Assembly (NCBI GenBank): GCA_002844335.1
Contig: CP019154.1
Location: 186,001-250,000, forward strand
DNA from: Haloarcula taiwanensis
GTDB taxonomy: Archaea > Halobacteriota > Halobacteria > Halobacteriales > Haloarculaceae
Direction: 5' to 3'
Length of the DNA: 64,000 nucleotides
The notes beneath the pieces were generated by a model, which saw nothing but the letters and a program-made list of their open reading frames with translations, did no database searches and was not told the origin of the DNA. Positions 1-64,000 of this stretch are shown piece after piece. Position 1 is the first letter of the stretch. Every line of letters starts with the position of its first letter. Position numbers and translations under genes: made by a program.

Positions 1-1
1 T

Positions 2-694
2 GAAATCGACGCCACCGCCGCGAACGCGACGGCGGAGTTCGAGGACTTCCGGTTCAACCACGCGCTCCAGGCGGTGCGGGAACTGGTGTCGCTGCTGCGC
101 CGGTACCAGGAGGCGACCGACCCCGACGCCGACACCTTCGAGCGCGGGCTGGCGACGGCGGCGAAACTGCTCGCCCCGGTCGCCCCCCACGCCGCCGAGG
201 AGATGTGGGCGGAACTGGACCGCGACGGCCTCATCGCCGAGGCCGAGTGGCCGGCGGCCGAGGCCCCCGACGGCTACGAGACGGAGCGGCAACTGGTCGA
301 GAACACCCGCGAGGACGTCCGCGACATCGTTGACACCGTCGGCATCGAGGACCCCCAGACCATCACGCTCGCGGTCGCACCGCAGTGGAAACACCGCGTG
401 CTCGACCTCGCCCGCAATGCCGACGGCAACGTTGTCGGAACGGTCATGCAGGACGAGGAACTGCGCGAACAGGGCGAGGCGGCCGCGGACTTCGCCAAGG
501 AAATCGCAGGCCGGGCGCAGTCGCTTGACGAGCAACTGCCGCCCGAGCGTGAACAGACGGCGCTCGAACGGGCTGCGTGGCTCGTCGAACGGGAGTTCGG
601 AGCCGAGGTCGTCGTTCAGGGCCCCGAGGAGGCCGCCTCGGACCTCGTCGGCAAAGCCGGTCCTGGCCGCCCGGCCATCGACATCGAAGAGTAG
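2..694 (+). CDS. leuS: Leucine--tRNA ligase, C-terminal part
   Basis: Charges tRNA-Leu with leucine in the cytoplasm. The frame is open from base 2, so only the last 230 codons are in the window; the HIGH/KMSKS catalytic core lies to the left. What is seen is the anticodon-binding helical domain (LLAPVAPHAAEEMW) followed by the archaeal C-terminal extension, which ends in KAGPGRPAIDIEE, like the PGRPAI-type ends of archaeal LeuRS. The acidic bias is normal for a haloarchaeon. The assignment rests on these C-terminal features; ValRS or IleRS is less likely because of the PGRPAI ending. Confidence 0.85.
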   Translation, partial: EIDATAANATAEFEDFRFNHALQAVRELVSLLRRYQEATDPDADTFERGLATAAKLLAPVAPHAAEEMWAELDRDGLIAEAEWPAAEAPDGYETERQLVENTREDVRDIVDTVGIEDPQTITLAVAPQWKHRVLDLARNADGNVVGTVMQDEELREQGEAAADFAKEIAGRAQSLDEQLPPEREQTALERAAWLVEREFGAEVVVQGPEEAASDLVGKAGPGRPAIDIEE

Positions 695-726
695 CCTGCG
701 GCCGGCCGATTTTCGCCTGCCGCGGC

Positions 727-1179
727 TTACTCGGCCCTGACAAGCCCGGTATCGACGAGGTCTTCGAAAACGCTCGCCGCGTGCCCGTCGGGGCCGACCC
801 GCTCGTAGACGGCGACGACCTGTTCCCGCGCGATGACGTACGTCGTCCGCTGTGCTCGGCCGTCGACGAGCGGCACGTCGAACGCTTCGGACAGTCGTCC
901 ATCGGGGTCCGCCAGCAGGTCGAAACTGATGTCGGTGGCTTCAGCAAAGTCACGGTGGCTCTCGACGCTGTCCGTCGAGACGCCGTACAGCTCGACGCCG
1001 GCCTCGATAAACCGCTCCGCGTGCGCCTCGAACTGATTTGCTTCTGTCGTGCAGCCGGGGGTGTTGTCGGCCGGGTAAAAATACAGCACCGTCGGCTCCT
1101 CGAAGCCCGGCTGGACCGCGTCGCCGTGCTGGTTCGTCGCTCTAATCGTCGGCACGTCCGTGCCGGGGTCGAGCACCAT
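727..1179 (-). CDS. bcp: Peroxiredoxin, Bcp/AhpC-TSA type
   Basis: Thiol peroxidase reducing hydroperoxides, probably with thioredoxin as donor. The 150-residue protein has a thioredoxin fold with the peroxidatic motif YFYPADNTPGCTTEA (Cys near residue 43), followed by GVELYGVSTDS and a TTYVIA strand. The second, resolving Cys found in some Bcp proteins is absent, so it looks like a 1-Cys type. It starts 2 nt after the Hsp20 stop on the same strand, which indicates a two-gene stress operon. Confidence 0.9.
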   Translation of the reverse strand: MVLDPGTDVPTIRATNQHGDAVQPGFEEPTVLYFYPADNTPGCTTEANQFEAHAERFIEAGVELYGVSTDSVESHRDFAEATDISFDLLADPDGRLSEAFDVPLVDGRAQRTTYVIAREQVVAVYERVGPDGHAASVFEDLVDTGLVRAE

Positions 1180-1181
1180 CG

Positions 1182-1589
1182 TCAGTTTACCGGGATATCC
1201 GTTCCGTCGTCGTCCTCGCTGTGGACGACCTTCGCCAGCCGTACCGTGAGGACGCCGTTGTCGTAGCTCGCAGTGGTCTCCTCGTCGTCGACGGCTTCGG
1301 GGAGGTGAACCGACCGGCTCAGCGACTGCTGGCGGCGTTCGCGCTGGACGTACTGGCCGTCGGTCGACTCCCGTTCCTGACTCGACGTGGCGCTGATGGT
1401 GAGCTTCCGGTCTTCGACGAGTTGGACCTCAATGTCCGCACTGTCGAAGCCGGGGAGGTCTGCACTGACGACGAAGGCGTCGCCCTCGTCGAGAACGTCG
1501 ACCGGGACAGCGCCCATGTCGACGCCGAACTGCTCGCCGAGCATATCGAACGCGCGCTCAATCTCACTGAACGGATCGCGATCAGACAT
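1182..1589 (-). CDS. Small heat shock protein, Hsp20/alpha-crystallin
   Basis: ATP-independent holdase chaperone of 135 residues. The central alpha-crystallin domain shows VSADLPGFDSADIEVQL and the terminal beta strand ASYDNGVLTVRL, with a short C-terminal tail ending GTDIPVN (an I-P-V anchor). The frame stays open further upstream, but the ATG at 1589 (MSDRDPFSEIERAFDML) gives the family's usual N-terminus. Upstream codons (to 1700) overlap the end of pheA and do not look coding. The bcp gene follows 2 nt downstream. Confidence 0.92.
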   Translation of the reverse strand: MSDRDPFSEIERAFDMLGEQFGVDMGAVPVDVLDEGDAFVVSADLPGFDSADIEVQLVEDRKLTISATSSQERESTDGQYVQRERRQQSLSRSVHLPEAVDDEETTASYDNGVLTVRLAKVVHSEDDDGTDIPVN

Positions 1590-1651
1590 ACGTGGGGGTA
1601 CACAGCCCCGGGACTTAACCCTTGAAGCGGGGCTGGTGGATGACTGGTGGC

Positions 1652-2467
1652 TCAGTTGACGACCGTCTTGGAGTCGTAGGACCCGAGCCGGCGGACCCAC
1701 CCCTTCTCGGCGATGGCCTCGATGTCGGCGAGGGCATCCTGGGTGCGCTGCTCGTAGAGCCCGGCCGAGATGTCGATGTGGAAGACGTAATCGCCCAGCC
1801 GCTCGCCGCTGGGGCGGGACTCGACGCGGGTGAGGTTGATATCGCGGTCGGCGAACGGCTCCAGCAGCTCGAGCAATAGGCCGGGGTAGTCGACGTCGGG
1901 ATAGACAATGAAGGAACTCTTGCCGCCGGCCTCGCTGCGCTCGCTTTTCGGGGCGACGACGACGAAGCGGGTCGCGTTCGACGATCGGTCCTGAATGTCT
2001 TCGGCGAGCACGTTCAGTTCAGTGCCGTTGGTTGCGTTTTCCGGGTGGCCGATAGCGGCGATGTCTGTGTCGTCTCGGGCGCGTTCGACGCCGCGGGCGG
2101 TCGACGCGACGGCCTCGACATTGACGCCGGGGTAGTGCTCGTCGAGCCAGCCGCGACACTGGGCAAGCGCCTGTGCGTGGCTGGCCACCAACGAGAAGGA
2201 GTCGTCCTGTGCGAGCAGGGCGTGACGGATGGGCGTGATGATTTCCTCGACGACGGCGATGTCGTACTCCGCGAAGGCGTCCAGCGACTCGGTGACGGAG
2301 CCTTCGATGCTGTTCTCGACGGGAACGACGCCGCGCTCGGCCTCGCCGCTGGCGACGGCCTCGACGATGGCGGTTACCGACTCGGAGAAGTCGATCTCGT
2401 CGTCGGTGACTGCCTGTGCGGCGCGGTGGGAGTAGGTCCCCTCAGGACCCAGGGTAACAGTGGTCAT
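1652..2467 (-). CDS. pheA: Prephenate dehydratase
   Basis: Converts prephenate to phenylpyruvate in phenylalanine synthesis. The 271-residue protein begins VTLGPEGTYSHRAA, has the dehydratase motifs VPVENSIEGSV and NATRFVVV, and ends in an ACT regulatory domain ([36 protein letters not shown]). The ACT domain implies feedback control by phenylalanine. It is monofunctional, with no chorismate mutase domain. It starts at an ATG at 2467 and lies 62 nt upstream of the Hsp20 start on the same strand. Confidence 0.95.
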   Translation of the reverse strand: MTTVTLGPEGTYSHRAAQAVTDDEIDFSESVTAIVEAVASGEAERGVVPVENSIEGSVTESLDAFAEYDIAVVEEIITPIRHALLAQDDSFSLVASHAQALAQCRGWLDEHYPGVNVEAVASTARGVERARDDTDIAAIGHPENATNGTELNVLAEDIQDRSSNATRFVVVAPKSERSEAGGKSSFIVYPDVDYPGLLLELLEPFADRDINLTRVESRPSGERLGDYVFHIDISAGLYEQRTQDALADIEAIAEKGWVRRLGSYDSKTVVN

Positions 2468-2542
2468 ACCCGGGGTACAGCGGTAGGAACCAAAAGAACG
2501 GTGGTCATCGGCAAGCGCTGTCCCGCCGCAGTCTCCCGTTGG

Positions 2543-2653
2543 TCAGGACAACTGCGCCAGTTCCTCGTCAGTGAGGTCGATGGCGGTTGCGGCCACGTTC
2601 TGTTCGGGGTTGAACACGGTCGTCCGCGCGCCTGAAAACAGCCCCGCCGGCTC
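2543..2653 (-). pseudogene. Remnant of an oxidoreductase C-terminus (aldo/keto reductase-like)
   Basis: On the minus strand an uninterrupted 36-codon stretch reads EPAGLFSGARTTVFNPEQNV followed by AATAIDLTDEELAQLS and a stop. This resembles aldo/keto reductase C-termini (GARTxxQxxxN ... LTDEEL). Two codons upstream there is an in-frame stop (2660-2662), and no start codon is available, so only a tail survives. The family call is an inference from a short stretch. Confidence 0.4.
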
Positions 2654-2694
2654 AGCTCGTCACTGCAACGGGTGTCGAACCCCATGTCGAGCGC

Positions 2695-3324
2695 TCACTC
2701 GCCGCCGCGGTGGAACAGGGCGAGGTGAACGAGGAGATACCGCGAGGCGTAAAAGACCGCGACACTGGCGACGAAGGCGAACAGCGAGACGCCCGCGACT
2801 GAGACGCCGAACCCGGAGGCGACGAACGGGTTCCGACCCATCGCCGCGATGTACGACGACACCATCTCGCCGCCGCCCAGCCCCACGGCGAACAGGCAAA
2901 GCGAGAGCGCGATAGCCAGTCCGCCGGTTCCGAGACCGACGTAGCGGGCGAAGTCCTCGGCGTTGAGCGCCGCGTGTGCCTGTCGCTCGGTCAGCGGGGC
3001 GAGCCGAACGCGGTAGAGGACTGACCCGACGAGCAACGTCGCACCGAACACCTGCAAGAATCCGCCGAACAGTCCAAGCAACAGCACCTTCGGCGAAGCA
3101 ACGGCGGGGTCAACTGCCGGGAGAAACGCCGCGGTGCTGTCCGGATACAGCCCGTAAATCGGCAGTAACAGCGCTAGCGCGCCAAGGAGGGCGCTCTGGA
3201 GCGCCAGCGTTCGCGGGACAGTCTGTCTGAGATACGAGTGCCGTTCGTAGCGGAGTCGTTCATACGTCGACCCCGAGATGATCGCTTTGGCGATGGTGTC
3301 GTCGGGTTGTGAATCAGTAGACAT
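2695..3324 (-). CDS. Haloarchaeal multi-pass membrane protein, unknown function
   Basis: A 209-residue protein with a polar N-terminal tail of about 40 residues and about four predicted membrane helices: ALQSALLGALALLLPIYGLY, KVLLLGLFGGFLQVFGATLL, GLAIALSLCLFAVGL and SGFGVSVAGVSLFAFVASVA. No catalytic motif is recognised. It starts at an ATG at 3324, and the upstream DNA (3325-3400) is AT-rich with possible TATA elements. It is not obviously linked to the neighbouring lpdA, which is also on the minus strand 142 nt upstream. Confidence 0.75.
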   Translation of the reverse strand: MSTDSQPDDTIAKAIISGSTYERLRYERHSYLRQTVPRTLALQSALLGALALLLPIYGLYPDSTAAFLPAVDPAVASPKVLLLGLFGGFLQVFGATLLVGSVLYRVRLAPLTERQAHAALNAEDFARYVGLGTGGLAIALSLCLFAVGLGGGEMVSSYIAAMGRNPFVASGFGVSVAGVSLFAFVASVAVFYASRYLLVHLALFHRGGE

Positions 3325-3466
3325 ATCTTACCGGTTCCTATTCACCGACAGTTTACTCAATCCACCATATAACCCTTTTGCACGGTGCAAGATTCAGACT
3401 TGCTGTCGGTAAACCGCTCCAGAGTTGTGTTTAAATCACCCTCTGGTGGCCCCGTCCAGAACGGTC

Positions 3467-4885
3467 TTAGCGCGTATGGACCGCCTCGCCGCGTGCCGCC
3501 GCGGCCGCCTCGTGGACCGCTTCGGAGAGCGTCGGGTGCGTGTGGATCGTCCCAGCAATGTCCTCAAGCCGCGCGCCCATTTCGATGCCCAACCCGAGTT
3601 CCGCGATGAGTTCCGACGCCTCCGGACCGACAATCTGTGCCCCGAGCAGGAACTCCTCGTCGGCGTCGGCGACGACGCGGACGAAGCCTTCCCTCTCGTT
3701 GACGGTGAGTGCACGGCCGTTGGCCCGTATCGGCATCTGTCCGATGACTGGCTCGAAGCCCGCCGCCTCGGCCTCCGCCTCAGTCATACCGACGGTCGCG
3801 ATTTCAGGGTCGGTAAACACCGCGGCGGGAATCGCCTGATGATCGAACGCGGCCGGTTCGCCGGCGGCGGCTCTCGCAGCAACCTCACCCTCTGCCATTG
3901 CCTTGTGAGCGAGCATCGGCTCGCCGGCCACGTCGCCGACTGCGAACACCGACTCGAACGCCGTTCGGCACTGGTCGTCGGTCGGAATGACGCCGTTTTC
4001 GTCCGTCTGGAGGTCGATGTTCTCCAGCGCGAGCGTCTCCGTGACCGGCTCGCGGCCGACCGCGACGAGACATTTCTCGGCGTTGTACTCGGTGACCGCG
4101 TCGTCTTCGTCGACGGTCTGGACGCGAATGCCCTCCTCTGTCTCGTCCCAGTCGTCGGCCGCCTCGCCGAAATTGAAATCGATCCCCAGCTCCTCGGCGC
4201 GGTCGCGGACGACCGCCGCGATATCGTCCTCGTAGCCGGGCAACACGTCATCGAGCATCTCGACGACGGTGACCTCGGCGCCAAGCTTTGCGAACACCGT
4301 CGAAAGCTCCATGCCGATGTAGCCCGCGCCGACGACCAGCAGCTTCTCGGGGACCGATTCGAGTGCGAGCGCGTCTTTCGAAGAGAGGATGTGTTCCCCG
4401 TCGAACTCGAAGCCCGGGACCGCCATCGGTCGGCTTCCCGTCGCAACGATGGCGTGTTCGAACGACAGCGACTCCGAGCCCTGCCCCTCGCCGCCGTGAG
4501 CGACTCGGACCGTCCCGTCGTCGACGAACTCGGCAGTGCCCTCGATCAGATTGACGCCGGCGTTCTTGCACAGCGATTCGACGCCTCGTGTCAGCCGTGT
4601 GACGACGCCGTCCTTCCACTCTGTCATCCCGGCCATGTCGACGGCCGGGTCCGCGAACACGCCCATCTCCTCGGCCTGCCGGGCATCGTGGGCGACGTCC
4701 GAGGCCGAGATGAGTGCTTTCGAGGGGATACAGCCGTGGTTCAGACAGGTCCCGCCGTAGGCGTCCCGCTCAACGAGCGTCGTGTCCAGTCCCAGTTGTG
4801 CGCCCCGGATGGCGGCAACGTAGCCGCCCGGACCGCCGCCGATAACAAGCAGTTCCGTTCCCGTAGTGACATCTCCGACGACCAT
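3467..4885 (-). CDS. lpdA: Dihydrolipoyl dehydrogenase (E3)
   Basis: Flavoprotein that reoxidises dihydrolipoyl groups of the 2-oxoacid dehydrogenase complex with NAD+. The 472-residue protein has an N-terminal FAD site (VIGGGPGGYVAA), the redox disulfide GGTCLNHGCIPSKA (Cys 47 and 52), an NAD site (VVGAGYIGMELSTVFAKLG) and the C-terminal His-Glu active-site stretch HTHPTLSEAVHEA. It is the last gene of the minus-strand operon E1alpha-E1beta-E2-small membrane protein-E3, which fits its role. Confidence 0.96.
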   Translation of the reverse strand: MVVGDVTTGTELLVIGGGPGGYVAAIRGAQLGLDTTLVERDAYGGTCLNHGCIPSKALISASDVAHDARQAEEMGVFADPAVDMAGMTEWKDGVVTRLTRGVESLCKNAGVNLIEGTAEFVDDGTVRVAHGGEGQGSESLSFEHAIVATGSRPMAVPGFEFDGEHILSSKDALALESVPEKLLVVGAGYIGMELSTVFAKLGAEVTVVEMLDDVLPGYEDDIAAVVRDRAEELGIDFNFGEAADDWDETEEGIRVQTVDEDDAVTEYNAEKCLVAVGREPVTETLALENIDLQTDENGVIPTDDQCRTAFESVFAVGDVAGEPMLAHKAMAEGEVAARAAAGEPAAFDHQAIPAAVFTDPEIATVGMTEAEAEAAGFEPVIGQMPIRANGRALTVNEREGFVRVVADADEEFLLGAQIVGPEASELIAELGLGIEMGARLEDIAGTIHTHPTLSEAVHEAAAAARGEAVHTR

Positions 4886-4924
4886 AGCGGTGCCTCGTCC
4901 GGGTCCGTGAAAAGCTATCGCCCT

Positions 4925-5137
4925 TCACCTTGGTGACGTGTCTCGCCTCCGCCGCCGATACAGGTAGTAGCCGACGACCGGCACCGACACCACAAACGTC
5001 GCGAACAGTGTTGTTCCGACAGCGTGGACGATGCCGGCGAGCGCAGACAGCGGTGTCGGGGACCAGTCTCGGTCAGTCCGCCGGAGCTGTCGACTGTAGA
5101 AAAAGAGGCCGACCGTGAGAAGCAGGCTGAACAGCAC
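4925..5137 (-). CDS. Small two-helix membrane protein between E2 and E3 genes
   Basis: A 70-residue protein from a GTG at 5137 with two hydrophobic segments (LFSLLLTVGLFFY and GIVHAVGTTLFATFVVSVPVVGYYLY) and a basic tail RRRRRDTSPR. Coding-like hydrophobic sequence continues upstream in the same frame (EFLGAFALTVLASWASV) to a stop, and another hydrophobic stretch lies in a different frame at 5161-5298. The gene may therefore be the intact end of a longer, frameshifted membrane protein. No function is recognised. It sits inside the dehydrogenase operon, but its GTG start is uncertain. Confidence 0.5.
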   Translation of the reverse strand: MLFSLLLTVGLFFYSRQLRRTDRDWSPTPLSALAGIVHAVGTTLFATFVVSVPVVGYYLYRRRRRDTSPR

Positions 5138-5375
5138 ACTCGCCCAACTGGCGAGGACGGTCAGGGCAAACGCGCCGAGAAACTCCCGAGATTCCCATCA
5201 CTGACTGACCCCGACGAAACGACCAGCGCCATTCCTAGTCGGGAGAGGGCGGCACAGCCCGGAACCAGCACAAACAGCGCGGCTAATCCGTACCAGATTC
5301 ATGTGTCTCGCGTGGCGGGCAGCACGAATCGTGTCTGTCCTGTGACCTGTCTGGTTTTCCGTTGCGACCCGGCAG

Positions 5376-7016
5376 CTACTCCAGCAGGAGTCGCGTTGGG
5401 TCCGCCAGATACTCCTTGAGCGTGTTGACGAAGCGCGCCGCGTCGGCCCCGTCGATGACGCGGTGGTCGATTGCCAGCGAGAGTGGGAGCGTGGGTTTCG
5501 CGACGACCTCGCCGTCTTCGGCCACCGGCCGCTCTTTCAGCGCTCCGATACCGAGAATCGCCGTCTCGGGGACGTTGATGATCGGGCTGGCGTACTCGCC
5601 GCCGATGGCTCCGAAGTTCGTGACGGTGAACGTCCCGCCCTGCATCTCCGACCGCTCGATGTCCCGCTCTCGGGCCCGTCCGACGAGGTCGTTGATCTCG
5701 TCTGCGAGTTCGACCAGCCCCTTCCCGTCCACGTCGTCGACGACCGGCACGACCAGTCCGTGGTCGGTCGCTGCCGCCACGCCGATGTTGTGGACGTCTC
5801 TGTAGACGATTTCCTCGTTTTCGGTGTCAAGCGCGGTGTTGAGCACCGGGTGCTGGTCCAGCGCCGCGGCGACGCATTTCACCACGAAGGGCGTGTACGT
5901 CAGGGTGACATCACGTTCTTCGGCGAGTGGGGCGAGCCGCTCACGGGCCTCGACGAGGCCAGACACGACGACCTGGTCGTGGTGGGTCGCGTGGGGCACC
6001 TCTCTCCGGGACCGAGCCATCTGTTCGCCGATGGACCGACGGACGCCACGGTACGGTTCGCGGCGTTCGCCGTCGCCTGTCTCGACGGCCGTCGCGTCGG
6101 CCCCAGTGCCGCCCGCCTTGGCTGCCGTCCCTGCCGCGCCACCTTCGGCACTGACAGCTTCGGCATCGGCTGCCTGTGCGGCCCGCTGGGTCTCCGCGTA
6201 CGTCCGAACGGCCGATTCGTCGACGTAGGGCTGGCCGTCCCGCGTCTGGTCAGTCGGGACGGCGTCGATGTTCACGCCGAGTTCGCGGGCGGCCTTTCTG
6301 GTGGCCGGCGTCGCCAGCGTCTGGTCGCGGCTGGCGGCCTCCTGTCCGTCCCCGGAGACACTTCTGACGGCTGACTTGACAGCATCCCCGTCGCCTGTAT
6401 CGCCCGTATCGTCGACCTGCGAAACTACTGCGGTCGGGCCGTCCCCGTCGTCCGACGCCTTCGAGACAACCGACGTCGGACCGTCGTCACTGCCAGCCGT
6501 CTCGCCGGCTGATGCCGTGGCCGCCTCGACATCTCCCTCGGTGACGCGGCCGCCCGGCCCGCTCCCGTCGACGGCCGCGATGTCGACCCCTTTCTCACGG
6601 GCGAGCCGGCGCACGCTCGGCGAGGCGAACACGCGACCGTCGGCCGTGGTTGCGTCCGACTGGTCCGGTGCATCGGCCGCTGTGGCTTCGCCCGCACCGC
6701 TATCGGCCTGTGCTGTGTCGGCACCCGCCGATTCAGCCTCATCCGTACCCCCAGCCGCCGCGTCAGCCGATTCGCCGTCGCCCGCTTCCTCGATAGTGAC
6801 GAGCACCTCACCGGTCTGTACCATCTCGCCGACTTCGGCGTGCAGTTCCCGTACGACGCCGTCGACCGGCGACGGCACGTCGACGGCGGCTTTATCGGTT
6901 TCTACCTCCGCGAGGACCTGATCCTCGGTGACGGCGTCGCCCGGCGAGACGTGCCAGGTCAGCACCTCACCCTCTGCGACCCCTTCCCCGAGGTCCGGGA
7001 GATTGAACTCGAACAT
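5376..7016 (-). CDS. 2-oxoacid dehydrogenase E2, dihydrolipoamide acyltransferase
   Basis: Core acyltransferase of the complex, 546 residues. Domains in order: lipoyl domain with the modified lysine in EVETDKAAVD (Lys 42); an Ala/Asp-rich linker; a subunit-binding domain at about 129-165 (FASPSVRRLAREKGVDI...GPGGRVTEGDV); a second linker; a second subunit-binding-like segment at about 234-275 (LATPATRKAARELGVNI); then the catalytic domain ending with the active-site DHRVIDGADAARF. Two peripheral binding-like domains are more than the usual single one in archaeal E2s. It starts 3 nt after the E1beta stop. The substrate is unsettled: haloarchaea oxidise pyruvate with ferredoxin enzymes, so branched-chain or other 2-oxoacids are plausible. 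Confidence 0.95.
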   Translation of the reverse strand: MFEFNLPDLGEGVAEGEVLTWHVSPGDAVTEDQVLAEVETDKAAVDVPSPVDGVVRELHAEVGEMVQTGEVLVTIEEAGDGESADAAAGGTDEAESAGADTAQADSGAGEATAADAPDQSDATTADGRVFASPSVRRLAREKGVDIAAVDGSGPGGRVTEGDVEAATASAGETAGSDDGPTSVVSKASDDGDGPTAVVSQVDDTGDTGDGDAVKSAVRSVSGDGQEAASRDQTLATPATRKAARELGVNIDAVPTDQTRDGQPYVDESAVRTYAETQRAAQAADAEAVSAEGGAAGTAAKAGGTGADATAVETGDGERREPYRGVRRSIGEQMARSRREVPHATHHDQVVVSGLVEARERLAPLAEERDVTLTYTPFVVKCVAAALDQHPVLNTALDTENEEIVYRDVHNIGVAAATDHGLVVPVVDDVDGKGLVELADEINDLVGRARERDIERSEMQGGTFTVTNFGAIGGEYASPIINVPETAILGIGALKERPVAEDGEVVAKPTLPLSLAIDHRVIDGADAARFVNTLKEYLADPTRLLLE

Positions 7017-7019
7017 GCG

Positions 7020-8018
7020 TCAGAACTCCACTGCCTCTCTGATACCGTCTTTGATGCGGGCGGGTTCGGGGAGGTAGTAGTCCTCCAGCGCGTACAGCGG
7101 GTACGGCACGTCGAAGCCGGTCACCCGGGTCACAGGGGCCTCCTGATACAGCAGGACTTCCTCCTGAATCGTGGCGATGATTTCGCCGGCCAGCCCGCCG
7201 GTCTTGGGGGCTTCGTGAACGACGGCCGCTCGCCCGGTCTTCTTGAACGACTCGACGATGGCGTCGGTGTCCATCGGCGACAGCGTTCGCAGGTCGATCA
7301 CTTCGGCGTCGATGCCCTCCTCGGCCAGTTCTTCGGCAGCTTCGACCGTCGGCCGGGTCATCGCGCCCCAGGTGAACACGGACACGTCGCTTCCCTCACG
7401 GCGGGTCTTCGCTTCACCCAACTCAACCGTGTATGGGTCGTCGGGGACCTCCTCGCGGAACGACCGATAGATAAGCTTCGGTTCGAGGAAGATGACAGGG
7501 TCCGGGTCCCGGATAGCCGCCGTCAGCAGCCCCTTTGTCTCCTTCGGCGTCGACGGGACGACCACCTTCAGCCCCGCCTCGTGAACGTAAAACGCTTCCT
7601 TGGATTCGGAGTGGTGTTCCGGCGCGCGGATGCCACCGCCGTACGGTGCGCGGACAGTAAGCGGGCAGTTGTATCGGCCGCGGCTCCTGTTCCGAAGCCG
7701 GGCGGCGTGGCTGACAATCTGGTCGAATGCGGGGTACATGAACCCTGAGAACTGCATCTCCGGAACCGGCCGGAGCCCGTAGGCGGCCATGCCGATGGCC
7801 GTCCCGACGATACCGGCCTCCGCGAGCGGCGTGTCGATGACTCGGTCGTCACCGAACTCCTCATGCAGGCCCTGTGTCGCCCGGAAGACGCCGCCGTTCT
7901 TCCCGACGTCTTCCCCCATCACGACCACGTCTTCGTTCCGTTCCATCTCGCCGTAGAGGCCGTCACGAACGGCCTGTACGAGCGTCAAACTCTGTGTCGC
8001 TGCGTCCTGTGTACTCAT
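7020..8018 (-). CDS. 2-oxoacid dehydrogenase E1 component, beta subunit
   Basis: Forms the thiamine-diphosphate-dependent decarboxylase with E1alpha. The 332-residue protein has the family's N-terminal [16 protein letters not shown], the [12 protein letters not shown] segment, the [19 protein letters not shown] loop carrying the catalytic His region, and a transketolase C-terminal domain ([15 protein letters not shown]). It overlaps the end of E1alpha by 4 nt (ATG within the stop region), showing tight co-expression. Confidence 0.95.
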
Positions 8019-9121
8019 TCCAGTAGCACCTCGTCGCCGTGTCGCTCGCGCAGTTCTTCGAGGTAGGTTAGCTGCTGTTCGAGTCGCTGTGGCATCTCCG
8101 CGTACACGTCCGCGAACATCTCCTCCGGTTTCGGTCGCTCGGTCGCCTCGGCCTCGTCGATGGCTGTGGCCACCTCATCCTGAACCGATTCGTCGATAGC
8201 GTCGACCCGTTCGTCGTCAAGCAGGCCCCGGTCCCGGAGGAACGTCTCCATCCGCGGGATAGGGTCTTTCTGCTTCCAGCGTTCGACCTCGCTGTCGTCG
8301 CGGTACACTGACGGGTCGTCGGCAGTCGTGTGTGCGCCAAAGCGGTACTGCACCGCCTCGATCATCGTCGGGCGGAGCCCGTCCCCGGGCGGGTCGTGCG
8401 CCTTCTCGACGGCCTCCCGAGTCACCTGATACACCGCCAGCGGGTCCATGCCGTCGACCTGCACGCCGTCGAAACCGTAGGCGTTGGCCTTCTGTGCGAG
8501 CGTCTCGCTGGCGGTCTGGCGCTCCCGCGGCACCGAAATCGCCCACTGATTGTTGTTACAGAAAAACACCGCTGGAACGTCGAACACGCCCGCGAAGTTC
8601 AGGCCTTCGTGGAAGTCGCCCTCGGAGGTCGCACCGTCCCCGAAGTACACGAGGACAGCGGTGTCATCGCCCTTGAGTTTCGATGCCCACGCGGCCCCGG
8701 TTGCGTGCGGAATCTGCGTCGCAATTGGGACTGCAAAGGAAAACGCCTGCACGTCCTCCGGCGGCGAATTACCCGACTCAGACCCCATCCAGTACAACAG
8801 GTCGTCGGCCAGGGGCCATCCCTTGACGTACATCGCGAGATGTTCTCGGTAGCTCGGGAAGGCCCAGTCGCCGTCTCGCAGCGCGAAGGCGCTGCCGACC
8901 TGCGAGGCCTCCTGTCCAGACATCGGGGGGTAGGTTCCCATCCGGCCCTGCCGTTGCAAACTCACCGCCCGCTGGTCGAAGTGCCGGCCGAGTTTGAGAT
9001 ACCGGTACATCTCAACCAGTTCGTCGTCCGAGAGGTCTGGGACGGTTGCGCCGTCGACTACTGTTCCGTCTTCGTCGAGAATCTGTACCCTGTCCGCTGG
9101 GTCGCGCTGGAGGACACTCAT
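8015..9121 (-). CDS. 2-oxoacid dehydrogenase E1 component, alpha subunit
   Basis: Binds thiamine diphosphate and decarboxylates the 2-oxoacid. The 368-residue protein shows the cofactor motif [17 protein letters not shown] (GDG at 161-163) closing with [10 protein letters not shown] near 190, and the phosphorylation-loop region [17 protein letters not shown]. It starts at an ATG at 9121, preceded by a GAGGGAG ribosome-binding sequence about 10 nt upstream (minus strand). First gene of the operon. Pyruvate versus branched-chain substrate cannot be decided from the sequence. Confidence 0.95.
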
Positions 9122-9170
9122 AGAAACCGCCTCCCTCGAAGTGGCATACGCCGACTGTTCACTCGCACTA

Positions 9171-9205
9171 CGTTTAGAGCTTTCGCGGCGCTGAAAAATA
9201 TATCC
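9171..9205 (-). promoter_or_regulatory. Candidate promoter of the 2-oxoacid dehydrogenase operon
   Basis: Read on the minus strand, TCTAAACG (9171-9178) and the AT-rich GGATATATTTTT (9194-9205) are the only TATA-like sequences close to the E1alpha start at 9121. Either would place transcription start upstream of the GAGGGAG ribosome-binding site at 9131-9137. The rest of 9206-9400 is AT-rich to about 9300 and then GC-rich, with no gene seen. Confidence 0.4.
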
Positions 9206-9400
9206 GACGTGGGTATTACTGACTATATGGGCGCTTCAGATGTTCTAAGGCATCTTTAATTCTGGAAAATTTATCACCGATAACTCGGATGTATCAGTCG
9301 GTGTGGGCCCGGACCGACGACGCGTCGAACCCGGTGTCTGCCGTACTCGTCGCTCGCAGGGCCGACCAGCCGCCGGGATAGGCCGGTCCGATGTTTCGGC

Positions 9401-10171
9401 TCAGTCCACGAGCGTCCCCAGCGGGAGCGGCTCTAGCCCCGCGTCCCTGACCGCGTCGCGCAGAACGGGGACGCGCTCGCGGAGTTCCGCCGGCGCGTGG
9501 CTGTCGGTACCGAGGACGAACTCGACGCCGGCCTCGCGGAACACGTCGAGGACCGCCGGGTCGGGGTGGACCCGGCCCAGCGAGCGGTGGACCCGGCCCG
9601 CGTTTAGTTCGGGGACCGTCCGCGAGTCCGCGAGCGCCGCGGCGACGCGCTCGTAGTCCTCGCGGGTGGTGTACCGCCGGAGCGCCCCCATCCGCTCGGG
9701 GAGGTCAAGGTGACCGAGCACCTCGAACAGCTCCGACTCCACGAGCGAGACGACGGCGTCGTAGTACCGCTCGACCGCCGCGCGCCGGTCCGCGCTGTCG
9801 AGGTCGGCGTACTGGCTGGCGCTGGTGTAGTCGTACGGCCCCGCGAAGTGGACGCTGCCGATGGTGTAGGCGAACTCGGCACGGTCGAGGAACGCCCCGA
9901 TACGGGCCTCGTCGCCCTCGACGTAGCTCACCTCGGCGGCGTCGTACAGCCGCAGGTCGGTCCCCGCTCGCGCTTCGTCGATGACCGCCCGCCGGTCGGC
10001 GTACGTCTCGACGAGGTCGTAGCGCTCGCGCCGCCCGAACGGGTCGTCGGTCACGATGCAGTGGTCCGTGAGCCCGAGCGCGTCGAGCCCGGCGGCCTCG
10101 GCGGCCGCGACCATGTCGCCGAGCGCCGACCCGTCGGAGAACGTCGTGTGGGCGTGTCCGTCGGCGTCCAT
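9401..10171 (-). CDS. PHP-domain phosphoesterase
   Basis: Metal-dependent phosphoesterase of the PHP fold, 256 residues. Seen motifs: DGHAHTTFSDGS (motif I, HxH), GLDALGLTDHC (motif II), the FEVLGHLDLPERM His, and the terminal GTDSHAPAELRER. The family includes histidinol phosphatases and other small-molecule phosphatases; the substrate here is unknown. It starts 3 nt after the stop of the ComB-like gene, so the two are almost certainly co-transcribed. With the upstream ECF transporter genes this suggests hydrolysis of a phosphorylated compound linked to an imported molecule. Confidence 0.85.
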   Translation of the reverse strand: MDADGHAHTTFSDGSALGDMVAAAEAAGLDALGLTDHCIVTDDPFGRRERYDLVETYADRRAVIDEARAGTDLRLYDAAEVSYVEGDEARIGAFLDRAEFAYTIGSVHFAGPYDYTSASQYADLDSADRRAAVERYYDAVVSLVESELFEVLGHLDLPERMGALRRYTTREDYERVAAALADSRTVPELNAGRVHRSLGRVHPDPAVLDVFREAGVEFVLGTDSHAPAELRERVPVLRDAVRDAGLEPLPLGTLVD

Positions 10172-10174
10172 CGC

Positions 10175-10924
10175 TCACTCGCCGCCGTCGCTCACGTCGA
10201 CCAGGCGCTGGTCGACGAGCTTCGGGACGACCTCGCGGCTGTCGAAGTCGAGGGTGTACTCGTAGAGGTCGGTCCGCTTGACCTGGGGCTTTCGCTCGTA
10301 CTTCGGCCCCTTCCCGAACGTGACCATCTCGCGGAACACCGCGCGCTGTTCTTCTGTCGGCGGACGCTCGTGGAGGTGTCGCGCGATGTACAGCGCCCCC
10401 GCGAGGTCCTCGGGAGAGGGCTTGCCGTTCGACCCCGCGCCGACGAAGTACGCCCGGCGGTCGCTGTCCCTGAGGTGTTCGGCGACGGCCTTGCCGTTGG
10501 TCAGACCGCCGACGTACACGTCGACGTCGTCGCCGCCCGCGAGCCGGAGGTCGGTGACCGCGTTGCCGCCGTTGGTCGAGGTCATCGCCGTCGGTCGGCC
10601 GGCCACGTCCACGTCCTGGACGAAGCTCGGCGAGTTGAAGAAGTCGTAGCCTTCCTCGCCCTCGTAGTTCGGCCCGGAACTGCCGCCGATTTTCGCGCGG
10701 GGGTGTTCGGCCTTGAAGTCGGGCTCGTTGCCTCGCTCTTCGGTGATGTAGATGTACTCCGCCCCGTTGGCGAACAGTTCGGGGACCGTCGTCGAGAACT
10801 GGGCCACGTCGACGACGACGTAGTTGCCCGGCTCGGGGTCGTCGGGAATCTGTGCCCGCGCCGGAATCATCGTCTCCAGCAGTTCCGCTTCGAGGTCGTC
10901 TTCGCCGTCGGAAACCAAGCGCAT
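10175..10924 (-). CDS. ComB-like 2-phosphosulfolactate phosphatase family protein
   Basis: A 249-residue protein with the layout of ComB, the enzyme removing phosphate from 2-phosphosulfolactate in coenzyme M synthesis. Family marks are VVVDVAQFSTTVPELFANGA (ComB: DVxRxxTTxxxxxxNGA), FFNSPSF and the loop TSTNGGNAV. The usual Arg of the first motif is Gln here, so the substrate may differ, and haloarchaea are not known to make coenzyme M. It has its own promoter (10981-10997) that resembles the promoter of the ECF operon upstream. The name describes the family, not a proven reaction. Confidence 0.7.
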   Translation of the reverse strand: MRLVSDGEDDLEAELLETMIPARAQIPDDPEPGNYVVVDVAQFSTTVPELFANGAEYIYITEERGNEPDFKAEHPRAKIGGSSGPNYEGEEGYDFFNSPSFVQDVDVAGRPTAMTSTNGGNAVTDLRLAGGDDVDVYVGGLTNGKAVAEHLRDSDRRAYFVGAGSNGKPSPEDLAGALYIARHLHERPPTEEQRAVFREMVTFGKGPKYERKPQVKRTDLYEYTLDFDSREVVPKLVDQRLVDVSDGGE

Positions 10925-10980
10925 ATGTGCAGGTTTTCTCCACGTTATTTAATTCGAACTAAGAGTGCTATACTAGGCTG

Positions 10981-10997
10981 CATACGTCTATATAGCC
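10981..10997 (-). promoter_or_regulatory. Promoter element of the ComB-like/PHP pair
   Basis: Read on the minus strand the sequence is GGCTATATAGACGTATG. The TATA-like part is about 65 nt from the ATG at 10924. The 12-nt core ATATAGACGTAT is identical to one upstream of the S-component gene (14552-14569), suggesting a shared regulator or a shared strong promoter. Confidence 0.55.
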
Positions 10998-11055
10998 GTT
11001 TTTTCGGCCGACGGGGTCCCTGCCGGTCGGGAGCGCCGGACGCTGGCGGCCGCGC

Positions 11056-11865
11056 TCACAGCGCGATGGCGATGACTGCGACCACGGCCAGCGACCCGGC
11101 GAAGAACCCGACGTCGCGGGGCCGGACCCGCATGTCGGCCAACTGCAGTTCCTTGCTCGCCTCGTCGTGCAGGGAGTGTGAGAACCCCCGCGTCTCCATC
11201 GCTTCGACGGTGACCCGGCTGCGCTTCGCGACGTTGAATATCATCGGATAGAACGCCCGCATCGACGTTTTCAGCAGGTAGGCGTAGTGTCGCCACCGGA
11301 AGCGGCCCGGCGACTCCGGCGCGGCGCTGCGGAGCCGATAGGCGTTGACGAGGTCGTGGTACTCCTCGAACAGCACCGGCAGCATCCGGTAGCCGTACGT
11401 GATGAGGAACGTGAACTGCCGGGGGATGCCGAGGCTCCGGAGTCCCCGCGCGAGCGTCTTCGGCCCCATGCTGGAGAAGACAGCCAGGCTCGACACCGAG
11501 ATGATGGTCAGTTTCAGCGTGAACGGAATCAGCGCCCGTATCGCGGCCAGCGGGTCGCCCGTGAAGGCGGTCACGACGGCGTACGACGCCAGCGTCGAGG
11601 CGACGGTAAACGCCATCAGCGCGACCAGAACGAGGCTCACCCGGGAGGCGTACGCGAGCAGCGAGACGAACGCCAGCAGGGCCAGCAGGACGCCCACGTC
11701 GTAGAACAGCCACGGGACGAACAGGAAGACGACGTACCACAGCAACAGCACGCGGGGGTCCAGTCGGTGCAGGAACGACCCCTCGTTCTCGTAGGCCGTC
11801 TTCAGCAGGTCGTTCTTGATGGCGTCGACCGAGGTGGCGTCCCGGAGCCCGTCGAGGTACGTCAT
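11056..11865 (-). CDS. ECF transporter transmembrane protein (EcfT/CbiQ family)
   Basis: The T component couples the ATPase to the substrate-binding S protein in energy-coupling-factor importers. The 269-residue protein has membrane helices in the first half (VLLLWYVVFLFVPWLFYDVGVLLALLAFVSLLAY) and the cytoplasmic coupling region with the family's Ala-Arg-Gly signatures, seen as MGPKTLARGLRSLGIP and VEAMETRGFS. The start overlaps the ATPase stop by 4 nt, giving translational coupling. Confidence 0.85.
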   Translation of the reverse strand: MTYLDGLRDATSVDAIKNDLLKTAYENEGSFLHRLDPRVLLLWYVVFLFVPWLFYDVGVLLALLAFVSLLAYASRVSLVLVALMAFTVASTLASYAVVTAFTGDPLAAIRALIPFTLKLTIISVSSLAVFSSMGPKTLARGLRSLGIPRQFTFLITYGYRMLPVLFEEYHDLVNAYRLRSAAPESPGRFRWRHYAYLLKTSMRAFYPMIFNVAKRSRVTVEAMETRGFSHSLHDEASKELQLADMRVRPRDVGFFAGSLAVVAVIAIAL

Positions 11866-13607
11866 CGCTCGGCCTCCACGGCGGCGCTCTCGGCGGTTTC
11901 AAGCCGACTCGCGAGGTCTTCCACGGTCAACGGCGCGGGCGAGAGCCCGAGGCGCTCGCTCAGCCGGACGACCTGCGGTGGTCGCAGGCTCGCCCGTTCC
12001 AGCGTCTCGGCGTCCGAAAAGACTGTCTCCGGCGGTCCGTCGGCGATGACCCGGCCCTCGTCGAGGACGACGACGCGGGTCGCCCACGACGCCGCCAGTT
12101 CGAGGTCGTGGGTCGCGACGACGACCGTCTCGACGCGCTGGCCCGCCCGGTCGATGGTCCGCCCGACCTCCGCCCGACTCGCCAGGTCCAGGCTCCCCGT
12201 CGGCTCGTCGAGCAGGACGATAGAGGGGTCCGTCGCCAGCCCGATGGCCAGCGAGGCGCGCCGTTGCTGGCCGACGCTCAGCAGGCGGCCGTCGCGGTGC
12301 TGGAGCGCGTCGAGGTCGAGGAACTCTATCACGTCGTCGACCCGCTGGTCCACGTCCGGGTACCCACGGTCGCGGAGGTAGTGGGCCACGTCGGCGCGCA
12401 CCTCGTCCTCGATGAACATCTCCTCGGGGTTCTGGTGAACGTACACCACGTCCTCGGCGAGCGTCTCCGGCAGCGCCGCCCCGGCGTCGACGCCGTCGAC
12501 GGTCACCTCGCCCGTGTCGGCGCGCTCGATGCCGGTGACGAGGCGCAGCAGCGTCGACTTGCCCGCGCCGTTGCTTCCGACGAGGACGACCCGCTCGTCC
12601 GGGTAGAGGTCCAGCGAGAGGCCGTCGAGCGCCTGTCGCGTCCCTTCGCGGAGCGTCTCGTAGCTGTGGGACACGTCCGTGAGAGAGATGACCGGCTCCC
12701 GCCCGGCGTCGGCCGCGGCGGACGCGGGGGACGGTTCGACCGCGCCGTCTGCTCGCGCGCCGCCGGCCGCCCGCCCTTCGAACCGCGCCGCGCCGTCGGC
12801 GACGGTCACGGGGAGGTCCCCGTCGTCGTCACACACCCGCTCGGCGACGCGGGTCACCTGCGGCGGGTGGACGTCCTGTGCCCGGAGGTCGTCGAGCCTG
12901 TTCAGCGCGTCCTCGACCGGGAGCTTCCACTGGACCGCTCCGTCAGCGACCAGCACGACGCTCTCGCAGTACTCCGCGATGAACTCGGTGTGGTGTTCGA
13001 TGGTGACCACCGTCTTCCCGTGGTCGGCGTTGAGGTCGGTGAGGTGCTCGTAGGTCGACCGGGCGTTGACGGGGTCCAGTTGGGCCGCCGGCTCGTCGAC
13101 GACGAGTATCTCGGGGTCGAGCGACAGCGCCGCCGCGAGGGCGACGAGGTGCTTCTGGCCGCCCGATAGCTCCCAGATGAACCGGTCTTCGAGCCCGTCG
13201 AGGTCCAGCAGGTCGAGTGTGCGGTGGACCCGCTCGCGGTAGTCCTCCCGGCCGTAGTTCAGCGGCGCGAACGCCACCTCCTCGAACACCGTGGGGTTGA
13301 CCAGCTGATTGTCGAACTCCTGGAACACGTAGCCGACGTGCTGTGAGAGTTCGGCGACCGAACTGCTCGCGGTGTCGAGCCCGGCGACCGTGACGCGCCC
13401 GTCGAACGTCCCCTCGTAGAAGTGGGGGACGATGCCGTTGAACGACTTACAGAGGGTCGTCTTGCCGGAGCCGTTCCCGCCGACGACGGCGACGAACTCG
13501 CCCGGCTCGATGGTCACGTCGGCCCCGTCGAGGACGTTCTCGTCGGTCCCGGGGTAGCGAAACGACAGGTCGTCGACGACGATGGCGGCGTCGTGTGTTT
13601 CGTCCAT
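11862..13607 (-). CDS. ECF transporter ATPase, two fused ABC domains
   Basis: A single 581-residue chain holding both ATPase modules of an ECF importer. The first domain has Walker A GGNGSGKTTLC, signature ELSGGQKHLVALAA and Walker B ILVVDEPAA. The second has Walker A GSNGAGKSTLL, signature LLSVGQQRRASLA and Walker B IVLLDEPTG. An acidic linker of about 70 residues separates them, and each half is followed by a short C-terminal extension typical of EcfA. Many ECF systems use two separate genes, so this is a fusion. It lies 6 nt downstream of the S-like gene and overlaps ecfT. Confidence 0.93.
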   Translation of the reverse strand: MDETHDAAIVVDDLSFRYPGTDENVLDGADVTIEPGEFVAVVGGNGSGKTTLCKSFNGIVPHFYEGTFDGRVTVAGLDTASSSVAELSQHVGYVFQEFDNQLVNPTVFEEVAFAPLNYGREDYRERVHRTLDLLDLDGLEDRFIWELSGGQKHLVALAAALSLDPEILVVDEPAAQLDPVNARSTYEHLTDLNADHGKTVVTIEHHTEFIAEYCESVVLVADGAVQWKLPVEDALNRLDDLRAQDVHPPQVTRVAERVCDDDGDLPVTVADGAARFEGRAAGGARADGAVEPSPASAAADAGREPVISLTDVSHSYETLREGTRQALDGLSLDLYPDERVVLVGSNGAGKSTLLRLVTGIERADTGEVTVDGVDAGAALPETLAEDVVYVHQNPEEMFIEDEVRADVAHYLRDRGYPDVDQRVDDVIEFLDLDALQHRDGRLLSVGQQRRASLAIGLATDPSIVLLDEPTGSLDLASRAEVGRTIDRAGQRVETVVVATHDLELAASWATRVVVLDEGRVIADGPPETVFSDAETLERASLRPPQVVRLSERLGLSPAPLTVEDLASRLETAESAAVEAER

Positions 13608-13613
13608 CGCTGT

Positions 13614-14471
13614 TCAGGACGGCCGCTGGGTCGCTCGGTACCAGACGACGGCGGCGACGACGGCCGAGACCGCGATGGGGACCGCGATGAAGGTCTGGCC
13701 GTACACCTCCAGGAATTCGGGCTCCCAGACGACGTTTATCGCGCCGCCGACCTCGCTGGCCGCTTCGGCGACGAACGCCAGCGGGAAGGCCACAAGCATC
13801 GCGAGGAACGCCTTCGCGGAGAACCCGCGCCACATCGAGGCCCCGCGCTCGCCCTCGTAGGGCTCCATCCCCAGCAGCGGTTCGACCTTGCCGTGGAGCT
13901 TCGGGTAGAGGTACAGCGCCGGGATGACGCCGAAGACGATGCCGGTGATGACCATCTGCGTGACGAGGTCGACGGCCTCCAGCACGAGGATGCTCTCGGG
14001 GAGCCCGGGGACGGCCTCCAGTTCCTCGACGCCGACGTACACCTTGCCGATGTCGATGAACATCGCGAAGAACTCCTCTAAGCCCTCCGCGAGGAACACG
14101 ACGAGGGCGAGTTGGGTCGTGTTCTCCGGGTCCTGCAGGAGCTTCGCGGCGAAGTAGTAACAGACCGGAATCAGGAGGACCCCCTCCATCGCCCCGAGCC
14201 CGTCGAACTCGCCCAGCAGGATTTCGCCGAACACGATTTCGCCGACCGGGACGGCGAGCGCCGCCCAGTAGGTCCGAAAGAGGAGGACCAGGACGACGGG
14301 GATGAAGACGAACTCACCGACCCCGAGTTCGAGCGGCCCCAGCGTGAACTCCGGGAGTATCTCTGTCACGGCGTTTTGCAACCCCGTGAGGGACATGACG
14401 AGGATGAACACCATCATGTCCTGTTTGTCGAACGTGAACCAGCTCTCTGACGCGGTCGACGTTGCGCTCAT
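13614..14471 (-). CDS. Probable ECF transporter substrate-binding (S) component
   Basis: A 285-residue integral membrane protein with about seven to eight hydrophobic segments (for example EFVFIPVVLVLLFRTYWAAL and KAFLAMLVAFPLAFVAEAAS). It is encoded immediately upstream of the ATPase and T genes, the usual place for the S protein that picks the substrate. It is longer than typical S components (about 180-200 residues), and several Asp/Glu lie in or near helices. I do not recognise it as RibU, ThiT, BioY, CbiM or another named S family, so the transported molecule is unknown. Confidence 0.6.
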   Translation of the reverse strand: MSATSTASESWFTFDKQDMMVFILVMSLTGLQNAVTEILPEFTLGPLELGVGEFVFIPVVLVLLFRTYWAALAVPVGEIVFGEILLGEFDGLGAMEGVLLIPVCYYFAAKLLQDPENTTQLALVVFLAEGLEEFFAMFIDIGKVYVGVEELEAVPGLPESILVLEAVDLVTQMVITGIVFGVIPALYLYPKLHGKVEPLLGMEPYEGERGASMWRGFSAKAFLAMLVAFPLAFVAEAASEVGGAINVVWEPEFLEVYGQTFIAVPIAVSAVVAAVVWYRATQRPS

Positions 14472-14551
14472 GCTTCAGCCCAACCGACATCTGGTTCCCT
14501 ATTTGAACGCTTATAATAGTACTCTGATAGCTATTGGTCGACAACAGCTCT

Positions 14552-14569
14552 GTATACGTCTATATGGCG
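14552..14569 (-). promoter_or_regulatory. Promoter element of the ECF operon
   Basis: On the minus strand it reads CGCCATATAGACGTATAC, about 81 nt upstream of the S-gene ATG at 14471. It shares ATATAGACGTAT exactly with the element before the ComB-like gene. The surrounding 14472-14700 is AT-rich and also serves the divergent kinase gene; a TATA-like GGTCTATATATTCC at 14635-14648 points toward the kinase. Confidence 0.5.
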
Positions 14570-14709
14570 ATACGTTCGAACAATTGCTCTCGGCACTCCG
14601 TCGCTCGCCACGCGCAGGCAGTACGCTACGAGCCGGTCTATATATTCCAATGTCGTCGATAGAGTGCTCATAGTCACCCTTAGATGGCCGCTTCGAGGAC
14701 GATACGACG

Positions 14710-15837
14710 ATGCGTCCGCTCTCGGACGGGAGTGACTGGGAGACCTTCGCCGACACCTACTGGCCCGCCTGCGCCGTCGTCGCCGGGTCCGCGCTGTACG
14801 TCCTCGTCCAGTTGCTCCTCTGGCCCTGGGAGACCGCCCACGCGCTCCCCGACGTCGTCGGTGAGGGCGCGGTCGTGCTCGCGCTCCTCGCGGCCGTCTT
14901 CGTCGTCCAGCGCATCCCGGAGCGGCGACTGTACCGCCCGCTGATGGGCGGGCTCACCGTCTTCCACCTGTTCGCGCTGACGGACTTCCTGGACGAGTTT
15001 GTCAGCCCCCCGAACGCCTACGGGCTCCTGTTCGAGAACGGCGCGCAGGCGGTCGGCACCGTCCTGCTGGTCGTCGGTATCTATCGCTGGACGGTCGCTC
15101 GCCGGGAGCGAGAACAGGAACTCCAGTCCCGGACCGACCAGCTGGAGGTGCTGAACCGCCTTCTCAGGAACGACGTCCGGAACGACACGATGGTCATCCG
15201 GGGGTGGGCCTCGGTGCTCCAGCGCGAGGCGGGGGCCGATGCCGACGACTGCCTCGGCCGAATCGTCGCCGCCGCGAACGGCATCATCGACCTGACCGAG
15301 ACCACCGAGGAGTTCACGGACGCGCTGACGACGGCCGAGACGGTCGACCTCGAACGGCGGTCGCTGGCCCCGACCATCGAGGGCGAGGTCGAGAAGCTAC
15401 GGGCCCGGTACGACGGCGCGCGGGTCGAAATCGACGGCTCGCTCCCCCGCGTCGACGTGGTCGCCCACAGCATGCTCCCCGCCGTCTTCCGGAACCTCCT
15501 GACGAACGCCGTCGAACACAACGACGCGGCGACGCCGACAGTCCGCGTCAGCGCCGAGCGGGTCGGCGACGCCGTCCACGTCCGCGTCGCCGACAACGGG
15601 CCGGGGATTCCCGACGACCGGAAAGACGCCGTCTTCGCCAGGACCGAGTCCGGCGACGGGCCGCCGACCTCCGGGTTCGGGCTCTATCTCGTCAAGACTC
15701 TCGTCGCGGAGTTCGGCGGCGACGTTCGGGTCGCCGACGCCGAGACCGGGGGTGCCGTCTTCACCGTCGTGTTGCGGGTCGCCAGCAGCGGCCCGCTCCC
15801 CGATTTCGACCCGGTGGACGCACGCTCGCCTCGCTAA
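14710..15837 (+). CDS. Membrane sensor histidine kinase-like protein with Asn at the H-box
   Basis: A 375-residue protein with four N-terminal membrane helices, a short coiled segment (REREQELQSRTDQLEVLNR), a dimerisation/H-box region and a HATPase domain. The ATP site looks intact: N box FRNLLTNAVEHND, G1 VADNGPGIPDD, G2 SGFGLYLVKTL. In haloarchaeal kinases the H-box normally reads LRHDxRND; here it is LLRNDVRND, so the phospho-accepting His is replaced by Asn (codon aac at about 15191). It may signal without autophosphorylation or be an inactive partner. It lies between the divergent ECF operon and rdfA. Confidence 0.85.
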   Translation: MRPLSDGSDWETFADTYWPACAVVAGSALYVLVQLLLWPWETAHALPDVVGEGAVVLALLAAVFVVQRIPERRLYRPLMGGLTVFHLFALTDFLDEFVSPPNAYGLLFENGAQAVGTVLLVVGIYRWTVARREREQELQSRTDQLEVLNRLLRNDVRNDTMVIRGWASVLQREAGADADDCLGRIVAAANGIIDLTETTEEFTDALTTAETVDLERRSLAPTIEGEVEKLRARYDGARVEIDGSLPRVDVVAHSMLPAVFRNLLTNAVEHNDAATPTVRVSAERVGDAVHVRVADNGPGIPDDRKDAVFARTESGDGPPTSGFGLYLVKTLVAEFGGDVRVADAETGGAVFTVVLRVASSGPLPDFDPVDARSPR

Positions 15838-15846
15838 ACGGTTTAG
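15834..15846 (+). promoter_or_regulatory. Palindrome CTAAACGGTTTAG, candidate rdfA promoter/operator
   Basis: A perfect 6+1+6 palindrome overlaps the kinase stop codon. Its right half (GGTTTAG) is about 25-30 nt upstream of the rdfA GTG at 15871, the spacing expected for a TATA-like element driving a nearly leaderless transcript. Operator function is an inference. Confidence 0.4.
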
Positions 15847-15870
15847 TGTTCGCTTGCCGTACCCTCGGCC

Positions 15871-16503
15871 GTGACCGACACCGACGCGACGAGCGGGTCG
15901 AAGCGGGGGCCCGAGAACAAGGTCAGCAGGCTCATCGACGAGTACGACCTGGACGGCGTGGGCGCGACCCTCGAACGCCGCTGGACCGCCGACGGCGACG
16001 CGGGGGCCAGCCTCCGCGAACTGGCGACCGAGTTCAACCATCGCCTCGTCGAGGCGGCCCTCGCCGCGGAGAACGAGGCCCCGCTCGACGGCGAAGCGGC
16101 GAACCTGTACCGCCTGCTCACGGACGACGAGGCGTCGACCGGCGCGCGCACCAAGGCCCGCCACCGCCTCCGCCGGAGCGGCCTCGACGTCGACGCCCTC
16201 CGCTCCGACTTCGTCTCGCACCGCGCCGTCCGCTCGTATCTCACCTCCTGTCGCGGAGTGACGCCGCCGTCGGAGCGGGCTGACGACGGTGACGCCCTCG
16301 ACCGCCGGAAGCGGAGCCTCGACAGGCTCGTCGGCCGACTCGAACGCGTCACCGAGGGGACCGTCCAAGACCTCTCGAACGCGGGCGAACTCACCGTCGA
16401 CGACGCCGACGTGTACGTCGACGTGCAGGTCCACTGCCCGACCTGCGACGCGCAGTACGAACTCCACGACCTGCTCTCGCGGGGCGGCTGTGACTGCCAG
16501 TAG
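15871..16503 (+). CDS. rdfA: Rod-determining factor RdfA family protein
   Basis: RdfA is a haloarchaeal cytoplasmic protein needed for the rod cell shape in Haloferax, where its gene lies next to an SMC-like sph gene, as here. The 210-residue protein begins with KVSRLIDEYDLDGVGATLER and RWTADGDAGASLRELATEFN, typical of the family, and ends in a Cys-rich tail HCPTCDAQYELHDLLSRGGC that looks like a metal site (CPTC ... CDC). The start is a GTG. The assignment is from recalled family features and synteny. Confidence 0.75.
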   Translation: MTDTDATSGSKRGPENKVSRLIDEYDLDGVGATLERRWTADGDAGASLRELATEFNHRLVEAALAAENEAPLDGEAANLYRLLTDDEASTGARTKARHRLRRSGLDVDALRSDFVSHRAVRSYLTSCRGVTPPSERADDGDALDRRKRSLDRLVGRLERVTEGTVQDLSNAGELTVDDADVYVDVQVHCPTCDAQYELHDLLSRGGCDCQ

Positions 16504-16534
16504 GTCGCCGTCGGGTGATTTCGCCGCTGACTCG

Positions 16535-16569
16535 AAACCCGTTCCACACGTACGGCTGTAACAGGATTT
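16535..16569 (+). repeat. 34-35 bp palindromic element, copy 1 (upstream of sph)
   Basis: Begins AAACCCGTTCCA, has CGTACGGCTGTAAC in the centre and right half, and ends in a degenerate arm AGGATTT. It matches copy 2 at about 30 of 34 positions. The two copies start 93 bp apart in the 206-nt gap between rdfA and sph. Confidence 0.85.
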
Positions 16570-16627
16570 GCGGGCCTCGGCCGGACCGGCGACTGGCTGC
16601 ACGTCCGGCTGTTTCGACGAGTCCGCG

Positions 16628-16661
16628 AAACCCGTTCCAGTCGTACGGCTGTAACGGGTTT
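16628..16661 (+). repeat. 34-bp near-perfect palindrome, copy 2 (upstream of sph)
   Basis: Left arm AAACCCGTT, centre CGTACG, right arm AACGGGTTT; 30 of 34 positions match their reverse complement. It lies 49 nt before the sph ATG. Its size and symmetry suit a dimeric DNA-binding protein; a structural RNA or chromosome-site role is also possible. Confidence 0.85.
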
Positions 16662-16709
16662 ACCGCTCGGACGGAAACGACTTTCAGCGGTTCGCGCCTG
16701 GGCTGACGC

Positions 16710-18599
16710 ATGGCTCCGTCCTCCGAGACGGCGGAACTGCACGTCGAGAACGTCGGCGGTATCGAATCGACCGAGGTGACGCTCGCTGCCGGCGTCTCGA
16801 TTCTCACGGGACGGAACGCGACGAACCGGACCTCGCTCCTCCAGGGCCTGATGGCCGCGCTGGGCAGCGAAGCGCCGTCGCTGAAAAGCGACGCGGCGGC
16901 GGGCTCGGTGGAACTCACCCTCCGTGGCGAGTCGTACACGCGCACGCTCACGCGCGAGGACGGCGCGGTCACGTTCGACGGGTCGCCGTACCTCGACGCG
17001 GACGTGACCGTCGCCGAACTGTTCGCGTTCCTGCTGGAATCAAACGAGGCGCGACAGGCCGTCACCGAGGACGCGGCCCTCCGTGACGTCCTCATGCGGC
17101 CGGTCGACACCGAGTCTATCCAGCGCGACATCGAGTCTCTGCGCTCGGAACGCCGGGAAATCGGTCGGCGGCTCGAGGAACTGTCGTCGCTGGAGTCGGA
17201 CCTGCCGGACCTGCGGGCGCGCCGGGACGAACTCGACGCGGAAATCGAGTCGACCGAGGCCGACCTGGAGGCGGCGCGCCGGGACCTCGACCGGACGACC
17301 GCGGCCGACGGCGACCCGACCGACCGGCTCGAGACGCTGCAGGACCTGACAACGGAACTCGACCAGGTCGAGTTCGAACTCGAAGCGGAACGGGACAGCC
17401 TCGACGCCGTCCGCGAGGAGTGTGCGGACCTCGAACGGTCGCTCTCGGACCTCCCGGCGGCCCCCGAAGAGGAACTGGACGCGGTGGCGTCCGAGCTGTC
17501 CGACTGCCGTGAGCGGAAACAGCGCCTCGACTCCGACATCACGGAGCTCCAACAGACCATCCAGTTCAACGAGCGCCTGCTCGAGGGCGACGACCGCTCG
17601 ATTCCACGGCCGCCGACCGCGGACCGGTCGGAGTCCGACGGGGTCGTCTGCTGGACCTGCGGGTCGGCCGTCGACCCCGCCGACATCGAGCGGACGGTCG
17701 ACCAGCTCCGGACGCTCCAGTCGGAGCGCCGCGAGGAACGCGCCGCGGTCAGCGAGCGCATCGACGCGCTGCTCGACCGACAGGCGGAGCTCCGGGAGAG
17801 CAAGCGCCAGCGCGAGGACCTCGAAAACCGGCTGGACGAACTCACGGCCGAACGCGACGACCGCGCCCGCCGCGTCGAGGAACTTCAACAGCGCCGTGAG
17901 GACCTCCGGAGCGAGGTCGAGGCGGTCCGGGAGTCGGTCGGCGGCCCCGACGCGCCGGCCCAGTCCGACACGCTCGACCGACACCGCGCCGTCAACCGCC
18001 TGGAGTTCGAACTCGAACAGCTCCGGTCCGACCGGGCGACCGTCGCCGAGGACATCGACGCCCTGCAGCGCGAACTCGACCAGCGCGAGGACCTCGTCGC
18101 TCGGCGGGACGACATCGACGCGGAGATAGCGTCGCTTCGGGGGCATATCGAACGCCTCGAACGGGCCGCGGTCGCGGAGTTCAACGACCACATGAGCCAG
18201 GTGCTGGACGTCCTCGACTACTCGCGGCTCGCCCGCATCTGGATCGAACGACAGCCCGAGGAAGACGGGTCGGGGACCGGGCTCCCCGAGAGCGAGTTCG
18301 TCCTCCACATCGTCCGCCGGACCGACGACGGAACGACCTACGAGGACGTCATTGAGCACCTCAGCGAGTCCGAGCGCGAGGTCACGGGGCTGGTGTTCGC
18401 CCTCGCCGGCTACCTCGTCCACGAGGTGTACGAGACGGTCCCGTTCATGCTGCTGGACTCGCTGGAAGCCATCGACTCGGAGCGAATCAGCGACCTGGTG
18501 GGGTACGTCAGGCCATACACGGACTTCCTCGTCGTCGCGCTCCTCCCCGAGGACGCGCAGGCGCTCCCGGACTCCTACCACCGGATTCGAAACGTCTGA
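16710..18599 (+). CDS. sph: Archaea-specific SMC-related protein (Sph family)
   Basis: Coiled-coil ATPase-like protein of 629 residues, Rad50/SMC in layout: N-terminal head (residues 1-140), long coiled coil, hinge with a CxxC zinc-hook motif VCWTCGS (near 313-316), returning coiled coil, and C-terminal head with LLDSLEAIDSERI where Walker B would be. The P-loop is unusual, GRNATNRTSL, lacking the canonical Gly-Lys. Sph proteins bind DNA in Halobacterium, and sph3 next to rdfA affects cell shape in Haloferax. Two 34-bp palindromes precede the gene. Confidence 0.82.
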   Translation: MAPSSETAELHVENVGGIESTEVTLAAGVSILTGRNATNRTSLLQGLMAALGSEAPSLKSDAAAGSVELTLRGESYTRTLTREDGAVTFDGSPYLDADVTVAELFAFLLESNEARQAVTEDAALRDVLMRPVDTESIQRDIESLRSERREIGRRLEELSSLESDLPDLRARRDELDAEIESTEADLEAARRDLDRTTAADGDPTDRLETLQDLTTELDQVEFELEAERDSLDAVREECADLERSLSDLPAAPEEELDAVASELSDCRERKQRLDSDITELQQTIQFNERLLEGDDRSIPRPPTADRSESDGVVCWTCGSAVDPADIERTVDQLRTLQSERREERAAVSERIDALLDRQAELRESKRQREDLENRLDELTAERDDRARRVEELQQRREDLRSEVEAVRESVGGPDAPAQSDTLDRHRAVNRLEFELEQLRSDRATVAEDIDALQRELDQREDLVARRDDIDAEIASLRGHIERLERAAVAEFNDHMSQVLDVLDYSRLARIWIERQPEEDGSGTGLPESEFVLHIVRRTDDGTTYEDVIEHLSESEREVTGLVFALAGYLVHEVYETVPFMLLDSLEAIDSERISDLVGYVRPYTDFLVVALLPEDAQALPDSYHRIRNV

Positions 18600-18605
18600 C
18601 GGCGG

Positions 18606-19532
18606 TCAGGCGCTCCGCGCCCTCTCGCGGGCCTCGGCGGGGTCGTCGCCGTCGCGCAGGACGCTCTCGACGAACAGTTCGCCCGCCCGGTACGACGAGC
18701 GGACCATCGGCCCCGAAGCGCAGTACAGGAAGTCGAACTCCTCCTCAGCGACCTGCCGCCAGGTGTCGAAGGCGTCCGGGTGGACGTACTCCGAGACTTC
18801 GAGGTGCGAGCGGGAGGGCTGGAGGTACTGGCCGAACGTCACCACGTCGACGCCGGCCTGCCGGAGGTCCGACAGCGTCTGGTACACCTCGTGGGCGTAC
18901 TCGCCGACGCCAAGCATCAGGCTGGTCTTCGTGTACACGTCGCTCTCTCGGTCGACCTGCCGGAGCACCGAGAGGGACTGCTCGTAGCCCGCCCGACGGT
19001 CCCGGACCGGCCACTGGAGGCGGTCGACCGTCTCGATGTTGTGGGCGATGACGTCCGGGTCGGCGTCTATAATCTTCCGTACGAGGTCCGGCTCACCCTG
19101 AAAATCGGGGATGAGACACTCGACGAGAATCGAGGGGTCCCGGTCCTTGATGGCCCGGATCGTCTCGGCGAAGTGGCCCGCGCCCTGGTCGGGCAAGTCG
19201 TCGCGGTCGACACTCGTCAGTACTACGTAGTCCAGCCCGATATCCGCGACAGCGTCGGCCACCTGTTGTGGCTCGTCAGGGTCCAGCGGCTCCATCCCGC
19301 CCGTCTCCACGTCACAGAAGTTACAGCCCCGCGAACAGCGGTCGCCCATCAGCATGAACGTGGCTGTCCCCGGTCCGTCGCGCCCGGTCCAGCACTCCCC
19401 GAGGTTGGGGCAGTTAGCCTCTTCACAGACCGTGTTGAGGTTTCGATCCCGGAGCGTCTGCTTGATATCGGTGAACCGCTCGCCCGACGGTGGCCGCATC
19501 TTCAGCCAGTCAGGCTTGCGCGAACGACTCAT
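18606..19532 (-). CDS. lipA: Lipoyl synthase
   Basis: Radical SAM enzyme inserting two sulfurs into octanoyl groups on lipoyl domains. The 308-residue protein has the auxiliary-cluster motif CEEANCPNLGEC (CX4CX5C) and the radical SAM motif RCSRGCNFC (CX3CX2C), then DYVVLTSVDRDDLPDQG and NIETVDRLQWPVRD. The ATG at 19532 (MSRSRKPDWLKMR) fits the family; the open frame upstream to 19661 does not look coding. It would supply lipoate for the E2 protein encoded at 5.4-7.0 kb. The stop is 6 nt from the convergent sph stop. Confidence 0.95.
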   Translation of the reverse strand: MSRSRKPDWLKMRPPSGERFTDIKQTLRDRNLNTVCEEANCPNLGECWTGRDGPGTATFMLMGDRCSRGCNFCDVETGGMEPLDPDEPQQVADAVADIGLDYVVLTSVDRDDLPDQGAGHFAETIRAIKDRDPSILVECLIPDFQGEPDLVRKIIDADPDVIAHNIETVDRLQWPVRDRRAGYEQSLSVLRQVDRESDVYTKTSLMLGVGEYAHEVYQTLSDLRQAGVDVVTFGQYLQPSRSHLEVSEYVHPDAFDTWRQVAEEEFDFLYCASGPMVRSSYRAGELFVESVLRDGDDPAEARERARSA

Positions 19533-19686
19533 TACCCGGAGTTCGGTTCGCCCGGTGAAAAACGTGCGGGGCTCACGCGGTCTCCCGTATAGCGTGTGAA
19601 CGACAATCGACTGGTCCGGCAACCGGATCGAAACGGTGGTCGGCGGCGTACTTCCGAGCACTCACTTTGCTGTCCGCGTTGCCGGC

Positions 19687-20520
19687 TCATGCCCGACAGA
19701 CGGCAAGCATGTGTGCGGACATGTCGACGGCGGTCCGGTCCGTCCGGAGTTCGTCGACGAGCGCTCGGACACCGGCCCGCTCGCGCGCTGACAGCTCGTC
19801 AGCGGTTCCCCGGAGCGGGGCGGCGGCAAGTACCGACGCCAGCCCTTCCAGTCCGACCAGCGTCTCGACGGTTGCTCCGCCCGCCTCTAGCAGCGCCTCG
19901 AACTCGTCGGCACGGAAAAAATGGGTCTCGGTGAACGCCGCGTCGTGACCGAGTTGCGCCACGAACGGACGGTCGTAGTCGCCCGTTTCGGCCAGTTCGG
20001 CCGCATGGACAAGGTGGTCCGACCCGCCAACCAGCGAGAGCACCAGCCAATTGAGCCGCCCCATAACGGATGCAAACACTGGACACGCAGCTTTTGTCAC
20101 CCGCATAAGCTCCTGCACGGCAGCCACGCGTCCGTCGGCGTCGAGCACGTGCGAGAGCGGCCCACCCAGACACAGCGTCGCGTCGAATGCGTCCCGGTCG
20201 AACTCGAGGTCGCGTACGTCCCCCGCCCTGACGGTCACCCGCTCCTCGTGCCCGTGCTCGGCGATCTTCTTCTGTGCGAGAGCCCGCTGGCCCTCGCTGG
20301 GGTCGACGAGCGTGACATCGTACCCTTGTTCGGCCAGCCAGACGGCGTACCGACCAGCGCCGCCGCCCACGTCGAGGACGCGTCCCGTGTCGGGGAGGTT
20401 CGCTTCGAGCTGTTCGACGGTCCCCGTCCACTCTAACTGCCCGTGTAGCGTGGCCGCCAGACGGTCCCACTCGCTCTCGTCGTTCTCGTCGTAGTAGTCT
20501 TCGGGGTCGCTGAGGGGCAC
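19687..20520 (-). CDS. Class I SAM-dependent methyltransferase
   Basis: A 277-residue methyltransferase with motif I VLDVGGGAGRYAVWLAEQG, the acidic motif II VTLVDPSEGQ, and AGDVRDLEF / DATLCLGGPLSHVL motifs. The substrate is not evident; a small molecule is more likely than RNA or DNA because no nucleic-acid domain is fused. The gene starts at an ATG at 20520 and is divergent from the helicase gene, sharing a 73-nt intergenic region. Confidence 0.85.
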   Translation of the reverse strand: MPLSDPEDYYDENDESEWDRLAATLHGQLEWTGTVEQLEANLPDTGRVLDVGGGAGRYAVWLAEQGYDVTLVDPSEGQRALAQKKIAEHGHEERVTVRAGDVRDLEFDRDAFDATLCLGGPLSHVLDADGRVAAVQELMRVTKAACPVFASVMGRLNWLVLSLVGGSDHLVHAAELAETGDYDRPFVAQLGHDAAFTETHFFRADEFEALLEAGGATVETLVGLEGLASVLAAAPLRGTADELSARERAGVRALVDELRTDRTAVDMSAHMLAVCRA

Positions 20521-20593
20521 GCTTGCGCACTGTCAGCCGGCCGGGTTAATCTTTGGGCAGGCGTGTGGGGCGCTCACAGCGGGCAGCTACGCA

Positions 20594-23074
20594 ATGGCTC
20601 CGGAACTATGTCTTCTCCCACACTTCGGTTCCCCCATAGAAACGCCTTTGCCGTCGCGGAACTGCGACTGTGACGTGCCATCCCGAACCGACAGCGAGCC
20701 GACTGTGGCGGTCGCGGAGGTGCTCCCCGAGTTTGCCGACGCCTTCCCCTTCGAGGAGTTCAACCGGATGCAGTCGGCGGCCCTGCCGGCCCTGCTGAAC
20801 CGCGACGACAACGTCGTCGTCAGCGCGCCGACGGCCAGCGGGAAGACCGCGCTGGCGGAACTGGCCATCTGCAAGACCCTCGCCGAGGACGGGACCGCAC
20901 TCTTTCTCGCGCCGTTGCGTGCGCTCACCAACGAGAAAGAGAGCGAGTGGGAACGGTTCGAGGACCTGGGCTACTCCGTCTACGTCGTCACCGGCGAGCG
21001 GGACCTGAACCCCCGCCGCGCCGAGCGGGCCGACATCCTCGTGATGACGCCGGAGAAGGCCGACTCGGCCACCCGGAAACACGAGACCAGCCGCTACTCC
21101 TTTATCACTGACGTGGACTGCTGTGTCATCGACGAGGTCCACCTGCTGGACTCGGACCGTCGCGGGGCGGTGCTCGAAGTCACCGTCTCGCGCCTGCGCC
21201 GGCTCTGTGACCCGCGTGTCGTGGCGCTGTCGGCGACGATGCCGAACATCGACGACGTGGCTGACTGGCTAGACGCTCCCGACGAGACCACCTTCGCCTT
21301 CGGTGAAAAGTACCGCCCGGTCCCACTCAACGCCGACGTGAAGACGTATTCCCACGGCGAGAACGCCTTCGCCGACAAGTACCGCCGGCTCTACCGGGCG
21401 CTGGACCTCGCCGAGCCACACATCCGCGAGGAGGGTCAGGCGCTCGTGTTCGTCTCCTCGCGGCAGGATACCGTCCAGGCCGCGAAGAAGGCCCGCGACG
21501 AAATTGTCGAGCGAGATATTCCGATGGGCGCACGCGGAGACTACGACTTCCACAACGACGCCGCGGACCTCTCGAACGACACGCTCCGCCAGTCCGTGCT
21601 CGACGGCGTCGGCTTCCACCACGCCGGCCTCGCGCGCGAGGACAAGAACCGAGTCGAGCAGTGGTTCAAGGAGGGCAAGATACAACTGCTCTTCTCGACG
21701 TCGACGCTGGCCTGGGGCGTGAACCTCCCCGCCCGCTGTGTCGTCATCCGCGACACCAAACTCCACGACCCGCTGGAGGGCGAGGTCGACATGAGCCCGC
21801 TCGACGTACTCCAGATGCTCGGCCGCGCGGGTCGGCCCGGCTACGACGACATGGGCTATGCCTGGGTCGTCTGCGACCGTTCGGACGCCGACAAGTACCG
21901 CCGCCTGCTCCGTGACGGCAAGGAGATCGAGTCCCGGCTGGCGGCCGAACTCGACGCCCACCTGAACGCCGAAATCGCGCTCGGCACCATCGACGACGTG
22001 GACGACGTAATGGAGTGGCTCGGGACCACGTTTTACTACGCCCGCTCGCAGTCGGCCCCCGACGAATATGACGCCGGCAGCGATCTCCGAAACCGGGTCA
22101 GCGATACGCTCTCGGCGCTTGTCGACGAGGGCTTCGTCGAGCAGGACGGCCTCAACGTCGAGCCGACGCGACTCGGCCAGCTCGCCTCGAAGTTCTACCT
22201 CCGGCTGTCGACCGCACGCCGGTTCGCGGACGTTGCCGAACGGTGTCAGGACGCCGCGGACCCGGATTCCGCTGTCTCTGTTGACGCGGACGACCTGCTG
22301 ACCGCGGTGGCCGGCGCGACGGAGTTCGACAGCGTCAGCGCCCGCTCCGACGAGGAGGACGCTGTCCACGCGGTGCTGGGAGACAGTGTCGACGACAGTC
22401 TCGACGCCGGCCAGCGGAAGGTGCTTGCCATCCTCCGCTCGGGCATGACCGGGACGACGCCGACCGAACTCAAAAGCGACGCGTGGGTCATCCGCCAGAA
22501 CGCCCTGCGCCTGCTCGCGGCGATGCGGGAGTTCGTCGACACGCTCGGGCCGGCTCGCTACGCGAACCTGGCCTGCCGGGTCGAGGCCCGCGTTGAACAC
22601 GGCATCAGTGCCGACGCGGTGGGGCTGACCGCCATCGACGGCGTCGGCAGCGGTCGCGCGGGCAAGCTCGCCGCCGCGGGCCTGTCCTCGCCCGCCGAGG
22701 TGGTCGAAGCCGGCGAAGACGGCCTCGTCCGTGCCGGACTCTCCGAAGGCGTCGCCGAGCAAGTGCTGGCCAACGCCCGGGACCTTCCTGTTGTCTCCAT
22801 CGACTGGGGTGAGTTCCCCGAGACCATCGCGCCCGGTGACAACGATATGCGGGAGGTGACGGTGAAAAACACTGGTGGCAGTGCCCGTGCGGGCCTGCGG
22901 GTCACTGTCAACGGGCGTGAGATGACCGCCAAACCGTCGTATCTCGGTGAAGCGACGCTTCCGGTGGCCGTCTTCGGCGCGGACGCGGACGAACTCACGT
23001 TCACCGTCGAGGTGGCGTTCCCCGCGTTGCCGCTCCCGACGATCACCGAAACCCGGTCAGTTCTCGTTCGGTAA
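20594..23074 (+). CDS. Ski2/Hel308-like DEAD/DEAH-box helicase
   Basis: ATP-dependent superfamily 2 helicase of up to 826 residues. Motifs in order: Q-like FNRMQSAALPALL, Walker A APTASGKTALAELA, Ib TPEKAD, DEVH box CVIDEVHLLD, motif III ALSATMPN, motif IV FVSSRQDTVQAAK, motif V STSTLAWGVNLPA, motif VI MLGRAGRPGYD. A winged-helix and ratchet region follows, then a helix-hairpin-helix (TAIDGVGSGRAGKLAAAG) and an extra C-terminal beta-rich domain (about 740-826). The start is uncertain: ATG 20594 is possible, but GTGs at 20675 or 20705 give N-termini closer to Hel308. It is probably involved in DNA repair or RNA remodelling. Confidence 0.85.
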   Translation: MAPELCLLPHFGSPIETPLPSRNCDCDVPSRTDSEPTVAVAEVLPEFADAFPFEEFNRMQSAALPALLNRDDNVVVSAPTASGKTALAELAICKTLAEDGTALFLAPLRALTNEKESEWERFEDLGYSVYVVTGERDLNPRRAERADILVMTPEKADSATRKHETSRYSFITDVDCCVIDEVHLLDSDRRGAVLEVTVSRLRRLCDPRVVALSATMPNIDDVADWLDAPDETTFAFGEKYRPVPLNADVKTYSHGENAFADKYRRLYRALDLAEPHIREEGQALVFVSSRQDTVQAAKKARDEIVERDIPMGARGDYDFHNDAADLSNDTLRQSVLDGVGFHHAGLAREDKNRVEQWFKEGKIQLLFSTSTLAWGVNLPARCVVIRDTKLHDPLEGEVDMSPLDVLQMLGRAGRPGYDDMGYAWVVCDRSDADKYRRLLRDGKEIESRLAAELDAHLNAEIALGTIDDVDDVMEWLGTTFYYARSQSAPDEYDAGSDLRNRVSDTLSALVDEGFVEQDGLNVEPTRLGQLASKFYLRLSTARRFADVAERCQDAADPDSAVSVDADDLLTAVAGATEFDSVSARSDEEDAVHAVLGDSVDDSLDAGQRKVLAILRSGMTGTTPTELKSDAWVIRQNALRLLAAMREFVDTLGPARYANLACRVEARVEHGISADAVGLTAIDGVGSGRAGKLAAAGLSSPAEVVEAGEDGLVRAGLSEGVAEQVLANARDLPVVSIDWGEFPETIAPGDNDMREVTVKNTGGSARAGLRVTVNGREMTAKPSYLGEATLPVAVFGADADELTFTVEVAFPALPLPTITETRSVLVR

Positions 23075-23230
23075 TCGCCGTTTCGACTCCTGCTCTGAAA
23101 CACGATTAGAATGGCCGATAAAATTTATAAACACCTCTAAAAGCGTTACAGTGCTCTGTGAAACATCGCTGAAAGGTGCTGAAATCCGGTTAACATTCCG
23201 AAAAGAGCACGAATTCTCCCCAAGGGTCTG

Positions 23231-23246
23231 GCGTTTATATTTGGGT
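23231..23246 (+). promoter_or_regulatory. TATA element for the 79-residue membrane protein gene
   Basis: GCGTTTATATTTGGG lies about 40 nt upstream of the ATG at 23280. A second AT-rich stretch, AAAATTTATAAACACC, is at 23118-23133. No gene is seen in 23075-23279. Confidence 0.45.
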
Positions 23247-23279
23247 ATGGGTTCTTACGAAGAACTGAGGAAGCCCACA

Positions 23280-23519
23280 ATGTCCAGTGCATCGCCCTTC
23301 CGTTCCCCGATGGAAGCCGCCCCCAGTAGCGTCGCCCTCCGATCACTCGTTCGTCCCCTGCAATTCATCGCGTTCTGGCTGGCTATCGTTACGCCACTGG
23401 CATATCCGCCGCTACTGCTGGGCGGACTGGACAGTCAGAGCTTCCTCATCTTCGTGGGTGTCGTTGCCCTCAACATCTTCGGCCTCCTCGCGGGCCGCGG
23501 ATACGGTGACCCCGCCTGA
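23280..23519 (+). CDS. Small haloarchaeal membrane protein
   Basis: A 79-residue protein with a polar N-terminus and two membrane helices, LQFIAFWLAIVTPLAYPPLLL and SFLIFVGVVALNIFGLLAG, ending GRGYGDPA. No function is recognised. The ATG at 23280 is chosen because a TATA-like element lies at the right distance and the upstream codons are not protein-like. Nothing else is seen in 23520-23695. Confidence 0.6.
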   Translation: MSSASPFRSPMEAAPSSVALRSLVRPLQFIAFWLAIVTPLAYPPLLLGGLDSQSFLIFVGVVALNIFGLLAGRGYGDPA

Positions 23520-23695
23520 CCTGGCCGGGTCTTTCCCCCCACACTGGCATTTCCTGCACGCCGTTCTGTGGCTCTTGAACTTCTGCGTACCGTACTAAAG
23601 TATTGCCTCTCGGTTTCTGGCTCAACTCTGTACCGGAGCGCCATACCGCTGCTTCTGCGTCTGTCATCTCTCACCTCCGCACAGACTCGCGGGCG

Positions 23696-24352
23696 TTACA
23701 CACCGGTTAAAAGTACCTGTCGCAGCGACGCGGCATCGTCTGCGGTCTCGTGGACCATCGAGAGGTCCGTCTCGTCGCCGTCGCCGCGGAACCCGACGGT
23801 CGTCATTCCGGCGGCGACGGCGGCGCGTGCGCCCGCGGTGGAGTCCTCGACGGCCCAGCAGTCCTCGGGCGCAACGCCCAGTTCTGCCGCGCCCTGCTCG
23901 TAGATGTCTGGCTCCGGCTTCCCGGGGCCGTCGATGTCATTTGCACTGATGGCGACATCGAACTTCGAGAGGAGGTCGAAGCGTTCGTCGGCCACGTCGA
24001 TCCAGGCCCATGGTGCGGAGGTCGTCAGCGCCAGTGCCACGCCGGCGTCCCGCAGGTCGTCGAGCAGTTCGTGTGCCCCGTCGAGGACGGTCGCTTTTTC
24101 GCCGTAAATCCGCTCGCCGTGCTCCTCGAACAGTCTCTCGAAGCCCTCGCGGCTGATTTCGAGGTCGTACTCGGCGTTCAGGTCCGGATACACCTCTCGG
24201 TAGTTCCGCCCGGTAATCGCGGACACCGGGATGTCGTCGTTCGGTGCGGTCGTCGGAAGGATATCCTCGCGCTGGGCACGGACCCAGTGGTCTTCAGACT
24301 GGACGAGGACGCCGTCCATATCGAAACAGACCGCAGCAGGCGGTTCACTCAT
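23696..24352 (-). CDS. HAD-superfamily hydrolase (phosphatase)
   Basis: A 218-residue HAD phosphatase of the beta-phosphoglucomutase-like group. Motif I CFDMDGVLVQSEDHW carries the nucleophile Asp, motif II is LALTTSA, motif III Lys lies in GPGKPEPDIY, and motif IV is CWAVEDSTAGARAAVAAGM. An alpha-helical cap follows motif I. The ATG at 24352 (MSEPPAAVCFDMDG) is chosen because the extension to 24580 runs into the divergent gene's promoter. Substrate unknown. Confidence 0.9.
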   Translation of the reverse strand: MSEPPAAVCFDMDGVLVQSEDHWVRAQREDILPTTAPNDDIPVSAITGRNYREVYPDLNAEYDLEISREGFERLFEEHGERIYGEKATVLDGAHELLDDLRDAGVALALTTSAPWAWIDVADERFDLLSKFDVAISANDIDGPGKPEPDIYEQGAAELGVAPEDCWAVEDSTAGARAAVAAGMTTVGFRGDGDETDLSMVHETADDAASLRQVLLTGV

Positions 24353-24437
24353 TGCCTTGCTGTCACTCGGCGACGGCTTTGGCTGTTGTGACTCCGGCAG
24401 CGACGACCGCGCTATGAAACCCCGTCCACCGCCTGAG

Positions 24438-24450
24438 GATTTAAATACCG
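24438..24450 (+). promoter_or_regulatory. TATA box before the NucS-N/zinc-ribbon gene
   Basis: GGATTTAAATACC lies about 27-30 nt before the ATG at 24471, the spacing of a haloarchaeal promoter for a leaderless mRNA. No ribosome-binding sequence is seen between it and the ATG. Confidence 0.65.
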
Positions 24451-24470
24451 AAACCCGGCCAGCCCAGTCC

Positions 24471-25193
24471 ATGCACGACGGAACCCGTGTGATTGCTGGT
24501 GAATGTACGACCGTTTTCGAGGGCGCGCGCGAGCGAGAGCAGCGCGGTGATGTCCTCGTCGTCGTTAAACCGGACAACACTGTTCTGGTTCACGATGCCG
24601 AAGGATATCAGCCGGTCGCGTGGCTCACGCGCGCTGAAAGCGTCACCATCGACAACGGAGCGGTGACCGCCCGCGACGGCGACGAACTCCTCCGGGTGGT
24701 CACTCACGAGGAACACGGCAGTGGCCGCTATCCGGCCTCGAACGCCGGCGTTCCGGTGCGCGACTGTCCCGACTGCGCCGGGACGCTGGTTCGCACCCGT
24801 AGCGAGGTTACCTGTACCGGCTGTGACGCCGCCTATGGGATTCCGAGCGATGCCGCGGTCACTGGCGGTCGGTGTGACGACTGCGGACTCCCGACGCTTC
24901 GAGTGGAACGTGGGCGGGCGTTCGAACTGTGTCTTGACCGGGAGTGTGACTCACTAGACGACGCCGTTATTGCGGCCTTTGACCGTGAGTGGAGCTGTCC
25001 TCACTGTGACGGCGACCTGCTGATTCTCCGCCGTGGTGGCCTGCTCGCCGGCTGTGAACACTACCCCGACTGTGACACCGGCTTCTCGATGCCGTCCGGC
25101 GTCGTCGTCGGTAACTGTGACTGCGGCCTGCCGCTGTTCGAAACCGCTGGCGGCACGCGATGTCTGGACAGTTCTTGCGCAGAACGGGAGTGA
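24471..25193 (+). CDS. NucS N-domain plus topoisomerase-type zinc ribbon protein
   Basis: A 240-residue protein. Residues 1-70 resemble the DNA-binding N-terminal domain of the mismatch endonuclease NucS/EndoMS (GDVLVVVKPDNTVLVHDAEG, then YQPVAWLT). The nuclease domain of NucS is absent. Instead, four to five Cys clusters follow: CPDCAGTL...CTGC, CDDCGLPTL...C, CPHCDGDLLILRR...GCEHYPDC, and NCDCGLPL...CLDSSC. The third is typical of topoisomerase I C-terminal zinc fingers. It is likely a DNA-binding accessory factor. It starts at the ATG 27 nt after a TATA box and lies just upstream of endA. Confidence 0.72.
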   Translation: MHDGTRVIAGECTTVFEGAREREQRGDVLVVVKPDNTVLVHDAEGYQPVAWLTRAESVTIDNGAVTARDGDELLRVVTHEEHGSGRYPASNAGVPVRDCPDCAGTLVRTRSEVTCTGCDAAYGIPSDAAVTGGRCDDCGLPTLRVERGRAFELCLDRECDSLDDAVIAAFDREWSCPHCDGDLLILRRGGLLAGCEHYPDCDTGFSMPSGVVVGNCDCGLPLFETAGGTRCLDSSCAERE

Positions 25194-25275
25194 GCACTGA
25201 CCCTCCGCATCCGCCCAACTCCGCTACCGGTTCGGACCCGCAGGGGCTTTGTCGTCGCGGGAGCCACGTCAGAGC

Positions 25276-26286
25276 ATGGGACTAACGCTCGACGGTGATG
25301 TTGTCCGGGCCGGCTACGAGGCCCGCGAGCGGTTCTACGACTCGCGTGGCTACGGGAAGGTCCGCAACGGGGACCTCGACCTGGCCCCGGTGGAGGCCGC
25401 ACACCTCCTTTACCGCGGAGATATCGAGAGCATCGACGGCATGGACTTCCGGGCGTTCCTCGGGTCGACGGCCGTTTCCGAGGTCGACTTCGCTGTCTAC
25501 AAAGACCTCCGTGACCGCGGCTTCTACCTCACGCCGGCCCGCGAAGGGTGGGTCGACGACGCGTCGGGGGCGGACTTCGTGGTCTACCCGCGCGGGAACG
25601 GGCCATGGGACACCGAAGTGGCGTACCGCGTCAGGGTCGTCGGCGAGCGTGATACCGCTGCCGCCGCGGCCTTGGGCGACTGCGTGCTGGCGGTCGTCGA
25701 CGAGGAGAGCGAGGTCACCTACCTCGACACCGACCGGCGCGACGTTGAGGGAACCAGCGACGCTGTCGTCCCGGCAACGGAGGGGGAACTGCTCGGAGAG
25801 CGCGTGGTGTGCTGGGAGCCGCCGGCGGAGCTGTACGAGCAGGCCTTCTACGGCCAGCGGCTCGGTGACGACGGCGCAGTGCAGCTCTCCCTCGTTGAAG
25901 CCGCGTATCTCGCACAGGCGGGACTGCTCACAGTCGATGGCGGGGCTGACGCTGTCGTCGAGCGCGGCCGCGAGGTCGAGGGCGACCGCTTCGACCGCCG
26001 GCTAGCTGTCTATACGGCCCTGCGAGCGAGCGGCGTCGCGCCGAAGACCGGCTTCAAGTTCGGCGCTGACTTCCGGACCTACGCCGATGTCGAAAGTGCG
26101 GCGAACCTCGGGCACTCGGAGCTACTGGTGCGCGTGCTGCCGGCCGACCACCGGTTCGAGCCGAGGGACCTCGCGCTGGACGTGCGCCTCGCTCACGGCG
26201 TCCGGAAGACGATGGTATTCGCACTCACAACGGACGGCGGTGATGTCGATATCGAGTGGATAGCTGTCGAACGACTGACGCCCTGA
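25276..26286 (+). CDS. endA: tRNA-splicing endonuclease
   Basis: Cuts bulge-helix-bulge motifs in intron-containing tRNAs and pre-rRNA. The 336-residue protein is the duplicated two-repeat type: the first half (about 1-165) is a degenerate copy, and the second half holds the catalytic core with Tyr, His and Lys in FKFGADFRTYADV, LGHSELLVRVLP and GVRKTMVFAL. The ATG at 25276 is preferred over an earlier in-frame start. Its targets in this window would include the rRNA processing stems. trpS follows 130 nt downstream; haloarchaeal tRNA-Trp is a known EndA substrate. Confidence 0.93.
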   Translation: MGLTLDGDVVRAGYEARERFYDSRGYGKVRNGDLDLAPVEAAHLLYRGDIESIDGMDFRAFLGSTAVSEVDFAVYKDLRDRGFYLTPAREGWVDDASGADFVVYPRGNGPWDTEVAYRVRVVGERDTAAAAALGDCVLAVVDEESEVTYLDTDRRDVEGTSDAVVPATEGELLGERVVCWEPPAELYEQAFYGQRLGDDGAVQLSLVEAAYLAQAGLLTVDGGADAVVERGREVEGDRFDRRLAVYTALRASGVAPKTGFKFGADFRTYADVESAANLGHSELLVRVLPADHRFEPRDLALDVRLAHGVRKTMVFALTTDGGDVDIEWIAVERLTP

Positions 26287-26416
26287 GCCGCCCGGGCATC
26301 GGGGTCGGCCAGTGGGTATCTGCCCGTCGGTCCCTCGGCGCACCGAAACGAACCCTTTTTGCGCCGACCGGGACCAAAACACCTGTAACGTGGCTCACCG
26401 CGAGCCGACCACAGCT

Positions 26417-28066
26417 ATGACAACGGACGACTCCCACCACGACGACGCATCGCCCGACGAGGACCGCCGCCAGTCGGGCGCAGCGTGGCGGGAGCCTGAC
26501 GCCCCCTCCGGTGACGACCCAGTGCTGCCGGACGGCGGCACCGAGGCCGAAGGGGCCGACGAGGCGACGCTTGACCCGTGGGGCTCCTCGACTATCGCCG
26601 ACTACCGCAAGCTGTTCGAGCAGTTCGGCATCGAGGAGTTCGACGAGGTACTTCCTGAGGTCCCCAACCCTCACTATCTAATGCGGCGGGGCGTCATCTT
26701 CGGCCACCGGGACTACCGACCGGTCGCCGAAGCCATGCGCAACGACGACCCCTTCGCCGCGCTGTCGGGGTTCATGCCGACCGGCGACCCACACATCGGC
26801 CACAAGCTCGTCTTTGACGAGATTATCTGGCACCAACAGCAGGGCGGGGACGCGCACGCGCTCATCGCGGACCTCGAAGCCCACAGCGCCCGCGGGCTCT
26901 CGTGGGACGAAATTGACGAGCACGCGACGGACTACGTCCTCTCGCTGCTCGCGCTCGGGTTCGACCCCGAAGAGGGGACGCTGTACCGCCAGTCCGACAA
27001 CCGCGAAGTGCAGGACCTTGCGTTCGAACTCGGGGCTGAGGCGAACTTCTCGGAGCTGCAGGCCATCTACGACTTCGATGGCGAGACCGACATCTCACAC
27101 ATGCAGTCGGTCGTCACGCAGATGGCCGACATCCTCTATCCGCAACTGGACGAGCCAAAGCCGACGGTCATTCCCGTCGGCCCGGACCAGGACCCCCATA
27201 TGCGGCTGGCCCGAGATCTCGCCGCGCGGATGCGGTATTTCGGCGTGACAGAAGCGTTTGCCAGCTTCGAGGCCGACGGAGTCGAACGGACACTGCTCCG
27301 ACAGGCCTACGACGCCCGCGAGGACTACGCCGAGGATGCCGACCGACCGCGGTGTGGCGAGGCCGCCGACTGGCTGCGCGACCACCAGCCAGCACCCGCT
27401 GACGCCCGCGAGTCCGTCGTCTCGAAACTCGACGAGGCCGGGAAGGAACCACTCCGACCGCGGATCCGGTTCCTCGACCGCAACGCTACCGACGTAGCCT
27501 TCGAGGCCCTCATCGAAGCTATCGACGGCGAGAAGCGAGTGTACGACGAGCACATCGACACGTTCGACCTGGACCACGTCGAGGCGGAGGAACTCGCTCG
27601 GCAGGTCGAACTCGACAACGGGGGCTACGGCTTCCAGCCGCCGTCCTCGATCTACCACCGGTTCATGACCGGACTCACTGGCGGGAAAATGTCCTCGTCG
27701 ATTCCGGCCTCCCACATCTCGCTACTGGACGACCCGGAGGACGGCTACGACAAGGTAAAATCCGCGACGACCGGCGGCCGCTCTACTGCAGAGGAACAGC
27801 GCGAGAAGGGTGGGAAGGCCGATGAGTGCCCCGTCTACGAGCTGTATGCCTACCTGCTGTCGGGTGACGACGACGAGTTCGCCAAGGAGGTGTACGACGA
27901 GTGCGTCGGCGGCGAACGGCTCTGTGGCGGCTGCAAGGAACAGGCCGCCGAACTGATGGCCGAGTTCCTCGAAGACCACCAGGAGAAACGCGCAGAGTGG
28001 GAAGACAGGCTCGACGAACTCGACATCGACCTCGACTCCGACCGAAAGCGCTCGGGCGCGGACTGA
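26417..28066 (+). CDS. trpS: Tryptophan--tRNA ligase
   Basis: Class I synthetase charging tRNA-Trp, 549 residues. The HIGH motif is PTGDPHIGHKL and the KMSKS motif is GGKMSSSIP; between them are GPDQDPHMRLARDLA and the Rossmann core. An acidic N-terminal extension of about 45 residues and an insert near residues 290-370 are haloarchaeal features. The ATG at 26417 is chosen over an upstream in-frame start at 26312 because the upstream codons are not acidic. The downstream gap 28067-28341 shows no gene. Confidence 0.95.
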   Translation: MTTDDSHHDDASPDEDRRQSGAAWREPDAPSGDDPVLPDGGTEAEGADEATLDPWGSSTIADYRKLFEQFGIEEFDEVLPEVPNPHYLMRRGVIFGHRDYRPVAEAMRNDDPFAALSGFMPTGDPHIGHKLVFDEIIWHQQQGGDAHALIADLEAHSARGLSWDEIDEHATDYVLSLLALGFDPEEGTLYRQSDNREVQDLAFELGAEANFSELQAIYDFDGETDISHMQSVVTQMADILYPQLDEPKPTVIPVGPDQDPHMRLARDLAARMRYFGVTEAFASFEADGVERTLLRQAYDAREDYAEDADRPRCGEAADWLRDHQPAPADARESVVSKLDEAGKEPLRPRIRFLDRNATDVAFEALIEAIDGEKRVYDEHIDTFDLDHVEAEELARQVELDNGGYGFQPPSSIYHRFMTGLTGGKMSSSIPASHISLLDDPEDGYDKVKSATTGGRSTAEEQREKGGKADECPVYELYAYLLSGDDDEFAKEVYDECVGGERLCGGCKEQAAELMAEFLEDHQEKRAEWEDRLDELDIDLDSDRKRSGAD

Positions 28067-28341
28067 GCGCCCGGTCGCGTCGCCGGGTTCGTGTCGCGAC
28101 GGCCACACGCGCAACGTTTTTGCCCGACAGCCACAATCGCTGAGACATGGCACCCGAATCCCACCGTGCCGGTGTCGCGCGCCAGCCATCCGACAGACAG
28201 GGGTTCGGCTTCTTTTGTACTGCCTGACCGCGTGTGGACTCTGACGGCGCTGAGAGGCGTGGTCGGACGAAACCGTGAGCAGGAAGTAAGAACCGTTAAC
28301 TGAGCGACCCGCGGTTATCCCCACAAGACCGAGACACCCGT

Positions 28342-29853
28342 ATGAAACGACCACAGGCACAGGTGGCCGTCCTGCAGGCCGCCGACGCACAGGAGGACAG
28401 GCGCATCGACGCGGTAGCCGAGGACGCGGGCCTCAAGCCCGAAGCGGCCACCAGAGCGGCGTTCGAACTGGAAGCCGACGGCCTCGTCGCCGTCGACGAG
28501 GAGACGCTGGAACACTACGAACTCACCGAGGAGGGCGAGGCGTACGTCCGCGAGAGCCTGCCCGAACAGGACCTCTATGAGGCCGCTATCGATGCCGGTG
28601 CGGCCGACGGCCCAGTCCAGATGGGGCAGGTCATCGGCGCGTCCGGTCTCGAAGGCGGCGCGGTCGACATCGCGCTCTCGAACTACGCCCGCAAGGCCTA
28701 CGGCGACATCGACAGCGGCGAAATCACGGCCAACCCCGACGCCGACCCCGGGTCCGACCCCGAGATGCTGGCGCTGGAGGCCGTCGCAGATGGACGTGTT
28801 GAGGACGCCGACCCGGACGCGCTCGACCAACTGGAACGGCGCGGCCTCGTCGACGCGCGCGAGGAGACCGTCCGCTCCGTGCGGCTGACCGACGACGGCG
28901 TCACCGCCTTGATGGAGGGCGTCGAGGCCGCCGAGACGGTCGACCAGCTCACGCCCGAACTGCTCACCAGCGGCGAGTGGGAAGACGTGGAGTTTACCGA
29001 GTACAACGTCGAGGCCGACGCTGAGGACGTGAGCCACGGCAAGGAGCACATCCTCCGCCAGACCGCCAACCGCGTGAAGGACACGCTCGTCGGCATGGGC
29101 TTCCAAGAGATGGAAGGCCCCCACGCCGACGCCCAGTTCTGGATAAACGACTGCCTGTTCATGCCCCAGGACCACCCGGCCCGGACCCACTGGGACCAGT
29201 TCGCGCTGGAACGGCCCGACGAGATTCGGAACCTGCCCGACGACCTCGTCGAGCGGGTCCGGTCGGCCCACCGGGAGGGCGTCGGCCCCGACGGCGAGGG
29301 GTATCACTCGCCCTGGACCGAGGACATCGCCCGCGGGATGGACCTCCGGGGCCACACCACCTCGCTGTCGATGCGCTACCTCTCGGGCCACCAGGTCGGT
29401 GACCTCGAACCGCCCGAGCGTTACTTCAGCGTCGAGAAGGTGTACCGCAACGACACGCTCGACCCGACCCACCTGCTGGAGTTCTTCCAGATTGAGGGGT
29501 GGGTGATGGCCGAGGACCTCTCTGTGCGTGACCTGATGGGGACGTTCACGGAGTTCTACGAGCAGTTCGGCATCACCGACCTGGAGTTCAAGCCCCACTA
29601 CAACCCCTACACGGAGCCCAGTTTCGAACTGTTCGGGACCCACCCCGAGACCGGCGAGGTCGTCGAGGTCGGCAACTCCGGTATCTTCCGCGACGAGGTG
29701 CTCACGCCGCTTGGCGTCGACTGCGACGTGATGGCGTGGGGCCTCTCGCTCGAACGATTACTCATGCTCATGTACGGCTTCGAGGACATCCGCGACGTGC
29801 ACGGGACGCTGTGTGATCTTGAACTGCTGCGGGAGACGGAGGTGATGCGCTGA
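28342..29853 (+). CDS. pheS: Phenylalanine--tRNA ligase alpha subunit
   Basis: Catalytic subunit of the class II heterotetramer. The 503-residue archaeal/eukaryotic-type protein has N-terminal winged-helix repeats (ELTEEGEAYVRESL near residue 60; RLTDDGVTALMEG near 190) and then the synthetase core: motif 1 region TANRVKDTLVGMGFQEMEGP, motif 2 PERYFSVEKVYRND, and motif 3 GLSLERLLMLMYG. The stop overlaps the pheT ATG (TGATG), so the two subunits are translationally coupled. Confidence 0.97.
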   Translation: MKRPQAQVAVLQAADAQEDRRIDAVAEDAGLKPEAATRAAFELEADGLVAVDEETLEHYELTEEGEAYVRESLPEQDLYEAAIDAGAADGPVQMGQVIGASGLEGGAVDIALSNYARKAYGDIDSGEITANPDADPGSDPEMLALEAVADGRVEDADPDALDQLERRGLVDAREETVRSVRLTDDGVTALMEGVEAAETVDQLTPELLTSGEWEDVEFTEYNVEADAEDVSHGKEHILRQTANRVKDTLVGMGFQEMEGPHADAQFWINDCLFMPQDHPARTHWDQFALERPDEIRNLPDDLVERVRSAHREGVGPDGEGYHSPWTEDIARGMDLRGHTTSLSMRYLSGHQVGDLEPPERYFSVEKVYRNDTLDPTHLLEFFQIEGWVMAEDLSVRDLMGTFTEFYEQFGITDLEFKPHYNPYTEPSFELFGTHPETGEVVEVGNSGIFRDEVLTPLGVDCDVMAWGLSLERLLMLMYGFEDIRDVHGTLCDLELLRETEVMR

Positions 29854-31595
29854 TGCCCGTCGTCGACGTCGACCCCGACGAACTGCGGTATCTGACCGGT
29901 CACGACGAGAAAGACGACGACGAACTCAAATCGGACCTGTTCGACCTCGGCCTGGAGTTCGAGGGCTGGACCGAGGACGACGAGTTCCAACTGGAGTTCG
30001 CTCCCGACAGGCTCGACCGCCTCTCCGTTGAGGGCGTCGCCCGCTCGCTGCGCTACCACTACGGCGACGACCGCGGGGTGGACATCCCCAACACGAACAG
30101 CGCCGACTGGACCATCGAGGTCGAGGACCAGCCAGACGAGCGCCCGTACGTCACCGGCGCTATCGTCCGCGGGCTGGACATGGACGAGGCAGCGCTGGAG
30201 TCGCTCATCCAACTGCAGGAGAAACTCCACGCGACGATGGGTCGCAAGCGGGCGAAGGGTGCGATTGGGGTCCACGACCTTACGATGTTGAAAGGCGACT
30301 CGGTCACCGACGAGACTGGCAAGTCCATCACGTACACCAGCGCGGACCCCGACGAGGCGACGTTCGTACCGCTTGACGCCGACGCGGAGATGACCCCCAG
30401 CGAGGTCATGGCGTCCCACGAGACCGGCCAGACCTACGGCGACCTCGTCGCCGACTTCGACCGCGTGCCGGCCATCTACGACGCCATCGGCCTGTTCTCG
30501 TTCCCGCCGGTCATCAACGGCCGCCGAACCGAGGTCAGCGTCGACTCCCGGGACCTGTTCATCGAGATGACCGGGACCGACCAGTGGACCATCGACCACA
30601 TGTGCAACATCGTCTGCTACGCCCTCGCCGCCCGCGGCGGCCAGGTCGAGAAGGTCGACGTGTCCTACGCCGACGACGCGCCCGGCGAGTACGCCGGCAA
30701 GACGCTGGAACGGCCGGACCTCTCGGTGCGGACGAAGACGGTCACGCACGACCGTATCGAATCCATTCTCGGCGTCTCACTGGACAGCCGCGAGGTCGTC
30801 GACTACGCCGAGCGCGCTGGCCTCGACGCGAGCGAAACCGACGCCGACGACGGCGTGGCCTACGAGGTGGAGATTCCGCCCTACCGCGTCGACGTCATCC
30901 ACCCGCTGGATATCATCGACGACATCGGGCGGGCGCTCGGGTTCAACAGCCTCGAACCGACCTACCCCGACGTATCGACGGTCGGCGGCCGCCACGAGCG
31001 GTCCCGGCTTGAGGACGCCGCCCGCGACGCTCTGGTCGGGCTGGGCTTCGAGGATTTGCTGAACTTCCACATGATAAACGAGGCCAAGAACTTCGAGCGG
31101 ATGGGACTCAGTCCGGACAGTACTGGCGGGGACGCCGTCGGCGAGGCCGACCCGGTCACCATCCAGGAGCCCTACAGCGAGGACTACACTATCCTCCGGA
31201 CGTGGGCGCTCCCCTCCATCATGATGGTCCTGGAGAACAACACCCACCGGAGCTATCCGCAGGACCTCGCCGAAATCGGGCTGGCCGCCGGCCTCGACGA
31301 CTCGGAGAACACTGGCGTCGCCGAACACCGCACCGTCGCCGCCGCGCTCGCGCGCACGGACGCCTCCTATGAGGACGCGAAGGCTCGCCTGCAGGCGCTG
31401 GCCGACGCCTTCGACAAGGACCTCGAAACGCCCCCGACCGCGCATCCGTCGTTCATCGGCGGCCGCGCCGCCGAGGTCGTCCTCGACGGGGAGTCGGTTG
31501 GCGTCGTCGGCGAAATCCACCCGAAGGTGCTTGTCGAGCACGACTTGGAACTGCCGGTGGCGGCGTTCGAGTTCCGACTGGACGCGCTGGAATAA
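29853..31595 (+). CDS. pheT: Phenylalanine--tRNA ligase beta subunit
   Basis: Non-catalytic partner subunit, 580 residues. The B3/B4 region carries the tRNA-recognition/editing domain (ITYTSADPDEATFVPLD; IYDAIGLFSFPPVINGRRTE), the B5 domain holds PPYRVDVIHPLDIIDDIGRA, and the C-terminal catalytic-like module ends AEVVLDGESVGVVGEIHPKV. It overlaps pheS by one base. Archaeal type, without the EMAP-like tRNA-binding domain of bacterial PheT. Confidence 0.97.
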   Translation: MPVVDVDPDELRYLTGHDEKDDDELKSDLFDLGLEFEGWTEDDEFQLEFAPDRLDRLSVEGVARSLRYHYGDDRGVDIPNTNSADWTIEVEDQPDERPYVTGAIVRGLDMDEAALESLIQLQEKLHATMGRKRAKGAIGVHDLTMLKGDSVTDETGKSITYTSADPDEATFVPLDADAEMTPSEVMASHETGQTYGDLVADFDRVPAIYDAIGLFSFPPVINGRRTEVSVDSRDLFIEMTGTDQWTIDHMCNIVCYALAARGGQVEKVDVSYADDAPGEYAGKTLERPDLSVRTKTVTHDRIESILGVSLDSREVVDYAERAGLDASETDADDGVAYEVEIPPYRVDVIHPLDIIDDIGRALGFNSLEPTYPDVSTVGGRHERSRLEDAARDALVGLGFEDLLNFHMINEAKNFERMGLSPDSTGGDAVGEADPVTIQEPYSEDYTILRTWALPSIMMVLENNTHRSYPQDLAEIGLAAGLDDSENTGVAEHRTVAAALARTDASYEDAKARLQALADAFDKDLETPPTAHPSFIGGRAAEVVLDGESVGVVGEIHPKVLVEHDLELPVAAFEFRLDALE

Positions 31596-31644
31596 CGGCC
31601 AGCCGTCGGTCTATCGCTGTTCCAAAAGGCCAGCAAGCCCCAAG

Positions 31645-32697
31645 CTACAGGTCCGCGCCGACGGCGTCCTCGACCGAGTCGAAGCCGTCCTCCGCGAGCA
31701 GTTCGAGCAGGCCCTCGTTGATTTCGCGGGCGATGGACGGGCCGCGGTACACCAGGCCGGTGTACAACTGGACGAGTGAGGCCCCGGCGCGGATCTTCCG
31801 GTATGCGCCCTCCGCTGTCGAGACGCCACCGACGCCGACGACGGGCACGTCGACGCGCTCGGCGACGAACCGGACCATCTCGGTCGCCTGGTTCTCGATC
31901 GGCTTCCCGGAGAGGCCGCCCGTCTCGACCGCGTTCGGCGAGCGTAGGCTTGCGGGCCGTTCAGTCGTCGTGTTCGTCGCGACGACGCCGTCGAGGCCGA
32001 GTTCGGTCACCAGGTCAAGCGCGTCCTCGACTGCCGGCTCGGGGAGGTCCGGCGAGAGCTTCACGAGCAGCGGGGCCGCGCCAGCGTCCTGTAGCTCACT
32101 GAGGATCGCTTCCATCGCGTCGCGGTTCTGGAGCTCCTCGAAGCCCTCCGAGTTTGGACAGGAGACGTTGACGACGAAGAAGTCCCCGCCTTCGGCGACG
32201 TGTTCGTACGTGGTCCGGTAGTCGTCGGGGGCCTCCTCGGTTCCGACATGTTCCGTCTTGGCAATGTTGACGCCGACCGGGAACGGCGCGTCGACGTGTT
32301 TCAGCCGCTCGCCGACGACGACAGCGCCGTCGTTGTTCAGGCCCATCCGATTGATGATCGCCTCGTCCTCCCTGAGCCGGAACATCCGCGGGCGGGCGTT
32401 GCCGGCCTGTGGCTCGGCTGTGACGCCGCCGACCTCCGCGAAACCGAAGCCGAGTGAGGCCACCGCTCCGGGGATGGTTGCATTCTTGTCGAAGCCAGCG
32501 GCGACTCCGACGGGGTTGTCGAACGTGTAGCCGAACGCCTCCACTGCAAGTCTGTCGTCAGTGACGGTGTAGCGGTCGGCCATCGCGTCGGCGACTCGGG
32601 TTCCGTCGACCGCCTCTAACAGCCGGTGGACGCTCCGGTTGGCGGTTTCTGCTGGCAGCGAAAACAGGAGTGGTCTGGCGATATCGTAGGGTCTCAT
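31645..32697 (-). CDS. pyrD: Dihydroorotate dehydrogenase, quinone type
   Basis: Fourth step of pyrimidine synthesis: flavoprotein oxidising dihydroorotate to orotate. The 350-residue protein fits class 2 enzymes with an N-terminal helical membrane-associating part (RPLLFSLPAETANRSVHRLL). FMN/active-site stretches are NPVGVAAGFDKNA, FVVNVSCPNSEGF (catalytic Ser region), VATNTT and VPVVGVGGVSTAEGAYRKIRAGA. The ATG at 32697 is chosen; the extension to 32775 is not protein-like. Confidence 0.95.
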   Translation of the reverse strand: MRPYDIARPLLFSLPAETANRSVHRLLEAVDGTRVADAMADRYTVTDDRLAVEAFGYTFDNPVGVAAGFDKNATIPGAVASLGFGFAEVGGVTAEPQAGNARPRMFRLREDEAIINRMGLNNDGAVVVGERLKHVDAPFPVGVNIAKTEHVGTEEAPDDYRTTYEHVAEGGDFFVVNVSCPNSEGFEELQNRDAMEAILSELQDAGAAPLLVKLSPDLPEPAVEDALDLVTELGLDGVVATNTTTERPASLRSPNAVETGGLSGKPIENQATEMVRFVAERVDVPVVGVGGVSTAEGAYRKIRAGASLVQLYTGLVYRGPSIAREINEGLLELLAEDGFDSVEDAVGADL

Positions 32698-32796
32698 TGT
32701 GTTGGTGTTCGGGTTACCTCGAAGAACGTCGTTGCATGTCCGGTATCGGGCATCGGCCCAATGGCCCGGTGGCACTGTGTCACCGTCGATGGTGCC

Positions 32797-32994
32797 TCAA
32801 AAGTCGTGTTCGACCTCTTCCGGGTCGGCTTTCTGGATAATAATCTTGTTATCGCGGACGCGAACGAACACCTCGTCGCCGATCTCCATCCCGGCGACGG
32901 CTAGCTCGTCTTCGTGAATGTTGATATGTACGTTGTGGTACTCGCCGTCCTCATCTTTGGCGCCACTCGGGCTGAGCTTCTTCTTTCGCACCAT
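32797..32994 (-). CDS. SpoVT/AbrB-like swapped-hairpin DNA-binding protein
   Basis: A 65-residue protein whose second half (INIHEDELAVAGMEIGDEVFVRVRDNKIIIQKA) matches the AbrB/SpoVT fold used by small dimeric regulators and antitoxins. A Lys-rich N-terminus (MVRKKKLSPSG) precedes it. No toxin gene is adjacent: pyrD lies downstream on the same strand and MC1 is divergent, so a chromosomal regulator is more likely than an antitoxin. Confidence 0.8.
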   Translation of the reverse strand: MVRKKKLSPSGAKDEDGEYHNVHINIHEDELAVAGMEIGDEVFVRVRDNKIIIQKADPEEVEHDF

Positions 32995-33156
32995 CGCGCT
33001 ATCCTACTCCGCACTTCACCGCAGGATACACTTAAGTCTACCGTGCCGCCGGCCGCTGGCTGGTGATTTCGTAGGCGCGCGTGACGATTTCGACCCGAAT
33101 ATCCGGGCTGAAACGGCCGGTCTGGGCGTTCAAAAGGGCGTGTGACCGTGCGAGCG

Positions 33157-33202
33157 TATATAAATACCCCCCGAGGGAGGCGGGATTGGGGGGTATATTT
33201 AT
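33157..33202 (+). promoter_or_regulatory. Inverted repeat spanning two TATA boxes before MC1
   Basis: ATAAATACCCCCC (33160-33172) and GGGGGGTATATTTAT (33188-33202) form an imperfect inverted repeat about 15 bp apart. Each arm contains a TATA-like core (TATATAAATA and GTATATTTAT). The right one is about 45 nt from the MC1 ATG, so a promoter with overlapping symmetric operator, or two tandem promoters, is likely. Confidence 0.6.
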
Positions 33203-33242
33203 GTTCTGCCATGTGCTGAATTGGCATGGAGCGGTGAAATCC

Positions 33243-33551
33243 ATGGCACCCGACAGTGACAAGCGCAACTTCGCACTGCGCGAAGACGGTGACGAATCGA
33301 GCGTCTTCTCGGGCGGAACGCCTCGGCAGGCTGCACTGAAGGCAGCACGTCGACTCGAACCGGCTGACGGTGAAGATCAGGCTGATCCTGAGGAGATACG
33401 ACTACGGGAGAAGGGGACCCACAAAGTCCACATCTATGAGGCGTGGGCATGGGTTGAGGAGGCTCCTGACGACAAACCCGACTGGATGCCCGGCGATATC
33501 ACGAAAGGGAACGTCTCGAAGCAGGGCGTCGAACACCTAGACGAGATCTAG
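33243..33551 (+). CDS. Non-histone chromosomal protein MC1
   Basis: Small monomeric DNA-bending protein of methanogens and haloarchaea, 102 residues. Family features: NFALREDGDESSVFSGGTPRQAALKAARRL, the acidic insert DGEDQADPEE, then IRLREKGTHKVHIYEAWAW and the terminal DITKGNVSKQGVEHLDEI. An in-frame ATG at 33201 exists but sits inside the promoter repeat, so 33243 is preferred. It is highly expressed in relatives, in keeping with the strong-looking promoter. Confidence 0.93.
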   Translation: MAPDSDKRNFALREDGDESSVFSGGTPRQAALKAARRLEPADGEDQADPEEIRLREKGTHKVHIYEAWAWVEEAPDDKPDWMPGDITKGNVSKQGVEHLDEI

Positions 33552-33664
33552 GTCGCGATTCGACGTTTTCGGTGGCGACATCACAGTGGCTACACCCGCG
33601 TGTGCGCGCGAGCGAAGACTACGATCCAGCAGTCCGTCGACCCCGAGGCCCGTACGGTCCGTCT

Positions 33665-33694
33665 ATACACGTGTGGGACACTCACACCCGTGTA
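33665..33694 (+). terminator. Hairpin downstream of MC1
   Basis: TACACGTGTG and CACACCCGTGTA form a 10-bp stem with one bulge and a short loop, 114 nt past the MC1 stop and just before the first rRNA promoter. There is no T-run, so a terminator role is tentative. No gene is seen between 33552 and the rRNA promoters. Confidence 0.35.
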
Positions 33695-33719
33695 ATTCCG
33701 TCTCGCAGTCGACTTCCTT

Positions 33720-34008
33720 CGACGGGGTTAAGTGTGGCTCACCCATCGGAATGAAATGCGAACGCGGTCAGGGGCGATGGCCCCAAACGAACGAACTCGT
33801 TCCGACGCCCTTAAGTGTAACAGGGCGCTGGGAATGAACGCGAAGGTCGCTCGCGTCGTGCGGTTCGACGCGAGCCCGTTCCGATGCCCTTAAGTGTAAC
33901 AGGGCGCTGGGAATGAACGCGAAGGTCGCTCGCGTCGTGCGGTTCGACGCGAGCCCGTTCCGATGCCCTTAAGTGTAACAGGGCGCTGGGAATGAACGCG
34001 AACGACGT
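33720..34008 (+). promoter_or_regulatory. Tandem rRNA operon promoters
   Basis: Four TTAAGTG cores lie at 33728, 33811, 33890 and 33969. The last three are embedded in 79-bp tandem repeats (CCCTTAAGTGTAACAGGGCG, then GAATGAACGCGAA) that are almost identical; the first is in a diverged unit (GGGTTAAGTGTGGC ... GGAATGAAATGCGAA). Multiple promoters of this type are established for haloarchaeal rrn operons. Confidence 0.88.
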
Positions 34009-34161
34009 TCGGTCGGGGACATCGAATCTCTGCCGACACGGACTAGGCGGGGCCGACTCGCCAACGAAACTCGAAGCCTTTATGGTGGCTTCGAGACAAC
34101 AATCAGGTCCGAAGAAATGAGGATTCCACCCCTGCGGTCCGCCGTCAAGATGGAATCTGAT

Positions 34162-34211
34162 GTTAGCCCTGATAGTTCGGTGACACTCGGTCGACGGGTG
34201 TCCTCGAACAC
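34162..34211 (+). other. 5' half of the 16S processing stem
   Basis: GTTAGCCCTGATAGT (34162-34176) pairs with ACTATCAGGGCTAAC at 35827-35841, and GTCGACGG...TCGAACAC (34190-34211) pairs with 35793-35813. The unpaired bases between them fit a bulge-helix-bulge cut by the tRNA-splicing endonuclease, whose gene endA is at 25.3 kb. Confidence 0.8.
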
Positions 34212-34281
34212 CCTTCGATAGCGACCACACCCATTATCTGGGTGTGATCCCGCCTAACCCCCCGGCATCGTGCCGGGATAC

Positions 34282-35753
<1,472 letters not shown>

Positions 35754-35792
35754 ACTGATCGGGATCAGGCCTCTGGCCTGACCCACCTTTCG

Positions 35793-35841
35793 GTGTTCGA
35801 GAACTCCGTCGACCGGGCACCTATGGACTATCAGGGCTAAC
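35793..35841 (+). other. 3' half of the 16S processing stem
   Basis: GTGTTCGAGAACTCCGTCGAC (35793-35813) and ACTATCAGGGCTAAC (35827-35841) are complementary to the leader at 34162-34211. The sequence between includes the 3' bulge of the bulge-helix-bulge motif, just before tRNA-Ala. Confidence 0.8.
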
Positions 35842-35858
35842 AACCGTGCGGATCTGCC

Positions 35859-35930
35859 GGGCCCATAGCTCAGCGGGAGAGCGCCGCCTTTGCAAGGCGG
35901 AGGCCCTGGGTTCAAATCCCAGTGGGTCCA
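35859..35930 (+). tRNA. tRNA-Ala (anticodon UGC)
   Basis: Cloverleaf with acceptor GGGCCCA/TGGGTCC, D arm AGCTCAGCGGGAGAGC, anticodon loop CTTTGCAAG (TGC at 35891-35893) and T arm CTGGGTTCAAATCCCAG. No intron and no encoded CCA. It sits in the 16S-23S spacer, the standard archaeal position. Confidence 0.97.
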
Positions 35931-35953
35931 TACGACGTGCCAGTCCCGAACCG

Positions 35954-35982
35954 TGCCCCTTAAGTGTGGGACGGCGATGGGA
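35954..35982 (+). promoter_or_regulatory. Spacer promoter upstream of 23S rRNA
   Basis: CCCCTTAAGTGTGGGACGGCG resembles the tandem leader promoters (CCCTTAAGTGTAACAGGGCG). It would allow extra 23S/5S transcription; spacer promoters are known in haloarchaeal rrn operons. Confidence 0.7.
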
Positions 35983-36077
35983 TATGGTACGACGACAGAT
36001 GCACCAGGCCGGGTGAAACCGAGCCTGGGAAGGGTCGATTCGCCCACCATCTCCACCTTGGGGGCGAATATGAAACC

Positions 36078-36130
36078 GTGTGTACGTGCGATCCAGGCGT
36101 CCACTGGACTCGTTCAGTTGAACGAGTCAC
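36078..36130 (+). other. 5' half of the 23S processing stem
   Basis: GTGTGTACGTGCGATCCAG and TGGACTCGTTCAG...GAGTCAC are complementary to 39075-39144 beyond the 3' end of 23S. Interruptions in the helix fit the bulge-helix-bulge used for 23S excision. Confidence 0.78.
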
Positions 36131-36137
36131 AACGACG

Positions 36138-39062
<2,925 letters not shown>

Positions 39063-39074
39063 TTCATACGCACT

Positions 39075-39144
39075 GTGACTCATTCACCGACGAATTACTC
39101 GTCGCTGAACGAGTCCAGGCGCAAACTGGATCGCACGGACACAC
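39075..39144 (+). other. 3' half of the 23S processing stem
   Basis: GTGACTC at the start, CTGAACGAGTCCA in the middle and CTGGATCGCACGGACACAC at the end pair with 36078-36130. Together they close the 23S pre-rRNA domain. Confidence 0.78.
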
Positions 39145-39197
39145 GGTGGAGACCGACCGAGACCGGTATCCTCGCGGTTCGATTCCGCGACTCGGCG

Positions 39198-39319
39198 TTA
39201 GGCGGCCACAGCGGCGGGGTTGCCTCCCGTACCCATCCCGAACACGGAAGATAAGCCCGCCAGCGTTCCGGGGAGTACTGGAGTGCGCGAGCCTCTGGGA
39301 AATCCGGTTCGCCGCCACC
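39198..39319 (+). rRNA. 5S ribosomal RNA
   Basis: A 122-nt gene starting TTAGGCGGCCACAGCGG and ending GTTCGCCGCCACC, with the conserved CCCGTACCCATCCCGAACAC. The terminal stem GGCGGC/GCCGCC closes it. It matches, from memory, the Haloarcula 5S apart from a few substitutions. Confidence 0.97.
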
Positions 39320-39334
39320 ATTCATACCTTACAC

Positions 39335-39370
39335 AGCCCACTCGGGAGAGATGTCTCTCCCGAGTGGGCT
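39335..39370 (+). terminator. Perfect 17-bp hairpin after 5S rRNA
   Basis: AGCCCACTCGGGAGAGA and TCTCTCCCGAGTGGGCT form an uninterrupted 17-bp stem with a 2-nt loop, followed by TTCTGTATTT. It lies 15 nt after 5S and just before the DUF5789 promoter. It may terminate or process the rRNA transcript, or separate it from the downstream gene. Confidence 0.7.
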
Positions 39371-39376
39371 TTCTGT

Positions 39377-39386
39377 ATTTATAAGC
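39377..39386 (+). promoter_or_regulatory. TATA element of the DUF5789 gene
   Basis: TATTTATAAG lies about 40 nt upstream of the ATG at 39424, directly after the post-5S hairpin, so this gene probably has its own promoter. Confidence 0.5.
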
Positions 39387-39423
39387 AGTGGGTAACTACA
39401 CAATCGCCCCGAGTGTGTACTGT

Positions 39424-39675
39424 ATGAGTCGCGAAGTCAAACTGAATGAAGCACTTCTCGAGACGGCGACGTACCCGCTCTCGGTCGCAACTGCGCGGCA
39501 GGAGTTTGAGGATGTACGGCTCGTGTACGCAGACGGTACCGAACCGTTAGCTGCGGTACTGGATCGGGTCGAAGACGAGCAGTTCGACTCTCCCGACGAA
39601 GCACAATCGTCGATCTATAACTCTATCCCGGCTGAGGGAGTCGGCGAACCGGGCCAGTCAGGGGGCGAGGGCTGA
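39424..39675 (+). CDS. DUF5789 family protein
   Basis: A haloarchaeal family of unknown function, 83 residues. It opens MSREVKLNEALLETATYPLS, then has a VRLVYADGTEPLAAVLDRV strand-helix region, an acidic FDSPDEAQSSIYNSIP segment and the tail GVGEPGQSGGEG, close to the GEPxQSEG endings I recall for DUF5789. It lies between 5S rRNA and tRNA-Cys, an unusual position for a protein gene. Confidence 0.78.
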   Translation: MSREVKLNEALLETATYPLSVATARQEFEDVRLVYADGTEPLAAVLDRVEDEQFDSPDEAQSSIYNSIPAEGVGEPGQSGGEG

Positions 39676-39721
39676 TCGAATCCGCTACCCTTAAACGAAC
39701 GAATTGAGTACTTCTATTTGC

Positions 39722-39797
39722 GCCAAGGTGGCAGAGTCTGGCCTAACGCAGCGGCCTGCAGAGCCGCCCATCGCCGGTTCAAATCCGGCCCTTGGCT
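39722..39797 (+). tRNA. tRNA-Cys (anticodon GCA)
   Basis: Acceptor GCCAAGG/CCTTGGC with discriminator T, anticodon stem GCGGC/GCCGC enclosing CTGCAGA (GCA at 39758-39760), and T arm GCCGGTTCAAATCCGGC. No CCA encoded. tRNA-Cys commonly ends haloarchaeal rRNA operons. A T-run (TTTT) follows. Confidence 0.96.
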
Positions 39798-39949
39798 TTT
39801 GACTTCTTGACACGTCGGAGACCCAAGTAGACAATCTGGATGGACTCGCTTGCTGACGCCACAAAGTCACCTGAGATCACTTTGTGCGCAGGGCAGAACA
39901 GACTAATGTGACCACTGGCTCATCTGGAATAACCTTTGGGAGACGGTAG

Positions 39950-40834
39950 TTAGTATAGCCCCGGAAACTGTGTCCTGGCAATATAGGGAGTCATGAACCC
40001 CAGTGCGTAGCCGAGGAAGTGCTCATACAGATTTAACACACCGCTATCAACCTGTGGGCTAGCGGGGAACGCGATAATTGGAACAACGAAAAGTAGCAAA
40101 ACAGTGAGTAACAGCAGGTCGGTGTACCCGGTTGCCCGCATTGCAGATTTGATCTTCGTCCGTGTATTGTCGGTCTGATCGTACACCGAAAGGCCATACA
40201 ATACTGTACTGAGCACCGCCGCTAAAACCAGACCGGCGGTGCCCAGCAGTACTGTTGGGTTCTGAAGGAGCACGGACTGGAGACCCAACACTGCAATAAA
40301 CCCCAAACTTGCAAAGAATAAAGTTGGCGCGAACACGCTGACTGGACCGATATCGAAGTTCGTGTCAACGTACTCACTCACTGCCAGTGGGAGGTAGCCG
40401 GCAAAGACCATGATGACTCCTGAGGCACCGAATGTTACAGAAGACCTGGCAATCGCGAGATTCAGATACGAAAGAACAGGAGGAAACGCAACGAAGGTCG
40501 TGAAGGCAAACACTCGGAACTGCTGCTGACGACCGCTCAGGACGCATAGGACATACAGTACTGGAATCAAGAGGACGTACAACCCGACGTTCGTAATCAG
40601 GTGTCCGAACTCGAAATGAACGAACGCAGACGTAACCGCTGCGAGCAGTGTGGGATTTCTATAATCAAAAACGAGCGACTCACTGATGTTCAGTGGAAGG
40701 CTGTATCCGAGCCACAGAAGTAGTGGAAATGAAAGTAGAAGGGCAATATCGAAGAGCCGTACCTGCTCAGAAACGGCTTGTCGTACCGATTTTCTCGTCC
40801 GCTTGTCGGTAGTCGTATTGATATCAGTGTATAC
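39950..40834 (-). CDS. Rhomboid-like intramembrane protease, start codon unclear
   Basis: Multi-pass membrane protein with rhomboid marks: SAFVHFEFGHLITNVGLY (His...Asn motif of helix 2), the catalytic GASG in SVTFGASGVIMVF (helix 4), and the helix-6 His in LYEHFLGYALGF. The frame is open from about 40843 to 39950 (about 294 codons), but the only standard start in it is a TTG at 40582, which would delete the His...Asn helix. A TATA-like TTATTTAAATAA sits at 40841-40852. The start codon may be non-standard or lost, so the gene may be a recent pseudogene. The limit 40834 marks coding-like sequence, not a proven start. Confidence 0.55.
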   Translation of the reverse strand, partial: VYTDINTTTDKRTRKSVRQAVSEQVRLFDIALLLSFPLLLWLGYSLPLNISESLVFDYRNPTLLAAVTSAFVHFEFGHLITNVGLYVLLIPVLYVLCVLSGRQQQFRVFAFTTFVAFPPVLSYLNLAIARSSVTFGASGVIMVFAGYLPLAVSEYVDTNFDIGPVSVFAPTLFFASLGFIAVLGLQSVLLQNPTVLLGTAGLVLAAVLSTVLYGLSVYDQTDNTRTKIKSAMRATGYTDLLLLTVLLLFVVPIIAFPASPQVDSGVLNLYEHFLGYALGFMTPYIARTQFPGLY

Positions 40835-40910
40835 CCGTGTTATTTAAATAAGCACTCGGCTACGGATATCAGACTTGATTCTGTGGTAGTATCGGACGTA
40901 TCCACCAGTT

Positions 40911-42113
40911 ATGTCTCTGATCGGTGGTGTTGTAGAATCACAGATAGCACTGCTGACCTGGTATCAACTCTTATTTGTCGGCACCAGTATTACAGTTGCA
41001 ATGGGGTTGTTGGGACGGGAAACACGACGGACAGTCGTCGACAACTACGAATTGCTACTGATTTGTCTGGTTGCCATCGCTGCGGCTGGCGGATATCTCA
41101 CGTATACGGGGCATGTTGCTCCAGGAACGGAGACAACCACGCGACAGGTATCGTCGTGGCAATCGTCTGGATCGTTCTCGCATAACGCGACAGTTCGCAA
41201 CGGTACCTCAGCGTTTCCCGAGGGTGAAGTGCTCGAAGACCAGCCCGTGTACCTCCGAAAGGTCGCTCCTGTATTGGACGGCGTGTTTGCATACACATAC
41301 AGCGCTAGTAACGAAAGCGACCTCACCGCCTCGGCTGACATATTCGTCCAGTATCGATCCGTCGAATCGACGCAAAACGGCGAGCTCGTTTACTGGGAGG
41401 TAAAACGCCCACTGACACAAGACACCGAGCGCTCGTTGGCTACGGACGAGCGTATGGCAGTCCCGTTCTCGCTGAATGTCAGTCGCGCAGCTGAAACTGT
41501 TCGGCGTATCGATTCGGAGCACGGCCAGACATCCGGCCGACTGGAGATCGCGGTGATTTCTGAGCTTGCTCTCTCGGGAACACGTAACGGGCGGTCGGTC
41601 GACACAGCTCGCACGTACCGACTCCAGATTATTCCGAGCCAGAGCAGTTATCGTGTTGCAAACGCCGGCCCGGTGACGAACGGCGGTGACCAAACTGTCG
41701 AAACACAGGTCGAGAAGAGCTACGGACCGCTCTGGATGCTCGGTGGCCCAGCACTCCTCTTTGGTGGCCTTGGTTGTGCTGCTGCTCTCGTCTACGGGCG
41801 CATGACCGACTATCTCACACTGACTGATGCCGAGTGCCGGTGGCTCGTATACAGGTCTGCCCGCGAAGAGTACGACGAGTGGATAACCGTCGGCCGGGCT
41901 GATCCAGTCGACGACGATATCTGGACCACTTCCGTTGATTCGCTTGTCGGTCTCGTAGATATCGCCATCGACACCGACGAACGTATCATCGAGTCGGATA
42001 GTGATTCTACTCTTATCGTGTACACAGGCGACCGACTGTTCCGGTACGAACCTCCGCCAGAGCCCGGGGCTGCTGTCACTGCCGGAGATAGTGGCGCTGA
42101 ATCGTCGGACTGA
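40911..42113 (+). CDS. DUF5305 family membrane protein
   Basis: A 400-residue protein: two N-terminal membrane helices (LLTWYQLLFVGTSITVAMGLL and ELLLICLVAIAAAGGYLTY), an extracellular beta-rich domain of about 190 residues with several Asn-X-Ser/Thr sites, a third helix (LWMLGGPALLFGGLGCAAALVY) and an acidic cytoplasmic domain (TLTDAECRW...VYTGDRLFRYEPP). The layout matches DUF5305, found near DUF1102 and signal-peptidase genes in haloarchaea. It may assist assembly or export of the surface proteins encoded beside it. Confidence 0.7.
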   Translation: MSLIGGVVESQIALLTWYQLLFVGTSITVAMGLLGRETRRTVVDNYELLLICLVAIAAAGGYLTYTGHVAPGTETTTRQVSSWQSSGSFSHNATVRNGTSAFPEGEVLEDQPVYLRKVAPVLDGVFAYTYSASNESDLTASADIFVQYRSVESTQNGELVYWEVKRPLTQDTERSLATDERMAVPFSLNVSRAAETVRRIDSEHGQTSGRLEIAVISELALSGTRNGRSVDTARTYRLQIIPSQSSYRVANAGPVTNGGDQTVETQVEKSYGPLWMLGGPALLFGGLGCAAALVYGRMTDYLTLTDAECRWLVYRSAREEYDEWITVGRADPVDDDIWTTSVDSLVGLVDIAIDTDERIIESDSDSTLIVYTGDRLFRYEPPPEPGAAVTAGDSGAESSD

Positions 42114-42122
42114 GTGAGTATT

Positions 42123-43301
42123 TTATTGCTTTTCCGTGCTGCTGTCAGTGGCGTTCGGCCCGGGCGGTGCATCGAGCTTTGGGAGCAATCGATACCCGGT
42201 CACCGTGCCGGCTGCAGCGGAGAACGCGAGCGCGGCAACTAGTTGCGGGACTGGGCCGAAGCCAGCGCTCGAAACCGCTGAGACGACAAGCACCGTAAGC
42301 ACGATTCCGGCGAAACCTATCGCCGCTTCACGGACAGCGACGTGGCGGAACCGGTGCCGGCGGTCACTCGGTTGTGTCTGGAGTACCGGGAGGACATCAT
42401 GATATCGCGTTTGCACGAGGTAATTCGTCACTACGGCGAGAAGGCCAGCGATGAACGCCCACAATCCCCAGTTAATTCCGAATGCAGGGTCGAAATCGGG
42501 TGCGAATCCGCTCGGCTCGGCCGGCTGTTGGTTTTCGGGTTTCGACGGCGCGGGCTCGGCGCCACCGCCGGCCACGGTTTCGGTCTCTCTGTCGCTATCG
42601 GCGGGTGTCTCGGTCGGTGTCCCGACGCCAGTACCGCTGCCATCGCCTCCTCCGTCAGCGGGCGTTTCGGACTCGTTCCCGTCCTCGCCTGCGGCCCCGT
42701 TCGTCGAGCTATCGTCCCCTGGCGTTGGCGTCGGCGTTGCGGAATCGCTTCCGTCCTGCGTCCCGCCGCCTCCGTCGCCACCGGGTGAGATACCGCCACC
42801 ACCCCCGCTGGTGCTCTCGTCGCCTTCGGTTGACCGCTGTTCGGGAACAGGGACGGTGATAGATACTGTTCCAGTGAAGTTGCGTTCTGCTGGTGTCACC
42901 GCCAGCCCAAAGCGCACTGATTCGTCTGGCTGTAACGAGACAGTATCACCGGCGACCCGTGTGCCAGTGTCCATCCGATATATGCGAACTGTTTCCGGCT
43001 CGCTGTCCAGCTCGACGGCAGCAGCACTACTATTCCCCTCGTAGCCTGCAAAGCCAACGACAAACAGGTCGTCGACACGGGTCTGACCGTTCGGGAGCAC
43101 CGGTGCGAGACTGATACGTAGCTGTCCCGTCTCGTCGTATTCGGCGTACTGGTCCCCGTTTGCAGTGTCAGCGGGAGCCAGATAGATGCCGGAGTTCCGG
43201 TCGGGTGCCACTTCGTCGCCGGTGATGAAAGCACCCGTCGCCATAGCGGTCCCTGTCAAAAGGACGACCGCTGCCATGACGGCGACGAGTGTGCGATTCA
43301 T
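42123..43301 (-). CDS. DUF1102-like exported protein with Gly/Thr/Pro linker and C-terminal membrane helices
   Basis: A 392-residue protein with a Sec-type signal (TLVAVMAAVVLLTGTAMATGAF), a beta-rich domain (about 25-160) like other DUF1102 proteins, a low-complexity linker (GGGGGISPGGDGGGGTQDG, then TPTPTPGDD repeats) and three C-terminal membrane helices near 275-370. The linker suggests display away from the membrane, and the helices anchor it. It is convergent with the DUF5305 gene (9-nt gap). No enzyme motif is seen. Confidence 0.65.
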   Translation of the reverse strand: MNRTLVAVMAAVVLLTGTAMATGAFITGDEVAPDRNSGIYLAPADTANGDQYAEYDETGQLRISLAPVLPNGQTRVDDLFVVGFAGYEGNSSAAAVELDSEPETVRIYRMDTGTRVAGDTVSLQPDESVRFGLAVTPAERNFTGTVSITVPVPEQRSTEGDESTSGGGGGISPGGDGGGGTQDGSDSATPTPTPGDDSSTNGAAGEDGNESETPADGGGDGSGTGVGTPTETPADSDRETETVAGGGAEPAPSKPENQQPAEPSGFAPDFDPAFGINWGLWAFIAGLLAVVTNYLVQTRYHDVLPVLQTQPSDRRHRFRHVAVREAAIGFAGIVLTVLVVSAVSSAGFGPVPQLVAALAFSAAAGTVTGYRLLPKLDAPPGPNATDSSTEKQ

Positions 43302-43393
43302 AGGTGGTTGTGTTGTCCCGGCTACGTCGTGTCTTCGTGTGGGCCTGTATCTGGACCTGTTGGTCGACAGTCAGCGTCGGACTCGGGTTTCAC

Positions 43394-43963
43394 TTACTGT
43401 TGGACCGCCTCGACGATGAAGGTCACATCGCTGATACTACTGAGGTTACTGCCATCAACACCGTCATCTCGGAGATCGACAACGATGTCTATCTCCACGG
43501 TGTCGCTGTAGCCGCCGTCTGAACTCCCACCGTCGGGGTCGAGCGTGATGGCCTGAGCTGAACCAACAATCGATGCATCAGTGCTGCCCGCGCGGAAGTC
43601 CAGAACCTCACCGTTTGTGGGGTCGTCCCCAATGCCAGTGGTGCTATCATCGATGTAGAGACTGACCTTCGACGCACTGTTGTTGTCGACCTGCAGGGCG
43701 TTCTCGAAGGTGGTCTTCGCTCGTTCGTTGAGGTCCGTCTGTTCAAACTTGATGATGTCAACCGATTCATCTGAGTCTGTTCCGATGATGCCTGTGGCAC
43801 CGCTCCCCGGGCTAAACCCCACCTGTGCTGACCCGGTATCGCCGGTGACTTGCAGATTGACGTTCCGGTCTGCTTCGATAGAAGTGAACGCACCGGAGCC
43901 AAACACCGCACCAGTCCCCACACTGGCTGCACCAATACTAAGGAGAAAGCCACGCCGATTCAT
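43394..43963 (-). CDS. DUF1102-like exported protein with Tat-type leader
   Basis: A 189-residue protein starting MNRRGFLLSIGAASVGTGAV; the twin Arg and hydrophobic run suggest Tat export. After GSGAFTSIEADR comes a beta-rich domain (VNLQVTGDTGSAQVGF, SKVSLYIDDSTTG, DTVEIDIVVDLRDDG). The GAFTSxEAxR junction resembles the leader-end region of camelysin/TasA-like proteins. A start 5 codons upstream (43978) is possible. It is encoded 92 nt upstream of the previous DUF1102-like gene on the same strand. Confidence 0.65.
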   Translation of the reverse strand: MNRRGFLLSIGAASVGTGAVFGSGAFTSIEADRNVNLQVTGDTGSAQVGFSPGSGATGIIGTDSDESVDIIKFEQTDLNERAKTTFENALQVDNNSASKVSLYIDDSTTGIGDDPTNGEVLDFRAGSTDASIVGSAQAITLDPDGGSSDGGYSDTVEIDIVVDLRDDGVDGSNLSSISDVTFIVEAVQQ

Positions 43964-44084
43964 TGAAGCGTAGTTCACGGCATAGCGGCTTAGTACTGAA
44001 CAGCGTTAGCAGCTTCAATGAGTGCTTTAGCCGGGCTAATGCAACAAAATAGTAAGTAGTAACCTCTCGACGAATGAACTGAAC

Positions 44085-44711
44085 ATGAAACTGAACCGTA
44101 GAAGCGTACTCGGTCTCATCGGGACAGTCGGTATCGGATCCGGCGCGGCGTTCGGCTCTGGTGCATTTAGCAATGTCAGCGCAACGCGTGAAGTCGAAGT
44201 CAATGTCGTCGGTGCTGACGGCAACGGCTCTGAGATCGCAACCGAATTTACCGACGTGCTTGTCGACGCGTCCGCCGCTGAGGTCGCGCTTCGGAATAGC
44301 GACGGCACTCTTGTTACCGATGCCACGACCCTGTTTCCGACGAGCTCTGACTCCCTAACTACCGACGGCGGCACGACTGTTTCGACCGACTACGTAAGCC
44401 TCATCGCAAACGATGTGTCTGTTGTCTTTGGCTACGAGGACAGTGGAACCGACGAGCGACTGATGCCAAACAGCACGTACGACTACTCGAGCGGGTTCTT
44501 CAAACTAGTCAACAACGACGACGGAAGCGGAACGAACTTTAACGTCGATCTGGATACTGGGAGCGGTCTCCTTACCGGAATTGGCGGTAGTACGGATTCC
44601 TACAATCAAGACGTGTCTGCTGGCTCGGTTTCCGATCTCTCTGCGACTCTCGAAACGGGCGACAGCGCCACAGAAACTGAAGATCTGACGATCACAATCA
44701 CTGAAGCGTAA
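44085..44711 (+). CDS. DUF1102-like exported protein with Tat-type leader (second copy)
   Basis: A 208-residue protein starting MKLNRRSVLGLIGTVGIGSG, then AAFGSGAFSNVSATREVEVN, parallel to the leader region of the divergent protein at 43394-43963. The mature part is acidic and rich in Ser/Thr/Asp (TTLFPTSSDSLTTDGGTTVS; GTNFNVDLDTGSGLLTGIGG). It looks like a paralogous secreted subunit. It has an AT-rich shared upstream region (43979-44084) with the divergent paralogue. Confidence 0.65.
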   Translation: MKLNRRSVLGLIGTVGIGSGAAFGSGAFSNVSATREVEVNVVGADGNGSEIATEFTDVLVDASAAEVALRNSDGTLVTDATTLFPTSSDSLTTDGGTTVSTDYVSLIANDVSVVFGYEDSGTDERLMPNSTYDYSSGFFKLVNNDDGSGTNFNVDLDTGSGLLTGIGGSTDSYNQDVSAGSVSDLSATLETGDSATETEDLTITITEA

Positions 44712-44867
44712 CGCCCCCTGCAGGTCGAATCTTTCCCTTCACCACGCCCTGCCGCCGCCAGACGCCTGTCCCTGACGGTGGCTGTCTACCGTGGAAAACC
44801 ATTTACTTACCATTTAGAATCAAATACGAACAAAAAATCTATCAAGTAGTACAGTATAAGCAGAGAT

Positions 44868-45428
44868 ATGGGACAGGTGGGGGTTAGCCGACCAGAAGAG
44901 CGACAGCTATCGCGCGATGACGTATACGATATACTAAGCAACCAACGACGTCGGTACGCTTTGCACGCAATAAAACAAGAGAACGAGCGTGCTGAACTCT
45001 CTGACCTTGCCGAGCAGGTCGCTGCGTGGGAAAACGACAAGTGCATTCAGGAGATCACGTCCACGGAGCGACACCGCGTGTACACGTCGATGCAACAGAC
45101 ACATCTCCCGACGCTTGAACGCGCGGGCGTCATCACGCACGACAACGGCACCGTAACGCTGACCGACACTGCTGACGGCCTTGATGTGTACCTCGACGTT
45201 GTGCCGGGGGATTCGATACCGTGGGCGGAGTACTATCTCGGACTCGCCGCTGTCTCGTTAGCGCTCGTCGTCGCTGTCTGGGTCGGTGTCTTCCCACCGT
45301 CGGTTCCGTCGCTCGTGTGGCCGACAGTGATTACGCTGCTATTCCTGGTCTCTGCGGCGTACCACGTCAAGGAGACTCGCCGGCTGCAACTCGGCGCGGC
45401 GGATAAGCCGCCGGAGCTGCTGGAATGA
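44868..45428 (+). CDS. Winged-helix protein with two membrane helices (DUF7344-like)
   Basis: A 186-residue protein with an N-terminal DNA-binding-like domain (LSRDDVYDILSNQRRRYALH; LAEQVAAWENDKCIQEITS; VYTSMQQTHLPTLERAGVI), then two membrane helices (YYLGLAAVSLALVVAVWVGVF; LVWPTVITLLFLVSAAY). This membrane-attached winged helix is common in haloarchaea and likely regulates neighbouring genes. It overlaps the next gene by 4 nt, linking it to the LamG protein. TATA-like CAGTATAAGC lies at 44852-44861. Confidence 0.75.
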   Translation: MGQVGVSRPEERQLSRDDVYDILSNQRRRYALHAIKQENERAELSDLAEQVAAWENDKCIQEITSTERHRVYTSMQQTHLPTLERAGVITHDNGTVTLTDTADGLDVYLDVVPGDSIPWAEYYLGLAAVSLALVVAVWVGVFPPSVPSLVWPTVITLLFLVSAAYHVKETRRLQLGAADKPPELLE

Positions 45429-46564
45429 GTAAAAAGTGGACCCGGCGCAGTGCACTCGCGTTCATCGCCAGCGGTGCAGGCCTGCTTGCGGCCGACACAT
45501 CAGGTGTCACTACCATTGACGCAGAGCGGTCCAGTAACCTGGGGACGGCCAGTGACAGCGATGCGCTGCTTGGTGTCGACATCGACCCAGTCAGTGGAAT
45601 GGACGGCCAGCAGGTGATACTGGCAACACTCACAAACAACTTCGACCAGCAGCTCACGAGTGTTAGCGCCAGTCCCGGCCCGGCTCCGCCGTTCGAGACC
45701 GTCCAGACACCGAACAGGCTTCTGCCGGGCGAGAGCGGCGATGTCACAACGACGCTTTCCTGTGATTCAGAAGGGACGACGACTGTCGCCCTCGATATCA
45801 CTGCGACCGGTCCCGACAGGCGTGTCGAACTGAGCCGGTCGCTTTCAGTCGAGTGTCGCGATCCCAGAGTGTCGTGGTGGCGCTTCGAAGACGTTAGCAG
45901 AACGGTTGTCCCGGATTCGTGGGCTGCCGGCAACGATGGTGAGCGTGCGTTTCGTCCCGGCAGAGGGTCCGACTTCCTTTTCGAACCTGACCTAGTAACA
46001 TCACAACTGGGTCGCGGCGAAGTGCTGAATTTTGATGGTGACGATGCTGTTACCGTTCCCGACGACGAGACGCTTGACTTGACCGACGACTTCTCGCTCT
46101 CCGCCTGGGTATTCCCGCGAACCCAGGGCGGCCTCACGCGATTGTTCAGCAAATGGAACTCCCGTAACGAGAATAGCTATCAGTTCGGCTTCGGTGGCGG
46201 TTGGCAGGGCTCTGACGACAGAGAACTGCTCATTGAAACCACCGACGAATACAAGCTCACGGGTGTCTCACTGACGGAGAACCAGTGGGCACACGTCGTC
46301 TGGACCCACGGTTCACAGGACAAGGTGTACGTCAATGGGACTCAAAAGGGGCAGACGTTTTCACTCCCCGATGCGCAGGCGTCCACGCAACCGCTTCGAA
46401 TCGGGACCGGCATCAACCCCGGTGGGAACGCTATCTACGGATTCAACGGCGCCATGGACGAGCCTAAAATATACGACGCCGCACTCACTGCCGACCAGGT
46501 GAGCACACTCTACAGCTCAAGCACGGCAAGTGCAGGCGGTGGTGGCGGCGACATCACCAGCTAA
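45425..46564 (+). CDS. Secreted LamG-domain protein
   Basis: A 379-residue exported protein with a twin-Arg leader (KKWTRRSALAFIASGAGLLA), a short DUF1102-like N-terminal beta region, and a concanavalin-like LamG domain at about 150-365 (SWWRFEDVSRTVVPDSWAAG; LNFDGDDAVTVPDDETLDL; FSLSAWVFPRTQGGLTRLFS; MDEPKIYDAALTADQVSTLY). LamG domains bind glycans or proteins outside the cell. It is translationally coupled to the winged-helix gene and convergent with the signal peptidase gene. Confidence 0.82.
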   Translation: MSKKWTRRSALAFIASGAGLLAADTSGVTTIDAERSSNLGTASDSDALLGVDIDPVSGMDGQQVILATLTNNFDQQLTSVSASPGPAPPFETVQTPNRLLPGESGDVTTTLSCDSEGTTTVALDITATGPDRRVELSRSLSVECRDPRVSWWRFEDVSRTVVPDSWAAGNDGERAFRPGRGSDFLFEPDLVTSQLGRGEVLNFDGDDAVTVPDDETLDLTDDFSLSAWVFPRTQGGLTRLFSKWNSRNENSYQFGFGGGWQGSDDRELLIETTDEYKLTGVSLTENQWAHVVWTHGSQDKVYVNGTQKGQTFSLPDAQASTQPLRIGTGINPGGNAIYGFNGAMDEPKIYDAALTADQVSTLYSSSTASAGGGGGDITS

Positions 46565-46572
46565 ACTTGCCA

Positions 46573-47718
46573 TCACTCACGTCCGAGCAGGCGACGTATC
46601 TGCCGCTTCAGCGGAACCGACCGGTCCCGGCTTCGCTCGCGCGTCGTTCCGAACCCGAATGTCGCCCCAACTGCCGCTGCAAGGCTTCCGAGAACCAGGA
46701 AATTGAACGCTCCGATGGCCACCAGCGGGTGGACTCTGTGCAGCCCTGCGATGACGCCCGGCGGTGCTAGCAGGAAGTAGCGATGCTCTTCAACGGTCAC
46801 GACTGCCCGTTCGCCGGGCGGCGGGGCAGTCACCGACAGCGTTGCCGTCGCCGACCCGCCGCGCTGGACGACAAGCCGGTTACGGTCCATCGTTGCGTCC
46901 GGGTGTGGGGATTCGAGGACGATGAGCATCGTCACCAGGCCGCCGTTTTCCGCAGTGAATTCGCTTTCGACAGGCTCGCCCGGTGTGACCTCTTCGCTCG
47001 CACTATCGATGGTGACGCTATGTGTGCCGCTCGGAGCGACCATCGCGGCGTTTGCCGGCACGAGAATCAACACTGCCAGTGCGAGTATGATCGTCCAGCC
47101 GTTGATCGCGTCCCCATCGCGCGACCGAGTTCGGTCTCTGGTTCGCCCTTCACTGGCCCGGAAGCTGTCAACGAAGACGAGTAAAAACAGCCCGAGCCCG
47201 ATAGAGATGAACAGTCCACTGAGTCCCTGCCCGCTCGTCAGGTCGCTGTTGCTTGCACCGCCAACCAATACCAATCCACTTTCCGCCGCCGTTCGAGCGG
47301 AGCTGATTGCGGTCCCGAGGCCGGGGAGCCGGACGACCTGTCCGTTGACCTGTAGTGCTGTCGCGACGACTCGGTCGTCAGTGACGACCGGCTCGCCGCC
47401 GCTCTGGTCTCTGAACGGGTTGTTGTCCCCTTTCGTGATGTACCCCGCTTCGGTCTCCGCGACGACCCGGTGTGTGGTCAGTCCGCCGCCCTGTAGCTCG
47501 ACCGCTTCGAACACAATAACGTCTCCCGGCTCAATCTCGCCAGCGACGGGTGCAGGAACGGCGACAAACGCGTCACCCGTATTCAGCGTCGGCGACATAC
47601 TTCCCGATGTCACGTACCCCAGCAGGATCGGCTGTCCGAGGAGTTGTCCGATAACGAGGGAGAGAACGACGAGGACAGCAAGCAGGGTGAACGCGTCCTC
47701 GACGGCCTGCCGCAGCAT
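46573..47718 (-). CDS. Archaeal signal peptidase I (S26B) with extra C-terminal domain
   Basis: Membrane protease cleaving exported preproteins. Catalytic Ser 40 lies in TSGSMSPTL, the His in GLTTHRVV (His 83), and Asp residues in TKGDNNPFRDQ (98, 104), as in the archaeal/ER-type Ser-His-Asp enzymes. At 381 residues it is longer than housekeeping signal peptidases: after a second helix it has an external beta-rich domain (about 225-320) and a terminal helix. Dedicated signal peptidases next to camelysin/TasA-like genes are known in bacteria (SipW); this gene may play that part here. Confidence 0.88.
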   Translation of the reverse strand: MLRQAVEDAFTLLAVLVVLSLVIGQLLGQPILLGYVTSGSMSPTLNTGDAFVAVPAPVAGEIEPGDVIVFEAVELQGGGLTTHRVVAETEAGYITKGDNNPFRDQSGGEPVVTDDRVVATALQVNGQVVRLPGLGTAISSARTAAESGLVLVGGASNSDLTSGQGLSGLFISIGLGLFLLVFVDSFRASEGRTRDRTRSRDGDAINGWTIILALAVLILVPANAAMVAPSGTHSVTIDSASEEVTPGEPVESEFTAENGGLVTMLIVLESPHPDATMDRNRLVVQRGGSATATLSVTAPPPGERAVVTVEEHRYFLLAPPGVIAGLHRVHPLVAIGAFNFLVLGSLAAAVGATFGFGTTRERSRDRSVPLKRQIRRLLGRE

Positions 47719-47882
47719 ACCTGCAGTAACCGGCCACAGGTTTTCAACCCTCCGAACAGCGGAGGAGTCGCGGTGTGTCGACCAGTTATCGGTACGGTTC
47801 GAAACCGGCGCGTGCTGTCTCTGGACGCAACGCGCTGCCGTCTGTTGACCGCGCGGCAGGGGTTGGACTACTCCCGTCTCGA

Positions 47883-48296
47883 TTACTCCCTTTCGACAGG
47901 GATCGTGTGGACCTGCCGAAGTGGCTCGATGTGTGCTTTTGCTGCCGTGTCCAGTGGAAAGGTGCCGTGGATATCGGCCGGGACCTGGCCGTGGATGAGA
48001 CGCCCGAACGGCGCGGCGGCGGTGGGATACACCTGCTCGGCCAACCGAGCGACGGGGGCCGCGACATCGAGTCCTTCCAGCGCTTCCTTCACAGCCGCTT
48101 CGCCGACGTGGACGGACTCGCCTTCGATCAAAATGAACGCGAACGGTGGGTCGTCGAACTGCGCTTGGAGGAACGCCTGAATGGCGTCGGATTCCCAGGG
48201 GACCGGCGTGATGTCCGTGGCACAGCGGGTTACCGTCTCGGCAGCGCGCCGGAACAGGTCGGTACTGCCGTCGTAGACGAGAAGCGACTGAGTCAC
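47883..48296 (-). CDS. DCC/DUF393-like thiol-disulfide fold protein, weak similarity
   Basis: A 137-residue protein from the GTG at 48296 (another GTG at 48341 would add 15 unlikely residues). It begins SLLVYDGSTDLFRRAAETV, where DCC proteins have LVYDGDCxxC, but both Cys are missing. It continues with ITPVPWESDAIQAFLQ and FAFILIEGESVHVGEAAVK. Likely a haloarchaeal offshoot without redox Cys; function unknown. Nothing is seen in 47719-47882. Confidence 0.55.
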   Translation of the reverse strand: MTQSLLVYDGSTDLFRRAAETVTRCATDITPVPWESDAIQAFLQAQFDDPPFAFILIEGESVHVGEAAVKEALEGLDVAAPVARLAEQVYPTAAAPFGRLIHGQVPADIHGTFPLDTAAKAHIEPLRQVHTIPVERE

Positions 48297-48375
48297 ACCA
48301 ACTGTACGGGTCTGGGCCGTTTGAACGTTGTGTCGTGTCACAACGGCTTATACGTCTGCACCTCGACCGTCCTGT

Positions 48376-48684
48376 ATGGACGCGCGGGACGAACCAGTGG
48401 CAAAACTCGCCCGCCGACTCGAAACGGCACTGGCGCGCACACTCGATGATAGCGTGTCGTGGACGGTCACGACTGACAACCCAGTCATCGCTCGACTACC
48501 CGACCGCGAGTTCGTGCTCGAACAGCGCGATGGGCCGGACGGATACCGGTTGACAGTCGTGTTGCGCGCGGACGGTGCGGTTGTGAGCAAGTTCGGGCAG
48601 TTCGAGACCATCGATAACGCAGTCGAGAAGGTTGTGTCTCTTGTCCGGGCCGACGTTCGGTACACGGTTTGCTGTGACGGCTAG
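48376..48684 (+). CDS. Conserved haloarchaeal protein, unknown function
   Basis: A 102-residue soluble protein with an alpha-beta pattern: helix (VAKLARRLETALARTLDD), strands (SWTVTTDNPVIARLPDREFV, YRLTVVLRADGAVVSKFGQF) and a C-terminal helix (DNAVEKVVSLVRADVRYTVC). Not recognised. Divergent from the DCC-like gene, with TATA-like GGCTTATACG about 30 nt upstream. Confidence 0.6.
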   Translation: MDARDEPVAKLARRLETALARTLDDSVSWTVTTDNPVIARLPDREFVLEQRDGPDGYRLTVVLRADGAVVSKFGQFETIDNAVEKVVSLVRADVRYTVCCDG

Positions 48685-48795
48685 CTGTCACAGTGCTGGA
48701 CCCGGTCTGTGTGGCTAACTCGGTGCCCCCGTGTCAGTCAGCAAACACCGCTTGGGGGTAATCTCTATACCAATCCCACACCAACAGTGGGCCGT

Positions 48796-48975
48796 ATGAG
48801 TCTGCTCAAGAGCAAGCATCTCCTCAACGGAATCGTCTCGCTGGTGGTGAGCGTCGCTATCACTGTCTGGCTGGCTGATGACGAAGACGCGCCCTGGAGC
48901 CTGACTGATATGGCCATGGCCGTCGCTGTTTCGTCGTTTCTGTCCGGCTTTTTCACTAGCTACTTCGCTGACTGA
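48796..48975 (+). CDS. Small two-helix membrane protein
   Basis: A 59-residue protein with helices LLNGIVSLVVSVAITVWLAD and MAMAVAVSSFLSGFFTSYFA joined by a short acidic loop. Function unknown. CTATACC at 48766-48772 is a possible TATA element 24-30 nt upstream. Confidence 0.6.
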   Translation: MSLLKSKHLLNGIVSLVVSVAITVWLADDEDAPWSLTDMAMAVAVSSFLSGFFTSYFAD

Positions 48976-49035
48976 TAGTCGGACGCCTCTGTGCAATGGG
49001 GGAACACCGATGCCGTTCCGGTCCGTTTCCCCAGT

Positions 49036-49368
49036 ATGGATGAGCCAGACCCCGTCGACAGCTGGCCTCACCGCCCGTTCTCACCGGCGGAAGCCAGTGC
49101 CCTGCTGGACGACATTGACGGTGCTGCTGCGGTCTGGGTGATGCACCACGACAACGACGTTCGGTCAGCTATCGTTCTCGATAATGCTCCCGAGGACGCA
49201 GCCATCGACATCATCGTCGAGACCGACGTTGGCTTCGAGATGTACAGTTACACGAGCGGCGTGTGGCTGAACTACGGTACGCAGCGGAAAGACGACCCGG
49301 ATGCGCCGCCGATGGCAGGGACGCTTGACAGCTACGATGTTCTCGCTGGCGAGTCTGAGACAGCCTGA
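49036..49368 (+). CDS. Acidic haloarchaeal protein, unknown function
   Basis: A 110-residue soluble protein: helix-forming FSPAEASALLDDIDGAAAVW, strands VRSAIVLDNAPEDAAIDIIV and VGFEMYSYTSGVWLNYG, then a tail TLDSYDVLAGESE. No metal or catalytic motif is visible. It is 61 nt after the small membrane protein; co-transcription is possible. Confidence 0.6.
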   Translation: MDEPDPVDSWPHRPFSPAEASALLDDIDGAAAVWVMHHDNDVRSAIVLDNAPEDAAIDIIVETDVGFEMYSYTSGVWLNYGTQRKDDPDAPPMAGTLDSYDVLAGESETA

Positions 49369-49480
49369 CCAGTGCGGTTCATCGACACCGTCGTTGCTGG
49401 GGCGAAACGGCCCGTGCCACCCGCGTACCGATACGCTCGAAAAGTAATCATTAAACGGCGCGGCGACTGACCGTCCTGAT

Positions 49481-50347
49481 ATGCAACGACGAGCCGCGGC
49501 GGCGTACTTCGCGTTCTTCCTCGTTATCAGTGTTGCTGCGTACGCCTACATCGGCGTCGCGGAGAGTCAGCGGCCGACGGTGTCGCTCGACGCTGACGCC
49601 GAACTGACCAACGAGAGTACGTTCACTGTCGACGGAACGGAATACACAGCCACGAACATCCACATGTCCGGTGGCGGTGGCGGCCACGGCGGCGGTGGCG
49701 GGGGAAGTATGGCAGCTGACCTCTCGTGGACGAACGAATCGTCACAGTACACTGCGACGTTAGAGCACAACGCCACGACGACGTATCAGAACGACACCTA
49801 CCGCGTACACACTGACAGCAACGAGAGTACGGTGACTCTCGAAGAGGAACTCAACGTCAGTGCGCTCCTCGCCGAGGACGCCTCGGTCAAGAACACGCTG
49901 GCAACCCAGAACGGAACTGAGTACGTGGTCTACCGGTCGAACAACACGCAGGTCCCACTGAGTGAATGGCTCCCTGAGCCGGAGACAGTGACGTTCTCCG
50001 TCGGTGATACCTACCCGTACGCGACCGACAGCGGTACCCAGGAGACCACTATCTCTGAAGTGACCGCCGACGGTGCAACGCTCGAATGGTTCGCCCCGCG
50101 TGAGAACACAGTCGAACTTTCGGAGGGTGGAAACGTCACGCTGAACGAGCAGCAGTTCTTCGCCCACTTCCCGGACCACAGCACCGTCCAGATCGTCCCG
50201 ATTCAGCAGTACGACCAGTACCAGGCGACGCTTGACCAGCAGGACTACTTCCACGAGCGCAAGAACGGTATCTGGGGCGTCTCGATCCTCTCGGGCATCG
50301 CAGCCGTGCTGATGCTGGGAATGGCGTATATGCCCGTCCGCGGATAA
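49481..50347 (+). CDS. Membrane-anchored extracellular protein
   Basis: A 288-residue protein with an N-terminal helix (AAYFAFFLVISVAAYAYIGV), an external domain of about 225 residues with many Asn-X-Ser/Thr sites (NES, NAT, NDT, NVS) and a Gly/His-rich insert (MSGGGGGHGGGGGGSMAAD), and a C-terminal helix (GIWGVSILSGIAAVLMLGMA). The Gly/His patch could bind metal but may be just a linker. Function unknown. CATTAAACGG at 49450-49459 is a likely TATA element. Confidence 0.65.
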   Translation: MQRRAAAAYFAFFLVISVAAYAYIGVAESQRPTVSLDADAELTNESTFTVDGTEYTATNIHMSGGGGGHGGGGGGSMAADLSWTNESSQYTATLEHNATTTYQNDTYRVHTDSNESTVTLEEELNVSALLAEDASVKNTLATQNGTEYVVYRSNNTQVPLSEWLPEPETVTFSVGDTYPYATDSGTQETTISEVTADGATLEWFAPRENTVELSEGGNVTLNEQQFFAHFPDHSTVQIVPIQQYDQYQATLDQQDYFHERKNGIWGVSILSGIAAVLMLGMAYMPVRG

Positions 50348-50383
50348 CAACGACGTCTGTTTTCGGTTTTTTCAACGACTGAC

Positions 50384-50611
50384 TTACGCGTCGGCTGCCC
50401 AGGTGAGGTACGCCAGACCGATCCCGATCACACCCATCAGGACTGCCGCGACCATCTGTACAATCGCCGCTGCCATCGAGGCGTGCGTCTGCCACGGTGT
50501 GCCGGCGACCGCCGCGAGCGTGGCGACGACGAGCAATACACCGACAGTGACACCTAGCGGGCGCAACGGCTGCGTGAGTACGCGCTGAACCGTACCGGTC
50601 GTTCCGTCCAT
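50384..50611 (-). CDS. Small two-helix membrane protein
   Basis: A 75-residue protein starting MDGTTGTVQRVLTQPLRPLG with two helices (VTVGVLLVVATLAAVAG and AAAIVQMVAAVLMGVIGIGL) and an acidic end WAADA. Not recognised. Convergent with the extracellular protein gene (36-nt gap). Confidence 0.6.
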   Translation of the reverse strand: MDGTTGTVQRVLTQPLRPLGVTVGVLLVVATLAAVAGTPWQTHASMAAAIVQMVAAVLMGVIGIGLAYLTWAADA

Positions 50612-50696
50612 ACTGATGCCATTCGCTGTCTGGGTGGTAAATGAACCGGTCTCGAAGTATACACTGCCGCGCCGCTTGTCCATAGAACAGCGTGTT

Positions 50697-50712
50697 GGGA
50701 GGGAGTTGAACC
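50697..50712 (-). repeat. Fragment of a tRNA 3' end, copy 1
   Basis: GGGAGGGAGTTGAACC is identical to 16 nt of the T-arm/acceptor part of tRNA-Lys (50858-50873), same orientation. It has no cloverleaf around it. Confidence 0.55.
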
Positions 50713-50741
50713 GACTCGCGTTGCTCAGCGGCTCACTGTGC

Positions 50742-50763
50742 GGGCCGGGAGGTGGTTGAACCG
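50742..50763 (-). repeat. Fragment of a tRNA 3' end, copy 2
   Basis: GGGCCGGGAGGTGGTTGAACC differs from the tRNA-Lys 3' end (starting 50853) at two positions over 21 nt, same orientation. It includes the acceptor-strand sequence, so it could be an old attachment-site copy. Confidence 0.6.
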
Positions 50764-50798
50764 GAGCCAGACGCGCTCATTCGTTGCGCGCGACTGCA

Positions 50799-50814
50799 GG
50801 GTTCAACGCCCTCC
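50799..50814 (+). repeat. Fragment of a tRNA T arm, inverted copy
   Basis: GGGTTCAACGCCCTCC resembles the T-arm/acceptor of tRNA-Lys read on its own strand (GGGTTCAACTCCCTCC), with one mismatch, but lies in the opposite orientation. It is 38 nt from the tRNA gene. Confidence 0.45.
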
Positions 50815-50851
50815 GTAGCGTTACCACTATTCACTGTCGTTCATAGGGTAA

Positions 50852-50925
50852 CGGGCCGGGAGGGAGTTGAACCCCCGACCATCTGGTTAAAAGCCAGACG
50901 CTCTGCCTAACTGAGCTACCGGCCC
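50852..50925 (-). tRNA. tRNA-Lys (anticodon UUU)
   Basis: On the minus strand: acceptor GGGCCGG/CCGGCCC, D arm AGCTCAGTTAGGCAGAGC, anticodon stem TCTGG/CCAGA around CTTTTAA (UUU), T arm GGGGGTTCAACTCCCTC. No intron and no CCA. Three partial copies of its 3' end lie within 160 nt downstream. Confidence 0.95.
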
Positions 50926-50959
50926 TCGCTATTCGCTCGGGGGAGCGGCGATTAAGACC

Positions 50960-51637
50960 TTACGGTCCGTCGTCGAAATACGATTCGATAGCTTCACTGA
51001 TGACCTCGCCTGGGGACGCCCCGTCGAGTGCGGCCTGCCGGCGGAGTCGACAGTAGGCGTCGCGGCCGAGTTGTGTCCGCATCTCACCCAGCGCGTATCC
51101 GTTTCTGGCGAGTGCCGCGTCTACGGACGCGCCGTCGTTGACGCTGCTGGCAACGGAGCGGATCTGGCGGACAGTGAGGTCGTGGTCGAGGGCGGCCCAC
51201 GCCAGCAGGAGGCGGGATTCGCCGGAGACTCTGGCGATGTGCTTGGCCGCCGTCGGCGCAATCTCTCCCTTGGCGACGTGAATGCGCACGGAGCGCGGGA
51301 GATCGTGCACGCGGGACCACTTGCGGATGAACGAGACCGACGCCTCGCCACCGGCCCGCTCGGCAGCGGCCTTGTAGGACCCTTCACCACGGACCAGGGC
51401 TGCACACGCGGCCGCGCCTCGTAGAATGAACACGTTGTCGTCGGCGCCGGCGGTGTTCTCGGAGAACTTCTCGACTGTTCTGGCCGCGAGTTCGAGACTC
51501 TCGGGGTCGTCGGGATCGAACTCGATTGCCTCCTCGGGTCGCTGGCCGGTGAGTGCCGGGTCACCGCGGATGACCGGTTTACCGACCGGTGATTCGCGGT
51601 CGGTCGATGGAACGTCGTTGTCGGGCCCCTCAGGCAT
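50960..51637 (-). CDS. ParB-HTH-like DNA-binding protein without nuclease domain
   Basis: A 225-residue protein. The middle (about 85-165) looks like the helix-turn-helix domain of ParB/KorB: YKAAAERAGGEASVSFIRKW, then RIHVAKGEIAPTAAKHIARV and LTVRQIRSVASSV, comparable with the ISxxHARAL...LSVRxTE of ParB. The N-terminal CTPase/ParB fold is missing; instead there is an acidic tail. The C-terminus (RLRRQAALDGASPGEVISEA) could be a ribbon-helix-helix dimer. A regulator or segregation-related function is an inference. It lies next to tRNA-Lys. Confidence 0.65.
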   Translation of the reverse strand: MPEGPDNDVPSTDRESPVGKPVIRGDPALTGQRPEEAIEFDPDDPESLELAARTVEKFSENTAGADDNVFILRGAAACAALVRGEGSYKAAAERAGGEASVSFIRKWSRVHDLPRSVRIHVAKGEIAPTAAKHIARVSGESRLLLAWAALDHDLTVRQIRSVASSVNDGASVDAALARNGYALGEMRTQLGRDAYCRLRRQAALDGASPGEVISEAIESYFDDGP

Positions 51638-51757
51638 CGATACGTGTTTGGGGAGCGCCGCACAAAAGTATCCCGTACAGGGGTGTCATGCAGGCTATTG
51701 TAAGTAATTCCCGGATGTCACCGACCCGGTGTCGGCGCAATCAGTGCCCAGTCTGTA

Positions 51758-51904
51758 TCAGTCGTCAGATGCGCTCTCGCGCTCTTCGCTCATGTGCTCC
51801 CAGATTTCTGTGCAACCGCAGCCGTCCTCGACGTTATCGAGGTGGTCTGTGGTCGGCTCTTCGCGTTCGGCGTCATCGTCGTGGGTCTGTTGTGCGTTCG
51901 TCAT
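51758..51904 (-). CDS. 48-residue Cys-containing haloarchaeal protein
   Basis: ATG at 51904 to TGA at 51758-51760. It begins MTNAQQTHDDDAEREEPTTD and continues HLDNVEDGCGCTEIWEHMSE to RESASDD. The motif EDGCGCTEIWE with a CxC pair stands out and the composition is haloarchaeal-acidic, so a real small gene is likely. The CxC may bind metal. Function unknown. Confidence 0.62.
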   Translation of the reverse strand: MTNAQQTHDDDAEREEPTTDHLDNVEDGCGCTEIWEHMSEERESASDD

Positions 51905-52175
51905 CGTTTCAGTCACAGCAGCGACCTACGTGGCCGCCACGTGGTGTCGTACTCCTCCATAACGCCCCCATTATCTTAAACACGGACTCTCCTGTAAGCT
52001 TGGCCCGCACTGCGACTTACAGGCAACATTTAGTCCCATCTCGTACAGAACCCAGGAAATAGTGGGCCATTATATTTGATGCAGTTACCGCATGACTGCG
52101 ACGGATTCGACCCGACCGCGGTGATACTTGCGACCGCCGATGTCCTCAGGTGTCTCGGGAATCTAATGAGATGTA
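51905..52175. other. Intergenic region with an inverted repeat
   Basis: No gene seen. CCTGTAAG (51991-51998) and CTTACAGG (52016-52023) form an 8-bp inverted repeat with a 17-nt loop. An AT-rich ATTATATTTGATG at 52070-52082 could be a promoter for the next gene. A TATCTTAAACACG at 51972-51984 is another candidate. Confidence 0.4.
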
Positions 52176-52517
52176 ATGACGACTGACGTTCACCAGCTCG
52201 ACGACGGGGCCTGGATCTCCGTCAACGACTCGCGGGAAGTGAACGTCTCGGACCTGTGGCTGCTGGCTCGAAGCGGCTTCTGCGGGTGTGAGACGACGGA
52301 TTTACTCGCTGAGGGGTTCGTGGAAGTGGGCGTTGATTACCCGGACATCCAGGCACGAATAGCCGGCCAGTGCATCGCCTGCGGTGAAAGCGGCGTTACC
52401 GACTGGTTGACCGTCGGCCGCGTCGTAGATCCCGATTCCGGCGAGTTCTACGGTGTTGTCCACGAGAGCATCCATTTTCCGGAGAAACGAACCCGGCTTG
52501 CGAACCCTGAAGAATAG
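52176..52517 (+). CDS. Cys-containing haloarchaeal protein, possible metal site
   Basis: A 113-residue protein: MTTDVHQLDDGAWISVNDSR, SDLWLLARSGFCGCETTDLL (CxC), QCIACGESGVTDWL (CxxC), then GRVVDPDSGEFYGVVHESIH. The CxC and CxxC pairs together could hold one zinc. Not recognised beyond that. It has its own AT-rich upstream region, and the nitrite-reductase-type gene follows 92 nt downstream. Confidence 0.65.
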   Translation: MTTDVHQLDDGAWISVNDSREVNVSDLWLLARSGFCGCETTDLLAEGFVEVGVDYPDIQARIAGQCIACGESGVTDWLTVGRVVDPDSGEFYGVVHESIHFPEKRTRLANPEE

Positions 52518-52609
52518 GCAACAATCTCTTGTTTCGGGGAGTGGGGGAGACGGTTGACGGCAAAGTGTGTTGTATAAGTCTGTGAGACTTGTGAGAGAAC
52601 ACATTAGCT

Positions 52610-54373
52610 ATGCCCAGTAAAGTCGAGAAATGGAAAGACGAGGTTTACGGCAACGAGATACGGGAGCATCTGATGGAGTTCGCGGAGAAGGGCTGGGACG
52701 CCATCCCGGAGGACGAACACGACGCCTGGTTCGAGCGCTTCAAGTGGTGGGGCCTGTACCACCAGCGCTCCGGGCAGGAGTCGTATTTCATGATGCGTAT
52801 CGGGACGCCCAACGGTGTCATCAAGCCGGGACAACTGGAGGTCATCGGCGAAATCGCAAAGGAGTACGCGACCGGTCCCGCCGACAACCCCGAGTTCGGC
52901 GAGGCCTACTGCGACTGGACGACCCGCCAGAGCATCCAGCTCCACTGGATCAAACTGGAGGACATTCCGGAGATTTTCGAGAAGCTCGAAGCCGTCGGCC
53001 TGGGCACTCAGCAGGCCTGTGGCGACTCCTGGCGGAACATCGTCGGCTGTCCCGTCGCTGGCAAGGACAAGCACGAGCACGTCGACGCCTGGCCTGTCGC
53101 CGAGGACCTCCACGAGACGTTCAAGGGCAACGACGACTACTCGAACCTCCCGCGCAAGTGGAAGGTTGCCATCGCCGGCTGTGACGAGGGCTGTGGCCAG
53201 GGCGACATCAACGACCTCGCTTTCGAGCCTGCGGAAAAGGACGGCGAACTCGGCTTTAACGTCCGTATCGGCGGCGGCCTCTCCCGCAAGGAGCCGCGCC
53301 TCGCCCGCGATATCGACGTATGGGTGCCGCCGGAGCAGGCCGCGGACGTGGCCCACGGCATGTCCGCGCTCTTCCGCGACCACGGCGACCGTGAGGACCG
53401 CTTCAACGCCCGCATCAAGTTCCTCATGGACGAGTGGGGTCCCGAGAAGATGCGCTCGGTCCTGCAGGAGGAGTACGTCGACTTCGAACTCCCGACCGCC
53501 GGCGAGGACATGCGCGACCAGTACAGCTACAACACCGGGTCCCAGGACGGGCACAACGACCACGTCGGGATTCACGAGCAGAAGGACGGCAACTACTACG
53601 TCGGCCTGAACGTGCTGGTCGGCCGCATGGGTGCCGACGACGTGCTCGAACTCGCCGAACTCGCCGACGAGTACGGCTCCGGCGAGGTCCGTCTGACCCA
53701 GCGCCAGAACATCATCGTCACCGACGTGCCCGAGGAGAACCTCGACGAGTTCACCAGCGAACCCCTGCTCGAACACTACTCCCCGGATCCGTCGCCGTTC
53801 ATGCGCGGCTCCATCGCCTGCACGGGCACGGAGTACTGCTCGCTCTCTATCGTCGAGACGAAGAACCGCCAAGTTCGCTACGCCCGCTGGCTCAAGGACA
53901 ACGTCGAACTCCCCGATGACCACAAGGACTTCCACATCCATCTCTCGGGCTGTACGGCCTCCTGTGCCCAGCCCCAGATAGCCGACGTGTCCCTGCGCGG
54001 CATGAAGACCCGCAAGGACGGCGAACCGGTCGAGGCCCTCGACATCGGCCTCGGCGGCGGCCTCGGCGACGACCCGCGCTTCGCCGACTGGGTGGAGATG
54101 CGTGTCCCCGCCGACGAGGTGCCCGGCGCTATCAAGAACCTCGTCAACAACTTCAAGGACGCCCGCGAGGGCGGCGAGACCTTCCGTGACTTCGTCGCGG
54201 ACCGCGACGAGGAGACGCTGGCCGAGATGGTCGAACCCGAAGAGACGGACTACGACGACCCGTACATGCACAACACGAAGATGACGTGGTACCCTTACGC
54301 CGAGGACGACGACATGCAGGCCTCGCCCGCGCCGACTGACGGCTCCGGCGAGCCGCTGCCCTCCGACGACTAA
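52610..54373 (+). CDS. Siroheme-[4Fe-4S] nitrite/sulfite reductase, probably ferredoxin-nitrite reductase
   Basis: A 587-residue two-repeat reductase catalysing six-electron reduction of nitrite to ammonia (or sulfite to sulfide). Two ferredoxin-like half domains are visible: DWTTRQSIQLHWIKLEDIP and RLTQRQNIIVTDVPEENL, each with TRQ/TQRQN. The cluster/siroheme ligands are ACTGTEYCS (CX5C) and SGCTASCAQP (CX3C). Its length and the CTGTEYC form fit haloarchaeal assimilatory nitrite reductases better than sulfite reductases, but no nitrate reductase or transporter gene lies in this window. TATA-like GTATAAG is at 52572. Confidence 0.88.
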   Translation: MPSKVEKWKDEVYGNEIREHLMEFAEKGWDAIPEDEHDAWFERFKWWGLYHQRSGQESYFMMRIGTPNGVIKPGQLEVIGEIAKEYATGPADNPEFGEAYCDWTTRQSIQLHWIKLEDIPEIFEKLEAVGLGTQQACGDSWRNIVGCPVAGKDKHEHVDAWPVAEDLHETFKGNDDYSNLPRKWKVAIAGCDEGCGQGDINDLAFEPAEKDGELGFNVRIGGGLSRKEPRLARDIDVWVPPEQAADVAHGMSALFRDHGDREDRFNARIKFLMDEWGPEKMRSVLQEEYVDFELPTAGEDMRDQYSYNTGSQDGHNDHVGIHEQKDGNYYVGLNVLVGRMGADDVLELAELADEYGSGEVRLTQRQNIIVTDVPEENLDEFTSEPLLEHYSPDPSPFMRGSIACTGTEYCSLSIVETKNRQVRYARWLKDNVELPDDHKDFHIHLSGCTASCAQPQIADVSLRGMKTRKDGEPVEALDIGLGGGLGDDPRFADWVEMRVPADEVPGAIKNLVNNFKDAREGGETFRDFVADRDEETLAEMVEPEETDYDDPYMHNTKMTWYPYAEDDDMQASPAPTDGSGEPLPSDD

Positions 54374-54470
54374 GTCGCACTGCTGGGCATTCGCGCCTCG
54401 TTTCTCGCGGAACCGCGTGGCTGTCCACGTTTTGATAGCTCTCTGTCGCTTCCTGTGGCCGGGAGCGCGC

Positions 54471-54667
54471 TCCGTCGCGCGACCCGGGGAAAGGTAGGTC
54501 TACCTCTGAAGGGGGACACAAGTTTTGCAGTCGCTGTTGTGAGCATACCGCGAGCGAAGCGAGCGGTTTCACGCGAATCGCGGCGCGATTCGCGCTTTTT
54601 TCATCGACGTTTTTTTGCCGGGGTTGAGCGCTCACCACCGGCGAGCGCGATGCCCCGGCGAAAAAAG
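54471..54667. repeat. Intergenic hairpin cluster before rnpB
   Basis: Three features follow each other: CGAGCGAAGCGAGC direct/inverted repeats (54551-54564); CGCGAATCG/CGATTCGCG (arms 54572-54580 and 54586-54594) followed by CTTTTTT, a terminator-like hairpin; and TTTTTTTGCCGGGG (54610-54623) pairing with CCCCGGCGAAAAAA (54653-54666) with an inner GCGCTC/GAGCGC stem. The whole block is non-coding and unlike neighbouring genes; similar GAGCGAAGCGAGC-type sequence recurs in haloarchaeal intergenic DNA. Confidence 0.6.
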
Positions 54668-54707
54668 GTCGTTGGTAAGTCTTATTCACGGCACTGGCGT
54701 ACCCATT

Positions 54708-55139
54708 GGTGGCAGCGGGAGGCCGGCTCCCGTGGCGCAAGCCATGAGGAAAGTCCCCCCACCTGTCGGACAGGTGACCGGGCGCAAGCCCGGGGCGGGA
54801 GACCGTCGGCTCTGGAACAGCAACGACACGTCGTCGCCGGACCGATGAGGTGTGCGAATCCCGAGCGAGGCGACTCGTGCCCCACCAGACGGTGCGGCAC
54901 GCCGCCAAAGCGAGGGAGAGGTAACCCACCGAGGGCAGTTGCGACCCGGTGACTCCGGGGCGCATTCCGTGGGCCGTCTCTGACGCCCCACGCTTCCGGC
55001 GACGGACCGATGGAACGGCGAAACCTCACCGGTGCAAGGCCGCGTCGACAGGTAGTCCGACGCTGCGCGCAAGCGCTGGACGTGGCCGCTCAGCCGAATG
55101 CTGGCCCGAACAGAAGGGGGCTTACTCCCCGCAGCCACA
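54708..55139 (+). ncRNA. rnpB: RNase P RNA
   Basis: Catalytic RNA that matures tRNA 5' ends. The conserved GAGGAAAGTCC (P4 5' side) at 54746-54756, AGAGGTAACCCACC in the specificity region and ACAGAAGGGGGCTTA at 55110-55124 (P4 3' side) identify it. The ends pair as P1 (GGTGGCAGCGGG with CCCGCAGCCAC). Length about 430 nt, as for other haloarchaeal type A RNase P RNAs. Exact ends are inferred from P1. Confidence 0.93.
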
Positions 55140-55197
55140 CTACCTCGGTAGCGGCGGGTCCGATGGTTACAAGCCCGCGCCGGCCACATGCTGGAGT

Positions 55198-55812
55198 ATG
55201 ACTGCAGTCGACCTCATCGACGCCGTCCGTGACGACCAGCAGACGGAACTCTCCCGACTGGGCTCCTCGAAGACGCTCTATGCCGACACCCGCGGCGAGA
55301 TGGACCCGGACGTGGTACTGGCGGCGGCGGCCGCCCGTGAGCAGGCGGCGCACGCAACCTTCGACGCTTGGAGCGACGACGACGCCGACGACGACGCGGC
55401 CGCGCTGTTTGCCGACGCGGCGGACGAGACGGCCGAGCGCGGTGACAGCACTGATGCCGAACCGGTCGACCGGACACCGGCGATGCACGACGTACTCGAC
55501 GACCTCGATGGGACCGTCCAGCGCCTGGGCGGGTTCGTCGGCTGGTCGCTCGTCGACAAGAAAGTCAAAGAGCAGTACACCGGTTTCTTTACCGGGCAGG
55601 CGGACCCACAGACTGCGAGTACGTTCCGTAGCGCTGGCAGCGACGTGGTGGACCTCCGCGAGGACGCTGCCGACCTACTCGACGCAGTCTGTGAGAGCGA
55701 CGACGACTGGGACGCCGCGGAGGCGGCCGCTATCGACGTTATTTCGACGGCCTACGACGAGTACTTCGAGACACTTGAAGACCTCGGCGTGAATCCGAAG
55801 CCGGTCTGCTAA
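55198..55812 (+). CDS. Alpha-helical haloarchaeal protein, possibly ferritin-like
   Basis: A 204-residue acidic protein that is nearly all helical: [79 protein letters not shown], and [19 protein letters not shown]. Helices with Glu/His residues at 40-60 could be a four-helix ferritin/rubrerythrin-like bundle, but metal ligands are not clear. Start ATG 55198 lies 59 nt after rnpB. Often found beside rnpB in haloarchaea, as I recall; function unknown. Confidence 0.6.
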
Positions 55813-55861
55813 CTCTTTACGAACCACGCGGCTCAAGTCTATCCAGCCCGATATGTGGGTA

Positions 55862-57922
55862 ATGAGCGACACCGGCGGCCCACTCTCTATCGACCGACCA
55901 GATGTCGACCGCGAGTTTCGTGTCGATGCCCCGTTCGACCCTGCGGGCGACCAGCCCGAGGCCATCGAACAGCTCGCGTCGGGCTTCCGGCAGGGAATGG
56001 ACCGACAGACCTTGCTCGGTGTGACCGGTTCCGGGAAGACCAACACCGTCTCCTGGGTCGTCGAGGAGATCCAACAGCCCACGCTGGTCATCGCCCACAA
56101 CAAGACCCTCGCGGCCCAACTGTACGAGGAGTTCCGAGAGCTGTTCCCGGACAACGCCGTCGAGTACTTCGTCTCTTACTACGACTACTACCAGCCCGAG
56201 GCCTACGTCGAACAGACGGACACGTTCATCGATAAGGATGCCTCCATTAACGACGAAATCGACCGCCTGCGCCACTCGGCGACGCGTTCGCTGTTGACCC
56301 GCGACGACGTGATCGTCGTTGCGTCGGTGTCGGCCATCTACGGCCTCGGTGACCCGCGCAACTACATCGACATGTCCCTCTCGCTGGAGGTCGGGCAGGA
56401 AATCGAGCGCGACGACCTCCTCGGTCGCCTGGTCGACCTGAACTACGAGCGCAACGACGTGGACTTCACGCAGGGAACCTTCCGCGTGCGCGGGGACACG
56501 CTCGAAATCTACCCGATGTACGGCCGCTACGCCCTGCGGGTGGAGTTCTGGGGCGACGAGATAGACCGGATGCTGAAGGTCGACCCGCTGGAAGGCGAGG
56601 TCAAAAGCGAGGAGCCGGCTGCGCTGATTCACCCGGCGGAGCACTACTCGATTCCTGAACAGCGACTCCAGCGGGCTATCGAGGAGATTGAGGAACTGCT
56701 GGACCAGCGCATCCGCTACTTCGAGCGCCAGGGCGACCACGTCGCCGCCCAGCGTATCGAGGAGCGGACCACCTTCGACATCGAGATGATGCAAGAGACG
56801 GGCTACTGTTCGGGCATCGAGAACTACTCGGTCCACCTCTCGGACCGCGAGACGGGCGAGGCTCCCTACACCCTGCTGGATTACTTCCCCGACGACTTCC
56901 TCACCGTCATCGACGAGTCCCACCAGACGCTCCCGCAGATTCGCGGCCAGTTCGAGGGCGACAAGAGCCGCAAGGAGAGCCTCGTCGAGAACGGCTTCCG
57001 CCTGCCGACGGCCTTCGACAACCGTCCGCTCACCTTCGAGGAGTTCGAGGAGAAGACCGACCAGACGCTGTACGTCTCCGCCACGCCCGGCGATTACGAG
57101 CGCGACCACAGCGACCAGGTCGTCGAACAGATCGTCCGCCCGACTCACCTCGTCGACCCGGCCGTCGAAATCGCCTCCGCGACGGGGCAGGTCGAGGACC
57201 TGCTCGAACGCATCGACGAGCGCGTCGAGCGCGACGAGCGGGTGCTGGTGACGACGCTGACAAAGCGGATGGCCGAGGACCTCACGGAGTACCTGGAGGA
57301 GTCCGGCGTCGACGTGGCCTACATGCACGACGAAACGGACACGCTGGAACGGCACGAACTCATCCGGTCGCTCCGGCTTGGCGACATCGACGTGCTGGTC
57401 GGCATCAATCTCCTGCGGGAGGGCCTGGACATCCCAGAGGTCTCCCTCGTCGCTATCCTCGACGCCGACCAGGAGGGCTTTCTCCGCTCGGAGACGACGC
57501 TCGTCCAGACGATGGGGCGCGCAGCTAGAAACGTCAACGGCGAAGTGGTGCTGTACGCCGACGAGCAGAGCAACGCCATGCAGTCGGCCATCGAGGAGAC
57601 CCAGCGCCGCCGCCGCATCCAGCAGCAGTACAACGAGGAACACGGCTTCGAGCCGACCACCATCGAGAAGGAGGTCGGCGAGACGAACCTGCCGGGGAGC
57701 AAGACCGATACCGGCGGTATCTCCGGTGACGGGGCAAGCGACGCCGACGAGGCCGCCCGCCAGATCGAACAACTGGAGGAGCGAATGCAGGAAGCCGCGG
57801 ACAATCTGGAGTTCGAACTGGCCGCGGACATCAGAGACCGCATCCGCGAGCTGCGCGAAGAGTTCGATCTCGACGGCGGCGACGACAGCGACGGCGTGCC
57901 GGCACCCGGGCCGGAGTTCTGA
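55862..57922 (+). CDS. uvrB: UvrABC system protein B
   Basis: DNA damage recognition helicase of nucleotide excision repair, 686 residues. Features: Walker [14 protein letters not shown], the beta-hairpin region [32 protein letters not shown], motif [21 protein letters not shown], motif [14 protein letters not shown], and a C-terminal UvrC-binding coiled coil ([19 protein letters not shown]). An ATG at 55853 is also in frame; 55862 ([17 protein letters not shown]) fits better. Typical haloarchaeal acquisition of a bacterial-type system; uvrA and uvrC are not in the window. Confidence 0.96.
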
Positions 57923-57974
57923 CGGTCCGGTTCGGACCGCTCATCTGGGGAACCGGTTTGTACCCTGAAGTGAA

Positions 57975-59564
57975 ATGGTACGTATCTCGATGACTGTCCC
58001 GTCGGAAGAGGCCATGCTCGACTCTATCCGTTCTCTGGGCGGCGGCATCTCGCCGTCCGGACTCGTCGTCGCTGGCCTCGGTTTTTTTCTGACTCGATTC
58101 ACGGTCACGCTGGCGGTCAGCGACGGCCCGGTGGCGTTCGTCTTCGGCGGTGTGTTGCCGCTGATGCTCGGTCTGGGGCTGTCTGCATTCGGTGTCGCCC
58201 TTGCCGTCGGCGAGTTCGAACGCGCCTTCGTGCGGACGGTCACGCTGTGGTGTCTCGCTGGCACTGGCGCGATGTTCGTCCTCGTTCTGGTGACGCTGGT
58301 CGGAAACGGCGGCATGGGGCCGCTGTCCGCCGGAGGGAGCCGGACGTATCTCTCAAACTTCCTCATCGGTGGCGGCGTCGGCGGGGCGCTCACCGGCGTC
58401 TACGCCGGTCGGTCGAACCGGCAGCGACACGAACTCGAACAGCAGGCCGCCAGGCTGGACCTGGTCAACCGCATCCTGCGTGACCGGGTGCTGAACGCGC
58501 TGACGGTCATCCGGGGCCGGGTAGAACTCGCGGAGTCGCGGGACGGTATCAGTACGGCTGCGGTCCTGTCGGTCATCGACGACCGTTCGGCCGGCGTCCA
58601 GCAGGTCGTCGAGAACATGAAACACATCACCCACGGCGGCGCCGACCTGTCGCTGGATGCTGTCCCCGTCGTCCCATGCGTGGAGTCGGGCCTCGACGCT
58701 GTCCGGGAGGCCCACCCATCTGCCGACTACGACCTTCAGGCCGACGTACCGCCGGACCTTCGAGTGCAGGGTAACACGATGCTCGATAGCCTCGTCGCGC
58801 ATCTGGTCGAGAACGCGGTTGTCTACAATGACAGCGACACGCCCCACGTTGAGGTTGTGGTCACTGCTGCCGAGGACACTGTCACCATCAGCGTCAGCGA
58901 CGACGGACCGGGGCTACCTGAGCGGCAACTCGACCTGCTGGACCGCGGCGAAATCGGCTCCTACGAGGACCGCTCGACTGGCTTCGGGCTGGACCTCGTT
59001 CGCTTGCTCGTCCGGAGCTACGGCGGGCAGACGGCGGCGACCGTTACGGACGGCGGAACGACAGTCACGCTGACGCTGCCGCGCGTTTCGGTCGAGGAGG
59101 GCGTCGTGAGGGCCACATCCGACGAGGTGCTGGAACTCTCACCGCGCCGTCTGGGCCTCGCCGTCGGAGCGTCGCTCGTCGCCGCCGTCGTCATGGGCGT
59201 CCCGATGCAGGCCCTCTCCGGTGGTGTCCCCGTCATCGGAGCGCTGTACGGCGTCCAGAACCCACTGGTCGGGTGGGTCACCCACGGCTTCCACAGCGTC
59301 GTCTTCGGACTGGTGTACGCCGCACTGGTCAGAACCGTGCCGGACCATTTCTCCGACAGACGCCGATACTACGGGGTCGCCCTCGGCTGGTCGGTCACGC
59401 TCTGGCTCGTGGCAGCCGGGATCGTCATGCCGGTGTGGCTCTCACTTGTTGGTATCGAGGCGAGCCTCCCGAATCTCACCGCGACGGCACTCCTGTCTCA
59501 CCTCCTCTGGGGCGGGTCCCTGGCCGCGCTCTACCGCTACGGCTGCCGTGTCTGGCCTCCCTGA
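57975..59564 (+). CDS. Sensor kinase-like protein with membrane helices on both sides of the kinase core
   Basis: A 529-residue protein: four N-terminal membrane helices (GLVVAGLGFFLTRFTVTLAV; FVFGGVLPLMLGLGLSAFG; WCLAGTGAMFVLVLVTLVG; FLIGGGVGGALTGVYAG), an H-box-like region, a HATPase domain and then about four more helices (LGLAVGASLVAAVVMGVPM; SVVFGLVYAALV; LGWSVTLWLVAAGIVMPVWL; LLWGGSLAALYRYG). The H-box reads LRDRVLNALTVIRG where related kinases have LRHxVLNALTxIRG, so the phosphoacceptor His is absent. N box HLVENAVVYND, G1 SDDGPGLPE and G2 TGFGLDLVRLL are intact. Starts at 57975 or 57990 are both possible. Confidence 0.8.
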   Translation: MVRISMTVPSEEAMLDSIRSLGGGISPSGLVVAGLGFFLTRFTVTLAVSDGPVAFVFGGVLPLMLGLGLSAFGVALAVGEFERAFVRTVTLWCLAGTGAMFVLVLVTLVGNGGMGPLSAGGSRTYLSNFLIGGGVGGALTGVYAGRSNRQRHELEQQAARLDLVNRILRDRVLNALTVIRGRVELAESRDGISTAAVLSVIDDRSAGVQQVVENMKHITHGGADLSLDAVPVVPCVESGLDAVREAHPSADYDLQADVPPDLRVQGNTMLDSLVAHLVENAVVYNDSDTPHVEVVVTAAEDTVTISVSDDGPGLPERQLDLLDRGEIGSYEDRSTGFGLDLVRLLVRSYGGQTAATVTDGGTTVTLTLPRVSVEEGVVRATSDEVLELSPRRLGLAVGASLVAAVVMGVPMQALSGGVPVIGALYGVQNPLVGWVTHGFHSVVFGLVYAALVRTVPDHFSDRRRYYGVALGWSVTLWLVAAGIVMPVWLSLVGIEASLPNLTATALLSHLLWGGSLAALYRYGCRVWPP

Positions 59565-59617
59565 CCCGCGGACGCGACCAACGCCAGTCGCCGAACCCTG
59601 CTATCATCTGCATTTGG

Positions 59618-59645
59618 ACTAATACAACCAAAATTGTTTTACGCG
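59618..59645 (+). promoter_or_regulatory. cbi operon promoter element (28-bp motif, copy 1)
   Basis: ACTAATACAACC then CAAAATTGTTTTACGCG. It is 22-49 nt upstream of cbiT's ATG at 59667. About 25 of 28 positions match the element at 63955-63982. TACAA...TTGTA symmetry is present (59623-59627 and 59655-59659). It likely contains the basal promoter plus a regulator site. Confidence 0.65.
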
Positions 59646-59666
59646 CTACTGTAGTTGTATAGCGTG

Positions 59667-60275
59667 ATGTCCCGCGTCTCGCTCCCACACGATGCGAAGG
59701 CCGGTCCCACCAAACCGGAGGTCCGGGCCGTCCTCGCCAGCAAACTCGCTCTCACCGGGTCCGACCACTTCGCGGAGGTCGGTTCCTGTACCGGTGCCGT
59801 CACCATCACGGCGGCGCGCCGGGCCGGGCGGGTCACTGCGCTCGAACGCAAGGGGAATCGACTCGACGTGACTCGCAAGAACCTCGCCGCCAACGACGTC
59901 GACGCCGACGTCGAACTCCGCGAGGCAGAGGCCCCGGAGGGGCTGCCCGACGACGCCGACGCCCTCTTCCTGGGCGGGTCGCGCAACTACGAGGCCGTCC
60001 TCGACCACGCGGTCGAGACCGGCGTCGATCGAATCGTGATGAACGTCTCGCGGCTCGAAGTCGCCGGCGCGGCGACGGAGGCCTTCCGCGAGCGCGACAT
60101 CTTAGAGGAGGTCGTCCAGTTCCAGGTGAGCCACGGCTACGAACTCGCCGGCGCGACGAGCTTCGACTCGGAGAACCCCGTGTATATGCTCGTCGGCAGC
60201 GCCAGCGAGGACGTGGCCGCTGACGGCGCAGGCGGACCGAGTGACGCCGAGACGGCCGACGGAGGGGCGCGATGA
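59667..60275 (+). CDS. cbiT: Cobalt-precorrin-6B C15-methyltransferase/decarboxylase CbiT
   Basis: SAM enzyme methylating C15 and decarboxylating the corrin ring in anaerobic cobalamin synthesis. The 202-residue protein has GPTKPEVRAVLASKLALTG, motif I HFAEVGSCTGAVTITAA, VTALERKGNRLDV and ALFLGGSRNYEAVLDHAV, all typical of CbiT (without the fused CbiE domain). The ATG at 59667 (MSRVSLPHDAKAGPTKPEVR) is preferred to one at 59655. Its stop overlaps cbiL by 4 nt. First gene of the cbi operon here. Confidence 0.93.
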   Translation: MSRVSLPHDAKAGPTKPEVRAVLASKLALTGSDHFAEVGSCTGAVTITAARRAGRVTALERKGNRLDVTRKNLAANDVDADVELREAEAPEGLPDDADALFLGGSRNYEAVLDHAVETGVDRIVMNVSRLEVAGAATEAFRERDILEEVVQFQVSHGYELAGATSFDSENPVYMLVGSASEDVAADGAGGPSDAETADGGAR

Positions 60276-61069
60276 CCCTCTACGGCATCGGTCTCGGCCC
60301 CGGCCAGCCGGACCTCGTGACGGTCCGGGGCAAGCGCGCGCTCGAATCGGCCGACGTGGTGTACTCGCCGGGGCGGCTCTCGCGGTCGGTCGCGACCGAG
60401 CACGTCCCCGAGGAGCGCATCGGCGACCTCGACTTCCCGATGACACGCGACGAGGAGAAGCTCCGGGCGGCTTGGAAGGACGCCGCCGCCGAAATCGCGC
60501 CGACGGCCCGCGACGGCGACGCCGCCTTCGTCACGCTGGGGGACCCGAACGTCTACTCGACGTTCGGCCACCTCCGGCGGACCCTCGCCGCCTTCCACCC
60601 CGAGGTCGACCTCGAAGTGGTGCCCGGCGTCAGCGCCATGTCGGCGTTTGCGACGGCGCTGGGCGTCGAAATCACCGCCGGCTCCAGCCTGGCCCTGCGA
60701 GAGGCCGACCGCGGCGCGTCCCCGACCGGCCCCGACCGGATGATTCTGTTCAAGGTGACCGACGCGCCGGCCACCCACGAGGGGCTGGTCGAGGCCGGCT
60801 ACGACGTGGTCTACGGCCGCCGGCTGTTCATGGAACAGGGCGAGACGGTCGTCACCGACGACCCGACCGACATCGACGAGCGGGACTACTACACGCTGGC
60901 CTACGCCGAGAAACCCGAGACGCGCGTCGAGCAGGCGACCGACGCCTTCCTCGAAGCGGCCGACGAGAGCGGTGTCGTGACCGACGGCGGTGAGAACGGC
61001 TCCGGGGAACTCCTGCGACAGGAGCGCTCTGAAGCCGCCCTTTGCGGCGACGAGGTGCAGCATGACTGA
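60272..61069 (+). CDS. cbiL: Precorrin-2 C20-methyltransferase CbiL
   Basis: Methylates C20 of cobalt-factor II with SAM. The 265-residue tetrapyrrole methylase has LYGIGLGPGQPDLVTVRGKR, the glycine loop FVTLGDPNVYSTFGHL, the VVPGVSAMSAFA motif and DRMILFKV. An acidic C-terminal tail (about 230-265) is longer than usual. It overlaps cbiT by 4 nt and cbiF by 8 nt, so translation is tightly coupled. Confidence 0.94.
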   Translation: MTLYGIGLGPGQPDLVTVRGKRALESADVVYSPGRLSRSVATEHVPEERIGDLDFPMTRDEEKLRAAWKDAAAEIAPTARDGDAAFVTLGDPNVYSTFGHLRRTLAAFHPEVDLEVVPGVSAMSAFATALGVEITAGSSLALREADRGASPTGPDRMILFKVTDAPATHEGLVEAGYDVVYGRRLFMEQGETVVTDDPTDIDERDYYTLAYAEKPETRVEQATDAFLEAADESGVVTDGGENGSGELLRQERSEAALCGDEVQHD

Positions 61070-61940
61070 CGAGACTGGTGAGACGGACCCACAGACGGCG
61101 ATTGACTCCGTCGCCGGGAACCGAGACGACCGCGTCTACGAGTACAGCGCCGGCGACGAGCAGGAGGGCATCCCCTTCGTCGGGGCCGGCCCGGGCAACC
61201 CTCGATTGTTGACCGTCGCCGGCCGCGAACTGCTGGCCGACGCCGACCTCGTGGTCCACGCCGGCTCGCTCGTCAACAGCGAACTGCTGGAGGAGTACTG
61301 CGACGACGCCGAGACGGTCTCCTCTATCGGCAAGGACTTGGAGGAGCTGATTCCGCTGATGCGGGACGCCTACGAGGCCGGCGACACCGTCGTTCGCCTC
61401 CACAGCGGCGATCCCGCCATCTACGGGGCCGCGCTGGAGCAGATGGACGCACTGGAACACGAGGGCGTTCCGACCTACATCGTCCCCGGTGTCACCTCTG
61501 CCTTTGCCGCCAGCGCAACGATGCGCACGCAGTTGACGCTGAACGAGGTCGCCAACCACGTCGCCTTCACTCGCCCGCAGGGCAAGACGCTGGACGAAGA
61601 CGAGGACCACATCTCTGAGTTCGTCGGCATGGGCGACGTGACGACGTGCATCTATCTGGGGACCCACGCCGTCAGCGAGACCATGGACCGCCTGCTCGAA
61701 GACGGCCACGACCCCGAAACCCCGGTAGCGGCTATCTACCACGCATCCTGGCCCGACGAGGACGTCATCGAGGGGACCATCGAGACCATCGGCGAGAAAC
61801 TGGAAGACGCCGGCTATCGCGCCTCGGCGATGGTCGTTATTGGGGATGCTGTCGGCGGCGAGGACTACGAGCGCTCCTTCCTCTACGGCGACTGGGCCAA
61901 CCGGGGGAGCGATGCGGATTCACAGGAGGCTGACGACTGA
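61062..61940 (+). CDS. cbiF: Cobalt-precorrin-4 C11-methyltransferase CbiF
   Basis: Methylates C11 of the corrin precursor. The 292-residue protein has an acidic haloarchaeal N-terminus (about 35 residues), then IPFVGAGPGNPRLLTVAGRE, LHSGDPAIYGAALEQMDAL, TYIVPGVTSAFAASATM, and TTCIYLGTHAV. All are tetrapyrrole methylase motifs of the CbiF/CobM kind. It starts at ATG 61062 inside the end of cbiL and overlaps cbiG by one base. Confidence 0.94.
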   Translation: MTDETGETDPQTAIDSVAGNRDDRVYEYSAGDEQEGIPFVGAGPGNPRLLTVAGRELLADADLVVHAGSLVNSELLEEYCDDAETVSSIGKDLEELIPLMRDAYEAGDTVVRLHSGDPAIYGAALEQMDALEHEGVPTYIVPGVTSAFAASATMRTQLTLNEVANHVAFTRPQGKTLDEDEDHISEFVGMGDVTTCIYLGTHAVSETMDRLLEDGHDPETPVAAIYHASWPDEDVIEGTIETIGEKLEDAGYRASAMVVIGDAVGGEDYERSFLYGDWANRGSDADSQEADD

Positions 61941-62911
61941 TGAGCACTGACACAGACAACGAATCCAGTTCGAACAGTTGCAAAGCACCCGATTCAGACG
62001 GCGAAGTAGCCGAAGACATCGCCATCGTCGCCTTCGAGCGGAAGATGGACACCGCCGAAGATATCGTCGACGGCATCGGCGACCGCTACGAGTCTATCGA
62101 CATCCTCGAATACCACGGCGACGTGTTCGAGGAGCACTGGGGCGAGTACGACTGCTTCATCGGCCTGATGGCGAGCGGTATCGCGATGCGTAAGACCGCA
62201 CATCTGCTCGACGACAAGTGGGACGACCCCGCAATCTGTGTGGTCGACGAGGAACTCACCTGGGCCATCCCCATCACCGGCGGCCACCACGGCGCAAATC
62301 AGGTCGCCGACGACCTCGCAAGCATGGGCGCGGTGCCGGCGATGACGACCGCAAGCGAGGCTGCCGACAAGCAGGGCGTCGAGAAGCAGGCGAAAGCGCT
62401 CGATGCCCACGTCGTCAACGGCGACTCGACCGTTGCGACGAACCTCGCCGTGCTGGACGACGAACTCGGCCCAATCGAGCGCCTCGACGGGCCGAAGGCC
62501 GTGCTGGTCGACGACGACGTGACTGTCCTGAAGCGCAACAAAGACGACGGCGTCGTGCTCGGCTGTGGCAGCGTCGCCGGCGCTGATGTCGAGCAGTTCC
62601 ACGCAGCCTGGGAACAGGCGCTGAACGAGGCCGACCTCGACCGCGGGGACGTGGAGTTCGTCGCAACGGGCACCCGGAAAGCCGACGAGGAAGGCATGCT
62701 CGCCGCTGCCGAAGAGTGGGGGCTGGGCGTCATCGCCTTCGAGAAGGAGACTCTGGAGGAGTTCGAGGGACCGACGCCCTCCCGGTCGAAGGAACTCATC
62801 GGCTGGCCGGGCATCGCCGAGGCGTCGGCTATCGCCGCCGGTCGCGACCACGACCTGCTGGCCGAGAAGACCCGCTACGACGAGGCCGTGACCGTCGCTA
62901 TCGGGGAATAG
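61940..62911 (+). CDS. cbiG: Cobalt-precorrin-5A hydrolase CbiG
   Basis: Opens the delta-lactone of cobalt-precorrin-5A, releasing acetaldehyde. The 323-residue protein has a Ser/Asp-rich N-terminus, the central domain motifs CFIGLMASGIAMRKTAHLLD and ITGGHHGANQVADDLASMGA, and the C-terminal CbiG domain (VVLGCGSVAGADVEQFHAAW; FVATGTRKADEEGMLAAAEE). The gene overlaps cbiF (TGATG). The last cbi gene in this window; other pathway genes must lie elsewhere. Confidence 0.93.
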   Translation: MSTDTDNESSSNSCKAPDSDGEVAEDIAIVAFERKMDTAEDIVDGIGDRYESIDILEYHGDVFEEHWGEYDCFIGLMASGIAMRKTAHLLDDKWDDPAICVVDEELTWAIPITGGHHGANQVADDLASMGAVPAMTTASEAADKQGVEKQAKALDAHVVNGDSTVATNLAVLDDELGPIERLDGPKAVLVDDDVTVLKRNKDDGVVLGCGSVAGADVEQFHAAWEQALNEADLDRGDVEFVATGTRKADEEGMLAAAEEWGLGVIAFEKETLEEFEGPTPSRSKELIGWPGIAEASAIAAGRDHDLLAEKTRYDEAVTVAIGE

Positions 62912-63026
62912 AGTCCCTTCCGAGAATTGGTTTTTAGTTCCGATTTTCCGTCGCCGAGCGACTGCTGAACTATCTCTGGCGGCGACTGTACAACTGTTCC
63001 GAGTTCCTGTCTCCGTACAACTCTCA

Positions 63027-63040
63027 ACTTATTTATTATG
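63027..63040 (+). promoter_or_regulatory. TATA element for the SDR gene
   Basis: CAACTTATTTATTATG lies about 25-38 nt before the ATG at 63065, the usual spacing for a short-leader haloarchaeal promoter. Confidence 0.55.
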
Positions 63041-63064
63041 TGCACCTGTGGTGATAAATGGCGC

Positions 63065-63829
63065 ATGACAACACTACTCGAAGACAAGACGGCGGTCGTC
63101 ACGGGCGGCGCGAGCGGGTTCGGCCGGGCCATCTGCCGACGGTACGCGGAGCACGGTGCTGACATCATTGTCGCGGACCTGCAGGAGGCACCCCGTGAGG
63201 GCGGCGGACCGACACACGAACTGGTCAACGCTGAGACCGACCGCGAAGCGCACTTCGTCGAATGTGACGTGACGAACCCCGACGATCTGGAGGTAGCCGT
63301 CGCTGCGGCCGAGGAGCTGGGCGGTATCGACATCATGGTCAACAACGCCGGTATCTCCGAGATAGCGGACTTCTACGAGACCACGGAGGAGGACTACGAC
63401 CGGCTGATGGACGTGAACACGAAAGGCGTGTTCTTCGGCGCGCAGGTCGCGACCGAGGCGATGCGGGAGAACGGCGGCGGCACTGTCATCAATATGTCCA
63501 GCTCCGGCGGCATCCGCGGCACCGGCCTGCTGGTCAACTACTGTACTTCGAAGGGCGCGGTCCGACTGTTTACCTACGCACTCGCGGATCGTCTGAGTAA
63601 CTACGACATCCGAGTCAACGCTATCCACCCGGGCTACAGCAAGACCCAGATGTTCGAGGACGAGCGCATCGACGACACGACGAAGATGATGCTGAAGGAA
63701 CTCATCCCCTCAGGTCGCTTCGGCGAACCCGAAGAGATCGCCGACGTGGCGACGTTCCTTGCCAGCGATATGGCCTCCTACGTCAACGGCGAGAGCCTCG
63801 TCGTCGACGGAGGGCTGTCGAACACCTGA
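63065..63829 (+). CDS. Short-chain dehydrogenase/reductase
   Basis: NAD(P)-dependent oxidoreductase of the classical SDR family, 254 residues. Cofactor motif VVTGGASGFGRAI (TGxxxGxG), acidic VADLQEA after strand 2 (favours NAD), structural NNAGIS, catalytic Ser in NMSSSGG, and YCTSKGA (YxxxK). The C-terminus VNGESLVVDGGLSNT is typical. The alcohol substrate cannot be told from sequence. It is downstream of cbiG but has its own promoter, so it is probably not part of cobalamin synthesis. Confidence 0.93.
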   Translation: MTTLLEDKTAVVTGGASGFGRAICRRYAEHGADIIVADLQEAPREGGGPTHELVNAETDREAHFVECDVTNPDDLEVAVAAAEELGGIDIMVNNAGISEIADFYETTEEDYDRLMDVNTKGVFFGAQVATEAMRENGGGTVINMSSSGGIRGTGLLVNYCTSKGAVRLFTYALADRLSNYDIRVNAIHPGYSKTQMFEDERIDDTTKMMLKELIPSGRFGEPEEIADVATFLASDMASYVNGESLVVDGGLSNT

Positions 63830-63954
63830 CCGCGGGGGTATCGAACTGTTTCCGGCGTGAGTCACCGACGTGAGTGTGATTGGACAGCCACTGTTTTCGA
63901 CGCTTCTGTGACTCGGGTACAACCAAACTACTTCCTCTCAACACATACGATTGA

Positions 63955-63982
63955 ACTAGTACAAGCAAAATTGTTTTATGCG
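63955..63982 (+). promoter_or_regulatory. 28-bp promoter element, copy 2 (right window edge)
   Basis: ACTAGTACAAGC then AAAATTGTTTTATGCG, matching the cbi promoter element at 59618-59645 and followed by TTGTA at 63992-63996 as in copy 1. It should serve a plus-strand gene starting beyond base 64000. The rest of 63830-63954 shows no gene. Confidence 0.6.
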
Positions 63983-64000
63983 AAAGCGGCGTTGTACTCA

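Follow-up and report, generated by a model that had tools for sequence, protein, structure and literature searches.

The window, that is, the whole 64,000-nucleotide stretch of Haloarcula taiwanensis DNA analysed here, contains five adjacent open reading frames (ORFs), all on the minus strand and at the positions given in the initial annotation. The S-like ORF (13614-14471) encodes a protein of 285 amino acids that is predicted to adopt an S-component fold with two extra C-terminal helices; the gene for a fused double ECF ATPase (EcfA-EcfA′; 11862-13607) starts 6 nt past it and overlaps by 4 nt with the gene for the ECF T component (11056-11865; PF02361 CbiQ, E 3.4e-15). The overlapping order originally described therefore applies to the ATPase and T genes, but not to the S and ATPase genes. 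The remaining two genes, separated by 3 nt in the window ORFs, encode a ComB-fold phosphatase-like enzyme that is not a canonical ComB (10175-10924; PF04029, E 1.7e-22) and a PHP-domain phosphoesterase of the HisJ/PRK07328-like type (9401-10171; PF02811).

Transport proteins and enzymes

The fused ATPase scores beyond the thresholds of both TIGR04520 (357.8 bits; cut-off 315) and TIGR04521 (339.1 bits; cut-off 330), and the NCBIfam profile matches fall on two ATPase stretches in one protein, providing the two ATPase domains of an ECF importer. The T protein belongs to the CbiQ family, with a PF02361 match above the cut-off; among the NCBIfam profiles, the cut-off of the cobalt-specific TIGR02454 was not reached. 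At the loci examined, the S gene is always followed by those for the fused ATPase and T protein. The window S protein matched no Pfam or NCBIfam family, and diverged haloarchaeal and bacterial S proteins likewise had no Pfam match; by these profile searches, the S-component is a member of no curated S family. Structure modelling, which had been proposed as a check, recovered an S-component-type fold: with an AlphaFold model built from a 30-sequence alignment (pLDDT 79; an earlier model from 14 close sequences was dropped, with a pLDDT of only 50), the top non-spurious Foldseek matches were ThiT, RibU, FolT, and 5edl, another S-component, with probabilities from 0.99 to 0.6, but E-values of at least 0.1. 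The modelled fold thus supports assignment of the S-like protein as an ECF S-component, with high match probability and weak E-values. Dedicated ECF modules of the YkoE/YkoD/YkoC-like type consist of an S-component, a fused double ATPase, and a T component, and the importer described here resembles them in gene order, fused ATPase, T component, and S-component fold; it differs from them in that its S protein lacks a curated family and carries the two additional helices, and in that phosphatases accompany it under a promoter element like that of pstS.

The ComB-like protein shares with ComB 2-phosphosulfolactate phosphatase (PF04029, TIGR00298) a fold family, with 1vr0 as the nearest solved structure, and the conserved Asp, Asn, and Glu-Asp residues (Asp39, Asn118, Asn143, and Glu172-Asp173). 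Unlike ComB, however, it has Gln/His in place of the canonical Arg (DVLRA) and a likewise substituted Glu (GExxG), and although it scores 80 bits with PF04029, it falls below every NCBIfam equivalog threshold, with 41 bits against a cut-off of 175 for TIGR00298 and, for the best PRK model, 51 bits where 319 are required. Furthermore, ComA (PF02679) was not found in the window genome, while the control genomes were positive. A coenzyme-M or sulfonate role for the module is disfavoured because of the missing ComA partner and the two replaced canonical ComB residues. F420 salvage, with the ComB-fold enzyme acting on 2-phospholactate, was considered as well, and nothing was found in its support.

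The PHP protein has the same domain and the same metal-ligand residues as HisJ-type histidinol phosphatase (2yxo, the nearest solved structure, E 4.5e-20), with histidine and aspartate residues invariant across 10 orthologues. Unlike HisJ, it remains under the family cut-offs (111.7 bits with NF005596; cut-off 202) and its neighbourhood is not one of histidine biosynthesis; that role, raised by the HisJ-like match, was set aside as not fitting the context.

Promoter elements shared with pstS

The claim that a core motif occurs exactly in both promoters was confirmed for ATATAGACGTAT, found on the minus strand at 10982-10993 in the comB promoter and at 14554-14565 in the S promoter. The genome-wide search named beforehand as a check showed this sequence to be rare: the 3.72 Mb genome has three copies, of which the importer and comB promoters account for two. 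The third exact copy lies on a smaller replicon (L003; G000:C3:42510), near the start of an ORF reading as a NERD-type protein. Most of the close Haloarcula relatives keep ATATAGNNNTA before the S gene. Genome-wide there are 10 matches to the relaxed form ATATAGNNGTAY, and one relaxed match stood before pstS, upon which pstS promoters were examined.

Many Haloarcula pstS promoters were found to have ATATAGNNGTATATAG and TATAGNGCTAATAGTAG in common, about 50 bases before the start, and a 17-base position weight matrix was trained on 13 distinct pstS sites and nothing else. Scores of at least 10 bits were obtained with this matrix for 20 of the 22 pstS loci taken from other genera. The comB promoter contains a proximal Pho-box-like element, TATAGCACTCTTAGTTC (10956-10972, minus strand), at −48 and with 11.6 bits, a score attained by 0.6% of 345 background promoters; the element that comB shares with pstS stands at the same position in both. 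The pst promoters of Halobacterium are reported to contain Pho boxes that are essential for induction (PMC6560208). In comB, ATATAG lies 20 bases upstream of the proximal site, and it recurs at matching spacing in pstS promoters. The exact ATATAGACGTAT motif, which starts 20 bp farther upstream than the proximal site, is the distal portion of a promoter element that most of the haloarchaea examined also have about 50 bases ahead of pstS. The S promoter has a weaker proximal element, AATAGCTATCAGAGTAC (14519-14535, minus strand; 8.6 bits), at −64 and 29 bp downstream of the distal element, and this weakness relative to comB counts against a phosphate-linked role.

Five exact proximal TATAGNNNTMWTAGY sites are present in the window genome, three of which precede comB, pstS, and a second pstS-like gene by 47-48 bases. 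The fourth (L180; G000:C2:252924) lies 112 bases before a gene reading as a BMP-family nucleoside-binding lipoprotein, and the fifth has no called gene downstream. A reversed-pattern control was uninformative, since the window genome matches the reversed pattern much more often (85 vs. 24 matches).

Among importer-linked comB promoters, 31 of 41 have a site of at least 8 bits between −56 and −44, compared with 3 of 319 background promoters, and over a broader range of positions S promoters attain the threshold in 18 of 44 cases, compared with 6 of 319 in the background—counts that take in related species, so that p-values overstate the independent evidence. A purely basal promoter element, as the motif might have been, was rejected on these background numbers; of the three background promoters carrying it, two belong to an inositol-phosphatase gene adjoining the importer and to the divergent kinase gene. 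Where the arrangement is divergent, TIM-barrel promoters score 13 to 19 bits; the two inositol-phosphatase promoters have 14.5 and 17.6 bits at −48.

In the window itself, the divergent histidine-kinase-like gene (14710-15837, plus strand) has a pstS-type element, TAGAGTGCTCATAGTCA (14660-14676, plus strand; 13.1 bits), at −50, and is among the top background promoters. A block of kinase, RdfA, and SMC-related (ASRP) genes adjoins the S-A-T genes in Haloferax gibbonsii and H. prahovense (L086, L087), with the element absent. At another locus (L144), a metallophosphatase gene and a gene reading as polyphosphate kinase are preceded by CTATATAGACAACATA, which is also present in pstS promoters of other species (L156-L158).

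Distribution and exchangeable partner enzymes

The S gene is carried by 34 of 292 Halobacteria genomes, 32 of which also have a comB-like gene, compared with 24 of the 258 S-negative genomes (Fisher p 4e-25, a value that overstates independence because the genomes are related). In the first set of relatives, the S and comB-like genes were found in the same 17 genomes, the window genome included, with comB-like genes lacking S in a few divergent cases. The comB gene is placed downstream, upstream, or divergent of the importer, yet the genes remain adjacent. The phylogenetic profile thus bears out the predicted co-occurrence for the importer and the comB-like gene, but not for all five genes, since PHP is not constant. 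Taken with the non-basal motif, this co-occurrence argues for the initial proposal that uptake and dephosphorylation belong to one functional unit whose genes share a regulatory motif.

In Haloarcula and Halosimplex, the second enzyme beside the ComB-like protein is PHP, whereas Natrinema, Halovivax, Haloferax, and Actinarchaeum have a xylose-isomerase-like TIM barrel (PF01261) in its place; PHP and the TIM barrel never occur together at importer/comB loci, and Halegenticoccus has neither. Both S loci without a comB-like gene have inositol-phosphatase-type genes, two of them in the case of the Halopiger plasmid. In bacteria, the S-A-T cluster of Paenibacillus is accompanied by two PHP genes and RpiR-SIS, that of Niallia by RpiR-like and PHP genes (by sequence reading), and that of Streptomyces by LacI and a tandem HAD protein. 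The odds are about even that the S proteins constitute a new ECF S-component family serving to acquire phosphorus through import of a phosphorylated organic compound, with the partner phosphatase repeatedly swapped among unrelated families (ComB-fold, PHP, TIM barrel, inositol-phosphatase type, and HAD) in archaea and bacteria.

Genes for ComB-like proteins also occur apart from the importer. In two genomes of one genus (L063, 5558-9024; L139, 10308-13691), such a gene ends a pstS-pstC-pstA-pstB-phoU operon, in which PstB and PhoU were assigned by NCBIfam and pstS, pstC, and pstA by sequence reading; neither operon has an ECF importer. The pstS genes of these operons score weakly, at 5 bits, which counts against a phosphate-linked role. 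At a further locus without an importer (L135, 5982-13189), comB-like and PHP genes are found amid sugar-acid genes (HpcH aldolase, enolase superfamily).

A possible route for phosphorus acquisition

Overall, the five genes probably make up a module for phosphorus scavenging with a Pho-type promoter, bringing in an organophosphate and releasing phosphate inside the cell; a rough probability of 0.6 is assigned to this reading. When phosphate is scarce, a putative regulator acting on pstS would also turn on the importer and the comB/PHP genes; the organophosphate would be bound by the S-component at the cell surface and moved inward with power from the fused ATPase and T protein, and the cytoplasmic enzymes would set free inorganic phosphate. 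The phosphate-starvation genes of haloarchaea, pst and ugp, are reportedly the subject of studies by Wende (2009) and Furtwangler (2010), both cited in PMC6560208. The proposed module has its promoter element and the position of that element in common with pstS, and its import followed by internal hydrolysis resembles Ugp with a diesterase; where pst and ugp have a binding-protein ABC importer, however, it would rely on one of the ECF type. A literature search of open-licence papers found no report linking an ECF transporter to phosphate starvation. A phosphorylated sugar or polyol is tentatively suggested as the substrate, a weak guess made because of the RpiR-SIS/LacI regulators in the bacterial versions and the inositol-phosphatase-type enzymes in other haloarchaea.

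ECF transporters are known chiefly as importers of vitamins and metals, and the ligands of S-components are so far mostly of these kinds, which counts against phosphorus scavenging. A less probable explanation is that S takes up a phosphorylated cofactor precursor, such as flavin or thiamin phosphate, which the enzymes trim, phosphate control being secondary. The nearest folds (ThiT, RibU, and FolT) and the fused ATPases typical of vitamin importers are consistent with it; however, vitamin biosynthesis genes are not consistently adjacent, the enzyme family changes freely, and comB is found within pst operons. Moreover, phosphorus acquisition fits better than cofactor supply because the motif resembles the pstS promoter element.

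Somewhat more doubtful still are two separate, co-regulated functions, with the importer supplying a phosphate-free starvation nutrient and the ComB-like and PHP enzymes recycling internal phosphate esters. The importer-free comB genes, in pst operons and alone, and the separate promoters of S and comB would accord with this division, but the near-perfect co-localisation across rearrangements and the phosphatase genes adjoining bacterial S-A-T clusters do not. The sulfonated, coenzyme-M-like compound of the initial annotation, taken up or processed via a true 2-phosphosulfolactate phosphatase, is very improbable: membership in PF04029 speaks for it, but the genome without ComA, the scores far under the ComB equivalog cut-offs, the replaced Arg and Glu, and the lack of ComB at related importer loci with other phosphatases all speak against it.

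A link of this importer to phosphate starvation would open the way to a direct growth test in Haloarcula or Haloferax. An S-component family that is so far unclassified would gain a function, as would haloarchaeal proteins now misannotated as coenzyme-M enzymes, and the role of ECF transporters would be widened to bulk nutrient supply.
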